Part shown: positions 1 through 55,847 of the stretch, one piece after another
Numbering within the stretch: the first letter of the stretch is position 1
How the letters are laid out: every line of letters begins with the position of its first letter
Assembly (NCBI GenBank): GCA_902524805.1
Contig: CABZES010000009.1
Span: 1-55,847, forward strand
From: an uncultured SAR86 cluster bacterium
GTDB lineage: Bacteria; Pseudomonadota; Gammaproteobacteria; Magnimaribacterales; AG-339-G14
DNA: 55,847 nt
Reading direction: 5' to 3'
Position numbers and translations under genes: made by a program
Notes under the pieces: model-generated
Databases searched by the model: none
Seen by the model: only the letters and a program-made list of their open reading frames with translations
Told to the model about the DNA's origin: nothing

Positions 1-2
1 AA

Positions 3-473
3 GATTTCTCTGAAATTATAATCTTGCAAGAAGCTATAACTGGAATTAGAAATATAAGGTCGGAAATGCTAATTCCTCAAAAGGAGCAAATCAATATTAC
101 AGCTAGCAAATCAAGTTTGCTTTTTAAGCTTTTAAAGAAAAATAAGAATTATCTTTATGAAATGGCAGGAGTAAATGAAATTTTAGAGTTGACTAAAAAA
201 GCTCCTCCTTCAGCGATAGTTTTAATTGGAAAAGAGAAAATTTATTTACCTCTAGAAGGTTTAATTGATGTTCAAGATGAAAAAAATAGAAGTCAAAAAA
301 ATTTAGAAAAACTCATAAGATCTATTCAAAGCCTCGACAATCAATTAAAAAATAAAAAATTTATTAAAAATGCTCCTAAACCCTTGATTAAAGAAAGAAA
401 ACTGCAATTAAAGGAAGCAAATGAAAAAATCAAAAAGCTCAATGATCATCTTAAGATTTTAGAGCGCATTTAA
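3..473 (+). CDS. valS: Valyl-tRNA synthetase, C-terminal end (partial)
   Basis: This is the last ~156 residues of valyl-tRNA synthetase, which charges tRNA-Val in the cytoplasm. The frame is open from base 3 without a start, so the gene begins upstream. The visible part holds the end of the anticodon-binding domain (EAITGIRNIRSEM, a typical ValS segment) followed by a Lys/Glu-rich antiparallel coiled coil (about the last 65 residues, with the hydrophobic heptads LEKLIRSIQSL and LKEANEKIKKL). That coiled coil is the tRNA-contacting arm characteristic of ValS. The stop lies 5 nt from the stop of the opposing acetyltransferase gene. The catalytic core is not in the window. Confidence 0.93.
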   Translation, partial: DFSEIIILQEAITGIRNIRSEMLIPQKEQINITASKSSLLFKLLKKNKNYLYEMAGVNEILELTKKAPPSAIVLIGKEKIYLPLEGLIDVQDEKNRSQKNLEKLIRSIQSLDNQLKNKKFIKNAPKPLIKERKLQLKEANEKIKKLNDHLKILERI

Positions 474-478
474 ATAAG

Positions 479-976
479 TTACTTAAAGCTTTTTGTCATT
501 TGATGATGTGAATTTCCATTTTCGTCAAAAATTAAATAATTAGAAAAAAAGCCAAACTTTTCATAGAATTTTTTTGTATCTTCAAGGGACAACAAATTAA
601 GAGTCTCTTGAGGATAAAGACTTTGAGTTTTTTTAAAAACCAATTCCATTAATATCTTTGAAATGCCTTTGTTTCTATAATCTTTCGCAACACAAAACCT
701 TTCTAAAGTTAATCTATTAAAATTAAAGCTTGGGGGAACTAATCTTGAATATGCTAACAATTTACTGTTTTGAAAAATTAAGAAATGATGGCTTCTGTGA
801 TCAGAAACACTTACAGGATATGAATTTTCTTCGTTAGATTTCTTAAAATTTTCTGATTTTATCTTTTTTATCGATGTTAATTCATAATCTGTTAAATCTG
901 AAAATTCTTTGCAAGAGCAATAAATATCCGAATTGTTAAAGTGCAATAAATTTTTTTTATCTTCAAAAATCTTCAT
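479..976 (-). CDS. ElaA-like GNAT-family N-acetyltransferase
   Basis: The 165-aa protein has a single GNAT fold. The acetyl-CoA pyrophosphate loop is seen in VAKDYRNKGISK (R-x-x-G-x pattern), followed by the helix ILMELV and a late FYEKFGF motif. The segments LAYSRLVPP and FDENGNSHHQM resemble ElaA, a GNAT subgroup whose substrate is not well defined, so I assign the fold with confidence and the subgroup tentatively. It is leftward, convergent with valS at 5 nt, and lies 43 nt downstream of tas, so it may be co-transcribed with the tas-rimI group. There is no signal peptide or membrane segment, so it should be cytosolic. Confidence 0.75.
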   Translation of the reverse strand: MKIFEDKKNLLHFNNSDIYCSCKEFSDLTDYELTSIKKIKSENFKKSNEENSYPVSVSDHRSHHFLIFQNSKLLAYSRLVPPSFNFNRLTLERFCVAKDYRNKGISKILMELVFKKTQSLYPQETLNLLSLEDTKKFYEKFGFFSNYLIFDENGNSHHQMTKSFK

Positions 977-1019
977 AAATTAAATCCACATAATAACTTC
1001 TAAAAAGTATTATTTTTAT

Positions 1020-2060
1020 TTAGGGACAAGGGTTTGGACAGGCTGAGTGGATCATATCAAATTCTTTAAAATCCTCTTCTGATAACTTTACTTCCCAACT
1101 TCCGACTGCAAGCTTAAGTTGCTCCATTGTTGTCGCTCCTATGATGTTAGACGTGACAAATTCTCTAGAGTTCACAAATGCATTTGCCATAACAGAAGGA
1201 TCCATCCCAATTTTTTTGGCGTAATCAACATATGCTTTAATTGAGTTCTCAGCAGCTGGTGTTTCATACCTTTGCCCTCTGCCAAACAATTGGGTTCTTG
1301 ATCCCTCAGGCATAGCTCCATTTAAATACTTGCCTGACAAATAACCTTGAGCCAATGGAGAATAAGCTAACAAACCAACAGAAGATCTATGCGCAAATTC
1401 AGACATTCCGTATTCGTAAGTTCTGTTCAATAAATTGTATGCATTTTGAACAGATTGAACTCTAGGAAGGTTTTTTGTTTCTGACTTGTTAATAAATTCA
1501 GAAAGACCCCACGGTGTTTCGTTTGAAAGAGCAATATGTCTCACTTTGCCTGTTTTAACAATTTCAGATAGGACGTCCAATGTTTCGGAAATTTCAATAC
1601 TTTCTAGGTCGTAATGTTTATAAGCACCCAAACCTCCACCAAATATGTTAAGTGGTCTATCCGGCCAATGTAATTGATATAAATCAACATAATCTGTTTG
1701 TAGTCTTTTTAGACTTCCTTCAATAGCCAGTTCAATGTTTTTTTTGTCTAATCTTGTTTCTCCACCCCTGAACCATTTCATGCCACTTCTTCCTGCTACT
1801 TTAGTAGCCAAAATAATTTTGTCTCTATTATTATTTTTTTTAAACCATGTTCCAATAATCTCTTCAGTTCTGCCTTGTGTCTCCTTCTTTGGGGGTATTG
1901 CATATAATTCCGCGGTATCAAAAAAGTTAACTCCTTGATCAACAGAATAATCCATTTGCTCGTGCCCTTCCTCTTCGGTATTTTGTTGGCCCCATGTCAT
2001 GGTGCCCAAACAAATTACGCTAACGTCTATATCTGTATTTCCTAATTTTCTATACTCCAT
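1020..2060 (-). CDS. tas: Tas-like aldo/keto reductase
   Basis: This NADPH-dependent aldo/keto reductase is 346 aa, the same length as E. coli Tas as I recall it. It opens with MEYRKLGNTDIDVS and CLGTMTWG, carries the catalytic Asp/Tyr region DTAELYAIPP, a Lys in ILATKVAG, and the His in YQLHWPDRP. The segment SNETPWG and the late IIGATTMEQL match the nucleotide-binding end of the Tas branch. GGAG lies 5 nt before the ATG, a good Shine-Dalgarno. The gene starts 11 nt after rimI, in the same direction. The physiological substrate of Tas proteins is unclear; I claim only the reductase family and the Tas subgroup. Confidence 0.9.
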   Translation of the reverse strand: MEYRKLGNTDIDVSVICLGTMTWGQQNTEEEGHEQMDYSVDQGVNFFDTAELYAIPPKKETQGRTEEIIGTWFKKNNNRDKIILATKVAGRSGMKWFRGGETRLDKKNIELAIEGSLKRLQTDYVDLYQLHWPDRPLNIFGGGLGAYKHYDLESIEISETLDVLSEIVKTGKVRHIALSNETPWGLSEFINKSETKNLPRVQSVQNAYNLLNRTYEYGMSEFAHRSSVGLLAYSPLAQGYLSGKYLNGAMPEGSRTQLFGRGQRYETPAAENSIKAYVDYAKKIGMDPSVMANAFVNSREFVTSNIIGATTMEQLKLAVGSWEVKLSEEDFKEFDMIHSACPNPCP

Positions 2061-2071
2061 TTTTACTCCGT

Positions 2072-2611
2072 TTAACTTTTTATCCTGAAAATATTCTTAA
2101 TCATATATGTCATTTGATTGAAAAAACTGTTTAATTTGCTAATTTCTAAGTGTTTTGTAAATATTAGACCGTCTTCCCTTCCGGAATTAAGCTTGTAATA
2201 GTTTTTTCTAATTCCAACGTACCTATATTTATTTTTCTTGTAAAAAGAAATAGCATTTTTATTTGATTCTCTCACTTCCAAAAAAATATCTGTTATACCC
2301 TTCTTTATTGCTTTTTTTTCTGAGACTTTTAATAAAATTTCTCCTATTCCTTGATTTCTGTAATTTGGATGTACAGAAATATTAAGCAAGTGAGACTCAG
2401 TAAAATTAATCGTCATAATACAAAAAGCTACTTGTTCTTTGTCTAGGGTAACAATTAAATTTTGATAAAACCCTCTTAAACAATCAGAAAAGCTAGTTTT
2501 ACTCCAAGGTGTAGGATTAGATAGCTTTTCAATATCATAAACTCCTTGCAAGTCATGGAAGGACATTTTTTTAATATTAAGAGATTTCGTACCAAATTTT
2601 TCTTTTAGCAT
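2072..2611 (-). CDS. rimI: Ribosomal-protein-alanine N-acetyltransferase RimI
   Basis: RimI acetylates the N-terminal alanine of ribosomal protein S18. The 179-aa protein shows the RimI signatures in order: PTPWSKTSF, the acetyl-CoA loop HPNYRNQGIGE, LEVRESNKNAISFYKK, and IRKNYY followed by REDGLIF. It is ~30 residues longer than the E. coli protein (148 aa), mostly as a basic C-terminal tail after the catalytic fold. The ATG at 2611 is needed to include the first beta strand; the next in-frame ATG (2566) would remove it. The start lies inside the upstream gene (35-nt overlap), so translation is probably coupled. Gene order matches holD-rimI of enteric bacteria. Confidence 0.9.
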   Translation of the reverse strand: MLKEKFGTKSLNIKKMSFHDLQGVYDIEKLSNPTPWSKTSFSDCLRGFYQNLIVTLDKEQVAFCIMTINFTESHLLNISVHPNYRNQGIGEILLKVSEKKAIKKGITDIFLEVRESNKNAISFYKKNKYRYVGIRKNYYKLNSGREDGLIFTKHLEISKLNSFFNQMTYMIKNIFRIKS

Positions 2612-2870
2612 CTGGGTCCTTCATAAGCTTATCTAGATTAGGATCTTTTAAAATATTATTACTAGCCAAAAATTTATATATTTTTAATGAATCTTTTTCA
2701 TCAAAATCTAGTCCAAAGGCCTTAGAAATAGAAAAAAGAAATTCAGATTCTGCTTTAGAAAAATTTATATGTTTATTAATTTTTATTTTATTCTTTTCAA
2801 ATTGAAAATTATCGTTCAATTTCCAAAATTGAATGCCAACTTCCTTTATAAAATTTTCGTCCACGTTCAT
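2577..2870 (-). CDS. holD: Putative divergent DNA polymerase III psi subunit (HolD-like)
   Basis: This 97-aa protein has no strong signature, but three short blocks line up, in order, with E. coli HolD from memory. VGIQFWKLN (residues 11-19) fits LGITQWSLR; FLFSISKAFGLD (44-55) fits the central helix; and PDAKRKIWYEI (86-96) fits PTARAALWQQI at the C-terminus. It sits immediately upstream of and overlaps rimI, as holD does in E. coli. Psi bridges the clamp loader and chi, which contacts the SSB tail. At 97 aa it would be much shorter than the E. coli protein (137 aa). The alternative is an unrelated lineage-specific small protein. It is divergent from leuA across a 44-nt gap. Confidence 0.55.
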   Translation of the reverse strand: MNVDENFIKEVGIQFWKLNDNFQFEKNKIKINKHINFSKAESEFLFSISKAFGLDFDEKDSLKIYKFLASNNILKDPNLDKLMKDPDAKRKIWYEIS

Positions 2871-2914
2871 AATGCAAGTCCTAAAAGTTATTTTAGAATA
2901 AAATAGGCAACAAA

Positions 2915-4597
2915 TTGAAAGAAATAGTAAATAGTTCAGTAAATAAATATTCTCCCTTTAAGGTCATAAAATTAGATGATAGAACTTGGCCCGCCAAGCA
3001 GATAAATAAATCTCCAATTTGGTGTAGTGTAGATTTGAGAGATGGAAATCAATCTTTGATTGAGCCTATGGGCATGGAAAAAAAATTAAGATTTTTTTCT
3101 ATGTTGGTCAACTTGGGCTTTAAAGAAATTGAAATTGGATTTCCCTCAGCATCTGATACAGAATTTGGATTTGTAAGAAAACTCATTGAGAAAAATCTTA
3201 TTCCCGATGATGTAAAGATTCAAGTTTTAACGCAAGCAAGAGAACATTTAATAAGGAAAACATTTGAATCAGTTAAAGGGGCTAAAAATGTAATTTTGCA
3301 TTTATATAACTCTACTTCAACTTTGCAAAGGGAAGTTGTATTTAAACAGGATAAAAAAGGAATTTTAAAAATTGCTACTGATGGAGCAAGACTTGTGAAG
3401 TCCATGGCTGAAGCAAATCAGAATACAAATTGGCAATTTGAGTATAGTCCAGAAAGTTTCACAGGTACTGAATTAGAATATGCTGTAGAGGTCTGTAACG
3501 AGGTAAATGAAATATGGAAGCCAAATAAAGAGACTAAAACAATTATGAATTTACCAGCGACAGTTGAACTTGCATCTCCAAATATCTATGCAGACCAAAT
3601 AGAATGGATGTGTAGAAACCTGAATAAACGAGAAAATGTTTTAGTAAGTCTTCATCCACATAATGACAGAGGCACAGGAATTGCTGCGGCAGAATTAGGA
3701 TTGATGGCAGGTGCTGATAGAATAGAAGGAACTCTTTTTGGAAATGGTGAAAGGACTGGGAATGTAGATATTGTTTCTTTAGCTCTAAATCAATTGACAC
3801 AAGGAGTGGATCCTAAGCTTGATTTCTCTGATATCAATAAGGTCATGAGAGAAGTTGAATATTGTAATCAACTTCCGATTCATCCAAGACATCCATATGC
3901 GGGAGATTTAGTTTTTACCGCTTTTTCTGGCTCTCATCAAGACGCAATAAAAAAAGGGTTTGATGCAATGAGAGAAACAAATGATCCAAAATGGAAAGTA
4001 CCCTATCTTCCCATCGATCCTGAGGATGTTGGGAGAAATTATGAAGCAGTTATTAGAATAAACAGTCAATCTGGTAAAGGTGGTGTAGCTTATATTATTG
4101 AAAAAGATCACGGATTGTCTTTGCCAAGAAGACTACAAATTGACTTCTCAGGAATTATTCAAAAAATTGCAGATGAATCCGGAAAAGAACTTGAAGCAAA
4201 TTTAATTTGGGATACTTTTAGAATGACTTACTTAGATGTGCAAGGAAAATATGAATATTTAAGTCATGAAATTATTTCTAAAAATGATGACAGAAATAAT
4301 CAAATAGATGAAATTAATTTAACCTTGAAAATAAAAGGTAAAACTTCTAACTTATCTGGTAAAGGTAATGGACCCATAGACTCTTTTATTAATGCTTTAG
4401 AAAATAGTGAAGGTATAAATTTAAAAGTTTCTGACTATCAACAAAATGCTATTTCATCAGGCTCTGATGCCTCTGCTGCTGCATATATTGAACTAAATGT
4501 TAAAGATAAAACTCTTTGGGGAATAGGGATTAATCAAAATACAATTGTTGCATCCTTTCAAGCAATAATAAATGGACTTAATAGATCAGGCTATTGA
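2915..4597 (+). CDS. leuA: 2-isopropylmalate synthase (long form)
   Basis: LeuA condenses acetyl-CoA with 2-oxoisovalerate, the first committed step of leucine synthesis. The 560-aa length and the opening motif DRTWP...IWCSVDLRDGNQSL place it in the long form found in Pseudomonas and actinobacteria rather than the ~520-aa enteric form. The HMGL TIM barrel covers the first two thirds, with metal-site motif LHPHNDRGTG and GNGERTGNVD. The C-terminal part is the leucine-sensing regulatory domain (SGSDASAAAYIE). The start is TTG; no ATG lies upstream of the conserved N-terminus. There is no clear Shine-Dalgarno, and a TAAAAT hexamer at 2899-2904 lies just before it. The 3' end overlaps tilS by 12 nt in antisense. 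Confidence 0.96.
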   Translation: MKEIVNSSVNKYSPFKVIKLDDRTWPAKQINKSPIWCSVDLRDGNQSLIEPMGMEKKLRFFSMLVNLGFKEIEIGFPSASDTEFGFVRKLIEKNLIPDDVKIQVLTQAREHLIRKTFESVKGAKNVILHLYNSTSTLQREVVFKQDKKGILKIATDGARLVKSMAEANQNTNWQFEYSPESFTGTELEYAVEVCNEVNEIWKPNKETKTIMNLPATVELASPNIYADQIEWMCRNLNKRENVLVSLHPHNDRGTGIAAAELGLMAGADRIEGTLFGNGERTGNVDIVSLALNQLTQGVDPKLDFSDINKVMREVEYCNQLPIHPRHPYAGDLVFTAFSGSHQDAIKKGFDAMRETNDPKWKVPYLPIDPEDVGRNYEAVIRINSQSGKGGVAYIIEKDHGLSLPRRLQIDFSGIIQKIADESGKELEANLIWDTFRMTYLDVQGKYEYLSHEIISKNDDRNNQIDEINLTLKIKGKTSNLSGKGNGPIDSFINALENSEGINLKVSDYQQNAISSGSDASAAAYIELNVKDKTLWGIGINQNTIVASFQAIINGLNRSGY

Positions 4598-5563
4598 TAT
4601 AGCAATTAGACGATCTTTTTTTATTTTTAAACATACCGAGCCTGCTTTATCTTTGCTGCCCCAAATAAAACTAGGATCTTTGTCTTTTGAGGCGAAGACA
4701 AACTTATCTACTATTTCCTTTAAAACTTTGCTGTTGGGAATATTAAATCCTAATGAATCAATCCAGTAGATAATAATATTTTTTTGCTTATTTTTTGAAA
4801 AATTAGTTAATTTAGAAAGGACTATTTCGTTTTTCTTATTTGAAGATACTAAAATAAAATCTTGTTTAATTTGTTTAAAAACAATCTCATAGGAATCATT
4901 AGCATTTAAAATAAATTTATTAAGATTGTGATTATATTTAGGCCATCTCTTTTCTACCAGAGGGAGAATTTCTTTTCTTACAAAATTTCTGTCGAACAGA
5001 ATATCTTCATTTGAGTGATCAGATACAAATTCTAAAGATCTTTCTTTGGCAAACTTTTCAATTTCTTTTTTAGAAATATCTAAAAAAGGTCTTACCAGTT
5101 CTCCTTTCCCCAAGGATCTCCTAAAAGGAATTGACCTAGCGCCCTTTAACCCAGTACCTCTGAATAACCTTAAGAATAAAGTTTCCACGTTGTCATCTAA
5201 ATGGTGGCCAAAAAAAATTCGGTCCCCCTCTTTAAGATTTTCTTCAAATATTTTATATCTCATTTTTCTTAACTGATTCTCCAAGCTTGCTCCCTTAATC
5301 TTTGTTAAGTCTAGATCAAAAGTCAAAATTTCAATGTCTCTTTTTTTGCAAAAATCGATACAGTGTTTCTTCCAAAGATCTGAGCTATCTGAATAGTTAT
5401 GATTTATGTGTAAAGCAGTGAGGTTGAGTCCAGCAAAAGATTTTATTATTTTGTCAGCGCAATCAAGAAGAGTTGTGGAGTCAACTCCACCACTAAAAGC
5501 GACAAAATAATTTTTTACCTCTTTATTTATTAACGGCAATAATTTTTTTTCTAAAGGATGCAA
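4586..5563 (-). CDS. tilS: tRNA(Ile)-lysidine synthetase
   Basis: TilS converts C34 of the CAU-anticodon tRNA-Ile to lysidine, so that AUA is read as isoleucine; this is essential and well used in an AT-rich genome. The PP-loop motif SGGVDS is at residues 24-29, followed by LHINHNYS and the conserved GHHLDDNVETLFLRL. The C-terminal domain is more divergent. At 325 aa it is shorter than E. coli TilS (432 aa), so the C-terminal region is reduced. It is the last gene of the rpsB-led leftward cluster, 8 nt after accA, and its final codons overlap the antisense end of leuA. Confidence 0.93.
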   Translation of the reverse strand: MHPLEKKLLPLINKEVKNYFVAFSGGVDSTTLLDCADKIIKSFAGLNLTALHINHNYSDSSDLWKKHCIDFCKKRDIEILTFDLDLTKIKGASLENQLRKMRYKIFEENLKEGDRIFFGHHLDDNVETLFLRLFRGTGLKGARSIPFRRSLGKGELVRPFLDISKKEIEKFAKERSLEFVSDHSNEDILFDRNFVRKEILPLVEKRWPKYNHNLNKFILNANDSYEIVFKQIKQDFILVSSNKKNEIVLSKLTNFSKNKQKNIIIYWIDSLGFNIPNSKVLKEIVDKFVFASKDKDPSFIWGSKDKAGSVCLKIKKDRLIAISIA

Positions 5564-5571
5564 GATTTATC

Positions 5572-6519
5572 TTAAATAGAACCATAAGACATAATTTTTT
5601 TATATCTTTTATTTAACAGATCTGAAATTTCTATTTCATCAAATGTTGAAAGTTTTTCTTCTATGACATCAGATATAGAATTAGAAGCTCCTCTTAAGTC
5701 TCTATGAGCTCCGCCGAGAGGCTCATTTATAACTTCGTCTACTAAGCCAAGTTTTTGAAGACTGCCAGCATCAACTTTCATTGCTTCAGCAGCATCTTTT
5801 GCTTTTGATCCATCTCTCCAAACAATTGAAGCACAAGCTTCCGGAGACGCTACTGCATAAATTGAGTGCTCTAACATGCAAACGTGATCTCCTATACCTA
5901 TTGCCAAAGCTCCTCCAGATCCTCCTTCACCAGTTATAATTACTATTACAGGAGTTTTAAGGTTAGAAAGTAAGCTTAAATTCTTTGCAATAGCCTCACT
6001 CATTCCTCTTTCCTCGCTTTCTATACCTGGGTAAGCTCCTGGAGTATCAATAAAAGATATTAAAGGCAAATCAAAATCTTCTGCAATTTTCATTAGCCGA
6101 GCAGTTTTTCTATATCCTTCGGGTTGAGCCATGCCAAAATTTCTAGAAATTTTATCTTCCGTAGACTTTCCTTTTTCTTGCCCAACTATAACCACCGGTC
6201 TTTTTTTAAATGTAGCAAGACCGCCAATTATTGCCTTATCTTCTCCGAAGACTCTATCCCCATGTAATTCATCGAAATCTGAAAAAATATTATCTATATA
6301 GTCGGAAAAATGTGGTCTATGAGGATGCCTTGCTACTTGTACTTTTTGCCAGATTGATAGATTTGAATAAACATCTTTTGTTAGTTTCTCTATTTGAGAG
6401 CTTAACTTTATGATTTCTGAATCTATATCACTTCCTGTATTGCCAGAGCCCCTTAATTTTTCGATCTTATTTTCTAAATCGCTTATAGGTTTTTCAAATT
6501 CTAAATATGTATATGCCAT
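5572..6519 (-). CDS. accA: Acetyl-CoA carboxylase carboxyltransferase alpha subunit
   Basis: AccA and AccD form the carboxyltransferase that moves CO2 from carboxybiotin to acetyl-CoA, giving malonyl-CoA for fatty acid synthesis. The 315-aa protein has the family landmarks: LEFEKPISDLENKI at the start, WQKVQVARHPHRP, and the oxyanion-hole glycines in GEGGSGGALAIG, then ASPEACASIVWRDG. Length matches E. coli AccA (319 aa). It begins directly after the dnaE stop with no gap. dnaE-accA-tilS is a standard gammaproteobacterial order. accD is not in the window. Confidence 0.97.
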   Translation of the reverse strand: MAYTYLEFEKPISDLENKIEKLRGSGNTGSDIDSEIIKLSSQIEKLTKDVYSNLSIWQKVQVARHPHRPHFSDYIDNIFSDFDELHGDRVFGEDKAIIGGLATFKKRPVVIVGQEKGKSTEDKISRNFGMAQPEGYRKTARLMKIAEDFDLPLISFIDTPGAYPGIESEERGMSEAIAKNLSLLSNLKTPVIVIITGEGGSGGALAIGIGDHVCMLEHSIYAVASPEACASIVWRDGSKAKDAAEAMKVDAGSLQKLGLVDEVINEPLGGAHRDLRGASNSISDVIEEKLSTFDEIEISDLLNKRYKKIMSYGSI

Positions 6520-9500
6520 TTATTGTCTACTAAAATAATTAATATCTAAGTTTTTTTCACCGTAGTTTTTTACTAGCTTTTTAAAATTATCATCACTCAA
6601 AAGAATTTTAAAATTATCTCCAACTTCCATTTCTGCATCTACTTCTTTTGAAGAATATTTGATTTCTACTGGACACCCATCTTGCATCTCGCTCGAAGAA
6701 AAAGATTTTAATTCTTTTATATTTTTATCCAAAAAGGAAGTATCCTTGCTATCTATACAAATAGTCAACTTTCTTGCGAACTTAATTCGTGCTTGCTCCA
6801 TTGTAAGAATTGAGAAAACATTCATTTTTTTAACTAATCCAAGATTTTCTTTTTCTTTAGATTTATCTTCAGAGATTTCGCCATCTACAATAAGAATTTT
6901 TTCATTATCTAATTGCTGAGCGAACTTTTCTAATACTTCTCCAGATATAATTAATTCAAGCCTATCTGAGTTATCATCTAAAGTAGCAAAAATTAATGGC
7001 CCCCTTCTAGTATTAATTTTTTTATAAGATATGACAACTCCAGCACATCTTTGAATTTGTTTACTTGCAGTTAAGGATGAAATATCTTCAGGTGCTATTT
7101 TTTTTACCTCCCACCCGCTTTCGTCCATTGGATGAGTTGTTAGATAAAACCCAAGAGAATCTAACTCCAATTTAGATTTTCCAATTTCTTGAAATTTACT
7201 ACTTAACTTAGTTTGTTTCACTTCAATAGAATTACTAATTTCTCCAAACAAATCATCTATGTTACTTTCTTCAAACTCGGTTTTTTGTCTAGCAAATTTT
7301 AAAGCTCCTTCTAATTTGTTAATCATTTGAAATCGATCTTCGTTGAAACTATCTAGCGCTCCTGATTTGATTAAAGGCTCTAGTGATCTCTTATCTACTT
7401 TTTTTAAATCTACCCTTGATACAAACTCATTTAAATTCTCAAAAGGTTTTTTGGATCTTTCTTGAATAATATTTTCTATAGCTGGATCACCTACACCTTT
7501 TATAGCTCCTAAGCTAAACAAAATTGATTCATTATCTAATGTTATAAAATCTTTTGTACTAAGGTTTATATCAGGAGGAAGAATTTTTAATCCTAAAACT
7601 TTTGCATCATCCAATAAAAGTTGAATTTTATCTGAATCGCCCATTTCAGATGATAGCGCTGCTGCCATAAATTGAGCTGGATAATGAGATTTCAACCAAG
7701 CAGTCTGATAAGAAATCATTGCATATGCAGCAGAATGAGATTTATTAAATCCATACCCAGCAAATGTTTCTATTTGATCAAATAATCCTTCTGCAAATCT
7801 GGCTGATTTTCCTTTTTTTACAGCTCCTTCAATAAATACAGGTCTTTGTTTTTCCATTTCCTCTGGTATCTTTTTTCCCATTGCTCTTCTTAAAAGATCT
7901 GCCTGACCTAATGAGAAACCTGAAAATTCCTGTGCCAACTGCATTACTTGTTCTTGATAAACAATAACCCCATAAGTGTTTTTTAGAATTTTCTCTACGT
8001 GGTCATCTCCATATTTTGTTTGCTCTACTCCCTTTTTTCTATTTATGTAAGTATCTACCATTTTCATTTCCAACGGACCTGGTCTATATAGGGCAACTAA
8101 AGCAATGATATCTTCAAAATTACTGGGTTTTAATTTAACTATATATTCTTTAATGCCCCTGGACTCTAATTGAAATACCGCAGTGGTAAGTCCTTTTTTT
8201 AAAAGATCAAAAGTGCCTTTATCTTCTAAATCAATTAAGTCTATATCAACAGGATCTAAATTTATCTCTTCTCTTGATTTATTAATTTCAATGATAGCCT
8301 TATTGATTACTGTAAGAGTTTTTAATCCAAGAAAATCAAATTTCTGCAAACCAACTGATTCAATATCCTTCATATCAAATTGAGTCGCAAGAGTATTAGT
8401 TGCTTCATCTAGGTAAAGAGGAGAATAATCATTTATTTCAGAAGGTGCCATAACTACACCTGCAGCATGTTTTCCAACATTCCTAATGATGCCTTCTAAT
8501 TTTTTTGCCATGTCAAATATTTCAGATGCATCTTCATCTACTTTAAGAGTTCGTCGTAAATCCGTATTATCTTTTAAAGCTTTTTCTAAGGTCATTTCAG
8601 GACTAAATGGAATCATTTTTGCTAACCTGTCTGCTAAGCTATAGGACTTACCTTGTGCTCTTGCGACATCTCTAACTACGGCCCTAGCCGCCATAGTTCC
8701 GAATGTACATATTTGGGCAACGGCATCCTTTCCATATTTTTCAGTCACATAGCCAATTACTTTTTCTCTTCCATCTCTACAAAAATCTATATCAAAATCA
8801 GGGTTACTAATGCGATCTGGATTTAAAAATCTTTCAAATAAAAGATCATATTTAATGGGATCAATTCCTGTGATCCCAATAGCATAAGCAATAAGTGAGC
8901 CTGCTCCGGAACCTCTGCCGGGTCCAACAGGAACAGAATTATGTTTTGCCCAATTTACAAAGTCTGCAACTATTAAAAAGTACCCTTCATATCCCATCTC
9001 TAAAATTACCTTTAACTCATAATCTAATCTTTCTTTGTAAAGGTCAGGTATTTTAGAATAGCCTTTAACTTTGAGTTTTTTTGTAATTCCTTTCTTAGTT
9101 AATTCCTTTAAATAGTCTGCTTCGGAAGATTCAGTTGGAGTATTAAAGTCAGGCAGAACATATATGTCTGTTTTAACTTCTAAATTACATTTTTTTGAAA
9201 TCTCATAGGCATTAGTTAAAGCTTCAGGTATATCCTTAAAGAGATCATTCATTTCCTCAATTGATTTAAAATACTGAGAATCTTGAAAAAATCTTTGTCT
9301 TCTTTGATCACCCAAGACATGACCAGATTGAATGCAAACTCTTGTTTCATGCGCTTCAAAATCCTCTTTAGATAAAAATCTAACTTGATTTGTTGCTACC
9401 ACTGGAATACTTAATGTACTAGCAAACTCAATAAGACTCTGATTATAAAGCTCTTCTTGATTTTTACCTGTTCTTGTAAGTTGTAAAAAAAAGTTTTCTT

Positions 9501-9975
9501 TATACAGATTCTTTAGGTATTTAATTTGCTTTAAAGCTATGTCATTTTTTCCATCAAGGATTGATTGACCAATCTGACTATCTATTCCTCCCGTAATTAA
9601 CAATAATCCTTCTGAATATTCTTCTAAGTCTTTTACAAATAAAAAAGGGCTTCCATTAATCTTTCCGGTTGTATGAGATTTGGAAATTAAACGAATTAAA
9701 TTTTTATATCCTTTATGATTTTTGACTAGCAGTTGAAGGTTTCCAGAGTTGGTGTTTTCCCCTAAAAGTGAGAAATCAGATCCACAAATTGGTTTGATTC
9801 CTTTTTTTCTAAGTTCTTTGTAGAATTTAATAAACCCAAATAAATTGGATAAATCTGTTATTGCTAAGCTTTCAAAATTTAAATCGTAAGCTTTTTTAGC
9901 TAGATCATTAATTCTAATTAATCCATCTTGAATAGAATATTCTGTATGAAGGTTTAAATGTGTGTATTTATTCAT
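6520..9975 (-). CDS. dnaE: DNA polymerase III alpha subunit
   Basis: DnaE is the replicative polymerase. The 1151-aa length matches E. coli (1160). A PHP domain opens the protein (LNLHTEYSIQDG); the C-family polymerase core has GPGRGSGAGSL and the catalytic-aspartate motif PDFDIDFCRDGRE near residue 390. A helix-hairpin-helix region (LGAIKGVG) follows. The segment NIDDLFGE near residue 905 fits the internal beta-clamp binding motif. An OB-fold (CAGVVISYKKINTRRG) precedes the C-terminal tau-binding region. Its start overlaps the rnhB end by 8 nt. The product works with SSB and, if the call is right, with the psi subunit encoded in this window. Confidence 0.98.
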   Translation of the reverse strand: MNKYTHLNLHTEYSIQDGLIRINDLAKKAYDLNFESLAITDLSNLFGFIKFYKELRKKGIKPICGSDFSLLGENTNSGNLQLLVKNHKGYKNLIRLISKSHTTGKINGSPFLFVKDLEEYSEGLLLITGGIDSQIGQSILDGKNDIALKQIKYLKNLYKENFFLQLTRTGKNQEELYNQSLIEFASTLSIPVVATNQVRFLSKEDFEAHETRVCIQSGHVLGDQRRQRFFQDSQYFKSIEEMNDLFKDIPEALTNAYEISKKCNLEVKTDIYVLPDFNTPTESSEADYLKELTKKGITKKLKVKGYSKIPDLYKERLDYELKVILEMGYEGYFLIVADFVNWAKHNSVPVGPGRGSGAGSLIAYAIGITGIDPIKYDLLFERFLNPDRISNPDFDIDFCRDGREKVIGYVTEKYGKDAVAQICTFGTMAARAVVRDVARAQGKSYSLADRLAKMIPFSPEMTLEKALKDNTDLRRTLKVDEDASEIFDMAKKLEGIIRNVGKHAAGVVMAPSEINDYSPLYLDEATNTLATQFDMKDIESVGLQKFDFLGLKTLTVINKAIIEINKSREEINLDPVDIDLIDLEDKGTFDLLKKGLTTAVFQLESRGIKEYIVKLKPSNFEDIIALVALYRPGPLEMKMVDTYINRKKGVEQTKYGDDHVEKILKNTYGVIVYQEQVMQLAQEFSGFSLGQADLLRRAMGKKIPEEMEKQRPVFIEGAVKKGKSARFAEGLFDQIETFAGYGFNKSHSAAYAMISYQTAWLKSHYPAQFMAAALSSEMGDSDKIQLLLDDAKVLGLKILPPDINLSTKDFITLDNESILFSLGAIKGVGDPAIENIIQERSKKPFENLNEFVSRVDLKKVDKRSLEPLIKSGALDSFNEDRFQMINKLEGALKFARQKTEFEESNIDDLFGEISNSIEVKQTKLSSKFQEIGKSKLELDSLGFYLTTHPMDESGWEVKKIAPEDISSLTASKQIQRCAGVVISYKKINTRRGPLIFATLDDNSDRLELIISGEVLEKFAQQLDNEKILIVDGEISEDKSKEKENLGLVKKMNVFSILTMEQARIKFARKLTICIDSKDTSFLDKNIKELKSFSSSEMQDGCPVEIKYSSKEVDAEMEVGDNFKILLSDDNFKKLVKNYGEKNLDINYFSRQ

Positions 9976-10531
9976 TTAATTGTCTTACCGGACGAAAACT
10001 TTTCCTGTGTTCTTCTATAGAACCAAACTTTTTAAGAGCGTGCAAATGCTCTTTTGTAGGGTACCCTTTATGTTTATCAAAAAGATATTCAGGAAATTTT
10101 TTATTTAAATCAATCATTACTTTATCTCTATAAACTTTAGCTATTATTGATGCTGCCATAACCTCTTTGAATATACTATCTGCTTTTATAATTGCTTTGC
10201 AGGGATAAATTGTCTCTATTTTGTCCAAACCATCAACAATTATTTCGATATTTTTATTCTTTAACCCTTCAGCAGCTTTTTTCATGGCCAATAAAGAAGC
10301 TCTTTTAATATTTAATTTGTCTACGTCTTTAGAAGAAATTTCTGCAATAGAAAATGCTAAACAATTTTTTTTTATTTCTTTTGATAAAAGAAATCTTTTT
10401 GTTGGCGATAAAAGCTTTGAATCTTTTAAAGGTAATATATCTTTTTTGCCAAGAATAACCGCTGCTGCCACGACAGGACCCGCTATACTCCCCCTTCCAA
10501 CCTCATCAATGCCAACAATAAGTTTTTTCAA
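9968..10531 (-). CDS. rnhB: Ribonuclease HII
   Basis: RNase HII cuts RNA in RNA/DNA hybrids and removes single ribonucleotides from DNA. The 187-aa protein has the catalytic DE in VGIDEVGRGSIAGP, a further acidic residue in IVDGLD, and the Asp of IKADSIFKEVMAAS; HKGYPTKEH is the conserved late motif. Length is close to E. coli RnhB (198 aa). It lies 4 nt after lpxB and overlaps dnaE by 8 nt, as in the usual lpxB-rnhB-dnaE order. All four expected active-site acidic segments are present. Confidence 0.97.
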   Translation of the reverse strand: MKKLIVGIDEVGRGSIAGPVVAAAVILGKKDILPLKDSKLLSPTKRFLLSKEIKKNCLAFSIAEISSKDVDKLNIKRASLLAMKKAAEGLKNKNIEIIVDGLDKIETIYPCKAIIKADSIFKEVMAASIIAKVYRDKVMIDLNKKFPEYLFDKHKGYPTKEHLHALKKFGSIEEHRKSFRPVRQLNE

Positions 10532-10535
10532 AATA

Positions 10536-11657
10536 CTAAATCAGATTTTCTATAATTTTAGAAAATTTATTTTCTTCCTTATTCAACAAAGAATAATGAA
10601 GCTTTTTAAATTCTTCTAACATTTTTTCATTAGCCCCATTAATCAAATTATCCAACTCATTTTTTATTTTTTTTGAAGTAACATTATTTTGTCTAAGTTC
10701 TGGAATAATTTTCTTGTTGGCTAGAATATTCGGAAGAGAAATAAAATCGAGCTTAAGAAGGATGCTAGAAATTATAAAATTACTAAGAGCGTTGCTTTTA
10801 TAAATAACACAAGACGGAGTTTTGCTTAACATAGCTTCTAAAGTTGCTGTTCCAGAAGATACAACTGCGTAATCACAAGCTTTCAAGACCTCTCTAGTAT
10901 GTCCTTTTATAAGAGTAATATTTTTTTCTTCTAAATATTTTTCTTCACTTATTGAATTATCTTCAGTTAGAGGAAGTATAAATTGATAATTTGGATTTGA
11001 AGATGAATAAATTTTAGCCAAATCTTCTAATATTTGAAGATGGTTTTTGATTTCTGATTTTCTACTTCCTGGAAGTAAGGCTATGAACTTTTTTTCTTCC
11101 GTTAACCCTAATTTTTGTTTATAAAACCGCTTATCTATATCTATTTCAAAATTTTCTGCAAGCGGATGTCCTGTAAAGTTTGACGACATACCTTCTTCTA
11201 ATAGTAAATTTTCTTCAAATGGGAAAATGCTAAATATGTGATCTAAATATTTTTTAAACCTTTTTGCTCTACCTTTTCGCCAAGCCCAAAACTGAGGGCA
11301 AACATATTGAATAGTCTTAATATCAGATTGAGATTTTAATTTTTTTGCAATTCCTGAATTAAATGAGGGGCTATCAATGCCTATAAAAAGATCTGGCTTT
11401 TCTTGAAGAATAAAATTTAGTAATTGTTTCCTTCTTTTTAAAAGTTTAAAAATATTTAGCAGAGGATCTATTAACCCCATTACTGACAAGTCATTTATAG
11501 GAAAAATCGAATCCAAACCTTCTTTTTTCATTTGATGTCCGCCTAATCCTATGAAATTGGCATCAGGATATTTTTTTTTTAAATTTTTTATTAATTGTGC
11601 CCCTAGAAAATCTCCTGAATCTTCTCCAACTGAAAAAGCGATTTTTATTTTTTTCAC
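10536..11657 (-). CDS. lpxB: Lipid-A-disaccharide synthase
   Basis: LpxB joins UDP-2,3-diacylglucosamine and 2,3-diacylglucosamine-1-phosphate (lipid X) into the lipid A disaccharide at the inner face of the membrane. The 373-aa GT-B protein begins AFSVGEDSGDFLGA (the family's GExSGD motif), then IGLGGHQMKKEG, the conserved VCPQFWAWRKGRA, and the nucleotide-sugar site in LLPGSRKSEI and VVSSGTATLEA. Length is as expected (E. coli 382). It follows lpxA by 2 nt. Its presence shows the organism makes lipopolysaccharide. Confidence 0.97.
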   Translation of the reverse strand: MKKIKIAFSVGEDSGDFLGAQLIKNLKKKYPDANFIGLGGHQMKKEGLDSIFPINDLSVMGLIDPLLNIFKLLKRRKQLLNFILQEKPDLFIGIDSPSFNSGIAKKLKSQSDIKTIQYVCPQFWAWRKGRAKRFKKYLDHIFSIFPFEENLLLEEGMSSNFTGHPLAENFEIDIDKRFYKQKLGLTEEKKFIALLPGSRKSEIKNHLQILEDLAKIYSSSNPNYQFILPLTEDNSISEEKYLEEKNITLIKGHTREVLKACDYAVVSSGTATLEAMLSKTPSCVIYKSNALSNFIISSILLKLDFISLPNILANKKIIPELRQNNVTSKKIKNELDNLINGANEKMLEEFKKLHYSLLNKEENKFSKIIENLI

Positions 11658-11659
11658 TT

Positions 11660-12430
11660 TTACCTAACAATTCCCCTGTCTGAAGAAGAAATAGAATCAA
11701 TAAATATTTGCACTTCTGATATTTTATTAAACCTTTCAGTTATTTCAGAAATAGCATCGGTCAATTTTAAATTTCTCAAATAGAGAATTTTATAAGTTTC
11801 TTTTAATGCGTCTGAAACTTCTTTTTTGAGATTAAGCCTTTTGATTCCAGTAGTATTCAGACCTCTAGGCATGGCAGGATTACCACTTACTCTGACAAAA
11901 GCAGGAATATTTTTTCCCACAGAACTTCCCATGGCAGAAAAACTAAATTGTCCAATGTGACAAAATTGATGGACCAAAGTGAAACCTCCAAGTATCGCTC
12001 CTTTGTCAATTTTTACGCAACCGGCTAGAGATGCATTATTAACTAAAACAACTTCGTCGTTTATTTCGCAATCATGCGCCACGTGACAATAAGCCATGAT
12101 TAAATTCTTCGATCCGATTTTAGTATATGAATTTTCTTGGGCAGTTCCTCTATTAATAGTAACACCTTCTCGGATAACATTTTCATTACCTATTTCTAAA
12201 TAAGTTTTTTCTCCTTTGTATTTTTTATCTTGAGGATCTCCTCCAATGGAAGCAAATTGAAAAATCTCGTTATCGCTTCCAATTGAAGTTGGTCCTTCAA
12301 TAACAACATGAGAATGTATTTTTGATCCTTTTCCTATTTCTACTTCGGGTCCAATTACGGAATAAGCACCGATAGATACTTCCGGATGTATTTTTGCTTT
12401 TGAATGGATCGAAGCTAACTTATGAATCAT
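11660..12430 (-). CDS. lpxA: UDP-N-acetylglucosamine O-acyltransferase
   Basis: LpxA transfers 3-hydroxyacyl from ACP to UDP-GlcNAc, the first step of lipid A synthesis. The 256-aa protein is a left-handed beta helix built of hexapeptide repeats (I-H-P-E-V-S-I-G-A and onward), with the catalytic-histidine segment AYCHVAHDC and GGFTLVHQFCHIGQ. It ends in a short helical domain. The length is close to E. coli LpxA (262 aa). Its ATG overlaps the fabZ stop in the sequence TAATG, so the two are probably translationally coupled. Confidence 0.98.
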   Translation of the reverse strand: MIHKLASIHSKAKIHPEVSIGAYSVIGPEVEIGKGSKIHSHVVIEGPTSIGSDNEIFQFASIGGDPQDKKYKGEKTYLEIGNENVIREGVTINRGTAQENSYTKIGSKNLIMAYCHVAHDCEINDEVVLVNNASLAGCVKIDKGAILGGFTLVHQFCHIGQFSFSAMGSSVGKNIPAFVRVSGNPAMPRGLNTTGIKRLNLKKEVSDALKETYKILYLRNLKLTDAISEITERFNKISEVQIFIDSISSSDRGIVR

Positions 12431-12864
12431 TACTTTGGTCTATCAGCGCAAAGAATTATTGCCGAACAAACAAATTCTCCTTCTACAGAAGCTTTACATT
12501 CAAATTTCCATATTCCTTTTTTTTCAGATAATTTTGTGGATTCTAGAATTAATTTATCACCTGGTACAACCGGTCTTTTGAATCTTAAATTATCTGCTCC
12601 TACAAAATAATAAATCGATCCTTCTTCAGGCGTTTTATTCATGGTTGCAAAACCTAAGATTCCTGAGGCTTGCGCCATAGCTTCTAAAATTAAGACTCCA
12701 GGAAAAACTTCTTTGTCAGGAAAATGGCCAATAAAGTGTGGTTCATTAGTTGTAATATTTTTATACGCCTTGATATATTTATTAAGTTCTATCTCTTCTA
12801 CCCTATCAACCAAAAGAGCTGGATACCTATGAGGCAAAAGTTTTTTTATTTCTTCAATATTCAC
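12430..12864 (-). CDS. fabZ: 3-hydroxyacyl-ACP dehydratase FabZ
   Basis: FabZ dehydrates 3-hydroxyacyl-ACP during fatty acid elongation, competing for the substrate that LpxA and LpxD use. The 144-aa hot-dog-fold protein begins IEEIKKLLPHRYPALLVDRV, with the catalytic His in EPHFIGHFPDKEVFPGV and the Glu in LILEAMAQASG. It starts inside the lpxD end (11-nt overlap) and ends on the lpxA ATG. FabA is also encoded in this window, so both dehydratases are present, as in E. coli. Confidence 0.98.
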   Translation of the reverse strand: MNIEEIKKLLPHRYPALLVDRVEEIELNKYIKAYKNITTNEPHFIGHFPDKEVFPGVLILEAMAQASGILGFATMNKTPEEGSIYYFVGADNLRFKRPVVPGDKLILESTKLSEKKGIWKFECKASVEGEFVCSAIILCADRPK

Positions 12865-13840
12865 TTTTTGAATCTCGTTTTAATTTAGCAGAATATTTTA
12901 ACCAATTTTTATGCTCCATTAGCATTGAGCCTCCTGAATAAATTCCTTTTTTAGAAATAGATTTAGTCACAAATGACATGGGAGTGACTGTAACATCATC
13001 CGAAATTTGGATGTTATCAATAATTCCGCACCCTCCTCCAATTTTGCATCTTTTACCGACTTTTGTTGTACCCGCAATAGCAGTTTTAGCACCTATAATA
13101 GTGTTTTCACCTATTTCACAGTTGTGGGCAATATGCACTTGATTATCAAGCTTTACTCCTGAATTTATTGTTGTTTCGCCTATAGAAGATCTATCAATAG
13201 TGCATCCTGCTCCAATTTCAACTTTGTCTTTTATGAGCACTATCCCTAAATGTTCTATTTTTTCCCATTTTTCATTGTTATTAGCAAACCCCAAACCATC
13301 GGAACCTAAAACAGAATTTGCATGAATGATGCAATTTTTTCCGACTTTAGTCTCTGAATAAATCGTTACGTTGGGATGTATGATCGAACCATCCCCAATT
13401 TCTGCATCATATCCTATATAAACCCCTCCATTAACTTTAACGCCCTTTCCTATTTTTGCTCCTTTTTCAATTATTACATTGGGACCAATATATGAGCTTA
13501 GATCAATTTTTTTTGTTTCTATAAAAGCAGAAGGCGTTATGCCAGATTTTTTTAATTCTTTTTTAAATAATTGAGTAAGTTTTGCATAAGCCAAGTGGGC
13601 ATTGCCGACTACAATTGAATCAACACTACAGAAATCTGAAAATTCTTTTTCTAAAACAACTGCTTTTGCTTGAGTGACTTTTAGTTGTTCGACAAATTTT
13701 TTACTATAGATAAAAGAAATATCGTCCTTATTGGCAAGGTTTAAAGATGAAACTCCACTAACGGTTAAATCTTCCTTCCCATTTAAATCGCCATCTAAGA
13801 AGTTAGAAATTTGTTTAAGATTAAATTTTTTTTTGCTCAA
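12854..13840 (-). CDS. lpxD: UDP-3-O-(3-hydroxyacyl)glucosamine N-acyltransferase
   Basis: LpxD adds the amide-linked 3-hydroxyacyl chain in lipid A synthesis. The 328-aa protein has an N-terminal uridine-binding domain (roughly residues 1-100), a hexapeptide-repeat beta helix (VIIEKGAKIGKGVKVNGG and many similar units) and a C-terminal helix. The catalytic-histidine segment is VHIAHNCEIGENT; GIIDNIQISDDVTVTPMS follows. Length fits E. coli (341 aa). It starts 8 nt after the ompH-like gene, in the standard skp-lpxD-fabZ-lpxA order. Confidence 0.97.
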   Translation of the reverse strand: MSKKKFNLKQISNFLDGDLNGKEDLTVSGVSSLNLANKDDISFIYSKKFVEQLKVTQAKAVVLEKEFSDFCSVDSIVVGNAHLAYAKLTQLFKKELKKSGITPSAFIETKKIDLSSYIGPNVIIEKGAKIGKGVKVNGGVYIGYDAEIGDGSIIHPNVTIYSETKVGKNCIIHANSVLGSDGLGFANNNEKWEKIEHLGIVLIKDKVEIGAGCTIDRSSIGETTINSGVKLDNQVHIAHNCEIGENTIIGAKTAIAGTTKVGKRCKIGGGCGIIDNIQISDDVTVTPMSFVTKSISKKGIYSGGSMLMEHKNWLKYSAKLKRDSKSEY

Positions 13841-13848
13841 ACTTCAAT

Positions 13849-14382
13849 TTACTTTTCTTTGTTAGCTTGATTAAGTAAATTTATTACTTCTGGAGTTACA
13901 TTTATAGCTTCATTTGAGGCATCGAAAGCTAGCAGAGCTCCGCTGTTAAACAATAAACTTATTTTTTTTGCCTTTACTAGTTCGTTAATAACTTTTTGAA
14001 CATTAGGAGTCTGCTCAGCTTCAAGTTTTTGTAAAAGCTCCGATTCAAGAGCTTGAGCTTTTTGATTAGCATATTGAAGATCTTGATATAGTGTTTGTGC
14101 CTTTTTTTGCATGTCTGCTTTTTGTTGGTCAGACATTGTTTTGCTTTCTTTTTGCAATTCTTCAGAAACCGAAATTAATTCTTGTTGTTTTTTTTGTGAT
14201 TCATCACTTATTGCTTTGTATTCATCTGAATCTCTTAATTCTTCAAATTTTTCTCTTGCTAAATCTGTCCCCAAAAAAACAGTTCTATAATCTATAACTG
14301 CAATCCCTTCTGGTGCTGCAAACGAAAACGTTGAAAAAAATGATGCCGAAACTAATGTTAATAATAAAAAAATGTTTTTCAT
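13849..14382 (-). CDS. skp: OmpH/Skp-family periplasmic chaperone
   Basis: Skp holds unfolded outer-membrane proteins in the periplasm on their way to the BAM complex. The 177-aa protein has a signal peptide (MKNIFLLLTLVSASFFSTFSFA, cut before APEG), a small beta region (IAVIDYRTVF) and a long charged Lys/Gln/Glu-rich helical hairpin that forms the tentacles of the trimer. The C-terminal strand region is LLFNSGALLAFD. A strong Shine-Dalgarno (AAGGAGAAGG) precedes the ATG. The 71-nt gap after bamA is AT-rich with two TATAAT hexamers, so a separate promoter is possible. The next gene, lpxD, is 8 nt away. Confidence 0.93.
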   Translation of the reverse strand: MKNIFLLLTLVSASFFSTFSFAAPEGIAVIDYRTVFLGTDLAREKFEELRDSDEYKAISDESQKKQQELISVSEELQKESKTMSDQQKADMQKKAQTLYQDLQYANQKAQALESELLQKLEAEQTPNVQKVINELVKAKKISLLFNSGALLAFDASNEAINVTPEVINLLNQANKEK

Positions 14383-14453
14383 AAACCTTCTCCTTATGAA
14401 ATTATAAAAAGTTACTTATTTATACTTTTTTAAATTATACAGAAGAATTGGGA

Positions 14454-16793
14454 TTAAAACTGATTTCCTATTTCGAATTGAAATGCTTCTGTTTGATCGT
14501 ATTCGTCATTATTTAATGCAGAAGATATAGAAAATGATAATGGTCCTAATTGAGTTATCCATGTAAAGCCTAAACCAATTGAATATCTTAATTCGCTCAA
14601 ATCAAACTCGCTACACTGAAGCTCATATGACTTGCATCCGTCACTAAAAACATTTCCATAATCTATAAAGAAAGAACTTCTGACCGATCTAGAATCTTCC
14701 AAAAATGCTAAATTAAAAATGAAATCTAAACCACCTTCTAAAAGGTAAGCACCTCCAGAAGGTCTATTTGAATAATAGTAGCCAGTATTATAAAAAGCTC
14801 TGGGGCCTAAGGTATTTTGTTTGAATCCTCTTACAGATTTTAATCCACCAGCATAAAAGTTTTGGTAAGGAGGAGAATTTTCAGTATCTCCATAAGCAAA
14901 TAATGCGCCTATTTCGTTTCTTGATGAAAATATTAAATTAAAAAATATTGGCCTATAGTATCTAAAATTATATTTTATTTTTCCATAGGTAACGTCACTT
15001 GGAGGCACTGCAATATTAGATGAAATTTGATTTAGAGATCCTAAAGTAGGAAATAACCCTCTATTCAGTGTATTTCTTGTCCAGCTTGCTCCTAAAGTTA
15101 TTGAGTCTTGAGTATCGCCTTCAGAGGTAACGTAATCTATTAATTGTTGAGAAGAAAAAATATCTGTTTTAAGTTTAGTCTGATCTAAGGCAATGGATAG
15201 ACCCAACTGTTTAATTTCATCAATTGGTAAAATTAAATTAGAACTTACACCAAAAGAATCTGTGCTATATGCAGAGGCATTAAAAGCAGAATAATCTGAT
15301 GAGGAATAATAAGCCCCATATCCTAATCCTATACCATCAATAGTAAAATAAGGATCAAAGAAATTAAATTGAACATTGGTTTGATAATCGCTTGAGTTAA
15401 TGCCAACAGAAATATTATTTCCTGTTCCAAACGCATTTGTTTCTGAATAATTCGCCCCTAAACTGAATCCGTAAGCTCCATAACCTAAACTTCCAGCTAT
15501 TGAGCCTGAAAATTCTTCTTCAACGGTAAAATTTATATCTATTTTGTCACTTTCGCCTGGTACAGGAGAAGTCTCATATTCTACTTCTTTAAAGTAGCCA
15601 AGCCTATCAAGCCTTCTTTTAGAATTTTCTATTAAAATATCCGAAGCCCATGAACCTTCCATTTGCCTCATTTCTCTTCTCAAAACTACGTCATGTGTTC
15701 GTTTATTTCCAGAAAAATTAATTTTTCTGACATAAGTCCTTTGACCTGGATCAATAAAAATAGTTATATCAACAAAGTTTTCTTTTTCTGCTTCCTTAGT
15801 CGAGGCAATAACCTCAGCAGAAGAAAATCCCTGATTGCTCATTAGAGAAGTAATCTGATCTTCTGCAAAAGTAAGGGTCTCCTGAGAAAAGACATTGTTA
15901 GGAACAATAAACTGAGTAATTTGTACGATTGCAAGAGGATCTATCGCATCCGGAAGATCACCTGCATAAGATACTTCGTTGTTAAAAAATAAATCATTTT
16001 CTGAAATATTTACGGTGATAAAGATATTTTTTTTGTCTTCCGATAAAGAAACTGAAGAAGAATCGACATTAAATTTTAAAAAGCCTCTATTTTTATAAAA
16101 TGATTCTAAATTTTCCAAGTCACCTTTTAAATTTTCTTTTGAATAAGGCTCCCTTTTAGAAAAAAAGGATCTCCAGGTTCTAGGTTTTAATTTAAAGTTT
16201 TTTAGAAGCTCTTCATCAGAATATATTTTATTTCCAACTATATTTACTCTTTTAATTTTCGCTGTTGAGCCTTCATCAATTTCTATATTAAGTTTGACTC
16301 TATTTCTTTCTAGATTTTCAGAAGATACTTTTACATCTGCTCCATATCTTCCCTGTGAAATATATTGTCTTTCAAGCTCTGAGCTTAAATTTTCAAAAAT
16401 TGATCTTTTAAATAATGTCCCTCTGTAAATTCCAGAGTTCTTGAGACCGTCTAAAAGATTTTCTGACTTAATTGCTTCGTTTCCTTCAATTACAATATCA
16501 TCGATAGTAGGTCTTTCTTTCAAATTGATTAAAAGTGCACTTCCATCTCTTCCAATTTGAATATCATCAAAATTTCCTGTTCTAAAAATAGATTTAGATA
16601 TATTTTGAATATCTGCTGTATCAACTTTATCTCCTATCGTTACAGGTATGTTTGAAAAAATGCTTCCAGCCGATATTCTTTGCAATCCACTAATTCTAAT
16701 GTCTTCTACTACCCAAGCTTCAGAAGAAACATAAATAGAAGAATTCAATAATATTAGAATAAGTGTTAATTTTTTTAGATAGCTTGACGTCAT
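14454..16793 (-). CDS. bamA: Outer membrane protein assembly factor BamA
   Basis: BamA is the barrel-and-POTRA core of the machine that inserts beta-barrel proteins in the outer membrane. The 779-aa protein has a signal peptide (~26 aa, ending YVSSEA), then POTRA repeats beginning VVEDIRISGLQRIS; one later repeat is clear at YVRKINFSGNKRTHDVVLRR. The C-terminal barrel has the conserved VRGF motif in LKSVRGFKQNTLGPRA and ends in phenylalanine (EIGNQF), as outer-membrane proteins do. It follows rseP by 3 nt. Partners BamE and Skp are also encoded in this window; BamB, C and D are not. Confidence 0.97.
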   Translation of the reverse strand: MTSSYLKKLTLILILLNSSIYVSSEAWVVEDIRISGLQRISAGSIFSNIPVTIGDKVDTADIQNISKSIFRTGNFDDIQIGRDGSALLINLKERPTIDDIVIEGNEAIKSENLLDGLKNSGIYRGTLFKRSIFENLSSELERQYISQGRYGADVKVSSENLERNRVKLNIEIDEGSTAKIKRVNIVGNKIYSDEELLKNFKLKPRTWRSFFSKREPYSKENLKGDLENLESFYKNRGFLKFNVDSSSVSLSEDKKNIFITVNISENDLFFNNEVSYAGDLPDAIDPLAIVQITQFIVPNNVFSQETLTFAEDQITSLMSNQGFSSAEVIASTKEAEKENFVDITIFIDPGQRTYVRKINFSGNKRTHDVVLRREMRQMEGSWASDILIENSKRRLDRLGYFKEVEYETSPVPGESDKIDINFTVEEEFSGSIAGSLGYGAYGFSLGANYSETNAFGTGNNISVGINSSDYQTNVQFNFFDPYFTIDGIGLGYGAYYSSSDYSAFNASAYSTDSFGVSSNLILPIDEIKQLGLSIALDQTKLKTDIFSSQQLIDYVTSEGDTQDSITLGASWTRNTLNRGLFPTLGSLNQISSNIAVPPSDVTYGKIKYNFRYYRPIFFNLIFSSRNEIGALFAYGDTENSPPYQNFYAGGLKSVRGFKQNTLGPRAFYNTGYYYSNRPSGGAYLLEGGLDFIFNLAFLEDSRSVRSSFFIDYGNVFSDGCKSYELQCSEFDLSELRYSIGLGFTWITQLGPLSFSISSALNNDEYDQTEAFQFEIGNQF

Positions 16794-16796
16794 CTC

Positions 16797-18122
16797 CTAG
16801 ACTCCTATTCTAGAGATATCATTCATGAAAGCGAAAATCATCAACAAGACGACTGAGGAAATACCGAATCTATAAGTGAAATCTAAAATTTTAGGAGAGA
16901 TAGGAGATCCTTTAATTCTTTCAATTGATAAAATTAGAATCTGTCCTCCATCTAAAATAGGAATAGGTACTAAATTTATTACACCAAGACCAATACTTAC
17001 ATATCCGATAAGCAGAATAAAAGAATATAGACCGCCATAAATCAAAGATTCTCCAGCGAATTGGCCTATCATTACTGGCCCACCCAAATTTTTAGGAGAT
17101 ACATAACCGGTTAACATTTTGTATAAGAATTCAAAGGAGTCGTTTATAACATTATAGGTTTGGATTGAAGCTTTCATAAAAGCATTCAAAGGATTATCTC
17201 GCTGATAAATTAAAGCTTCTGGAGAAATTTTATTGGAAGCTGAGATACCGACTAACCATTCTTTGCTTTCGTCTGAAAATTTAGGTAAAACAGATAAAAA
17301 AATTATTTTATCCTCTCGTTTAATTTTAAAACTTGCTGGCAACCCTAAATTATTATTTATTTTAGCTTTAATTTCAGACCAAGAAGATACGAGTTCATTA
17401 TTAATCTCCATTATCTCATCATTTACTCTTAGGCCAGATACATCAGCCGGACTATCAACTAAAACCTGGCCGATAATAGGTTTTAAAGGAACGTTAATAC
17501 CCAAATGTCTCAATAGATCCGAAGGTTCTTCTCCTTGAAGCCAACTTTCAATAGATATTTCTAGAGATTTTTGACTATTATCGGACAGTAATAAAAAGTT
17601 AATATTTCCTGTCTCTCCAAGTCTCCTTGAAAGAGCCATTTGTGCATCTGAACGAGTAAATACTCTATAAGAGTCTATTTCTATAATTAAATCTCCTTCT
17701 TGAAACCCAGCATCATAAGAAGGACTATTTTCTTCTACATAACCTACAAGAGATGAGAGGGAGCTGCTTCCATAAATGTTCAGCCCAGTTAGCAAGATAA
17801 TAGCTAAAATGAAATTAGCTATTGGCCCTGCAAGTAAAATTAATACTTTCTGGTAATACTTTTTTGAAGAAAACGAATCTTTAGATGACTGGCTTTCCTC
17901 CTCACCTTTCATTCTGACAAATCCACCAATTGGAAGTGCTCTTATATGGAACTCTGTATTTGAAGAATCTTTCCAAGATTTTAATGATTTTCCCATTCCA
18001 ATCGAGAAATCTAAAATTGTTACCTTAAAAAATCTAGCTACAGAATAATGGCCTGCTTCATGAATTGCAGTAATTACCATAATTAATGTTATGAAACCGA
18101 ATATATAAGTTAAAAGTGTCAT
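16797..18122 (-). CDS. rseP: Site-2 intramembrane metalloprotease RseP
   Basis: RseP cleaves anti-sigma-E RseA inside the membrane in the envelope-stress cascade, and clears signal-peptide remnants. The 441-aa protein has the zinc motif HEAGH at residues 21-25 in the first membrane helix, two PDZ regions in the middle (SLVGYVEENSPSYDAGFQEGD and the GQVLVDSPADVSGL region), and the second metal-ligand motif LVPIPILDGGQ near the C-terminus. Size matches E. coli RseP (450 aa). Its start overlaps the dxr stop by 4 nt. Being next to bamA and skp ties it to outer-membrane stress; rseA and rpoE are not in the window. Confidence 0.96.
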   Translation of the reverse strand: MTLLTYIFGFITLIMVITAIHEAGHYSVARFFKVTILDFSIGMGKSLKSWKDSSNTEFHIRALPIGGFVRMKGEEESQSSKDSFSSKKYYQKVLILLAGPIANFILAIILLTGLNIYGSSSLSSLVGYVEENSPSYDAGFQEGDLIIEIDSYRVFTRSDAQMALSRRLGETGNINFLLLSDNSQKSLEISIESWLQGEEPSDLLRHLGINVPLKPIIGQVLVDSPADVSGLRVNDEIMEINNELVSSWSEIKAKINNNLGLPASFKIKREDKIIFLSVLPKFSDESKEWLVGISASNKISPEALIYQRDNPLNAFMKASIQTYNVINDSFEFLYKMLTGYVSPKNLGGPVMIGQFAGESLIYGGLYSFILLIGYVSIGLGVINLVPIPILDGGQILILSIERIKGSPISPKILDFTYRFGISSVVLLMIFAFMNDISRIGV

Positions 18123-19252
18123 GAAATATTTCTAATAAAATTTAAAGAAATTAATCGTGCCTTTTCATCGGCACTAATAATTTGTTCCAAAGAGGGCTCA
18201 TTAAGGATTTCTTCCCTTTTAAATTCGTCCATTGCATGCTTAATAGTATCAAAAATTAAATCAAACTTAATCTCATCATTAACGAATTTTTCCACTGCAA
18301 CTTCGTTTGCTGCATTCATTACAGCTGGAAAAATACCACCTAAATCTAAAGCATCTCTAGCAAAATTTACAGAAGGAAAATCCATTTGATCTATATTTAT
18401 AAATTCTAATGAATTATTTTCTTTGAAATTTAACGGACTGGATGAATTATCAATTTTATTTGGATAGCCTAAACCATAAGCTATACAAATTTTCATATCA
18501 GGTTCTGACATTACTGCAAGGATAGAATTATCAATTGTTTCGACCATCGAGTGTATTATGCCTTGTGGGTGAATTATCACGTCTATTTGTTCACTTTCGA
18601 GATTAAAAAGCCATTTTGCTTCAATTATCTCAAGGGCTTTATTCATCAAAGAAGCAGAGTCTATAAGGTTTTTACTTCCCATCTTCCAAACTGGATGATT
18701 TAAAGCATCTTTTACTGAAACGTTCTTTAAACTTTTTAAACTCTTTCCTAAAAAAGGACCTCCTGAGCAAGTAATTATTATCCTTTTTAAATCTTTTTTT
18801 TCTATATTAGTTAGGCATTGGTGAATTGCACAATGTTCAGAATCTATTGGGATTATCTCAGCGTTAAATCTTTTAGCCTCTTTCATTAATATTTTACCAG
18901 CGGCTACTAATGGTTCTTTGTTTGCAATCAAAACCCTTTTACCTGCTCTTACAGCGCTTAGAATATTTTTTAATCCTGCAACACCAGATATTGCCGCCAC
19001 AACAATATCCACTTGGTCGCTACTAATAAGATCTTCTAAATTAGCCTCAGAAATATATTTTTCTTCCAAGTTTTTACTTTCAGTTAAACAAATATTTTTT
19101 ACGTTGAATTTTTTAGCTTGCTGCAATAATAAATTCTCATTTGATCTAGCAACCAAGCCTGTAATAAAAAAATCTTTTTTATTTGCTTCAATTACCTCGA
19201 TAGTAGCTTTTCCGATGGACCCCGTGGAGCCAAGTATTAAAACCTTTTTCAC
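18119..19252 (-). CDS. dxr: 1-deoxy-D-xylulose-5-phosphate reductoisomerase
   Basis: Dxr converts DXP to MEP, the second step of the non-mevalonate isoprenoid pathway that supplies UppS. The 377-aa protein starts with the NADPH-binding LILGSTGSIGKATIEV and has IANKEPLVAAGK, the metal-binding PIDSEHCAIHQCL, and LMNKALEIIEAKWLF. It then ends with the AANEVAVEKF region. It overlaps both cdsA and rseP by 4 nt. The order uppS-cdsA-dxr-rseP is that of Pseudomonas rather than E. coli, where dxr precedes uppS. Confidence 0.97.
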   Translation of the reverse strand: MKKVLILGSTGSIGKATIEVIEANKKDFFITGLVARSNENLLLQQAKKFNVKNICLTESKNLEEKYISEANLEDLISSDQVDIVVAAISGVAGLKNILSAVRAGKRVLIANKEPLVAAGKILMKEAKRFNAEIIPIDSEHCAIHQCLTNIEKKDLKRIIITCSGGPFLGKSLKSLKNVSVKDALNHPVWKMGSKNLIDSASLMNKALEIIEAKWLFNLESEQIDVIIHPQGIIHSMVETIDNSILAVMSEPDMKICIAYGLGYPNKIDNSSSPLNFKENNSLEFINIDQMDFPSVNFARDALDLGGIFPAVMNAANEVAVEKFVNDEIKFDLIFDTIKHAMDEFKREEILNEPSLEQIISADEKARLISLNFIRNIS

Positions 19253-19887
19253 AAAATAGCTCCAACAAGAATAAAAAAGACGGGAATTACAAAGATATGA
19301 CTGTCCATCCTATCAAGAATACCTCCGTGTCCTGGCAAAATAGAACCAGAATCTTTTACATCTGCTAATCTTTTTATCCTGCTTTCCAAGTAATCACCAA
19401 AGACCGCTATCGTAGAAGAAATTATTAATATTGAAAAAAGAAATGAATTCTGTTGATCTAAATAATTAATATTTAATTTAAGAACTTCTTGAAAATTGAT
19501 TAAATATAAAATGCAGCTTGAAATTAAAATTCCTAAAATGAGTCCTTCCAAAGTTTTATTCGGACTTGTTTTAGGAAAAACCTTTCTTGATCCATATTTT
19601 TTACCTAAATAGTAAGCTCCTGAATCATTCAGTACAGATATTAAAATAGAATATAAAAACAAAAGTCGGTTTGCTTCATACGTTTCTACAAAAAATAAAG
19701 AAATGATTATAAAAAAAATAACTAATAAAGAAGGCCAATAAGGCCTTCTTATCAAAAAACACAATTCAATAAAGGCTGAGATAAAAATTCCAAATAAAAC
19801 TAATTTAAATGTAAAAGAAGGAGCAAAAAGAATAATTGCCAGTATAAACGTTGCAATTAATGCTCCAGTTATTTCTCTGGTATACAT
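19249..19887 (-). CDS. cdsA: Phosphatidate cytidylyltransferase
   Basis: CdsA makes CDP-diacylglycerol from phosphatidic acid and CTP, the branch point for membrane phospholipids. I start it at the ATG at 19887, one base after the uppS stop (TAATATG). A longer in-frame extension to 20052 would sit wholly inside uppS and lacks a hydrophobic N-terminus. The resulting 212-aa protein is strongly hydrophobic with about six membrane segments and has SPNKTLEG and the family signature KRLADVKDSGSILPGHGG followed by LDRMDSH. It is shorter than E. coli CdsA (285 aa); the missing part is N-terminal membrane helices. It overlaps dxr by 4 nt. Confidence 0.93.
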   Translation of the reverse strand: MYTREITGALIATFILAIILFAPSFTFKLVLFGIFISAFIELCFLIRRPYWPSLLVIFFIIISLFFVETYEANRLLFLYSILISVLNDSGAYYLGKKYGSRKVFPKTSPNKTLEGLILGILISSCILYLINFQEVLKLNINYLDQQNSFLFSILIISSTIAVFGDYLESRIKRLADVKDSGSILPGHGGILDRMDSHIFVIPVFFILVGAIL

Positions 19888-19888
19888 A

Positions 19889-20602
19889 TTAAATGCCTGT
19901 TTTGACTCCAAATTTCCTTTTTCTTGTAGAAAATTCATTAAGGGCTTTTTTAAAGTCTTTTTCATTAAAATCTGGCCAAAGCTTGTCAGAAAAATATATT
20001 TCAGAATATGCAGCCTGCCATAAAAAAAAGTTACTAATTCTTTTTTCACCACCTGATCTGATAATCATGTCAGGATCCTTAATTTGAGAAGTTGATAAAT
20101 AATTTGATATCAAATCTTCGTTTAAATTTCTAATTTTTATAGTTTCTTTAAGAATATCATCTATTATTTTTTTAAGTGCCTGTTCTAAATCCCATCTGCC
20201 ACCATAGCTAATAGCAATATTTAAGTTCATTTTGGAATTATATTTACTAGTATTTTCTTGAGATTTTTTTATTTGCTTTATTAAAATCTTGTCGAATCTG
20301 GAAATTTCTCCGATAAAATTCAATTTAACTTTGTTTTTTATTAAGTCAGGTGTTTGCTCATTTATAGCCTCTAAAAAAAGCTTCATCAGTGCATTAACTT
20401 CTTTTTTCTGTCTTCCCCAATTTTCCGTGCTGAAAGCAAATAAAGTGAGCTCTCTAATTCCATTTTCTAAAAAAAACTCAACTGCCAGCCTAGCCTTCTT
20501 TACCCCTGCTTTATGACCTTTTTCTTTATTTAAATCTTTTTTTTGCGCCCATCTTGAATTACCATCCATGATTATGGCCACATGATTTGGAAGCTTTTTC
20601 AT
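19889..20602 (-). CDS. uppS: Isoprenyl (undecaprenyl) diphosphate synthase
   Basis: This cis-prenyltransferase elongates farnesyl diphosphate to the C55 carrier lipid used for peptidoglycan and LPS. The 237-aa protein begins with the catalytic-Asp motif AIIMDGNSRWA, then KGHKAGVKKAR and LTLFAFSTENWGR. The second substrate region is PDMIIRSGGEKRISNF, followed by YSEIYFSDKLWPDF. One departure is visible: the usual GE-x-R-x-SNF is kept, but with Lys in GGEKRISNF. Length is normal. It follows frr by 7 nt and is followed by cdsA. Confidence 0.97.
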   Translation of the reverse strand: MKKLPNHVAIIMDGNSRWAQKKDLNKEKGHKAGVKKARLAVEFFLENGIRELTLFAFSTENWGRQKKEVNALMKLFLEAINEQTPDLIKNKVKLNFIGEISRFDKILIKQIKKSQENTSKYNSKMNLNIAISYGGRWDLEQALKKIIDDILKETIKIRNLNEDLISNYLSTSQIKDPDMIIRSGGEKRISNFFLWQAAYSEIYFSDKLWPDFNEKDFKKALNEFSTRKRKFGVKTGI

Positions 20603-20609
20603 GAGTTGA

Positions 20610-21167
20610 TTAAAAATCTAAGAGATCTTTTTCTTTTTCTTCAAGTAAGGAGTCTACTTTTTTTATAAATTCATCTGTTGCATTTTGAATAAGCCCTTCT
20701 CCTCTTTTGAGATCATCTTCTGAAATTTCTTTTTCACTTAAATATTCTTTCAACATCCCATTGGCGTCTCTTCGCTGATTTCTAATAGATACTTTTGAAT
20801 TTTCAGCTTCCGATTTAGCAACTTTTATTAACTCTCTTCTTGTTTCTTCAGTAAGATCAGGAAGAATTACTCTAATGACTTCCCCAGAAGTTATTGGTTG
20901 CAAACCAAGGTCAGAAGATTGAATTGCTTTCTCGATTGGTACAACCATATCTTTTTCCCAAGGAGAAATTGATAAGGTTTTCGCGTTTTCAACAGAAATA
21001 TTACAAACTTGCTTGAGAGGAGTGGGATTACCGTAATAGTCTACTTCAATAGAATCTAATAATGATGGATTTGCCCTTCCAGTTCTTATTCTTTGATAAG
21101 TGACTTCTAAAGCAGTAATAGTTTTTGCCATTCCCTCTTTAGCTTCAACTTCAGTTTCATTAATCAT
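20610..21167 (-). CDS. frr: Ribosome recycling factor
   Basis: RRF works with EF-G to split the post-termination ribosome. The 185-aa length equals that of E. coli RRF. Landmarks are RIRTGRANPSLLDSIEVDYYG, the proline-rich hinge region (PTPLKQVCNISV), and EETRRELIKVAKSEAENSKVSIR in the long helix. It lies only 9 nt after tsf. In most gammaproteobacteria pyrH sits between these two genes, and here it is missing. Confidence 0.98.
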   Translation of the reverse strand: MINETEVEAKEGMAKTITALEVTYQRIRTGRANPSLLDSIEVDYYGNPTPLKQVCNISVENAKTLSISPWEKDMVVPIEKAIQSSDLGLQPITSGEVIRVILPDLTEETRRELIKVAKSEAENSKVSIRNQRRDANGMLKEYLSEKEISEDDLKRGEGLIQNATDEFIKKVDSLLEEKEKDLLDF

Positions 21168-21176
21168 TTTTTGGAA

Positions 21177-22031
21177 TCAATTATCTAATTGAGCTTTGAC
21201 TTCTTCTGCAAAATCTTTTTTTTCTACCTCAATTCCTTCGCCAACTTCATATCTTATAAAAGAAATTACAGAATTATCACTATTTTTAATCAGATCGCTA
21301 ATCTTTTTAGATGGATCTTTTACGAATGGTTGGTCTATCAAGCTAACTTCCGATAAGAATTTCTTTAGCCTTCCAGAAGTCATTTTCTCTAATATTTCTT
21401 GGGATTTTTGTGAATCGGACACTTGAGCTTCTATTATTTCTTTTTCTTTATCAATAACTTCGCTAGGTATCTCTTCTGGGCTTATAGCTAGAGGACTAGA
21501 AGCAGCTATGTGCATAGCTATATCCTTTCCAAGCTCTTCATTATCTTTTTCTAGTGCTACAAGAACTCCAATTTTTTTATTACCGTGAATATAAGAATAA
21601 ACAAAATTAGAGGAAATATTAAATTTTCTTCTGATTACGATATTTTCACCTATTTTTTGAACAAGGCTCTGTCTTTTTTCTTCCAAAGAATCAGATAGTA
21701 AGTTATCTAAACTATCGTCGGGTGAGTTAATACATGTCTCTAAAACTTCTTTTGTAAAATTTAAAAAACTTTCATCCTTTGCAACAAAATCAGTTTCACA
21801 ATTGATTTCTATTAAAATTGAATTATCGGTGTTGGCTGTATCAGCTAAAATAATTCCTTCAACAGCAGTCCTTGAAGATTTTTTTTCTGCTTTTAAAGCA
21901 CTATTTTTTCTTAAATTTGTTATTGCCAATTTAGCATCGCCATTAGCTTCTTCTAGCGCTTTCTTGCACTCCATCATTCCTAATCCAGTTTTTTCTCTTA
22001 AGTTTTTTACGTCACTTGCACTTATGCTCAT
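21177..22031 (-). CDS. tsf: Elongation factor Ts
   Basis: EF-Ts exchanges GDP for GTP on EF-Tu. The 284-aa protein (E. coli 283) has the N-terminal UBA-like domain with VKNLREKTGLGMMECKKAL, the EF-Tu-contacting ETDFVAKDESF, the two core subdomains (SYIHGNKKIGVLVAL, then MHIAASSPLAI) and RYEVGEGIEVEKKDF near the C-terminus. It follows rpsB by 11 nt, the normal rpsB-tsf pair. Its partner gene tuf is not in the window. Confidence 0.98.
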   Translation of the reverse strand: MSISASDVKNLREKTGLGMMECKKALEEANGDAKLAITNLRKNSALKAEKKSSRTAVEGIILADTANTDNSILIEINCETDFVAKDESFLNFTKEVLETCINSPDDSLDNLLSDSLEEKRQSLVQKIGENIVIRRKFNISSNFVYSYIHGNKKIGVLVALEKDNEELGKDIAMHIAASSPLAISPEEIPSEVIDKEKEIIEAQVSDSQKSQEILEKMTSGRLKKFLSEVSLIDQPFVKDPSKKISDLIKNSDNSVISFIRYEVGEGIEVEKKDFAEEVKAQLDN

Positions 22032-22042
22032 TTAACTACCTC

Positions 22043-22897
22043 TTATTTTTCTTCAGGAACATCTTCGGAGTTAGTAGTGTCCGATGTTTCTTTTGACTCA
22101 AGAGACTCCTCTGTGTTTTTAGAAGTAATTTCTTCTTCTTTGACTGAAGGGTTTTCTTCTTCCAATTCGCTTTTTCTTAGAATAACTGGTCCATCTTTTT
22201 TAGATCCTAAACCCGAAGCTCTAGAGGCTCCATCCAAGCAAGCATTTGAAATAATTCTAGCTATTAAGGAAATAGATCTAATTGCATCATCATTTCCAGG
22301 AATGACATAATCCACACTTTCAGGATCTGAATTAGTATCTACCAATCCAATAATGGGAATTCCCATTTTCCTGGCTTCAGCAACAGCAATTTTTTCGTTA
22401 TTTACATCGATAATAAATAGAGCTTCCGGAAGGCCTCCCATATTTTTAATACCTCCAATTGACCTTTCTAATTTTTCCATCTCTCTTCTAATACCAAGAA
22501 TTTCTTTTTTTGTTAAAACTTCAAACTTGCCTTCTTCTTCTTGAGTCTTTAAAACTTCTAGTCTTCTAATAGAAGCTCTAACAGTTTTATAGTTAGTGAG
22601 CATTCCTCCAAGCCATCTATAATTTACATATGGCATTTCACATCTTTCTGCTTCAGCTTTTATTACTTTGCTTGCTGCTCTCTTAGTTCCTACAAATAAG
22701 ATTCTATTATTTGATGCTGCCAATTGATTACAAAAATCGACGGAAGGTTTTAAGTGTTCAAGAGTTTTTTCTAAATCAATGATATGAACTTTATTTCTTT
22801 TGCCAAAAATAAAGGGGTCCATTTTGGGATTCCAAAATCTTGTTTGATGGCCAAAGTGCACTCCTGCCTTTAACATTTGTTCAATGGATATATCCAT
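22043..22897 (-). CDS. rpsB: 30S ribosomal protein S2
   Basis: S2 begins [24 protein letters not shown] and has [25 protein letters not shown] and PDALFI-like [10 protein letters not shown]. At 284 aa it is ~43 residues longer than E. coli S2 (241 aa): the extra part is a low-complexity acidic Glu/Ser/Thr tail ([20 protein letters not shown] onward). The Shine-Dalgarno AAAGGAG is 6 nt before the ATG. It is the first gene of an 18-kb leftward cluster and carries a structured leader. Confidence 0.97.
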
Positions 22898-23030
22898 GTG
22901 TTGCTCCTTTAAAGCCTTTCGGCTGGGTTAATCCTCCTCGAAGCTAAGTATTCAACTACTTTTGAGCTTAAGTAGCACCCGAATACTAAATCTTTACGAG
23001 TGTGTTTATTCACCTTAGTGAATTGAGAGA
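22898..23030 (-). promoter_or_regulatory. Structured 5' leader of rpsB (candidate S2 autoregulatory RNA)
   Basis: On the leftward strand the leader shows three hairpins before the Shine-Dalgarno: ATTCAC-TAAG-GTGAAT (23008-23023); a stem GTATTC/GAATAC (22948-22986) enclosing CTACTT/AAGTAG; and GCC-GAAA-GGC with a GNRA tetraloop (22914-22923), 6 nt from AAAGGAG. A GGGT in the second hairpin could also pair with the ACCC just before the third (pseudoknot). In gammaproteobacteria S2 represses rpsB-tsf through a conserved leader (the t44 RNA region of E. coli). Hairpins are seen directly; the S2 role is inference. Confidence 0.5.
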
Positions 23031-23064
23031 GAATTAAACCATAAAAAGAAAGCAGACCAAAGGT

Positions 23065-23805
23065 TTAAAATAAAATATCTTGCATAGAATATAGGCCTGG
23101 CTTTTGTGATGAGATCCATTGAATAGCTTTAATTGCACCATTTGCAAAAATTTTTCTATCATATGCATTATGGGTTAATATAAGCTCGTCATCATCTAGA
23201 GAGATTTTAATTTCATGGATTCCAACAGATGACTCATCTCTTATAAAATTAATTTTTGTCTTAGTATTTAAATCAAGAAATTTATCTATAAATTTTGCTA
23301 GGTCTTTTGCTGTTCCAGAAGGAGCATCTTTTTTTTCTTTATGATGTGTTTCTGTGATCTCTATTTTATTTATAGACTTACTCCCCTTCAGAGGTAATAA
23401 AGATTTTTTTAGTAAGTTTATTCCTAAGCTTAAGTTAGGAGCTATGAGGATGGGAAAATCAATGCAGTAATTTTCTAAAAGAGCTAATTGATCTTCGGAA
23501 TGTCCTGTACTTGCTAAAATAAGAGGTAGATTATTTTTCTTACAAAATTCGGTAATATTTTTAAAATTATCAATTGAAGACACGTCTATTGCAACGTCTA
23601 TAGAATCGTTTATATCATTAAAGTCTGTTATTAAATTAGCTTCGCAATTAGTGCTTAGAAAAGAATTTAGTGGCTTACCAAGGTTATTGTTTGTTGGAGA
23701 GGCTTGTCCGACTGCTAGTGAAATTTTTTCAGTATTTTCTAATTCCTCTGCGATAACCTTTCCCAATTTTCCTGAAATTCCGGAAATCAAAAGAGAAATA
23801 GCCAT
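23065..23805 (-). CDS. dapB: 4-hydroxy-tetrahydrodipicolinate reductase
   Basis: DapB performs the reduction in the lysine/diaminopimelate pathway that feeds peptidoglycan. The 246-aa protein has the N-terminal nucleotide-binding LLISGISGKLGKVIAEEL (slightly short of the usual GxxGxMG form, with Lys-Leu-Gly), the active-site ETHHKEKKDAPSGTAK, and a later VGIHEIKISL. E. coli DapB is 273 aa. The start overlaps the dnaJ stop by one base. grpE-dnaK-dnaJ-dapB is the pseudomonad order; carAB, which usually follows, is absent and rpsB lies next. Confidence 0.95.
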   Translation of the reverse strand: MAISLLISGISGKLGKVIAEELENTEKISLAVGQASPTNNNLGKPLNSFLSTNCEANLITDFNDINDSIDVAIDVSSIDNFKNITEFCKKNNLPLILASTGHSEDQLALLENYCIDFPILIAPNLSLGINLLKKSLLPLKGSKSINKIEITETHHKEKKDAPSGTAKDLAKFIDKFLDLNTKTKINFIRDESSVGIHEIKISLDDDELILTHNAYDRKIFANGAIKAIQWISSQKPGLYSMQDILF

Positions 23806-24884
23806 TAAAAGCCCTTTAAAAATTCCTTAGCGCTTTTCAACCAAGTATCCTTCATAGGAGTATTTTCTGAACCGCTTATTGATTCTTTAAACTGTTTGAG
23901 TATTGCCGTTTGTTCTTTATTCAATTTGACAGGTATTTCAACTAAAACCCTAACTAGTATATCCCCTTTTGATCCACCTCTTAAAGGCTTGATACCTTTT
24001 CCATTTAATCTAAATAATTTATGACTTTGAGTGCCCTCTGGTATTTTTATTTTAACTTTACCATCCAAAGTCGGTACTTCTATATCTCCTCCCAGAACAG
24101 CGTCAGCATAATTAATAGGAACTTCACAATATAAATGTTTTCCGTCTCTTTCAAAAATTTTATGTCTTTGAACATCAACTTGAATATATAGATCTCCATT
24201 TCCATGTTTTCCTACGTCACCCTCACCAGATAATCTAATTCTGTCTCCGGTATCGACACCTTCGGGAATTTTAACTGCAAGAGTTTTATTTTTTTTAATG
24301 AAGCCTGCTCCACCGCAAATCGAACAATTTGGATCATGAATCTCTCCTTCTCCTCTGCAATGCGGGCAAGTTTGTTGCATAGAAAAAAATCCTTGCTGCA
24401 TTCTCACTACACCAGTCCCGTTACAATGAGCGCATTGATGCCAATCTCCAGAGCATCTTTCACTTGAGGGTATATCAAGATTGATACTTGTGCCTTTTAC
24501 TGCATCCTCTAAAGCAACTTCCACGCTATAGCTTAAATCAGCTCCCCTACGAGATCTGCTTCCGCCTGCCCTGCTAGAACCGCCAAAAATGTCGGAAAAA
24601 ATATCTCCAAAGATATCGCTAAATCCTTCAGCTGCTCCTTGAGCGTTAGAGAAAGAGGGATTTACTCCATCGTGACCAAATTGATCATAAGCTTGTCTCT
24701 TTTGATCATCTGAGAGAATTTCGTAGGCTTCTGATAATTCTTTAAACTTCTCTGAAGCAGCTTCATCATCAGGATTTCTATCCGGATGATATTTCATTGC
24801 TAATTTTCTGTATGCTTTCTTTAAATCTTCCTTAGAAGTGCTTTTATTTACACCTAACACCTCATAGTAATCTCTTTTACTCAT
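23805..24884 (-). CDS. dnaJ: Chaperone DnaJ with degenerate first zinc motif
   Basis: DnaJ delivers unfolded proteins to DnaK and triggers its ATPase. The 359-aa protein has a J domain (HPD at 33-35), a short G/F region with [15 protein letters not shown], a zinc domain and the C-terminal substrate domains. Three CxxCxGxG motifs are intact: CAHCNGTG (151-158), CPHCRGEG (173-180) and CSICGGAG (187-194). The first is lost: C144 is followed by SGDWHQ instead of xxCxGxG, and the linker to motif 2 is shortened. Zinc centre II (motifs 2+3) is complete; centre I (1+4) lacks one cysteine, though H149 might substitute. It starts 27 nt after dnaK. Confidence 0.96.
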
Positions 24885-24911
24885 TTTGATGCTTTGTCAA
24901 AAATGACAGAA

Positions 24912-26840
24912 TTATTTTTCTTGCTCTTTAGCTTCTTCTTTGACCTCTTCAAAATCAGCGTCAACAGCTGCATCATCTGAAGCTTGAGATTCCTGACTAT
25001 CTTGATCGGTTGAAGCATTTTCTTGCTGTTCAGCATAAAGTCTTTGCGCTAAAGAAGAAGAAGCCTCAGCAAGAGCTTTTGTTTTATCTTCGATTTCTTG
25101 CTTATCTTCGCCTTTCATAGCTTCTTCTAAAACCGTAATTGCTTCCTCAATCTGAGTTTTTTCATTTTCTTCAACTTTATCAGCAGACTCTTCTAAGGTT
25201 TTTTTACAGCTATGAATCAATGTATCCGCAGAATTTCTTGCCTGGACCATTTCTTCAAAGATTTTGTCTTCTTCAGCGTTAGCTTCTGCTTCTGTAACCA
25301 TTTTTTCTATCTCTTCTTCTGATAGGCCGCCTGAAGCTTGAATAGTTATTGATTGCTCTTTATCAGTAGCTTTATCTTTTGCGGAAACATTTAGTATTCC
25401 ATTCGCATCAATATCAAATGAGACTTCAATTTGAGGCATTCCTCTTGGTGCAGCTGGAATTCCGTCTAAATTAAATAATCCTAATTGTTTATTTTCTTTA
25501 GCCTGCTTTCTTTCACCTTGAACTACATTGACTGTTACAGCAGTTTGGTTATCTTCTGCTGTAGAAAATATTTGAGATTTATTAGTAGGTATAGTGGTAT
25601 TTTTTTCTATTACCGGAGTCATTACTCCACCCATTGTTTCTATTCCAAGAGTCAATGGCGTAACGTCTAAAAGTAAAATATCTGTTACATCTCCAGATAA
25701 AACAGCTCCTTGTACAGCTGCTCCAACTGCAACAGCTTCGTCTGGATTGATATCTTTTCTTGGTTCCTTGCCAAAGAATTCTTTAACTTTTTCCTGAACC
25801 ATAGGCATTCTTGTTTGCCCTCCTACTAGGATCACATCATTGATATCGGAAGTTTTTAATTTTGCGTCTTTAAGAGCAATTTCAACTGGTTTCAAACTTC
25901 TGGCAACCAAAGGCTCCACAAGAGCTTCAAGCTTTGATCTAGTAAGCTTGATCAAGAGGTGTTTTGGACCTGAAGAATCAGCCGTGATATAAGGAAGATT
26001 GATTTCAGTTTGTTGATTAGAAGATAGTTCAATTTTAGCCTTTTCGGCAGCTTCTTTTAATCTTTGCAAAGCAGCTGGATCTGTTTTGAGATCAAAATTC
26101 TGATCCTTTTTAAATTCATCTACTAAGTGGTCAATTAAAGCTAAATCAAAATCTTCTCCACCCAGAAAAGTATCTCCATTAGTTGAAAGAACTTCAAACT
26201 GTTTTTCACCATCTATTTCAGCTAATTCAATTATAGAGATATCAAATGTTCCTCCTCCAAGATCAAAGACAGCAATTTTTTGATCGCCTGTTTTCTTATC
26301 TAAACCGAATGCCAATGCGGCAGCGGTTGGCTCATTTATTATTCTTTTGACTTCTAAACCGGCTATTTTTCCAGCATCTTTAGTTGCTTGTCTTTGTGAA
26401 TCATTGAAATATGCTGGGACAGTTACTACTGCTTCTTTAACTTCATGGCCTAAATAATCTTCAGCAGATTTTTTCATTTTAGTTAAAATTTGAGCAGAAA
26501 CTTGTTGAGGAGCTAAGCTTTCTCCATTTGCTTTAACCCAAGCATCGCCGTTTTCTGATTTGATAATTTCAAAAGGGGTCATTTCAGCATCTTTAGTAAC
26601 GACTTCATCGGAAAATTTTCTTCCAATTAGTCTTTTAATGGCATACAACGTATTTTCAGGATTTGTTACAGATTGTCTTTTAGCACTTGAACCAACAAGC
26701 GTTTCTCCGTCTGTATAAGCTACTACTGATGGTGTTGTTCTTTCTCCTTCAGCATTTTCGATGACTTTAGCAGTATCACCTTCCATAATAGAAACACACG
26801 AGTTTGTTGTTCCTAAATCTATTCCAATAATTTTAGCCAT
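24912..26840 (-). CDS. dnaK: Chaperone DnaK (Hsp70)
   Basis: DnaK is the central ATP-driven Hsp70. The 642-aa protein has the nucleotide-binding domain ([54 protein letters not shown]), the linker [13 protein letters not shown], a substrate-binding beta domain, and a helical lid ending in a disordered Gln/Ser/Asp/Glu tail ([14 protein letters not shown]). Length is close to E. coli (638). It follows grpE with a 67-nt gap that contains a heat-shock-type promoter, so it can be transcribed with fur-grpE or on its own. Confidence 0.99.
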
Positions 26841-26872
26841 TTATAACTCCATAAATATTCTTACTAACACTT

Positions 26873-26899
26873 ATTGAGGGCTAATATATTTTTTTCAAG
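26873..26899 (-). promoter_or_regulatory. Putative sigma-32 heat-shock promoter of dnaK
   Basis: On the leftward strand CTTGAAA (26899-26893) is followed after 12 nt by CCCTCAAT (26880-26873). The sigma-32 consensus as I recall it is CTTGAAA and CCCCATnT with about this spacing; the -35 is perfect and the -10 keeps CCC and AT. The predicted transcript would begin about 26 nt before the dnaK ATG, after the grpE stop (26908). This would let dnaK-dnaJ(-dapB) be induced separately from the upstream fur-grpE transcript. An rpoH-dependent start has not been shown. Confidence 0.6.
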
Positions 26900-26907
26900 G
26901 ATAAATT

Positions 26908-27453
26908 TTACTTTTTACTCACAATCACCATTGCAGGTCTAATAACTCTATCTTTAAATTTATATCCTTTCTGGGTTACCTGAATGCATGTATTAGGCGA
27001 AACTTCACTATTTTCTACTACTGAGATAGCTTCGTGTTCATCTGGATTAAACTCTTCGTCTTGAGGATCCACTATAGAAATACCATTTTTTTCTAGAGCA
27101 CTTATCATATCTCTAATCACCAACTCAATTCCTTCGGACGGAATGCTTTTGGATTCTTTGTTTTGAAACTCTAAAGTTCTAAAGAGATTATCAATCGATG
27201 GTAGAAGGTCTTTTACAAGTGATTCAGAACCATACAAACGGGCTTTTAATATCTCCTTTTGGGCAGTTTTTCTTACATTTTGAACTTCTGCTTGTGCTCT
27301 TAAAACTTTTTCTTCTAAATCTTCTGCAGAATCTTCTATTAATTCATAATTCTCAACAGTATCTTCTTCATTTTTTTCTGGCTCAATATTTTCGTCTAAA
27401 CTTTGGTTACTTTCTTCTTTAGGCAATTTTCCATTACTATCTTTTTTATTCAT
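26908..27453 (-). CDS. grpE: Nucleotide exchange factor GrpE
   Basis: GrpE releases ADP from DnaK. I choose the ATG at 27453, which overlaps the fur stop (ATGAATAA); the only alternative upstream is a TTG at 27471, deeper in fur. The 181-aa product has an acidic disordered N-terminus, a long coiled-coil helix (LRAQAEVQNVRKTAQKEI, the usual position of the RAxxxN motif) and the C-terminal beta-wing domain with PDEHEAISVVENSEVSPNT and VIQV-like CIQVTQKGYKFKDRVIRPAMV. fur-grpE overlap by 8 nt. In Pseudomonas recN lies between them; here it is gone. Confidence 0.95.
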   Translation of the reverse strand: MNKKDSNGKLPKEESNQSLDENIEPEKNEEDTVENYELIEDSAEDLEEKVLRAQAEVQNVRKTAQKEILKARLYGSESLVKDLLPSIDNLFRTLEFQNKESKSIPSEGIELVIRDMISALEKNGISIVDPQDEEFNPDEHEAISVVENSEVSPNTCIQVTQKGYKFKDRVIRPAMVIVSKK

Positions 27454-27871
27454 TTTCTTTTTTTGGTTCAACGTAAAGAACGAGTTTGTGGTCTATTAAC
27501 TTATATCCATGAGAATCAGCAAGTTTTTCCTGAATGTCTTCAATCATTTGGTCATTAAATTCAATTACTTTGCCAGTTTTGATACAGACCATATGATCGT
27601 GATGTTCGTCAAAATCTGGATTTGAAGCAAGCTCATATACGGAATGTCCTGATTCAAAATTTTGTTTTTCTAAAATTCCAGCTGATTCAAACTGGGTCAA
27701 AACCCTATAAACCGTCGCAAGACCAACCTCATCTCCTGAATCAAGAATTTTTTTATAAACATCGTCAGCACTTAAATGTCTTTCAGAAGATTTATCAAAA
27801 ATCTCTAGAATCCTGACTCTAGGTAAGGTTACTTTTAAACCTGCCTCTCTTAAATTTTTATCTTCGCTCAT
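27446..27871 (-). CDS. fur: Ferric uptake regulator Fur
   Basis: Fur represses iron-uptake genes when bound to Fe(II). The 141-aa protein begins REAGLKVTLPRVRILEIF and has the DNA-reading helix VGLATVYRVLTQFE and the metal-binding DEHHDHMVC. The CxxC of E. coli Fur is reduced to CIKT, and the second C-terminal CxxxxC is missing, as in Pseudomonas-type Fur, which lacks the structural zinc. It diverges from bamE across only 29 nt, the same fur/omlA(bamE) arrangement known in pseudomonads. No clear Shine-Dalgarno; TAATAT at 27885-27880 would give a leader of ~2 nt. Confidence 0.96.
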   Translation of the reverse strand: MSEDKNLREAGLKVTLPRVRILEIFDKSSERHLSADDVYKKILDSGDEVGLATVYRVLTQFESAGILEKQNFESGHSVYELASNPDFDEHHDHMVCIKTGKVIEFNDQMIEDIQEKLADSHGYKLIDHKLVLYVEPKKENE

Positions 27872-27900
27872 AAAAATGTATATTAACGTTTCAATTAATT

Positions 27901-28254
27901 ATGAATAATAGAATTTTACTAAAAACGATTTTTATTTCACTATTTATTTTTATTTTAAATAGTTGCTCATATAATTTTTTTGATAATTTTTACAAAGTCT
28001 CTGTTCCCCAGGGAAGTATAGTAACTGAAAAAATGATTGAAAAATTAGAAGTCGGACTCACTGAAGCTCAAGTCAAATATATTATGGGCTCTCCCACTTT
28101 AAATGATGGATTAAATCCTGACATATGGGTTTATATAGGCACTCTTAGAATTGGAAGTACCTATGAATATAACAATCACTTCACGTTATATTTTCAAGAT
28201 GGAAAATTGACTAAATGGGTCGATCGATACAAGGATCAAAATTCTAGTATGTGA
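27901..28254 (+). CDS. bamE: Outer membrane lipoprotein BamE (SmpA/OmlA)
   Basis: BamE is the small lipoprotein of the beta-barrel assembly machine. The 117-aa protein has a lipoprotein signal (hydrophobic IFISLFIFILNSC, with lipidated Cys at position 22), then the BamE fold: VPQGSIVTEKMIEKLEVGLTEAQVKYIMGSP, NPDIWVYIGTL, and the late HFTLYFQDGKLTKW. Length matches E. coli (113 aa). It faces fur head to head; the stop is 4 nt from the opposing symporter stop. No Shine-Dalgarno is seen before the ATG. Confidence 0.94.
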   Translation: MNNRILLKTIFISLFIFILNSCSYNFFDNFYKVSVPQGSIVTEKMIEKLEVGLTEAQVKYIMGSPTLNDGLNPDIWVYIGTLRIGSTYEYNNHFTLYFQDGKLTKWVDRYKDQNSSM

Positions 28255-28258
28255 CTTT

Positions 28259-29599
28259 TTAAGATAAAAAATAGCTTAAAAATATTGCTCCGATTGACAA
28301 AGGTGCAATGTATCTCAGACAAATGACAAAAAAATTATAGAAAGAATTTTTTAGATTTATTCCTACTCTTATCTGGTCTTTCTCCAAAATCCAACCTACT
28401 AATATACAGATCGTCAATCCGCCTAAAGGTAACATAATGTTGTTGGTTAAAAAATCCATTAAGCTTAAAAAATCAAACCCAAAAAAGGACACGTCTTTCC
28501 AAATATTGAACGAAAAGATACTGCCCAAACCTAGCACCCAGGCAAATAAACCTAAAATTATTACTCCTAATTTTCGAGTGAATATTTTTTGTTCTTCTAC
28601 CCAAGCAGTAAAAGGCTCTATTAAGGATACAGACGAACTTACAGCTGCAATGGAGATAAGAATAAAGAAAATAGATGCAAATAAGCTCCCAAAAGGCAAA
28701 GAGCTAAAAGCAACCGGCAAGGTTTCAAATAATAATCCCGGGCCAGATGAAACCGACAGAATTGGATTACTAAAAACTATCGGAAAAATAGTTAATCCTG
28801 CAAATAACGCAACCGAAGTATCTAGAATTATTATTATGGGGATTGTTTTACCAATAGGTTGATCTTCTGGCATGTAAGCACCATAGGCCATTATTGCTCC
28901 CATACCTATACTCAAAGTAAAAAATGCCTGACCCATAGCAGCAATAATCACCGAAATTGTAATTTTCGAAAAATCTGCATCAAATAAAAAATTAAACGCT
29001 CTAAAAAAATCTCCAGTAAAAGATGAGTAAATACACAGAAGAATTATCAAAAAGAACAAAGTCGGCATTAAAAAGTTTATTGTTTTGCCAATTCCATCTA
29101 TAACCCCTTTACCAACAATAAAACAAGTGATGCTAAGAAATAACGTATGCCAAAAAATCATTTTCATTGGTGAGCCAACAAATTCGCTGAAATAATTTAA
29201 CGAATATGCGACTGGATCAGCTTCATTGCTGGGCATAAAATTAAAAATGTAGGCTGCAGCAATACCAGCGAAAACGCTATAGTAAGACAGGATCATCAAT
29301 CCTGCTATTGCGCCTAGCCAACCTAAAATTTTCCAATAAGAAGAAAGGTTAAAATCTGCAACTACTTTCTTAATGCTGTTTATTGGACTCTTCCTTCCAT
29401 ATCTACCTAAATATGTTTCTGCCATCATGACAGGCAACCCAATTAGTAAAATACATAGGAGGTAAATAAGGACAAAAGCGCTGCCGCCGTTAGTTCCGGC
29501 CATGTATGGAAATTTCCAAATATTTCCTAACCCAACTGCAGAGCCAGCTGCAGCTAAAATAAAAGTCCAATTACCCTGCCAAATCTTGTTTTGATTCAT
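28259..29599 (-). CDS. Sodium-dependent neurotransmitter-symporter family (NSS/SNF) transporter
   Basis: This 446-aa inner-membrane protein with about 11-12 membrane helices belongs to the LeuT-like NSS family, which uses the Na+ gradient to import amino acids or related solutes. The family signature is at the N-terminus: WTFILAAAGSAVGLGNIWKFPYMAGTNGG, given here as the two halves AAAGSAVGLGNIWKFPY and MAGTNGGSAF. Helices 6-8 show GMGAIMAYGAYM and SSVSLIEPFTAW. The substrate cannot be deduced. It is a single gene between bamE (convergent, 4 nt) and smpB (divergent, 40 nt). Confidence 0.93.
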   Translation of the reverse strand: MNQNKIWQGNWTFILAAAGSAVGLGNIWKFPYMAGTNGGSAFVLIYLLCILLIGLPVMMAETYLGRYGRKSPINSIKKVVADFNLSSYWKILGWLGAIAGLMILSYYSVFAGIAAAYIFNFMPSNEADPVAYSLNYFSEFVGSPMKMIFWHTLFLSITCFIVGKGVIDGIGKTINFLMPTLFFLIILLCIYSSFTGDFFRAFNFLFDADFSKITISVIIAAMGQAFFTLSIGMGAIMAYGAYMPEDQPIGKTIPIIIILDTSVALFAGLTIFPIVFSNPILSVSSGPGLLFETLPVAFSSLPFGSLFASIFFILISIAAVSSSVSLIEPFTAWVEEQKIFTRKLGVIILGLFAWVLGLGSIFSFNIWKDVSFFGFDFLSLMDFLTNNIMLPLGGLTICILVGWILEKDQIRVGINLKNSFYNFFVICLRYIAPLSIGAIFLSYFLS

Positions 29600-29639
29600 T
29601 CTTTTTTTAGATTTTATATTAACTAGATATACTAACTTA

Positions 29640-30116
29640 ATGTCTAAAGATAAAAAAAGAAACCCTCGCCCTGTGATTGATAACAGGCAGGCTCGCTATA
29701 ACTTTGAGCTTCTAGAAAGTTTCGAAGCAGGACTGGCTTTAGAAGGCTGGGAAGTCAAAGGCATTAGATCTGGTGAAGTCGATATGAAGGATAGTTATGT
29801 ATTAATGAAAGATGGGGAAGCTTGGATTCTGGGATTAAAAATATCTCCCCCAAAAGAAGTCACTTATCAAGTTGATCAAAATAGAACCAAGAAGCTACTT
29901 TTAACAAAGTCAGAACTTAGTAAAATTTTCAAAGCGACCCAAGAAAAAGGCCTAACGTGCGTTCCAACTAAACTTTTTTGGAAAACCAACTTAATAAAAA
30001 TTAATATTTCTCTCGGAAAAGGAAAGACCAAATTTGATAAAAGAGAGTCCATTAAAAGAAAAGAGTGGGATAGAGAAAAGGCAAAAATAGGAAAACTCTC
30101 TAGTAAGTTGAAATAA
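29640..30116 (+). CDS. smpB: SsrA-binding protein SmpB
   Basis: SmpB binds tmRNA and brings it to stalled ribosomes. The 158-aa protein (E. coli 160) shows DNRQARYNFELLESFEAGLAL, GWEVKGIRSGEVDMKDSYV and DKRESIKRKEWDREKAK, the last being the C-terminal tail that enters the mRNA channel. tmRNA starts 25 nt downstream, so the partners may share a transcript. There is no Shine-Dalgarno; TATACT at 29628-29633 places the predicted +1 exactly at the A of the ATG. Confidence 0.98.
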   Translation: MSKDKKRNPRPVIDNRQARYNFELLESFEAGLALEGWEVKGIRSGEVDMKDSYVLMKDGEAWILGLKISPPKEVTYQVDQNRTKKLLLTKSELSKIFKATQEKGLTCVPTKLFWKTNLIKINISLGKGKTKFDKRESIKRKEWDREKAKIGKLSSKLK

Positions 30117-30141
30117 ATTCATTAAAATAGTCTTCCGCTTT

Positions 30142-30492
30142 GGGGGCGAAATGGATTAGACATTTATTCGAGAACCTTAAGTGCATGCCGAGCAGGTAAC
30201 AAGCTCGTTAAAATAAGTTACAAAACATTTAGTTGGCAATAAAGCAAACTACGCACTAGCTGCATAATTCGGCTAGCTTTTTTAACCTGACACCTATTAG
30301 GGTTTAAAAAAGTCATTTAATGGGTTGCTTGAGAGAATTTGTCTGAAATTTTCTCAAAAAGACTTTTCAGACTGCCTTTAAAATATCTTGCTCATCGGAG
30401 CTTTTAAAGGGAGATTAAAAGATGAAACTAAGCATGTAGAGCTAACGGGGATGGATTGATGGACGCGGGTTCGATACCCGCCGCCTCCACCA
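30142..30492 (+). ncRNA. ssrA: Transfer-messenger RNA (one-piece)
   Basis: tmRNA rescues stalled ribosomes and tags the unfinished protein. The 5' end GGGGGCG (30142-30148) pairs with CGCCTCC (30482-30488) to form the acceptor stem, followed by ACCA encoded in the DNA (end 30492). The T arm GCGGG-TTCGATA-CCCGC precedes it, and GGATTAGACA near the 5' end is the D-arm analogue. The tag reading frame (30235-30267) has resume codon GGC and encodes GNKANYALAA then TAA, ending in the protease-recognised YALAA; the stop lies in a hairpin CTAGC/GCTAG. It is one piece, not permuted as in alphaproteobacteria, and is next to smpB. Confidence 0.97.
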
Positions 30493-30513
30493 TTAGTTTT
30501 ATTAATCTAATTA

Positions 30514-30555
30514 TTATTTAAGACACGAAATAAGACAGATGGCTTATTTAAGACA
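30514..30555 (+). repeat. Three direct TAAGACA repeats before the TetR gene
   Basis: The heptamer TAAGACA occurs at 30519-30525, 30531-30537 and 30549-30555, with the outer two extended to TTATTTAAGACA (30514-30525 and 30544-30555). They lie just upstream of a TATAAT hexamer (30563-30568) and the regulator's ATG. Direct repeats of this kind may bind a regulator, but TetR proteins mostly prefer inverted repeats, so the role is unknown. Confidence 0.4.
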
Positions 30556-30576
30556 GTTATCTTATAATTGAATTTT

Positions 30577-31320
30577 ATGAATTCTAAAGCATTACAAAAT
30601 CTTCTCCTTAATAGGACAAAGACAAAAATAATAGAAACAGCTGAAAGGTTATTTGCTGAAAAGGGTATTAATAACGTTTCTACCCGTGAAATAGCTCGTG
30701 AAGCTGGGCAAAAGAACCATTCAGCTCTACATTATCATTTTGGCGATAAGGAAAGTCTTTTAGACGCCCTATTAGATTATCGATTAATTCCTTTAGATAA
30801 TAGAAGAAAAATTTTATTGAATGAAGCTGTACTGAAATCAAAGAGCCTTAGCCTAAGGGAATTAATTACAGTTTTAATTACTCCTTTGGCAGAGCGTGCT
30901 TTAGATCCTGAAAAAGATAATTACATTCTAAAAATCATGGGTGAATTATTGACTTCCGCAGATTGGAGAAAGAAATATGCTCTGCGAGGTGATAAAGGCC
31001 CCACCGCTATAAAAGTAACAAATATGATTTTTAAAATTCTAAAAAAAGATTTCGGTGAAGAGATTGCATATGAAAGATTGAGGTTTATGGGCGGGACAAT
31101 AATGGTGACTATTGCTGAGTGGAGTATTTCCACCGCAAGCCCAGAATGGTCAGAAATTAATAATAAGCCACCACAAATCTTGGAGCATAAGACGGACCTG
31201 AATCTTTCACTGAGATCTAATGACGATCGAATTAAAAATTTAGCTGATTTTATCATTGGTGCAATTACCTATCAGTCTTCGTCTAAAAGCCAAAAGACTT
31301 CGAGATTAAAACAAGCTTAA
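30577..31320 (+). CDS. TetR-family transcriptional regulator
   Basis: The 247-aa protein has an N-terminal TetR helix-turn-helix: RTKTKIIETAERLFAEKG, NNVSTREIAREAG, then HYHFGDKESLLDALLDYRL. The C-terminal ligand domain is not one I recognise. I start at ATG 30577 rather than TTG 30568; TATAAT at 30563-30568 would give a leader of only ~2 nt. Three TAAGACA copies (30519, 30531, 30549) lie just upstream and could be an operator. It sits alone between ssrA and rpsT, so neighbours do not reveal its target. Confidence 0.88.
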   Translation: MNSKALQNLLLNRTKTKIIETAERLFAEKGINNVSTREIAREAGQKNHSALHYHFGDKESLLDALLDYRLIPLDNRRKILLNEAVLKSKSLSLRELITVLITPLAERALDPEKDNYILKIMGELLTSADWRKKYALRGDKGPTAIKVTNMIFKILKKDFGEEIAYERLRFMGGTIMVTIAEWSISTASPEWSEINNKPPQILEHKTDLNLSLRSNDDRIKNLADFIIGAITYQSSSKSQKTSRLKQA

Positions 31321-31325
31321 AAACT

Positions 31326-31362
31326 TTTTACCCTTTAAAATGTTGACTTTTAAGGAGTAAAA
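31326..31362. repeat. 15-bp inverted repeat upstream of rpsT
   Basis: Arms TTTTACCCTTTAAAA (31326-31340) and TTTTAAGGAGTAAAA (31348-31362) pair over 15 positions with one mismatch and one G-U, around a 7-nt loop TGTTGAC. The loop and 3' arm overlap the predicted rpsT -35. No T-run follows on the rightward strand, so a terminator for the TetR gene is unlikely there. It could be an operator or a terminator for leftward read-through (AGTTTTT follows on that strand). Confidence 0.45.
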
Positions 31363-31371
31363 CTTCATCAT
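31343..31371 (+). promoter_or_regulatory. Putative rpsT promoter
   Basis: TTGACT (31343-31348), a 17-nt spacer, and CATCAT (31366-31371) form a sigma-70-like pair; the -10 is weak (four of six). The predicted transcript starts near 31378, only ~3 nt before the rpsT ATG (31381), where no Shine-Dalgarno is visible. AAGGAG at 31352-31357 is too far upstream to serve. Confidence 0.4.
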
Positions 31372-31380
31372 TCGCACCCA

Positions 31381-31644
31381 ATGGCGAATATACAATCAGC
31401 AAAGAAAAGAGCTAGGCAGGCTTTAACTAGAAACGCTTTGAAAAGCGGTCAGAGAGCTGCAGTAAGAACTGCAATTAAAAATGTAGAAGAGGCTATCACA
31501 GCTCAAGATATAGACCTTGCTAAAAGTACTTTCAAGTCAGCTCAAAAACTTATTGACAAGATGGCGAATAAGAAAGTTATATCCAAAAACAGTGCTGGCA
31601 GACAAAAGTCTCGTTTAAACAAAAGTATTAAATCAATTAACTAA
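31381..31644 (+). CDS. rpsT: 30S ribosomal protein S20
   Basis: S20 binds 16S rRNA early in 30S assembly. The 87-aa basic helical protein starts MANIQSAKKRARQ and contains RNALKSGQRAAVRTAIKNVEEAI and KKVISKNSAGRQKSRLNK, all family-typical; E. coli S20 is also 87 aa. It is a single rightward gene. Its last 12 nt overlap the antisense end of proB. The start lacks a Shine-Dalgarno and may be nearly leaderless. Confidence 0.98.
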   Translation: MANIQSAKKRARQALTRNALKSGQRAAVRTAIKNVEEAITAQDIDLAKSTFKSAQKLIDKMANKKVISKNSAGRQKSRLNKSIKSIN

Positions 31645-32406
31645 GCTAATCTTAGTACCTTCGTCTTTGCCTTCTAATATATTTAAGACGATATCTGCTC
31701 TCTTTCCATTAGCTATCCAAGCCTGATTTCCTTCTTTTAAAAAGTTCTTAGCAGCTATTAACTTAGTTTCCATTCCACCTCTACCGAATTCGCCTGGTTT
31801 ACCAAATTTTATATCATATCTATCAATTTCTTTTAAATTAATGGTTTTGATTAATTTAGAGTCTAGATTTTTTTTTGGGTCCTCTTTATAAACGCCATCT
31901 TGATCGGTCAAAATAATTAGATAATTTGCATTTATAAGACTTGCGACTTCTCCACTTAACTGATCATTGTCACCATATTGTATTTCCTCAGTAGAAACTG
32001 AATCATTTTCATTAATAATTGGTATTGCTCCCAAATTAAAAATATTTTTTAAGCTTGTCTGTATATTTTTTGAGCGCTCCTCGTCTTTTAAGTCACTATG
32101 ACTCATTAAGACTTGAGCTGCTAACAGACCATGAATCCTGAATTCATCTTGATATGCATTGATGAGACCTATTTGACCTACTGCTGATAAAGCCTGTAAT
32201 TTATCTATTTCTTCAGGTTTTTCCCTGATCCCCCATGATTTCATTCCATGAGCAATAGCTCCAGAAGATACCACTATAACTTCATATCCTTTTTCAATTA
32301 AATTTCTTATTTGGGAGGAAATTGACCTAATAAAATCTTTATCTATAAAATCATTACTATCCGTGACAAGACTAGATCCTATTTTAATTACAACAATCTT
32401 GTTCAT
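31633..32406 (-). CDS. proB: Glutamate 5-kinase (kinase domain only)
   Basis: ProB phosphorylates glutamate in the first step of proline synthesis. The 257-aa protein is an amino-acid-kinase fold: VVIKIGSSLVTDSN at the start, EVIVVSSGAIAHGM, PIINENDSVSTEEIQYGDNDQLSG, ILTDQDGVYKEDP and FGRGGMETKLIAAK. It stops after the kinase domain and lacks the C-terminal PUA domain of E. coli ProB (367 aa). It is the last gene of rplU-rpmA-obgE-proB, 8 nt after obgE. proA is not nearby. The kinase core shows no missing motif. Confidence 0.96.
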   Translation of the reverse strand: MNKIVVIKIGSSLVTDSNDFIDKDFIRSISSQIRNLIEKGYEVIVVSSGAIAHGMKSWGIREKPEEIDKLQALSAVGQIGLINAYQDEFRIHGLLAAQVLMSHSDLKDEERSKNIQTSLKNIFNLGAIPIINENDSVSTEEIQYGDNDQLSGEVASLINANYLIILTDQDGVYKEDPKKNLDSKLIKTINLKEIDRYDIKFGKPGEFGRGGMETKLIAAKNFLKEGNQAWIANGKRADIVLNILEGKDEGTKISLVN

Positions 32407-32414
32407 ATCATATT

Positions 32415-33416
32415 TTAATCTAATGAAAATATTTTAGTTCCAATTTTTGAAACTAATTTTTCTACTCCTTTTCCAGTAATTGCTGAAATAGAAAAGATTT
32501 CCTTTTTACTAATTTTTTTCTTCACTTCCTCTTTAATGACTTTTTCTTTCGAAGGGTCCAAATCATTTTTGTTTAATATGATCCATTGCTCTTTTTGAGC
32601 TAGTTCTGAACTATAAAGTTCGAGTTCTTTGTTTATATCTTCAATATTCTTTACTATCTTGCTGACATCAAAAGTTGAGATGTCTACAAGATGAAGTAAA
32701 ACTTTTACTCTGGATAGATGTTTTAGAAATTGAATACCCAAGCCCACTCCTTCAGATGCGCCAGGAATTAGACCTGGTATATCTGCTACAACAAAGGAAT
32801 TAAATCCGCTTTGGACAACTCCCAATTTAGGGCTCAAAGTCGTAAATGGATAATCAGCAACTTTGGGTTTTGCAGAAGAAATTTTAGAAATAAGTGTAGA
32901 TTTACCTGCATTAGGCATGCCCAATAGACCAATATCCGCTAAAACTTTTAACTCAAGTTTTATATTAAATTTTTCGCCTTCCTCGCCATCGGTTGCGTTC
33001 CTTGGAGCCCTGTTTGTAGATGTTTTAAAACGAGAATTTCCAAATCCTCCCTTCCCTCCTCTAGCTAAAATGACAGACTCTTTATTTTCGACCAAATCTG
33101 CTACTACCTCTTCGGTCTCTTCATCTATTATTAAAGTGCCAATAGGAACTTTGAGAATGGTGTCTTCAGCATCCTTTCCATGTTTATTTTTACTTAACCC
33201 TTGACTGCCATTTTTTGCTTTATATTTTTTTTGAAGCCTAAAGTCTTGAAGAGTAGTTAGAGACTCGTCTGTTTGGACTAGAATATTTCCACCCGAGCCG
33301 CCATCGCCTCCATCTGGCCCCCCTTTTGGAATGAATTTTTCTCTTCTAAAGCTAAGGCATCCTCTACCGCCATTTCCTGCGGTTACTTCAATGAATGCTT
33401 CATCTATGAAGCGCAT
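32415..33416 (-). CDS. obgE: GTPase Obg/CgtA
   Basis: Obg is an essential GTPase acting in 50S assembly and stress control. The 333-aa protein has the glycine-rich Obg fold (EVTAGNGGRGCLSFRREKF, GGDGGSGGNI), then the G domain: P-loop GMPNAGKSTL, switch region DYPFTTLSP, G3 DIPGL and NKNDLD. It ends with the G domain (SAITGKGVEKL) and lacks the extra acidic C-terminal domain of E. coli ObgE (390 aa). It follows rpmA by 4 nt. Confidence 0.97.
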   Translation of the reverse strand: MRFIDEAFIEVTAGNGGRGCLSFRREKFIPKGGPDGGDGGSGGNILVQTDESLTTLQDFRLQKKYKAKNGSQGLSKNKHGKDAEDTILKVPIGTLIIDEETEEVVADLVENKESVILARGGKGGFGNSRFKTSTNRAPRNATDGEEGEKFNIKLELKVLADIGLLGMPNAGKSTLISKISSAKPKVADYPFTTLSPKLGVVQSGFNSFVVADIPGLIPGASEGVGLGIQFLKHLSRVKVLLHLVDISTFDVSKIVKNIEDINKELELYSSELAQKEQWIILNKNDLDPSKEKVIKEEVKKKISKKEIFSISAITGKGVEKLVSKIGTKIFSLD

Positions 33417-33420
33417 GGTT

Positions 33421-33681
33421 TTAAGTTTGTGATTCGATATTTACAAATTGACGAAGGTTTTTTCCTTTCTTTTCAAAAAATACCTTTCCATCACACTTTG
33501 CAAATAATGTATGATCTTTCCCGATTCCAACGTTAGATCCAGGATGAAATTTTGTTCCTCTTTGCCTAACGATTATCGATCCTGCAGAGACAGTCTGTCC
33601 TCCATAAGCTTTTACTCCTAAAAACTTTGGATTCGAATCTCTTCCGTTTCGAGTGCTTCCACCTGCTTTTTTATGTGCCAT
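33421..33681 (-). CDS. rpmA: 50S ribosomal protein L27
   Basis: L27 reaches the peptidyl transferase centre with its N-terminal tail. The 86-aa protein begins [16 protein letters not shown] and has [18 protein letters not shown], close to E. coli L27 (85 aa). The N-terminus is not preceded by the cleavable extension found in Firmicutes. Its ATG overlaps the rplU stop (TAATG), a common coupling arrangement in this window. Confidence 0.98.
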
Positions 33682-33995
33682 TATTTAATCTCTATTGATT
33701 TGATTTCTATTTTAGATAAATTTTGTCTATGCCCTTGCTTCTTTCTCCAATCCTGTCGTCTTTTCATTTTAATAATAGTTACTTTAGGGGCTTTGATATG
33801 GTTTATAACTTTTCCGACGACTTTAGCTCCTTCTAACAATGGTTTTCCAACTTGCAAATTTCCTTCTTTATTAACGGCCAAAACTTCAGAAAACTCAATA
33901 TTTGAGCCCTCTTCAGCATCAATTTTTTCTATAGTGATAACTTCTCCTTCAGCTACTTTATGCTGCTTGCCACCACTTTTTATTACTGCATACAT
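33681..33995 (-). CDS. rplU: 50S ribosomal protein L21
   Basis: The 104-aa protein begins [14 protein letters not shown] and contains [30 protein letters not shown] followed by a Lys/Arg-rich KKQGHRQ; E. coli L21 is 103 aa. It is the first gene of rplU-rpmA-obgE-proB. AAGGA lies ~9 nt before the ATG. A TTGCGA/TAAGAT promoter is predicted just upstream, in the region shared with the divergent fabA. Confidence 0.98.
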
Positions 33996-34021
33996 TTTTA
34001 AAAATCCTTAAAAAGATGGGC

Positions 34022-34050
34022 ATCTTATCTAATAAACTCTCTACTCGCAA
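34022..34050 (-). promoter_or_regulatory. Putative rplU promoter
   Basis: On the leftward strand TTGCGA (34050-34045), a 17-nt spacer, and TAAGAT (34027-34022) give a sigma-70-like promoter with +1 near 34015, about 19 nt before the rplU ATG. A short hairpin AAGAT-GCCC-ATCTT overlaps the predicted start. It faces the fabA start within an 82-nt divergent gap. Confidence 0.45.
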
Positions 34051-34077
34051 TCTTTTCAAATGCTGTAATATATAGAG

Positions 34078-34608
34078 GTGGGAGAGAATATTTTTAAACC
34101 AACTAGTAGCTATTCCAAGGAGGATTTAATTAAATGCTCTGAAGGAAAATTATTTAATCCCTCAGACGGCAAACTTCCAAATAACGAGATGTTAATGATG
34201 GACAGAATTACAGAAGTAGATCTAAAGAAAGGTGCTTTTGATAATGGATTAATAAAAGGTGAACTAGATATTACTCCAGACCTTTGGTTTTTTGATTGTC
34301 ATTTTACTGGTGATCCTGTTATGCCAGGATGTTTAGGTTTAGATGCTATGTGGCAATTGCTTGGTTTTTATTTGTTGTGGGAGGGTAACTCGGGAATTGG
34401 AAGAGCACTTGGTGCAGGTGAAGTAAAATTTTTTGGGCAAGTTCTACAAAAGGCTAAATTAGTTGAATATGAAATAGATATAAAAAAAATAAGAAAACAA
34501 AGTTTAGTAGTTGGCTTTGCTGACGGTTTAATGAAAGTTGATGGAAAAGAGATATATACAGCCAAAAACCTCAAAGTTGGTTTATTCAAAGATCCTTCCG
34601 GTTTTTAA
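34078..34608 (+). CDS. fabA: 3-hydroxydecanoyl-ACP dehydratase/isomerase FabA
   Basis: FabA introduces the double bond of unsaturated fatty acids, in partnership with FabB. The 176-aa protein has MLMMDRI, the active-site [16 protein letters not shown] (His at 75), GLDAMWQL (Asp at 89) and ends [12 protein letters not shown]. The start is GTG at 34078: an in-frame TAA at 34066-34068 excludes anything earlier, and the next ATG is at residue 39. No Shine-Dalgarno fits. TAATAT at 34066-34071 puts the predicted +1 on the GTG itself. fabB follows by 6 nt. Confidence 0.97.
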
Positions 34609-34614
34609 AAAAGA

Positions 34615-35835
34615 ATGGAACTAAAAAGAGCAGTAATAACAGGTTTGGGGGCTGTCTCCCCAATTGGTATTGGGATTAGTGAAATTAATAAATCATTATT
34701 AGAAGGAAGATCTGGAATTGCATTAAATTCAGAATATAAAGAGATGGGTATGAAAAGTGAAATTTCTGGATCCATAAATTTAAATCTTTCTGAATTGATA
34801 GATAGAAAATTATTCAGATTTATGGGTGAAACTGCTGCATATTCTTTTTTAAGCGCTCAAGAGGCTATTGAGGATTCAGGAATTTCAGAAGAAATTTTTA
34901 ATTCTGATAGAGTAGGAATTATAGCTGGGTCAGGCGGAGCTTCATCTAGAAGTCAAGTAGAAGCAGCAGATATAGCTCGAGAGAGAGGAATTAAAAGAAT
35001 AGGTCCTTATAGAGTAACTCAAACTATGGGAAGTACTGTTTCGGCTTGTCTAGCGACTTTTCTTGGAATAAAGGGAATTAATTATTCTATATCTTCAGCA
35101 TGCTCTACTAGTGCACATTGTATAGGTTCAGCGTGGGAACAAATACAATTGGGAAAACAAGATATTGTTTTAGCAGGTGGAGGTGAGGATGAGCACTGGA
35201 CTCAGTCAGCCCTTTTTGATGCTATGGGAGCATTATCAAGTAAATTTAATGCAAATCCTGAAAAAGCGTCTAGACCTTTTGATAAAGGAAGAGATGGTTT
35301 TGTTATAGCTGCTGGCGGCGGAATTGTTATTTTAGAAGAGTTAGAGCACGCTAAAAAAAGGGGAGCAAAAATTTATGGAGAGATAGTTGGCTATTCAGCT
35401 ACTTCAGATGGCGAAGATATGGTAGCTCCTTCTGGCTCAGGAGCTATAAATTGTATGACAAAGGCCTTACAAATGAGCAAATTAAATTCAGTAGATTATT
35501 TAAATGCTCATGGCACCTCTACCCCCGCTGGAGATCCAACTGAATTAAACGCAATAAAAAAAGTATTTAAAGAAGCGCCAATTATTGGTTCTACTAAATC
35601 ACAAACTGGTCATGCTCTTGGTGCAGCTGGTGTTTTAGAATGTATCTACAGTATATTGATGTTAAAAAATAAATTTATTGCTGAGTCGTTGAATCTTTCA
35701 GACCCTATTGATGAGGTTGAAGGCTTAGTAATGGCTAATCAGTTAATTGAAAAAAAGGATTTCTCGTCCTTCATGTCCAATAGTTTTGGATTTGGAGGAA
35801 CAAATGCAAGTATTGTCGTGAAAGAATTTAATTAG
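34615..35835 (+). CDS. fabB: 3-oxoacyl-ACP synthase I FabB
   Basis: FabB extends the unsaturated intermediate made by FabA. The 406-aa thiolase-fold enzyme has the active-site Cys163 in [12 protein letters not shown], the two histidines in [12 protein letters not shown] and [12 protein letters not shown], and the final [14 protein letters not shown]. Length equals E. coli FabB. fabA-fabB pairing is typical of Pseudomonas-like gammaproteobacteria. The stop abuts the opposing ssb stop with no gap. Confidence 0.98.
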
Positions 35836-36258
35836 TTAGAAAGGAATTTCATCATCCATCGGGGTCTGGTCCATGGAAGATTCTTCTGAAGAGTTAGATT
35901 GAATCTCGCTATTATTTCTACTACCTAGCATCTGCATATCTCTGGCAACTATTTGAGTTGAATATTTTTTTTCGCCGGTGTTTTTGTCTTCATAACTATT
36001 AGTTTGAAGTTGTCCTTCAATATACACAGAAGAGCCTTTTTTTAAATATTGACCAACTACTTCTGCCATTCTTCTAAAAAAAACAACCCTATGCCATTCA
36101 GTTTTTTGTTGTTCTTCTCCGGTATTTTTATCTTTCCAACTATCAGAAGTTGCTATAGATATAGTTGCTACAGCATCTCCTCCTGCAGTAGTTCTTAGTT
36201 CTGGATCGGCTCCTAAATTACCAAGTAATATAACTTTATTAATTCCACTTCTTGCCAT
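35836..36258 (-). CDS. ssb: Single-stranded DNA-binding protein
   Basis: SSB coats single-stranded DNA in replication and repair. The 140-aa protein starts [19 protein letters not shown], continues with the OB-fold ([36 protein letters not shown]) and ends with a Ser/Asn/Glu linker and the acidic tip MDDEIPF, which docks repair and replication proteins. The linker is much shorter than in E. coli SSB (178 aa). It diverges from uvrA, as in E. coli. No obvious LexA box is seen in the 69-nt gap. Confidence 0.98.
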
Positions 36259-36327
36259 AATGTTTTCTTTTAAAAGATGTTATTGTTTATTATATTTGAT
36301 ATTACTCTAAATCATAGCAATTCATAA

Positions 36328-39138
36328 ATGAAATACATAAGCGTCAAAGGAGCACGTCAACATAATTTAAAAAATATCGATATTTCTATTCCCAGAGATG
36401 AACTAACTGTAATTACTGGTCTATCTGGATCGGGAAAGTCGTCTCTTGCGTTTGATACTCTTTATGCAGAAGGGCAAAGAAGATACGTTGAGTCTTTGTC
36501 GGCTTATGCTAGGCAATTTCTCTCTGTAATGGACAAACCAGACGTAGACACCGTAGAAGGACTCTCCCCTGCTATATCTATTGAACAAAAATCTACATCT
36601 CATAACCCAAGATCTACAGTCGGAACTGTTACAGAAATTTATGATTATCTTAGATTGCTATTTGCAAGGACAGGAACTCCTAAATGTCCCGATCATCATG
36701 TTTCATTGGAGGGTCAAAGTTTGGATCAAATTACTGATAAAACTTTTAAGAAATTTTTGAATAAAAGAGTTTTAATTTTATCCCCCTTATTCAAAGAGCA
36801 AAAAGGAGAACATTTACATTTATTTTCTGATCTTAAAGCAAAGGGATATGTAAGATTAAGAATAAATGGTCAGATTTATGATATCTCTGAGCTGCCGAAA
36901 TTAGATAAAAACAAAAAACATAATATTGAAGTCGTTGTTGATAGGCTTTCTATAAAAAAAGATAATTTAAGTAGATTGGTCCAGTCAATTGAAACAGCTC
37001 TTAATGAATCAAATGGATTGGTAGAATTTCTTTCTGCAGACGAAGATCAAGAAGTTCTAACCTTTTCTACTAAAATGGCATGCCCAGTTTGTGGTTATAG
37101 CATTCCTGAGCTTGAACCAAGATTATTTTCTTTTAATAGCCCAGCAGGCGCATGCAAATCTTGTGATGGTCTTGGTTTCAAAGCCGAAATTGATCTTAAA
37201 AAAGTAATTTCAAGACCTGAATTAAGCCTTAATCAAGGAGCAGTTAGAGGGTGGGATGCGAGCCATATGTATCGTCATTACTTGCTGAGATGCGTGAGTA
37301 ATCATTTTGATTTTTCTTTAGACATGCCTTTCGAAGAATTACCAAAAAAAACACAAGAAATGGTTCTTTATGGAAGCACACCTAATGATGTAGATTTTAG
37401 TTACACATCTAAAAGAGGCAGAAGAATTGAAATTATTCGTCCCTTTGAAGGAATAGTAAATAACATCAATAGAAAATATGCTAATTCTGACTCCCCTTTA
37501 ATAAGGGAAGATATGTCAAAGTTTATGACTCATCGTCCGTGTTCCTCGTGTGGAGGCTCTAGACTTAACGAATCCGCTAGAAATGTTTTTATTGAACAAA
37601 CTTCATTGCCAGAAATTTCGGAAATGACCATTGAAGAAGCTTATGATTTTTTTGATAAATTAAATTTAAAAGGAGCCAAAGGAAAAATTGCAGAAAAGAT
37701 TGTTAAGGAAATAAAAGAACGTCTAAAGTTTTTAATAGACGTCGGTCTTAATTATTTAAATATTTCTAGAAGCGCAGAATCACTAAGCGGTGGTGAGGCG
37801 CAAAGAATAAGACTCGCTAGTCAAATAGGAGCTGGATTAGTTGGAGTTACATATATCTTAGATGAACCCTCCATTGGCCTTCATCAAAGAGACAATTCTA
37901 AATTGCTTTCGACTCTAAAAAGGCTCAAAGATCTTGGAAATACAGTCATAGTAGTAGAACATGATAAAGAGACCATAGAAAATGCAGATCATATTATCGA
38001 TATAGGACCAGGAGCTGGAGAGCATGGCGGGAAGGTGTGTTTCTCTGGAAATTATAAAAAACTTTTATCTAATAAATCTTCTTTAACAGGGCAGTATCTC
38101 GCAGGTACAAAAAAAATATCCATAGAAAAATCTATATCTAATGGTGTAGATAAAAGCATCGGCATCTCTAAGTGTTCAGGAAATAATCTCAAGAATGTTG
38201 ATTTAAAAATACCTTTAGGAAAAATGGTATGCATAACTGGGGTATCGGGATCTGGAAAATCAACTCTAATAAATCAAACTTTGTATCCAGCGTTAATGAA
38301 CACACTCCACTCTTCTGATAGAACTGTGAAACCTTTTAAGAAATTATCAGGAATTGAAAATATAGATAAAGTCATTGATATAAGTCAAAGTCCTATTGGC
38401 CGAACGCCAAGGTCAAATCCAGTAACATACACAGGTATTTTTACTCCCATAAGGGAACTTTTTTCAGATACTCAAGATGCAAGAGCTAAAGGTTATAAAC
38501 CTGGAAGATTTAGCTTTAATGTGAAAGGAGGAAGATGTGAAGCATGTGAAGGAGATGGCGTAATAAAAGTTGAAATGCATTTCCTGCCTGATGTTTACGT
38601 GAAGTGTGACGTTTGCGATGGAAAAAGATATAACAATGAAACTTTATCCATAAAATTTAAAGGAAAAAATATTTCTGAAGTTCTTAATATGACTGTAGAA
38701 CAAGCATTAAAATTTTTCGATGCTGTTCCTGTAATTAAGAAAAAATTGAGTACGCTTAATGAGGTTGGATTAGGGTATATAAGATTAGGTCAACCTGCGA
38801 CTACTCTTTCTGGAGGCGAAGCGCAGCGTGTAAAGCTTGCGAAAGAACTCTCTAAAACTGCAACAGGAAGAACTTTATATCTTTTAGACGAACCTACCAC
38901 AGGACTTCATTTTCATGACGTTTCTCTGCTATTAAATGTTTTGCATAGGTTGAAATCTCAAGGAAATACCGTAGTTATTATTGAACATAATTTAGACGTG
39001 ATCAAAAATTCGGATTGGATTGTTGATATAGGTCCTGAGGGTGGAAAAAATGGGGGGATGATAATTGCAGAAGGACCTCCTGAAAAAATTATGAAGGAGA
39101 AAAGGTCTTTTACTGGAACTTTTCTTAAAGATTATTAG
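36328..39138 (+). CDS. uvrA: Excinuclease ABC subunit A
   Basis: UvrA is the damage-recognition ATPase of nucleotide excision repair. The 936-aa protein has two ABC ATPase modules: Walker [13 protein letters not shown] (residues 31-42) and [12 protein letters not shown]; two signature motifs [15 protein letters not shown] and [15 protein letters not shown]; and zinc modules CPVCGYS...CKSCDG and CEACEGDG...CDVCDG. Length agrees with E. coli UvrA (940). The start lacks a clear Shine-Dalgarno. The 3' end overlaps rplQ by 4 nt (TTAG serving both stops). Confidence 0.98.
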
Positions 39139-39539
39139 GCAGATTTCTCTGAGTCAACTTTCTCTTCCAGAGAAGAATCTTCGCTTTTTGAAACCATTTC
39201 TATTAAAGCCATTGGGGCTGAATCTCCAGGTCTATAACCAATTTTTATAATTCTTAAGTAACCTCCAGGCCTTTCTTTGAATCTTGGTCCTAGTTCAGCG
39301 AATAATTTTCCTACTGCGCTTTTATTTCTTAAAATAGAAAAAGCCCTTCTTCGATTAGAAACTGAGTCTACTTTAGAAAGCGTTATAAGAGGTTCTAAAT
39401 GACCTCTTAATTCTTTGGCTTTTGATAACGTAGTTTTAATAGCCTCATGCTCTATTAAAGAAATAGATAGATTTTTAAACAGCGCTGCTCTTGTTGAGCT
39501 AGTTCTGCCAAATTTTCTTCCTGTTTTTAAATGTCTCAT
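39135..39539 (-). CDS. rplQ: 50S ribosomal protein L17
   Basis: The protein lies near the exit tunnel. I start at ATG 39539 ([15 protein letters not shown], the family N-terminus), which overlaps the rpoA stop as TAATG; a longer extension of 9 residues inside rpoA has no family support. The 134-aa protein contains [23 protein letters not shown] and [16 protein letters not shown], and ends with an acidic tail. It is the last gene of the alpha operon and of the 28-gene array, and overlaps uvrA by 4 nt. Confidence 0.97.
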
Positions 39540-40531
39540 TACCCTTCTATATTTGATGGAGGCCAATTGTCTAGTTCCAGCCCTAAAGCTAAACCTCTTG
39601 CAGCAAGAATATCTTTAATTTCATTCAAAGATTTTCTACCTAAGTTTGGTGTTTTTAGAAGATCAGATTCTTTTCTAGTTACCAAATCACCAATATAATA
39701 AATCTTTTCTACTTTTAAACAATTAGCCGATCTAACTGTAAGCTCTAATTCATCTACTGGTCTTAGCATTATAGGATCTACTGGAGGAGTTTCATCTTCC
39801 TCTTCCTCTTCAGTTTCAAATCCTAGTTCTGCAAATGCCATCAATTGTCTTTGTAAGATAGTTGCAGCAAGTCTTAAAATTTCCTCTGGGTCTATTGTTC
39901 CATTTGTTTTCACATCAAGAGTTAATTTATCAAGGTCTGTTCTATTTTCGACTCTTGTATTTTCAACTGCGTATGACACTGTCTGAATAGGGCAGTACGA
40001 AGCATCAATTTTTAAAAGGCCTATTTCTTTATTTTCTCCGTCTACATTTTCTTTAATATCTACAGGATCATAACCCCTTCCTTTTCTAACTTTAACTGTC
40101 ATATTAATTTTTCCATCATCGGCTAAGGTAGCTATCTTATGTTTAGAATTAATAACCTCGACGCCAGCTGGAAGTTCGAAATCGCCTGCAACTAAATCTC
40201 CAGATCCACTTTTCTCAACGCTCAACTCTACTTCTTCCTGATCAAACATTCTTACACTCATGCCTTTTAAATTGAGTAAGATATTTATTACATCCTCTTT
40301 TATACCGTCTATTGAAGAGTATTCATGAAGAACTCCGTCTATTTTTGCTTCAACTACAGCTGATCCTGGTGTAGAAGATAAAATAATTCTTCTTAGGGCG
40401 TTTCCTAAAGTATGACCAAATCCTCTTTCAAGAGGCTCAAGTACAATCTTTGAATGATTAGTGTCTATTTCTTCAACGATAATTTCTTTAGGGGTTAAGA
40501 AGTCTTTTATTGCATCAAAGTTATCTGTCAT
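39539..40531 (-). CDS. rpoA: RNA polymerase alpha subunit
   Basis: Alpha assembles RNA polymerase and contacts activators and UP elements. The 330-aa protein has the N-terminal assembly domain ([49 protein letters not shown]), an acidic linker ([13 protein letters not shown]) and the C-terminal DNA-binding domain ([38 protein letters not shown]). Length is as in E. coli (329). The 27-nt gap after rpsD is the largest within the whole ribosomal array. Confidence 0.99.
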
Positions 40532-40558
40532 GTATCTATCCTCTTTAATTTGTTAAAT

Positions 40559-41179
40559 TTATCGAGAGTAAAGCTCAACGATATAATTTTCGTTAATTTC
40601 AGTACTTAAAAGGTCTCTGGTTGGAAAACTATCATAAGTTCCTGAAAATTCTTTATGGTCTACTGAAATCCAATCGCAAGTTTCTCGAGTAGAAAATAAT
40701 TCTATTGCTTGAACAATTCTTTTTTGATTTTTTCCTTTTGTAGAAACTGAAATAGAGTCTCCTTCTGATACCTGATATGAAGGAATGTTGACGTTAATTC
40801 CATTTACTAAAATTGCTTTGTGATTTACTAATTGTCTGGCTTCCGCTCTGGTTGCCGCAAATCCCATTCTGTAAACCAAGTTATCCAATCTTGATTCTAA
40901 GAAAACTAATAAATTAGTACCTGTTTCACCTTTTTTTCTTGCTGCTTGTTTATAGTAATTTCTGAATTGCTTTTCAAGAACTCCATACATTCTTTTAACC
41001 TTTTGTTTTTCTCTAAGTTGTACACCAAAATCAGAAAGTCTTATTCTTCTGGCTCCATGAACTCCAGGCGGATTTTCAGATCTTGCTTTAGATTCATAAG
41101 ACCTATAGCCGCTTTTCAAAAGAAGATCAGTTCCTTCTCTTCTAGATAATTTATTTTTTGGTCCTGTATATTTAGCCAT
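40559..41179 (-). CDS. rpsD: 30S ribosomal protein S4
   Basis: S4 nucleates 30S assembly and represses the alpha operon in E. coli. The 206-aa protein begins [19 protein letters not shown] and has GVHGARR, the S4 domain [30 protein letters not shown] and IVELYSR at the end. E. coli S4 is also 206 aa. The usual S4-binding leader before rpsM cannot exist here because rpmJ and rpsM overlap. Confidence 0.98.
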
Positions 41180-41180
41180 T

Positions 41181-41564
41181 TTAAACTCTTCTTTTTTTAG
41201 GTGGTCTGCAACCGTTATGAGGTATTGGTGTTACATCTGATATTTTTGTTACCTTTAATCCACACCCATTCAAAGCTCTTACAGCAGATTCTCTGCCAGA
41301 GCCCGGCCCAGAAACTTCTACTTCTATTGAAGTCAATCCAAGGGATAAAGCTTTCTGTCCTGCTTTATCTGCCGCAATTTGAGCAGCAAAAGGAGTACTT
41401 TTTCTTGAACCTTTAAACCCATTAGCTCCAGCACTAGACCAAGCAATAGTATTTCCCTGTTTATCCGTAATATTAATAATCGTATTATTAAAAGTTGCCA
41501 AAATATGAGCAACACCATCACTAAATGTTCTTTGAGTTTTTTTTCGTTTGTTTTGTTCGCTCAT
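41181..41564 (-). CDS. rpsK: 30S ribosomal protein S11
   Basis: S11 forms the platform of the 30S subunit by the mRNA exit. The 127-aa protein shows [51 protein letters not shown] and the C-terminal [16 protein letters not shown]. Length is close to E. coli (129). It lies 1 nt after rpsM and 1 nt before rpsD in the alpha section of the array. Confidence 0.98.
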
Positions 41565-41565
41565 A

Positions 41566-41922
41566 TTATCTTCTTATTGGTTTCCTAGGTCCTTTTCTAG
41601 TTCTTGCATTTGTTTTTGTTCTTTGGCCTCTGACTGGAAGTCTTTTTCTGTGTCTGATTCCTCTATTAGTTCCTAAATCCATTAACCTTTTTATATTTGT
41701 ACTAATGTCTCTTCTTAAATCTCCTTCTACCTCAAATTCTGAAACTGCTTTTCTTAATTTTTCTAAATCAGCCTCATCTAGAGTGCCAATTTTTGTATCA
41801 TGAGAAATTCCTGTTTCAGCACATATTTTTAAAGCCCTAGTTTTTCCAATCCCAAAAATATGAGTTAAGGAAATCCAAGCTTGCTTTTTATCTGGAATAT
41901 TAACTCCTGCTACCCTTGCCAT
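41566..41922 (-). CDS. rpsM: 30S ribosomal protein S13
   Basis: S13 contacts the P-site tRNA and L5 across the subunit bridge. The 118-aa protein starts [26 protein letters not shown] and ends [21 protein letters not shown], both family-typical (E. coli 118 aa). Its ATG overlaps the rpmJ stop (TAATG), which removes the space where the E. coli S4-binding pseudoknot leader would be. Confidence 0.98.
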
Positions 41923-42038
41923 TACCCTTGCCTCTGTTTATGTTTGGGATCTGTTGGACAAATAACATAAAGAACTCCGCGCCTTTTTACATGTTTACAG
42001 TCTTTACAAATCTTTTTTACTGAAGCTCTTACTTTCAT
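41922..42038 (-). CDS. rpmJ: 50S ribosomal protein L36
   Basis: Translating the leftward strand between secY and rpsM gives a 38-aa protein starting [20 protein letters not shown] and ending DPKHKQRQG, which is L36. The zinc ligands C11, C14, C27 and H33 are all present, so this is the zinc-binding form. The length equals E. coli RpmJ. It lies 5 nt after secY and ends on the rpsM ATG. Confidence 0.97.
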
Positions 42039-42043
42039 ATTTG

Positions 42044-43348
42044 CTACCTTTGATAACCTTTTAAATTAGCTTTTTTCATAAGCGATTGATATTGGCTAGA
42101 TAAAAGGTGTGATTGTACCTGAGCCATGAAGTCCATTACCACTACTACTGCAATTAATAATGAAGTTCCTCCTAGATAAAAAGGAACATTAGCTGATGCA
42201 ATTAAAAATTGAGGAGCTAAGCAAACTATTACCATATAGATAGATCCCCAAATAGTTAGTCTAGACATGACGTTATCAATATATTCGACTGTATGATCTC
42301 CGGGTCTAATGCCAGGCAAAAATCCTCCTGATTTTTTTAAATTATCTGCAATATCTTTTGCTGGAAATTGAATGGCAGTATAGAAAAAACAAAAATAAGC
42401 TATAAGAATTGCAAAAACTATTGAGTACAAAGGTTGTCCTGGACTTAAAGCCAAAGATACTTCTTGTAACCAACCAAATCCTTCAGCTTGGCCAAACCAA
42501 GTACTTAATGAAGCAGGAAATAAAACTAAACTACTAGCAAATATAGCTGGAATAACGCCAGCCATGTTCACTTTAAGAGGCAAATGAGAGGCTTGACTCA
42601 TACTCATTTGATTCGGAGCCCTTCTTGCATAATTTACACTAACTCTTCTTTGAGCTCTCTCAACCCAAACAATAAATGCAATAGCGACTAAAGCAAATAA
42701 ACCTATTAATAAAAGCAGTATAAGACTTATTTCGCCTTGTCTCGCAGATTCAAATGATTGGCCAATAGCTCCGGGTAAACCCGAAACTATACTTGCGAAA
42801 ATGATAAGAGATATTCCATTTCCTATACCCCTTTCATTTACTTGTTCTCCCAACCAAACTAAAAACATTGTTCCAGTAACAAAAGAAATTATCGCAGTAA
42901 AAATAAATCCATACCCAGGCTCTACTGCTAGTCCCTGAGACGATAAAGCGATCGCAAACCCAGAGGACTGGAAAATAGCCAAGACAAGAGTTCCCAGTCT
43001 CACGTAATTAGTTCGTTTTCTTCTTCCAACTTCACCTTCTTGTCTAAATAATTTCTTTAAACTTGGAGTTGTTGCCTCTAAAAGATTCATCACAATTGCG
43101 GCTGTAATATAAGGAATTACGTTAAGCGCCATGATACTCATTCTTTCTAGCGCTCCTCCTGAAAACATATTAAAAAGTCCTAGAAGAGTGCCTTGATTTT
43201 GATCAAAAAGTGAAGAGATTTTTAACGGATCAATTCCAGGAACAGGAATGTGGGTTCCAATCCTGTAAATAATAATTGCCAGCAAGACAAATCTTAGTCT
43301 TGACCATAATTCCTTTAAGCCATCGGATTTAATTGCTGGAGAAGCCAT
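42044..43348 (-). CDS. secY: Protein translocase subunit SecY
   Basis: SecY forms the channel for export and membrane insertion of proteins. The 434-aa protein has ten membrane helices, the plug-domain region [29 protein letters not shown], the loop [24 protein letters not shown], and the ribosome/SecA-contacting cytosolic loops ([13 protein letters not shown] and [13 protein letters not shown]). Length is close to E. coli (443). It overlaps rplO by one base and precedes rpmJ by 5 nt, the normal spc-operon place. Confidence 0.98.
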
Positions 43349-43776
43349 TAGTTTATTTCTCCCCCTAGTTTAATAATTAATTCGGCAACTGATTTAGAAG
43401 TTTTAATTCCTTTTAGTTTTATTGCTTTGGTAAGTTCGCCACCATTAACTACTTTCACATCCTTAATTTTTTTAGAAACAATTTTTTTTGCTTTAAGCAA
43501 TTCAATATCTATTGAATCCTCTTTTATTTTCTCGAGATCTCTCAATTTAATATGACACTTATACTCTGAAACTTTAGAAGTAAATCCAAATTTTGGAAGC
43601 CTTTGTTGAATTGGCATCTGACCGCCTTCAAAACCTGGACGAACCTTTCCTCCTGATCTTGCTTTTTGTCCCTTATGACCTTTTCCAGAAGTTTTTCCTT
43701 TACCAGATCCTGCACCTCTTCCAACTCTTTTTGCAGATTTGTTATTGGATATGGCTTTTAACTCATTAAGTTTCAT
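43348..43776 (-). CDS. rplO: 50S ribosomal protein L15
   Basis: The 142-aa protein begins [21 protein letters not shown] and has the glycine/lysine-rich [22 protein letters not shown], then [19 protein letters not shown], both characteristic of L15 (E. coli 144 aa). It lies 1 nt after rpmD and overlaps the secY ATG by one base, within the spc section. Confidence 0.98.
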
Positions 43777-43777
43777 T

Positions 43778-43969
43778 TTAATTCTCGACTATCTCTACTA
43801 AATGTTTTACTTTGTTGATCATTCCTCTATTAGCAGGTGTATCAACAACATTCACTACGTGATTAATTTTTTTTAATCCAAGCCCTTTTACGGACTTTCT
43901 ATGAAGTTCTCTGGATCCTGAAAGACCTCTAACTTGCTTAACAGAAATAGTTTTTTTCGTTTCGTTCAT
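43778..43969 (-). CDS. rpmD: 50S ribosomal protein L30
   Basis: The 63-aa protein starts [19 protein letters not shown] and contains [34 protein letters not shown], the L30 core (E. coli 59 aa). L30 is dispensable in some bacteria, so its retention is mildly informative. It lies 1 nt after rpsE and 1 nt before rplO. Confidence 0.96.
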
Positions 43970-43970
43970 T

Positions 43971-44450
43971 TTATGACCTTCTTAAAGCAACCTTTTCCGG
44001 TGATTCAATACTTGCTAATCCTTTAAAAGTAGCCCTTACAACATTAATTGGGTTAGTTGATCCATATGATTTAGCTAAAACATCCTTTACGCCTGCTAAT
44101 TCGAGAACTGCTCTCATTGCTCCCCCAGCTATAATCCCAGTACCTGGAGAAGCAGGTTGCATATAAACTATTGCGGAACCATGCCTCGCTTTAACTGAGT
44201 AGTGAATTGTCGATCCATTTAGTTCAATATTGGTAGTATTTCTTCTCGCACTTTCAAGAGCCTTTTGAATTGCAATTGGGACTTCTCGAGCTTTTCCTCT
44301 GCCAAATCCTACTTTGCCTTTTCCATCGCCAACAACGGTTAAAGCTGTGAACCCAAATATTCTTCCACCCTTTACAACTTTTGCCACTCTGTTAACTCCA
44401 ACCAGCTTTTCTTCTAAAGCTTCGCCGGACTGTTCGTAATTTTCTTTCAT
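43971..44450 (-). CDS. rpsE: 30S ribosomal protein S5
   Basis: S5 helps maintain decoding fidelity. The 159-aa protein has the S5 RNA-binding region ([42 protein letters not shown]) and the C-terminal domain with [22 protein letters not shown]. The length is close to E. coli (167 aa); the N-terminus is shorter. It follows rplR by 9 nt. Confidence 0.98.
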
Positions 44451-44459
44451 AATTTTTTT

Positions 44460-44810
44460 TTAAAATTCTAAGCCAGCTGTCCTTGCGGCTTCTGCTAAAG
44501 CTTTTACTCTCCCATGATATTTATAACCTGATCTATCAAAGGCTACTTTCTTAATTCCTTTAGAAAGACCTTTCTCTGCTATCGAAGTTCCTACTTTCTC
44601 TGCAGCTTCTGAATTCGATCCACTTTTTAATTTTAATTCTTTATCTAAAGTTGAAGCCTGTGCAATTATTTCTGTTCCATCTATAGAAAATATTTGAGCG
44701 TATATATGTTGACTTGATCTAAAAATAGATAATCTATTAGTAGAAAGATCTATGCTTTTAGATCTCAATTTTTTTGCTCTTCTATTTCTAGCTATTATTT
44801 TATTTTTCAT
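44460..44810 (-). CDS. rplR: 50S ribosomal protein L18
   Basis: L18 binds 5S rRNA together with L5. The 116-aa protein has [31 protein letters not shown], followed by [33 protein letters not shown] and the end AGLEF, all family-typical (E. coli 117 aa). It follows rplF by 5 nt and precedes rpsE by 9 nt. Confidence 0.98.
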
Positions 44811-44815
44811 TTTAT

Positions 44816-45349
44816 TTAAGCTTTCTTGGATTCTTTTCTAATAATTCTTTCATCAGCATATTTAACACCTTTGCCTTTATAGGGTTCTGGAGGTCTAAAA
44901 GATCTTATCTTTGATGCAGCGTCTCCAAGAAGTTGTTTATCGGCAGAAGTTAAAACTAATTCGGTATTCGATGGAGCTTCAGCGGACACTCCTTCAGGTA
45001 GCTTATAGATTATGGGATGAGAAAATCCCAAAGATAATTCAAGAGCATCTCCGTTTACTTTTACTCTATAACCCACTCCATTGATTTCTAATTTTTTTTC
45101 AAAACCTTTTGACACTCCAATCATTTTGTTTATAGCTAAAGCTCTCATTGTGCTTGTAAGAGCAATAGACTCTTTTGATTCTTTTTTGGGGTTGAAAGTG
45201 ATGTTTTTCTCTGAAGCTTCTACATTAACTTGATCATTAACAACAAGCTCCATTGAGCCTTTTTGACCTGAGAAGGAAAGCACTTGTCCTTTAAGTTCAG
45301 CTTTAACGCCCTCTGAAATTTGTATTGGTCTGTTAATGTTTCTAGCCAT
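44816..45349 (-). CDS. rplF: 50S ribosomal protein L6
   Basis: L6 sits near the GTPase centre that EF-G and EF-Tu contact. The 177-aa protein has two repeated L6 folds: [21 protein letters not shown] at the start, [23 protein letters not shown] in the middle, and [21 protein letters not shown] at the end. E. coli L6 is also 177 aa. It follows rpsH by 2 nt. Confidence 0.98.
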
Positions 45350-45351
45350 AA

Positions 45352-45747
45352 TTAAAAAATAGTACAGATAAGTTCTCCACCAATATTTTGAGACTTGGCT
45401 TGTTTATCAGTAATTACTCCTCTACTGGTAGTTAAAATTGCTATCCCTAATCCACCTTTTACTTCTGGTATATCTTTGCTACCAAAATATCTTCTTAAGC
45501 CTGGTTTACTTTCCCTTTGAAATTCTTTTATCGCCGGCTTGTCTTCAAAGTATTTAAGAGTAACTTCAATATTCCTTTTTGAGTCATCTCCTGTAACTTC
45601 AACTTTTTTTATAAAGCCTTCATCAGATAACACTTCACAAATAGCTTTTTTTAATTTAGATGAGCCAAAAGAAACTTTTGAATGTCCTCTTGACTGAGCA
45701 TTCTTTATTCTTGAAATCATATCTGAAATAGGATCTTGTAAACTCAT
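45352..45747 (-). CDS. rpsH: 30S ribosomal protein S8
   Basis: S8 binds the central domain of 16S rRNA and in E. coli represses the spc operon at an rplE site. The 131-aa protein begins MSLQDPISDMISRIKNAQSRG and ends GGLGIAILTTSRGVITDKQAKSQNIGGELICTIF in family style (E. coli 130 aa). It lies 9 nt after rpsN. I saw no obvious S8 target hairpin near rplE because the genes there overlap. Confidence 0.98.
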   Translation of the reverse strand: MSLQDPISDMISRIKNAQSRGHSKVSFGSSKLKKAICEVLSDEGFIKKVEVTGDDSKRNIEVTLKYFEDKPAIKEFQRESKPGLRRYFGSKDIPEVKGGLGIAILTTSRGVITDKQAKSQNIGGELICTIF

Positions 45748-45756
45748 ATTTTCTCC

Positions 45757-46062
45757 TTACCAACTGGCTTTTACTAGACCAGGAACATCTCCTTTCATTG
45801 CCAGTTCTCTTAATTTATTTCTTGATAAACCAAACTTTCTATAAACAGCGTGAGGTCTTCCTGTTATCTGACATCGCCTTTGAAGTCTTACAGGGCTTGC
45901 ATCTCTGGGAAGTTTTTGTAACTTCAATCTTGCAACTTGTTTCTCTCCTTCAGATTTTTTTGTATCAGATAAGATAGCCTTGAGTGCTGCTCTTTTTGCA
46001 GCAAACTTTTTAACTGTTTTTAGTCTTTTATGCTCACGAGCAATCATAGATTCTTTAGCCAT
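45757..46062 (-). CDS. rpsN: 30S ribosomal protein S14 (zinc-free form)
   Basis: The 101-aa protein begins [21 protein letters not shown] and ends [39 protein letters not shown]. At this length and without the CxxC pairs it is the zinc-free S14 form (E. coli 101 aa). It follows rplE by 6 nt. Confidence 0.98.
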
Positions 46063-46068
46063 TTTTCC

Positions 46069-46614
46069 TCACGTCTTAAATGGAAATTTTAAAGCCGTTA
46101 GTAGCTTTAAACCTTCCTCATTATTTTCTGCAGTTGTTGTTATGCATACATCTAACCCTCTTATCTTTTGAACTTTGTCATAATCAATTTCCGGGAAGAT
46201 GATATGTTCTTTTATTCCAATAGTATAATTTCCTCTTCCATCAAAAGACTTAGGATTCAATCCTCTGAAATCTCTTTCTCTAGGAATAGCTATACCTAAT
46301 AAACGATCTAAAAAATCAAACATCATTTTTCCTCTAAGAGTAACCTTGCATCCGATAGTAAAGCCTTCTCTTAATTTAAAACTTGCCACAGATCTTCTGG
46401 CATTTGTTTTAATTGGCTGTTGCCCAGAAATTAATCTAAGATCTTCCATAGCGTTTTCAACGACTTTTCTATCGTTTATAGCTTCTGCTCCCAGACCCAT
46501 ATTTAACGTAACTTTCGAAATTTTTGGCACGGCCATTGGAGACTTAAGGCCTAGATCTGCCATCAGAGATGGTAAAGCTTCTTTGTAAAGTGAATTAATT
46601 ATTGAACTACTCAT
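46069..46614 (-). CDS. rplE: 50S ribosomal protein L5
   Basis: L5 binds 5S rRNA and contacts S13. The 181-aa protein has [72 protein letters not shown] and [17 protein letters not shown]. coli L5 is 179 aa. It overlaps rplX by 4 nt, so the two are probably translated together. Confidence 0.98.
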
Positions 46615-46925
46615 TTGATTTCTTTTCCATCAGATTTAAAAATTCTCTTTTTAGCTTTTTCGTTTACTTCTATTTTTACTTTGTCTGCTTTTTTTGTTTT
46701 CTTGTTATAAATGGCAATATTAGAAATATGGATTGGAGATTCTTTTTCAATAATTCCTCCCTGAATATTCGCCTGAGGATTTGGTTTTTGGTGCTTTTTA
46801 ACAATTTTTATCCCCGATACTTCACATTTGTCATTAGACAAAAGTTTAGTGATAGTTCCAGTTTTTCCTCTATCTTTTCCTGAAATTACAATTACTTCAT
46901 CGCCAGTTCTTAACTTATTCATCAT
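46611..46925 (-). CDS. rplX: 50S ribosomal protein L24
   Basis: L24 starts assembly of the 50S subunit. The 104-aa protein begins with the KOW motif ([21 protein letters not shown]) and has [37 protein letters not shown], the L24 core; E. coli L24 is 104 aa. Its ends overlap rplN and rplE by 4 nt each. Confidence 0.98.
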
Positions 46926-47290
46926 ATAACCTCTGGCGCTAAAGAAATTATCTTCATAAAATCTTTACTTCTTAATTCTCTAGAAACCGGCCCAAAAATT
47001 CGTGTACCAATTGGCTGTTTTTGAGTATTGATTAGTACTGCAGCATTGTCATCAAATCTTATACTTGAACCATCTTCTCTTTTAATATCCTTTCTAGTTC
47101 TTACAACTACAGCATCAGCTACTGAACCTTTTTTTACCTTTCCAGTAGGAATTGCTTCTTTTATGGCTACTTTAATTACGTCTCCAACATGAGCATAGCG
47201 TCTTTTAGAGCCACCCAAAACTTTGATGCACATTACTCTTCTTGCACCGCTGTTGTCGGCAATAGTTAGCATTGACTGTTCTTGTATCAC
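46922..47290 (-). CDS. rplN: 50S ribosomal protein L14
   Basis: The 122-aa protein begins [33 protein letters not shown] and has [21 protein letters not shown] and [28 protein letters not shown], matching L14 (E. coli 123 aa). It forms bridge B8 to the small subunit. Its ATG overlaps the rpsQ end by 4 nt. Confidence 0.98.
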
Positions 47291-47553
47291 TCTACAGCCC
47301 CTTCAAATTTTTTAATTATTTCCACTAATTCCCAAGATTTATTTTTTGAAATAGGCTTAGTTTCTTTAATTTTTACCTTGTCCCCTAAGCCACATTGATT
47401 TTCTTCATCATGAAAACTAATTTTTGTAGAACGTTTCATTATTTTTCCTAATAATTCGTGTTTAACAGTCCTTTGAATAAGAGCAACTCTAGATTTATTT
47501 CCAGATAGACTTACAACTGAGCCAACCATTGTTCTTTTTAAGCCATCAGTCAT
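47287..47553 (-). CDS. rpsQ: 30S ribosomal protein S17
   Basis: The 88-aa protein has [72 protein letters not shown], shown here only as key segments: [37 protein letters not shown]. It is the S17 OB-fold (E. coli 84 aa). It overlaps rpmC by 8 nt and rplN by 4 nt. Confidence 0.97.
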
Positions 47554-47728
47554 TTATTTCACCTTGCATATTAAGTTTTGTTTTAAGTCTTGCTATATCT
47601 TTTTTAGTTTCTTTTAGTTTATGAGTCTCTTTTAAAGCCATAGATGTATGTTTAAGTCTTAAATCTAGTAGATCTTGATTTAATTTTTCAAGCTCAGTAA
47701 CTTTTGTTTTCCCTCGTTTTTTTGCCAT
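47546..47728 (-). CDS. rpmC: 50S ribosomal protein L29
   Basis: L29 lies at the tunnel exit near the signal-recognition particle site. The 60-aa protein forms two helices: VTELEKLNQDLLDLRLKHTS and KETKKDIARLKTKLNMQ (E. coli 63 aa). It is less conserved than neighbours, and position between rplP and rpsQ supports the call. One-base overlap with rplP, 8 nt with rpsQ. Confidence 0.95.
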   Translation of the reverse strand: MAKKRGKTKVTELEKLNQDLLDLRLKHTSMALKETHKLKETKKDIARLKTKLNMQGEIND

Positions 47729-48141
47729 TAGACTGTTTTTCTTGCGATAAATTTAGTTTCAACTGGTAATTTAGATGCAGCTAATCTGAAAGCTTCCATT
47801 GCTACTTTCTCTTCCACGCCTTCCATTTCATAAAGAACTTTCCCAGGCTTTATAGGACAAACATAATATTCAACATTTCCCTTACCTTTTCCTTGTCTAA
47901 CTTCTAATGGTTTTTTTGTTATAGGTTTGTCAGGGAAAATTCTTATCCAAATTTGAGCTCCTCTTTTTACGTATCTAGTCATTGCTCTTCTTGCAGCCTC
48001 TATTTGACGTGAGGTTATCTGTCCTCTTGAAGTAGCTTTTAGTCCATATGTGCCAAAATCTAAAGTATTAGCTCTATTAGAAAGCCCGTTATTCCTACCT
48101 TTCATTTGTTTTCTATATTTTGTTCTTTTAGGTTGAAACAT
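47728..48141 (-). CDS. rplP: 50S ribosomal protein L16
   Basis: L16 organises the A-site tRNA region. The 137-aa protein begins [21 protein letters not shown] and has [41 protein letters not shown] and the [12 protein letters not shown] end; E. coli L16 is 136 aa. It follows rpsC by 2 nt and ends on the rpmC ATG (one-base overlap). Confidence 0.98.
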
Positions 48142-48143
48142 AA

Positions 48144-48797
48144 TTATTCTACAATTTGCTTATTCTTTTTTGGACTCACCTCTCCTCGAAATATCCAAAC
48201 TTTGACTCCAATAATTCCGTAAGTGGTATTAGCTTCGGCTACACCATAATCTATATCAGCTTTTAAAGTTTGAAGAGGCACTCTTCCTTCTTTGTGCCAC
48301 TCGGCTCTAGCAATTTCAGCTCCTCCTAATCTACCTGCAACTCTAACCTTTACTCCAAGAGCGCCCTGTCTAGTACAGTTTTGGGCTGCTCGCTTAATAA
48401 CTCTTCTAAACATAGCTCTTTTTTCTAATTGAACAGCAATATTTGCAGCTACCAATTGAGCATCTAAGTCAGGTTTTCTAATTTCTTTAATATTTAAACT
48501 TACTGGGACTCCCATAATAGATGTAAGTTTGTTTCTTAATTTATCTATATCTTCTCCTTTTTTTCCAATAATCATTCCGGGTCTAGAAGTATGAATCGAT
48601 ACTTTGGCGCTTTCAGAAGGTCTTTCAATTTCTATTTTGCTAACAAAAGAACTGTCTAATTCTTTTTTTAGAAACTCTCTAACTGCAAAGTCATTAAGAA
48701 GAAGCTCTTGATATTTACCTTTTTCTGCATACCAGGTTGAGTTGTGGTCTCTTGAAATACCTAATCTAAAACCAACTGGATTTACTTTTTGTCCCAT
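48144..48797 (-). CDS. rpsC: 30S ribosomal protein S3
   Basis: S3 lines the mRNA entry tunnel. The 217-aa protein starts [23 protein letters not shown], has the KH domain ([26 protein letters not shown]) and the C-terminal domain with [31 protein letters not shown] and [12 protein letters not shown]. Length is slightly below E. coli (233), with a shortened C-terminal tail. It lies directly after rplV with no gap. Confidence 0.98.
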
Positions 48798-49139
48798 TTA
48801 ATTTCCTGTATTTTCTAGAATTATATTCACGTGGCAATTTCTTTTTTGAATTCTGTCAGCTCTTCCTCTTGCTCTAGCTTGAATTCTTTTAAATAAAAGA
48901 GCTTCATCAACGGTTATCTTTGAAATATACAAATTATCAACATCTAAGCCTTTGTTGTGCTCCGCGTTAGCAATTGCAGAATCCAAAAGTTTTTTTACGT
49001 TTTTTGCTGATGCTTTTTTGCTAAATTTTAGGATTTCAAGAGCTTCTCCAACCTGTTTTCCTCTAATTTGATCGGCTATCAGTCTAACTTTGAAGCCAGA
49101 AACAGGCAGTCTACTTAGTTTTGCTTTAACTTGTTCCAT
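48798..49139 (-). CDS. rplV: 50S ribosomal protein L22
   Basis: L22 reaches into the peptide exit tunnel with its beta-hairpin. The 113-aa protein has SGFKVRLIADQIRGKQVGEALEILKFSKKASAKNVKKLLDSAIANAEHN, and the hairpin region ALLFKRIQARARGRADRIQKRNCHVNIIL (E. coli 110 aa). It follows rpsS by 1 nt and abuts rpsC. Confidence 0.98.
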   Translation of the reverse strand: MEQVKAKLSRLPVSGFKVRLIADQIRGKQVGEALEILKFSKKASAKNVKKLLDSAIANAEHNKGLDVDNLYISKITVDEALLFKRIQARARGRADRIQKRNCHVNIILENTGN

Positions 49140-49140
49140 T

Positions 49141-49410
49141 TTAAGTTTTCCTATCGCCTGAATGAATTTTAAAAGTCCTAGTTAAAACAAACTCTCCAAG
49201 TTTATGTCCTACCATATCTTCCTTAATTGACAATGGCACATGCACTCTTCCGTTGTGAACCGATATTGTTAAGCCTACCATCTCAGGGAGAACCATTGAC
49301 CTTCTAGACCAAGTTTTAATGGGCCTTTTATCGTTTGCAGATGAAGCTTTAATTACTTTATCCATTAAATGATGGTCAACAAACGGTCCTTTCTTTATTG
49401 ATCTTGGCAT
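49141..49410 (-). CDS. rpsS: 30S ribosomal protein S19
   Basis: The 89-aa protein begins [20 protein letters not shown] and has [30 protein letters not shown] and the GEFVLTRTF motif; E. coli S19 is 92 aa. It contacts S13 in the head of the small subunit. Its ATG overlaps the rplB stop by one base and rplV follows by 1 nt. Confidence 0.98.
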
Positions 49411-50234
49411 TATTTTTTCCTTCTTCTTATTATTAAAGAATCTGTTCTCTTATTACTTCTTGTTCTATAACCTTTAGTTGGAGTACCCCAAGGAGAAACT
49501 GGATGCCTTCCACCAGAAGTTCTTCCTTCTCCACCGCCATGAGGATGATCAATCGGATTCATAGCTACTCCCCTGACAGTTGGTCTTACCCCTACCCATC
49601 TTTTAGCACCGGCTTTTCCAAAAGATTTTAATGAATGTTCCTGATTAGATACTTCACCAATTGTGGCTCTACAAGAAGTTAAAACTTTTCTGAACTCTCC
49701 ACTCTTTAATCTTATTGATGCGTAACCATCTTCCTTGGCTACAAACTGAACTGAGGTTCCTGCACTTCTAGCTAATTGTGCTCCTTTTTGAGGCTTTAAT
49801 TCTACACAGTGTATTGTAGTTCCAACCGGAATATTTTCTAATTCCAGTGTGTTTCCAATGCTAATTTCAGCATCAGAACCTGACATTATTTTTGAGCCTT
49901 CTTTAATTCCTTTAGGGGCAATAATATATTTTCTCTCTCCATCTTGATAAAGAACTAAGGCTATAAAAGCTGATCTATTAGGGTCATATTCAATTCTTTC
50001 TACTTCACCAGGAATGCCGTCTTTATTTCTTTTAAAATCAATTACTCTGTAATGATGCTTATGTCCCCCACCAATATGACGGGTGGTTATTCTTCCATTG
50101 TTATTTCTGCCCCCACTTTTAGATTTCTGATGAGTAAGAGGAGCAAAAGATCTACCTTTATGAAGGCCTAAATCGGACGAAAGACTTCTAAATCTTCTTC
50201 CTGGTGATGTTGGTTTTGCTTTCGTTATTGCCAT
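49410..50234 (-). CDS. rplB: 50S ribosomal protein L2
   Basis: L2 supports the peptidyl transferase centre. The 274-aa protein has the N-terminal [26 protein letters not shown], the RNA-binding domain, and the catalytically important region [31 protein letters not shown]. coli L2 is 273 aa. It follows rplW by 1 nt and overlaps rpsS by one base. Confidence 0.99.
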
Positions 50235-50235
50235 G

Positions 50236-50532
50236 TTAATCTTGAGATATCTCTATCCTGTCTTCATTTTTAAGTGAAATATATGCTTTTTTCCAATCAG
50301 ATCTTTTTGTTAGTTTTCCTTTGCCGCCTCTTTTCATTTTGCCTTTAACATTTAAAAGATTGACTTTGGTTACAGTTACATTGAATTTGTTTTCAATTGC
50401 TTTCTTAATTTCAAGTTTTGTTGCTTTACCTGCTACTTTAAATACATATGTATTGGCAAATTGCCCTACTAAAGAAGCTTTTTCAGTCAAATGGGAAGAA
50501 ACTATAACTTGATTTGGATATAAAGAACTCAT
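50236..50532 (-). CDS. rplW: 50S ribosomal protein L23
   Basis: L23 is a docking site for trigger factor and SRP at the tunnel exit. The 98-aa protein shows [50 protein letters not shown] and the loop [25 protein letters not shown], family-typical (E. coli 100 aa). It overlaps rplD by 4 nt. Confidence 0.97.
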
Positions 50533-51137
50533 ACGAATAACTCCTCAAGCTTAGGTAAAGAATCTTCTGAAATAAGAATTGAATTATGTCTAAGTAGCTT
50601 AATTGGATCTATAAATTTTGAGTCAATTATTTCGATATGAGGTATATTTCTTGAAGCCAATTCCAAATTTGAATTCATCTCACTAACGATAATTAATCCC
50701 TTGTTGAAATCAATTTTTTTTAGTACTTCTAATAATTCTTTAGTTTTTGGGTTTGGTATGCTGATTTCCTTGGTAAGAGATATTTTGTTGTCTTCTGCTA
50801 AGGATGAAAAAATAGATCTCATTGCTGATTTATACATTTTTTTATTAATTTTCTTCGGGTTTGCACTTTTTGATCTAGCAGCAAAAGTAACTCCGCCTCC
50901 TCTCCAAATTGGGCTTCTGATAGTTCCTGCTCTAGCCCGTCCTGTCCCTTTTTGTCTCCATGGTTTTTTGCCTCCACCTCTGACATCAGACCTGTTTTTT
51001 TGGGCTTTGGTACCTTGATGACTATTAGCAACAAAACTGTTTACTAATTGAGTAATTAACTCGTCATTTACGGGTTGTTTAAAAATTACATCTGAAACAG
51101 AAGTTTTAGATTTAGAGTTTATTACCGGCAGATCCAT
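50529..51137 (-). CDS. rplD: 50S ribosomal protein L4
   Basis: L4 reaches the tunnel constriction and in E. coli also represses the S10 operon through its leader. The 202-aa protein has the long-loop region HQGTKAQKNRSDVRGGGKKPWRQKGTGRARAGTIRSPIWRGGGVTF and the KKMYKSAMRSIFSSL helix (E. coli 201 aa). It overlaps the rplC stop by one base and rplW by 4 nt. The S10 leader here looks unlike the E. coli L4-responsive one. Confidence 0.98.
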   Translation of the reverse strand: MDLPVINSKSKTSVSDVIFKQPVNDELITQLVNSFVANSHQGTKAQKNRSDVRGGGKKPWRQKGTGRARAGTIRSPIWRGGGVTFAARSKSANPKKINKKMYKSAMRSIFSSLAEDNKISLTKEISIPNPKTKELLEVLKKIDFNKGLIIVSEMNSNLELASRNIPHIEIIDSKFIDPIKLLRHNSILISEDSLPKLEELFV

Positions 51138-51775
51138 TATTTAGCCTTTATAGCTGGTTTAATAATTACTGATGAGCCATTAAAGCCAGGAATTGCTCCT
51201 TGAACTAAAAGAAGGCTATTTTCCTCGTCAATTTTGACAATTTTAAGGTTTTGAACAGTCTTTTTGACATTTCCCATATGCCCAGCCATTTTTTTTCCTT
51301 TCCAAACCCTTCCAGGAGTCTGACATTGGCCGATAGATCCAGGTTTTCTGTGAGCCAAGGAATTACCGTGTGTGGCATCTTGCGTAGCGAAGTTCCATCT
51401 TTTGACTGTTCCCGCAAAACCTTTTCCTTTTGAAATTCCAGAGACGTCTACAAGTTGGCCTTCCTCAAAGATTTTTACGTCAAATTCTTTGCCTAACTCA
51501 AGTCCTTCTAAATCGTCATCTTCAATTTTAAATTCTTTAAGATATTTTTTTAGAGAGATATTATTTTTGTTGAAATGTCCTATTTTTGATTTTGTTTGAT
51601 TTTTTTCTTTTTGGTCTTGAGTGGAAAGTTGGACTGAATTGTAGCCATCGGTCTCTTTTGTTTTAATCTGTGAAACAAAATTTGTAGCAACTTTAAGGAC
51701 ACTAACGGGAAGGGACCTTCCATTTTCTTGGAAAAGTCTTGTCATACCCTCTTTTGTCGCTATTAAACCAATCAC
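51137..51775 (-). CDS. rplC: 50S ribosomal protein L3
   Basis: L3 is an early 50S assembly protein whose tip nears the A site. The 212-aa protein starts MIGLIATKEGMTRLFQENG and has VSGISKGKGFAGTVKRWNF, SLAHRKPGSIGQCQTPGRVWKGKKMAGHMG and the end VQGAIPGFNGSSVIIKPA; E. coli L3 is 209 aa. It lies 12 nt after rpsJ and overlaps rplD by one base. Confidence 0.98.
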   Translation of the reverse strand: MIGLIATKEGMTRLFQENGRSLPVSVLKVATNFVSQIKTKETDGYNSVQLSTQDQKEKNQTKSKIGHFNKNNISLKKYLKEFKIEDDDLEGLELGKEFDVKIFEEGQLVDVSGISKGKGFAGTVKRWNFATQDATHGNSLAHRKPGSIGQCQTPGRVWKGKKMAGHMGNVKKTVQNLKIVKIDEENSLLLVQGAIPGFNGSSVIIKPAIKAK

Positions 51776-51787
51776 TTTAAATACCTT

Positions 51788-52111
51788 CTATTTAGTTAAT
51801 TCGTCTAGAGAAATTTGAACATCTACTCCGGCAGATAAATCTAATTTCATCAGAGCATCTACGGTTTTTTCCGTAGGCTTTATTATGTCCATCACTCTTT
51901 TATAAGTTCTAATTTCGTATTGATCTCTAGCATCCTTATCTTTATGGGGGGAAATAAGAATAGTAGTAAGCCTTTTTCTCACAGGCATAGGAATAGGACC
52001 TTTAATCAAAGCTCCAGTCCTTTTAACTGTTTCAACAATCTCCTTAGCAGACTTATCAATCAGTTTATTATCGAAGGCTTTAAGCCTTATTCTAATGTTT
52101 TGGTTTTGCAA
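51788..52111 (-). CDS. rpsJ: 30S ribosomal protein S10 / NusE
   Basis: S10 is both a 30S head protein and NusE, the antitermination factor that binds boxA RNA with NusB. The 107-aa protein begins [19 protein letters not shown] and has [37 protein letters not shown]. coli S10 is 103 aa. The start codon is TTG at 52111, supported by the family N-terminus MQNQ. It lies at the centre of a 14-nt palindrome (GGTTTTG/CAAAACC). A GAGG lies 8 nt before the TTG. It is the first gene of a 28-gene array. Confidence 0.98.
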
Positions 52112-52136
52112 AACCTACACCTCAAAAAATACAAAA

Positions 52137-52148
52137 TTGTTAAAGAAC
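52137..52148 (-). promoter_or_regulatory. boxA-like antitermination element in the rpsJ leader
   Basis: Read leftward the sequence is GTTCTTTAACAA, matching the rRNA boxA consensus TGCTCTTTAACAA in its core CTTTAACAA. It lies 6 nt after a strong hairpin and ~26 nt before the rpsJ start, about +46 to +57 from the predicted transcription start. In rRNA leaders a hairpin (boxB) also precedes boxA. boxA RNA is bound by NusB with NusE, and NusE is S10, the product of this very gene. The element is seen directly; its use is inferred. Confidence 0.65.
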
Positions 52149-52154
52149 TCATAA

Positions 52155-52186
52155 CTTATTTAAGGCAGAAAACTGCTTTAAATAAG
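52155..52186 (-). promoter_or_regulatory. Hairpin in the rpsJ leader
   Basis: The leftward strand folds as CTTATTTAA paired with TTAAATAAG (9 bp), then one mismatch, then GCAG-TTTT-CTGC (4 bp). It starts about 7 nt after the predicted transcript start and ends 6 nt before the boxA-like element. No T-run follows, so it is not an intrinsic terminator. It resembles a boxB-like position or a leader stem for regulation. Confidence 0.6.
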
Positions 52187-52199
52187 CAAATGGAGGGCA

Positions 52200-52228
52200 A
52201 TTCTATGATTGCAAGCTAAAGGTGTCAA
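52200..52228 (-). promoter_or_regulatory. Strong sigma-70 promoter of the S10 array
   Basis: Read leftward: TTGACA (52228-52223, perfect), a 17-nt spacer, and TAGAAT (52205-52200, five of six). The predicted start is near 52193, giving an 82-nt leader before rpsJ. This is the best-matching promoter seen in the window, and the only apparent one for the 28-gene array. Confidence 0.8.
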
Positions 52229-52295
52229 CCTATAAAAATATTAAGTTTTATATATAATTCAGTTTCTAACTTTTAATTTTAAAAAATTTAATAAA

Positions 52296-53090
52296 ATGAA
52301 TAAAAAATATGCCCTTGTTACAGGAGCCTCATCAGGAATTGGAGAAGAAATAGCAAGAAATTTAGCTTCTAAAGGTTTTAATTTAATTATCACTGCTAGA
52401 AGATTAGAAAGATTAAATAACTTATCAAATTACATTTTCAGTCAATATGACGTAGACGTCCAAGTAATTTCAGCAGATTTAAGTGAAGAATCAGCTGTCA
52501 ATAAGATTTACGAGTTTTGTAATAAGAACGGTCTGCATGTCGATATGATTGTGAATAATGCAGGTTATGGAATTCCTACCCAGTTTCACGAAACATCAAT
52601 GATAGAAGAAGAAAAATTTTTAAGAGTATTAGGAACATCAGTTATTAGCCTAACAAAAGCATTTATCCCTGAAATGATAAAGAATAAATCAGGAAAAATA
52701 ATGATTATTTCTTCTGTAGCTTCTTTTGCTCCTCCTTCTGTAATCCAATCTTTATATGGTCCGGTAAAAACTTTTATGAATAGATTTGGAGATACACTCA
52801 ATGCCTTGTACAAAAGAGACGGTATTTCATCTACGGTTGTATGTCCCGGATATACAGTAACTGAATTTCATACTGCTAGTGGGGTTCAAGAACAAATGGA
52901 CAAAGTTCCTGAGTTTTTAAAATTAAATGTAAAAAAAGTAGCTGAAGAAGCTGTTCAAGCAACACTTAAGGGAAAAACTTTATGTATTCCTAGTAAGAGA
53001 TACAAAGTATTAGTCTTTTTGTTAAAGGTTGTGCCTTGGAAAGTTTTTCAGTTGATCGATATTACAGGTGGAAGATACGAAAAAAACTAA
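52296..53090 (+). CDS. Short-chain dehydrogenase/reductase (SDR) of unknown substrate
   Basis: The 264-aa classical SDR has the NAD(P)-binding TGASSGIG at residues 9-16, NNAG at 87-90, the catalytic Ser in ISSVASF and YGPVK (Y154/K158), then VVCPGYTVTEF after the active site. The Arg-rich TARRLERL after the second strand favours NADP(H). It resembles SDRs related to DltE/YqjQ, but the substrate cannot be told. It lies on the rightward strand between rpsJ and fusA, where tuf usually sits, and its stop overlaps the next gene by 4 nt. No Shine-Dalgarno is seen; TATAAT occurs at 52253-52258. Confidence 0.9.
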   Translation: MNKKYALVTGASSGIGEEIARNLASKGFNLIITARRLERLNNLSNYIFSQYDVDVQVISADLSEESAVNKIYEFCNKNGLHVDMIVNNAGYGIPTQFHETSMIEEEKFLRVLGTSVISLTKAFIPEMIKNKSGKIMIISSVASFAPPSVIQSLYGPVKTFMNRFGDTLNALYKRDGISSTVVCPGYTVTEFHTASGVQEQMDKVPEFLKLNVKKVAEEAVQATLKGKTLCIPSKRYKVLVFLLKVVPWKVFQLIDITGGRYEKN

Positions 53091-53728
53091 TCTTTATAAA
53101 TTTTTCTATATGTGAAATAAAAAACGGCAGGCAAAATTGCTGCTCCAAAAAAACCAATTGTAGATGTAGAGGAAGCTAAAGCAGCAGCGCCTATGCCAGC
53201 GAAAATCACTGCTACCCCAATATTGACTGTAAATACTACGCAAATAAATTTAAAAAAATTCATTTTAGTAATACCAGCTGCCAAGGTAGACAGTTCAGCA
53301 AATGCAGGGACTGGTCTAGATAATATCAAACCAATTACATTAAAGTTTCTAGATGATTTTTCTGCATCATTTAAGTCCTTTTCTCCTACTATGAATTTGG
53401 CAATTGGTCTTCCAAAAAATCTTCCAACACAATAGCCAAAGATTGCTCCTAAATTAAGTCCTATCCATACAACTAAAGAGGCGATTGGCCAGCCTAGAGC
53501 AACTCCGGCAAGAGTATTGGTTAAACCATTAGGAACAGGCAAAAAGACATCTGCAGTTAAAGCCAAAATTACTAGCAAAGAAATAAAAAATGAATTGTCT
53601 TTAGACCACTCCATAAGAGTTTTGCCATATTCTGAAAAAGAAGGTTCTAAAAAAATAATAGGCAGTATTAAAGAGGTAAAAATTACAATGAAAAAAGCAA
53701 TCCATTTAAACCAAACAGGAAAATACAT
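53087..53728 (-). CDS. VTT-domain (DedA/TVP38/TMEM64-type) membrane protein
   Basis: The 213-aa protein has about five to six membrane segments. The VTT hallmarks are VFLPVPNGLTNTLAG, the glycine-rich GYCVGRFFGRPIAKF, and SRPVPAFAELSTLAAG, where the Arg-Pro/Glu pair is the conserved motif. Family members act in lipid scrambling or membrane homeostasis, but the role here is unknown. It lies 20 nt downstream of fusA on the same strand and may be its last operon gene, in the position usually taken by tuf. Convergent with the SDR (4-nt overlap). Confidence 0.85.
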   Translation of the reverse strand: MYFPVWFKWIAFFIVIFTSLILPIIFLEPSFSEYGKTLMEWSKDNSFFISLLVILALTADVFLPVPNGLTNTLAGVALGWPIASLVVWIGLNLGAIFGYCVGRFFGRPIAKFIVGEKDLNDAEKSSRNFNVIGLILSRPVPAFAELSTLAAGITKMNFFKFICVVFTVNIGVAVIFAGIGAAALASSTSTIGFFGAAILPAVFYFTYRKIYKD

Positions 53729-53748
53729 TTATCTTTTCTAACTAAAGA

Positions 53749-55847
53749 TTAATTCTTGTTAATAATTGCTTCAGCAACATTAGAAGGGACTTCAGAATAC
53801 TTTAGCGGTTCCATAGTAAAAGTAGCTCTACCTTGAGTTGCAGATCTCAAGTCTGTGGCGTAACCGAACATTTCGGCAAGAGGCACTTCCCCATCTAAAA
53901 CTTTACCAGCATGCACATCCGTCATTCCAGAAACTATTCCTCTTCGTCTGTTTAAATCTCCAACTACGTCTCCCATATATTCCTCGGGGGTTACTACTTC
54001 AAGTTTCATTACTGGCTCTAATAAGGCTGGATTAGCTTTTAGAGCTCCGTCTTTAAGAGCCATGGAAGATGCAACTTTGAAAGCTATTTCACTGGAATCG
54101 ACGTCATGAAAGGATCCATCGTAAACTGTTACACGGACATCTATCAAAGGATATCCAGCTATAACTCCTGATTCCATTTGCTCTTTAGCGCCTTTCTCAA
54201 CGGCAGGTATAAACTCTCTAGGAATTGTTCCTCCGACAATTTTATTAATGAATTGGAAAGTTTCCTTCTCGTCTTCTTTTTCTTCTTCAGGAAGTGGTTC
54301 GATTTTTAACCATACGTGGCCGTACTGACCTTTGCCTCCTGATTGACGAACAAATTTACCTTCTGATTCTATTGATTTTCTAATAGATTCTCGATAAGCA
54401 ACTTGAGGCTTACCAATATTTGCTTCAACATCAAATTCCCTTTTCATTCGATCGACAAGAACGTCTAAGTGAAGTTCTCCCATGCCAGAAATAATTGTTT
54501 GGCCAGATTCTTCATCTGTTTGAACTCTAAATGAAGGGTCTTCTTGAGCCAATCTTCCGAGAGCAGTTCCCATTTTTTCTTGGTCAGATTTAGTTTTAGG
54601 TTCGACTGCGACTGAAATGACTGGTTCTGGGAAAGTCATTTTTTCTAAAATAATTGGTTTTTTTAAGTCGCATAAGGTATCACCTGTTGTAACATCTTTT
54701 AAACCTATAACAGCGGCAATATCTCCAGCTCTTACTTCAGAAATTTCTTCTCTATTGTTAGCATGCATCTGCAACATTCTTCCAACTCTCTCTTTTGATC
54801 GTTTAGATGGAGCATAAACCGAGTCTCCTTGTGACAAAACGCCTGAATATACTCTTATGAATGTAAGCGTACCCACGAATGGATCTGTTGCAATCTTAAA
54901 AGCTAGGGCAGAGAAAGGTTCTTCATCATCAGAATTTCTGGCTTCAGTTGTTTCTTCATCTTCTAAAATGCCCTGAATTGCTTCTACTTCAGTTGGTGAG
55001 GGCAAATATTCAATAACAGCGTCTAACATAGGCTGAACACCTTTGTTCTTGAATGCTGAACCACAAATACAAACCACTATTTCATTGGCTAAAGTCCTAA
55101 TTCGTAAACCAGAATTAATTTCTTCTTCAGATAAGTCGCCCTCATTCAGATATTTATCCATCAATTCTTCTGAAGCTTCTGCAACACTTTCAAGCATTTC
55201 TTCTCTATATTTCTGAGCCTTTTCTAAAAGGTTTTCGGGTATATCTTTTTCTTCGTATGAAAGCCCTTTATCGTCTCCGTCCCAATACAAAGCTTTCATT
55301 TTAATGAGGTCTATAATTCCAGAGAAATCATCTTCTGCACCAATAGGTAATTGCGTGGGAACAGCTGTGGCACCAAGTCTATTTTTGATTTGATCTACTA
55401 CTCTTTCAAAATCAGCTCCCGCTCTATCCATTTTATTTATGAAAGCAATTCTTGGAACTTTATATCTATTGGCTTGCCTCCAAACAGTCTCTGACTGAGG
55501 TTCAACCCCTGAACTACCACAAAAAACTACTACTGCTCCGTCTAAAACTCTAAGAGACCTTTCTACCTCAATAGTAAAATCTACGTGGCCTGGGGTATCT
55601 ATAATATTAATTCGGTGTTCAGAAAGATTTTTTCTCATTCCGCTCCAAAAACAAGTAGTTGCCGCTGAAGTTATGGTTATCCCTCTCTCTTGCTCTTGCT
55701 CCATCCAATCCATGGTTGCAGCTCCATCATGCACCTCCCCAATTTTATGAGAAATGCCTGTGTAGTATAAAACTCTTTCTGTAGTCGTTGTTTTACCAGC
55801 GTCTACGTGGGCACATATTCCTATGTTTCTATATAGGTCTAATGGAA
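53749..55847 (-). CDS. fusA: Elongation factor G (5' end cut by window)
   Basis: EF-G drives translocation and, with RRF (encoded at frr), ribosome recycling. The frame stays open to the window edge: upstream of an internal GTG (55734) it continues through [20 protein letters not shown], so only ~5 N-terminal residues are missing. Visible are the P-loop [23 protein letters not shown]3 [15 protein letters not shown], domain II, and domains III-V, including [17 protein letters not shown] and [10 protein letters not shown]. rpsG-rpsL are expected just outside. tuf does not follow, unlike most bacteria. Confidence 0.97.

Follow-up and report, generated by a model that had tools for sequence, protein, structure and literature searches.

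A much shortened HolD (psi) ortholog upstream of rimI in SAR86 bacteria, probably a minimal psi of the DNA polymerase III clamp loader

HolD (psi) is a small protein that ties the clamp loader to chi in the DNA-replication machinery. SAR86 bacteria, which have tiny genomes, are among the most abundant groups of the surface ocean. In E. coli, HolD comprises 137 residues (PDB 1EM8, 3SXU, 8GIY); it binds to domain III of the three DnaX subunits through its N-terminus, and SSB is bound by chi (PMC3290774, PMC3197488). The psi protein of Pseudomonas aeruginosa is cryptic and is missed by simple homology searches (PMC3197488), as is the protein described here.

The window, i.e. the whole stretch of 55,847 nucleotides that was analysed, comes from an SAR86 genome and carries near its start a short gene between leuA and rimI. 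A sequence-only reading had proposed that the ORF at 2577-2870 (97 aa) encodes a divergent HolD with three psi-like blocks. The ORF is present with an ATG start and all three blocks were found; its strand, however, had to be corrected to minus, as the same positions read on the plus strand contain stops throughout. The relevant features are the following.

1-473, plus strand: 3' end of valS, truncated at the contig start (ORF 24-473)
2072-2611, minus strand: rimI, ribosomal protein S18-alanine N-acetyltransferase (TIGR01575, 115 bits, cut-off 86)
2577-2611, minus strand: overlap of the holD 3' end with the rimI 5' end, 35 nt
2577-2870, minus strand: holD (mini-psi), 97 aa, ATG start, AGGA ribosome-binding-like sequence about 8 nt upstream
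2586-2639, minus strand: C-terminal block, residues 78-95 (NLDKLMKDPDAKRKIWYE), matching the psi C-terminus L..L...P..KR..W..I
2718-2756, minus strand: central helix, residues 39-51, FLFSIS motif, equivalent of the psi helix LLxxILxAI by conservation, predicted helix and family motif
2814-2858, minus strand: N-terminal block, residues 5-19 (ENFIKEVGIQFWKLN), matching the DnaX-binding N-terminus of psi (E. coli DWQLQQLGITQWSLR)
2915-4597, plus strand: leuA-type 2-isopropylmalate synthase gene, divergent neighbour upstream of holD
35860-36246, minus strand: ssb (extent of the family match), C-terminal tail DDEIPF

The mini-psi gene directly precedes rimI and overlaps it by 35 nt; the likeness to the E. 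coli arrangement that had been pointed out earlier thus stands, the holD/rimI overlap of E. coli being 32 nt. Rfam matches were absent from the first 5 kb of the window. SAR86 has been divided into four families that form two pairs of sisters (PMC11582366). We denote the family of the window genome as f1 and the other families of the same order as f2-f4; from its four genera and its sister relations, f1 would correspond to RedeBAC7D11 (GTDB AG-339-G14). The order leuA<>holD-rimI is conserved across f1, f2 and f3.

The best Pfam match of mini-psi is PF03603 (psi) with 21.7 bits (E 2.5e-4), i.e. 0.5 bit short of the curated cut-off of 22.2, and places residues 68-96 on positions 97-125 of the 127 profile positions. 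Scanned singly, 18 of 32 f1 members match this family and any other Pfam family matches at most three; in 13 genomes of genus g4 it is the psi N-terminus (PF03603 positions about 2-28) that is matched at the orthologous ORF. Searches of the PDB sequences with the single mini-psi sequence or with the profile of its family gave chance matches only. The score below the gathering cut-off, together with a structural model that is not recognised as psi (see below), could be taken to mean that an unrelated small protein happens to lie before rimI and resembles psi by chance. We consider this very improbable. An independent psi profile, made from E. coli psi and 14 further psi sequences from other families of gammaproteobacteria and including no SAR86 sequence, singled out the ORF (E 1.3e-4) as the only match among 91 ORFs of the window. 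This profile matched 29 of 32 f1 members, the window ORF included, and 27 members outscored all 960 shuffled sequences, of which the best reached an E of 0.48. A second, unambiguous holD at another place in the genome would have spoken against the proposed assignment; it was looked for and not found: the PF03603 search of this 80% complete genome returned no locus besides 2577-2870.

A chance likeness is also hard to reconcile with the end-to-end profile alignment of mini-psi with psi proteins that occupy the same position in sister families and are in part recognised by Pfam. The ORF between leuA and rimI encodes a full-length psi of 129-145 aa in f2 and of 139-147 aa in f3 (sequences read), and its end blocks are common to mini-psi. 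Many f3 proteins exceed the Pfam cut-off across PF03603 positions 3-126; f2 psi is cryptic to Pfam but can be aligned by hhalign with f3 psi (E 7e-8) and with the independent psi profile (E 3e-9). Alignment of the f1 profile with that of f2 and f3 psi gave a probability of 94.7 and an E-value of 6e-8 over residues 5-93, compared with 0.5 for the reversed alignment and 0.03 for the best of 40 column shuffles. From position and profile alignment it follows that mini-psi is a psi ortholog shortened by internal segments. Profile, synteny and family alignment agree, and on these comparisons the 97-aa ORF is evidently a genuine, much shortened HolD ortholog, as the sequence-only reading had supposed.

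Three blocks are kept in comparison to E. coli psi, as judged from the alignment and the family motif: IKEVGIQFWKL, the helix around FLFSISKAF, and LDKLMKDPDAKRKIWYEI. The first of these (residues 8-18) corresponds in the alignments to the DnaX-docking block LxxLGIxxWxL, and within it VGIQFWKLN (residues 11-19) aligns with E. coli LGITQWSLR. FLFSISKAFGLD (residues 44-55) aligns with the E. coli helix LVSDVLRALTV, and PDAKRKIWYEI (residues 86-96) with E. coli NPTARAALWQQI; in the alignment, LDKLMKDPDAKRKIWYEI carries the C-terminal pattern L..L...P..KR..W..I. The K-R-x-x-W element is eroded in genus g4, which speaks against a minimal psi.

An AlphaFold2 model of mini-psi (32 sequences, pLDDT 70.5) shows the elements H3-11, E22-25, E28-31, H39-51, H61-70, H79-84 and H86-94. 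The corresponding model of a full-length f3 psi (27 sequences, pLDDT 74.5) shows H4-14, E34-39, E42-46, H55-68, E76-81, H83-92, E98-102, E113-116, H119-124 and H126-138. The order of elements is the same in both, but mini-psi lacks the last three strands, i.e. three of the five core strands, while the f3 protein keeps the core sheet in the single model made. The models suggest that mini-psi has retained the DnaX-binding N-terminus, the first hairpin and the helices of psi but is missing three central-sheet strands. Structure comparison of the mini-psi model by Foldseek and VIA-align found no psi chain (Z at most 2.6, unrelated folds), at a pLDDT of 70 and with the recognisable sheet mostly absent. 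For the f3 model, VIA-align ranks E. coli psi first among PDB structures, with 3sxu_B at Z 7.3 (rmsd 3.0, 90 residues aligned) and 1em8_D at Z 6.9, the next best match reaching 6.0; VIA-align is therefore able to recognise psi in this order.

In the model a large part of the core sheet is gone, which raises the main alternative, namely that mini-psi is only a peptide for the DnaX collar: it would keep the N-terminal docking segment, which stimulates clamp loading, but would have ceased to hold chi, and chi would act alone or on SSB. The N-terminal block is indeed the best conserved segment, by a small margin (0.58 vs 0.46-0.56 for the others). Conservation of the central helix and of the C-terminal block under purifying selection nevertheless exceeds what a docking peptide would need, and we regard this alternative as rather unlikely.

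The selection argument rests on the family of the window genome. A search of genome contigs with the 97-aa protein found no relatives, and f1 relatives were gathered from whole genomes by kinship; the protein was matched at E<=1 in 32 of 40 f1 genomes, most weakly in genus g3. At the loci read, mini-psi of genera g1 and g2 has 97 aa, apart from one protein of 95 aa; the g4 proteins have 99 aa and those of g3 89 aa, and a further SAR86 record (L183) carries the same 89-aa form as g3. The shorter psi of f1 (97-99 and 89 aa, compared with 129-147 aa in f2 and f3), together with the absence of psi from f4 by profile search, could reflect a holD gene that is decaying on its way to loss with little function left, as apparently happened in f4. 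Length is, however, nearly fixed inside each genus, reading frames are intact in every relative read, and the median dN/dS within genera is 0.15-0.37, well under 1, from which we conclude that the gene is under purifying selection; decay is hence improbable. PF03603 detects psi in 16 of 369 gammaproteobacterial genomes, always in an open frame of at least 133 aa. Of the psi proteins surveyed, mini-psi would be the shortest; this ranking applies to the surveyed set only, because the PF03603 profile would tend to miss short forms.

The sequence-only reading had asked for holC in the genome and had assumed that chi and SSB contacts must both fit into the small psi. The first of these contacts stands, but SSB is contacted by chi and not by psi, so only the contacts to DnaX and chi have to be accommodated. 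No holC was found in the assembly of the window genome, where the contig begins inside valS. An initial interpretation that holC is absent from the genome was dropped as an artefact of this assembly gap; another valS fragment is found on contig C22 of this assembly. holC is present in all seven genomes of the same genus that were searched and in nearly all of f1, upstream of valS where read, and sister genomes show the order pepA-holC-valS followed by rimI and holD at a distance of 5-8 kb from holC. Since the contig starts inside valS and relatives carry holC just upstream of it, the gene is expected just off the contig.

In alignments, chi of all four f1 genera retains W57 and F64 of the psi pocket as well as the SSB-site residues V117, R128 and Y/F131. 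F64 is located in the chi-psi interface, and an F64A exchange weakens the interactions with psi and with YoaA (PMC4636137, PMC9826845); the roles of F64 and of the SSB site are described in PMC4636137. None of 12 genomes of the order yielded a DinG/YoaA-type helicase domain (PF13307), which leaves psi as the only known partner for the F64 pocket. Both the retained W57/F64 pair and the missing YoaA-type helicase argue against a collar peptide that works without chi. The C-terminal tail of SSB, DDEIPF or a close variant, is present in 12 of 12 genomes; DDEIPF is the canonical chi-binding tail. In f2, chi (L127:1061-1504, plus strand; L128:1052-1501, plus strand) carries, in the same alignment, Ala in place of the SSB-contacting R128 in the presence of a full-length psi. 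These proteins have Leu or Val instead of F64; because f2 does not keep F64 yet has a full-length psi, this residue cannot serve as a strict indicator of psi binding.

Comparison of the four families gives a patchwork. Family f1 has chi and mini-psi, and f2 has chi, encoded between pepA and valS, and psi. In f3 a full-length psi is present at the leuA-rimI locus and chi is not detectable; in two single-contig genomes (L075 of G044, about 1975-1989, and L135 of G062, 3709-3722) the gap between pepA and valS is within about 15 nt, and as pepA directly adjoins valS there is no room for holC. Psi can thus apparently be retained without chi in this order, which is in favour of the collar peptide. 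In f4, psi is absent at the rimI locus in three genomes and by profile search in eight, and an ORF of 132-133 aa without Pfam match lies exactly between pepA and valS:

L132:3717-4118, minus strand: candidate chi ORF
L133:3702-4100, minus strand: candidate chi ORF
L136:849-1250, minus strand: candidate chi ORF

These ORFs show a weak full-length likeness to chi (hhalign E 0.003, against 0.025 for the best of 40 shuffles) and are candidates for a strongly diverged, cryptic HolC. Trees of pepA and valS group f3 with f4. ValS itself has about 740 aa in these two families (L132, L133, L134, L135), the C-terminal part being missing, as compared to 910-920 aa in f1 and f2 and 951 aa in E. coli. Going by gene content and sequence, shrinkage or loss of psi and of chi appears to have taken place independently among SAR86 families. 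A literature search for SAR86 together with HolC found no report.

We consider it likely that the ORF is holD and encodes a minimal psi of the DNA polymerase III clamp loader that tethers chi-SSB to DnaX; the retained N-terminal block, chi pocket and SSB tail fit such a bridge. The N-terminal approximately 20 residues of mini-psi would dock on the collar of DnaX (tau/gamma) as those of E. coli psi do, and the shortened rest, predicted to consist of two short strands and four helices, would hold chi via the W57/F64 pocket; chi in turn would grip the DDEIPF tail of SSB. The tau-psi-chi-SSB bridge would then be kept despite the predicted loss of three central-sheet strands. We infer both binding contacts and the exact fold of mini-psi from these comparisons. 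The wider proposition, that a psi cut to 89-99 residues still bridges DnaX and chi and that chi and psi have become uncoupled in SAR86 as the patterns of f1, f3 and f4 imply, has in our view about even chances. Mini-psi would represent a natural deletion experiment on which parts of psi are needed. If it has kept its hold on chi, a large part of the psi sheet is not needed for the bridge; if it has not, psi has a chi-independent job, to which the occurrence of psi alone in f3 also points. In either case the psi proteins of SAR86 are missed or barely reached by family profiles.

In comparison to E. coli HolD, mini-psi has the LGIxxWxL-type N-terminal block at the same position and the helix and the KRxxW-like C-terminal block in the same order, and both genes overlap rimI by about 30 nt. 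It differs in being 30% shorter, in the predicted absence of three strands of the central sheet and of the stretch that links the psi helix to the C-terminal block, and in its other neighbour, which is leuA in SAR86 and rsmC in E. coli. The psi of P. aeruginosa has diverged in the opposite direction, to nearly twice the size of the E. coli protein with extra N-terminal and loop segments (PMC3197488).
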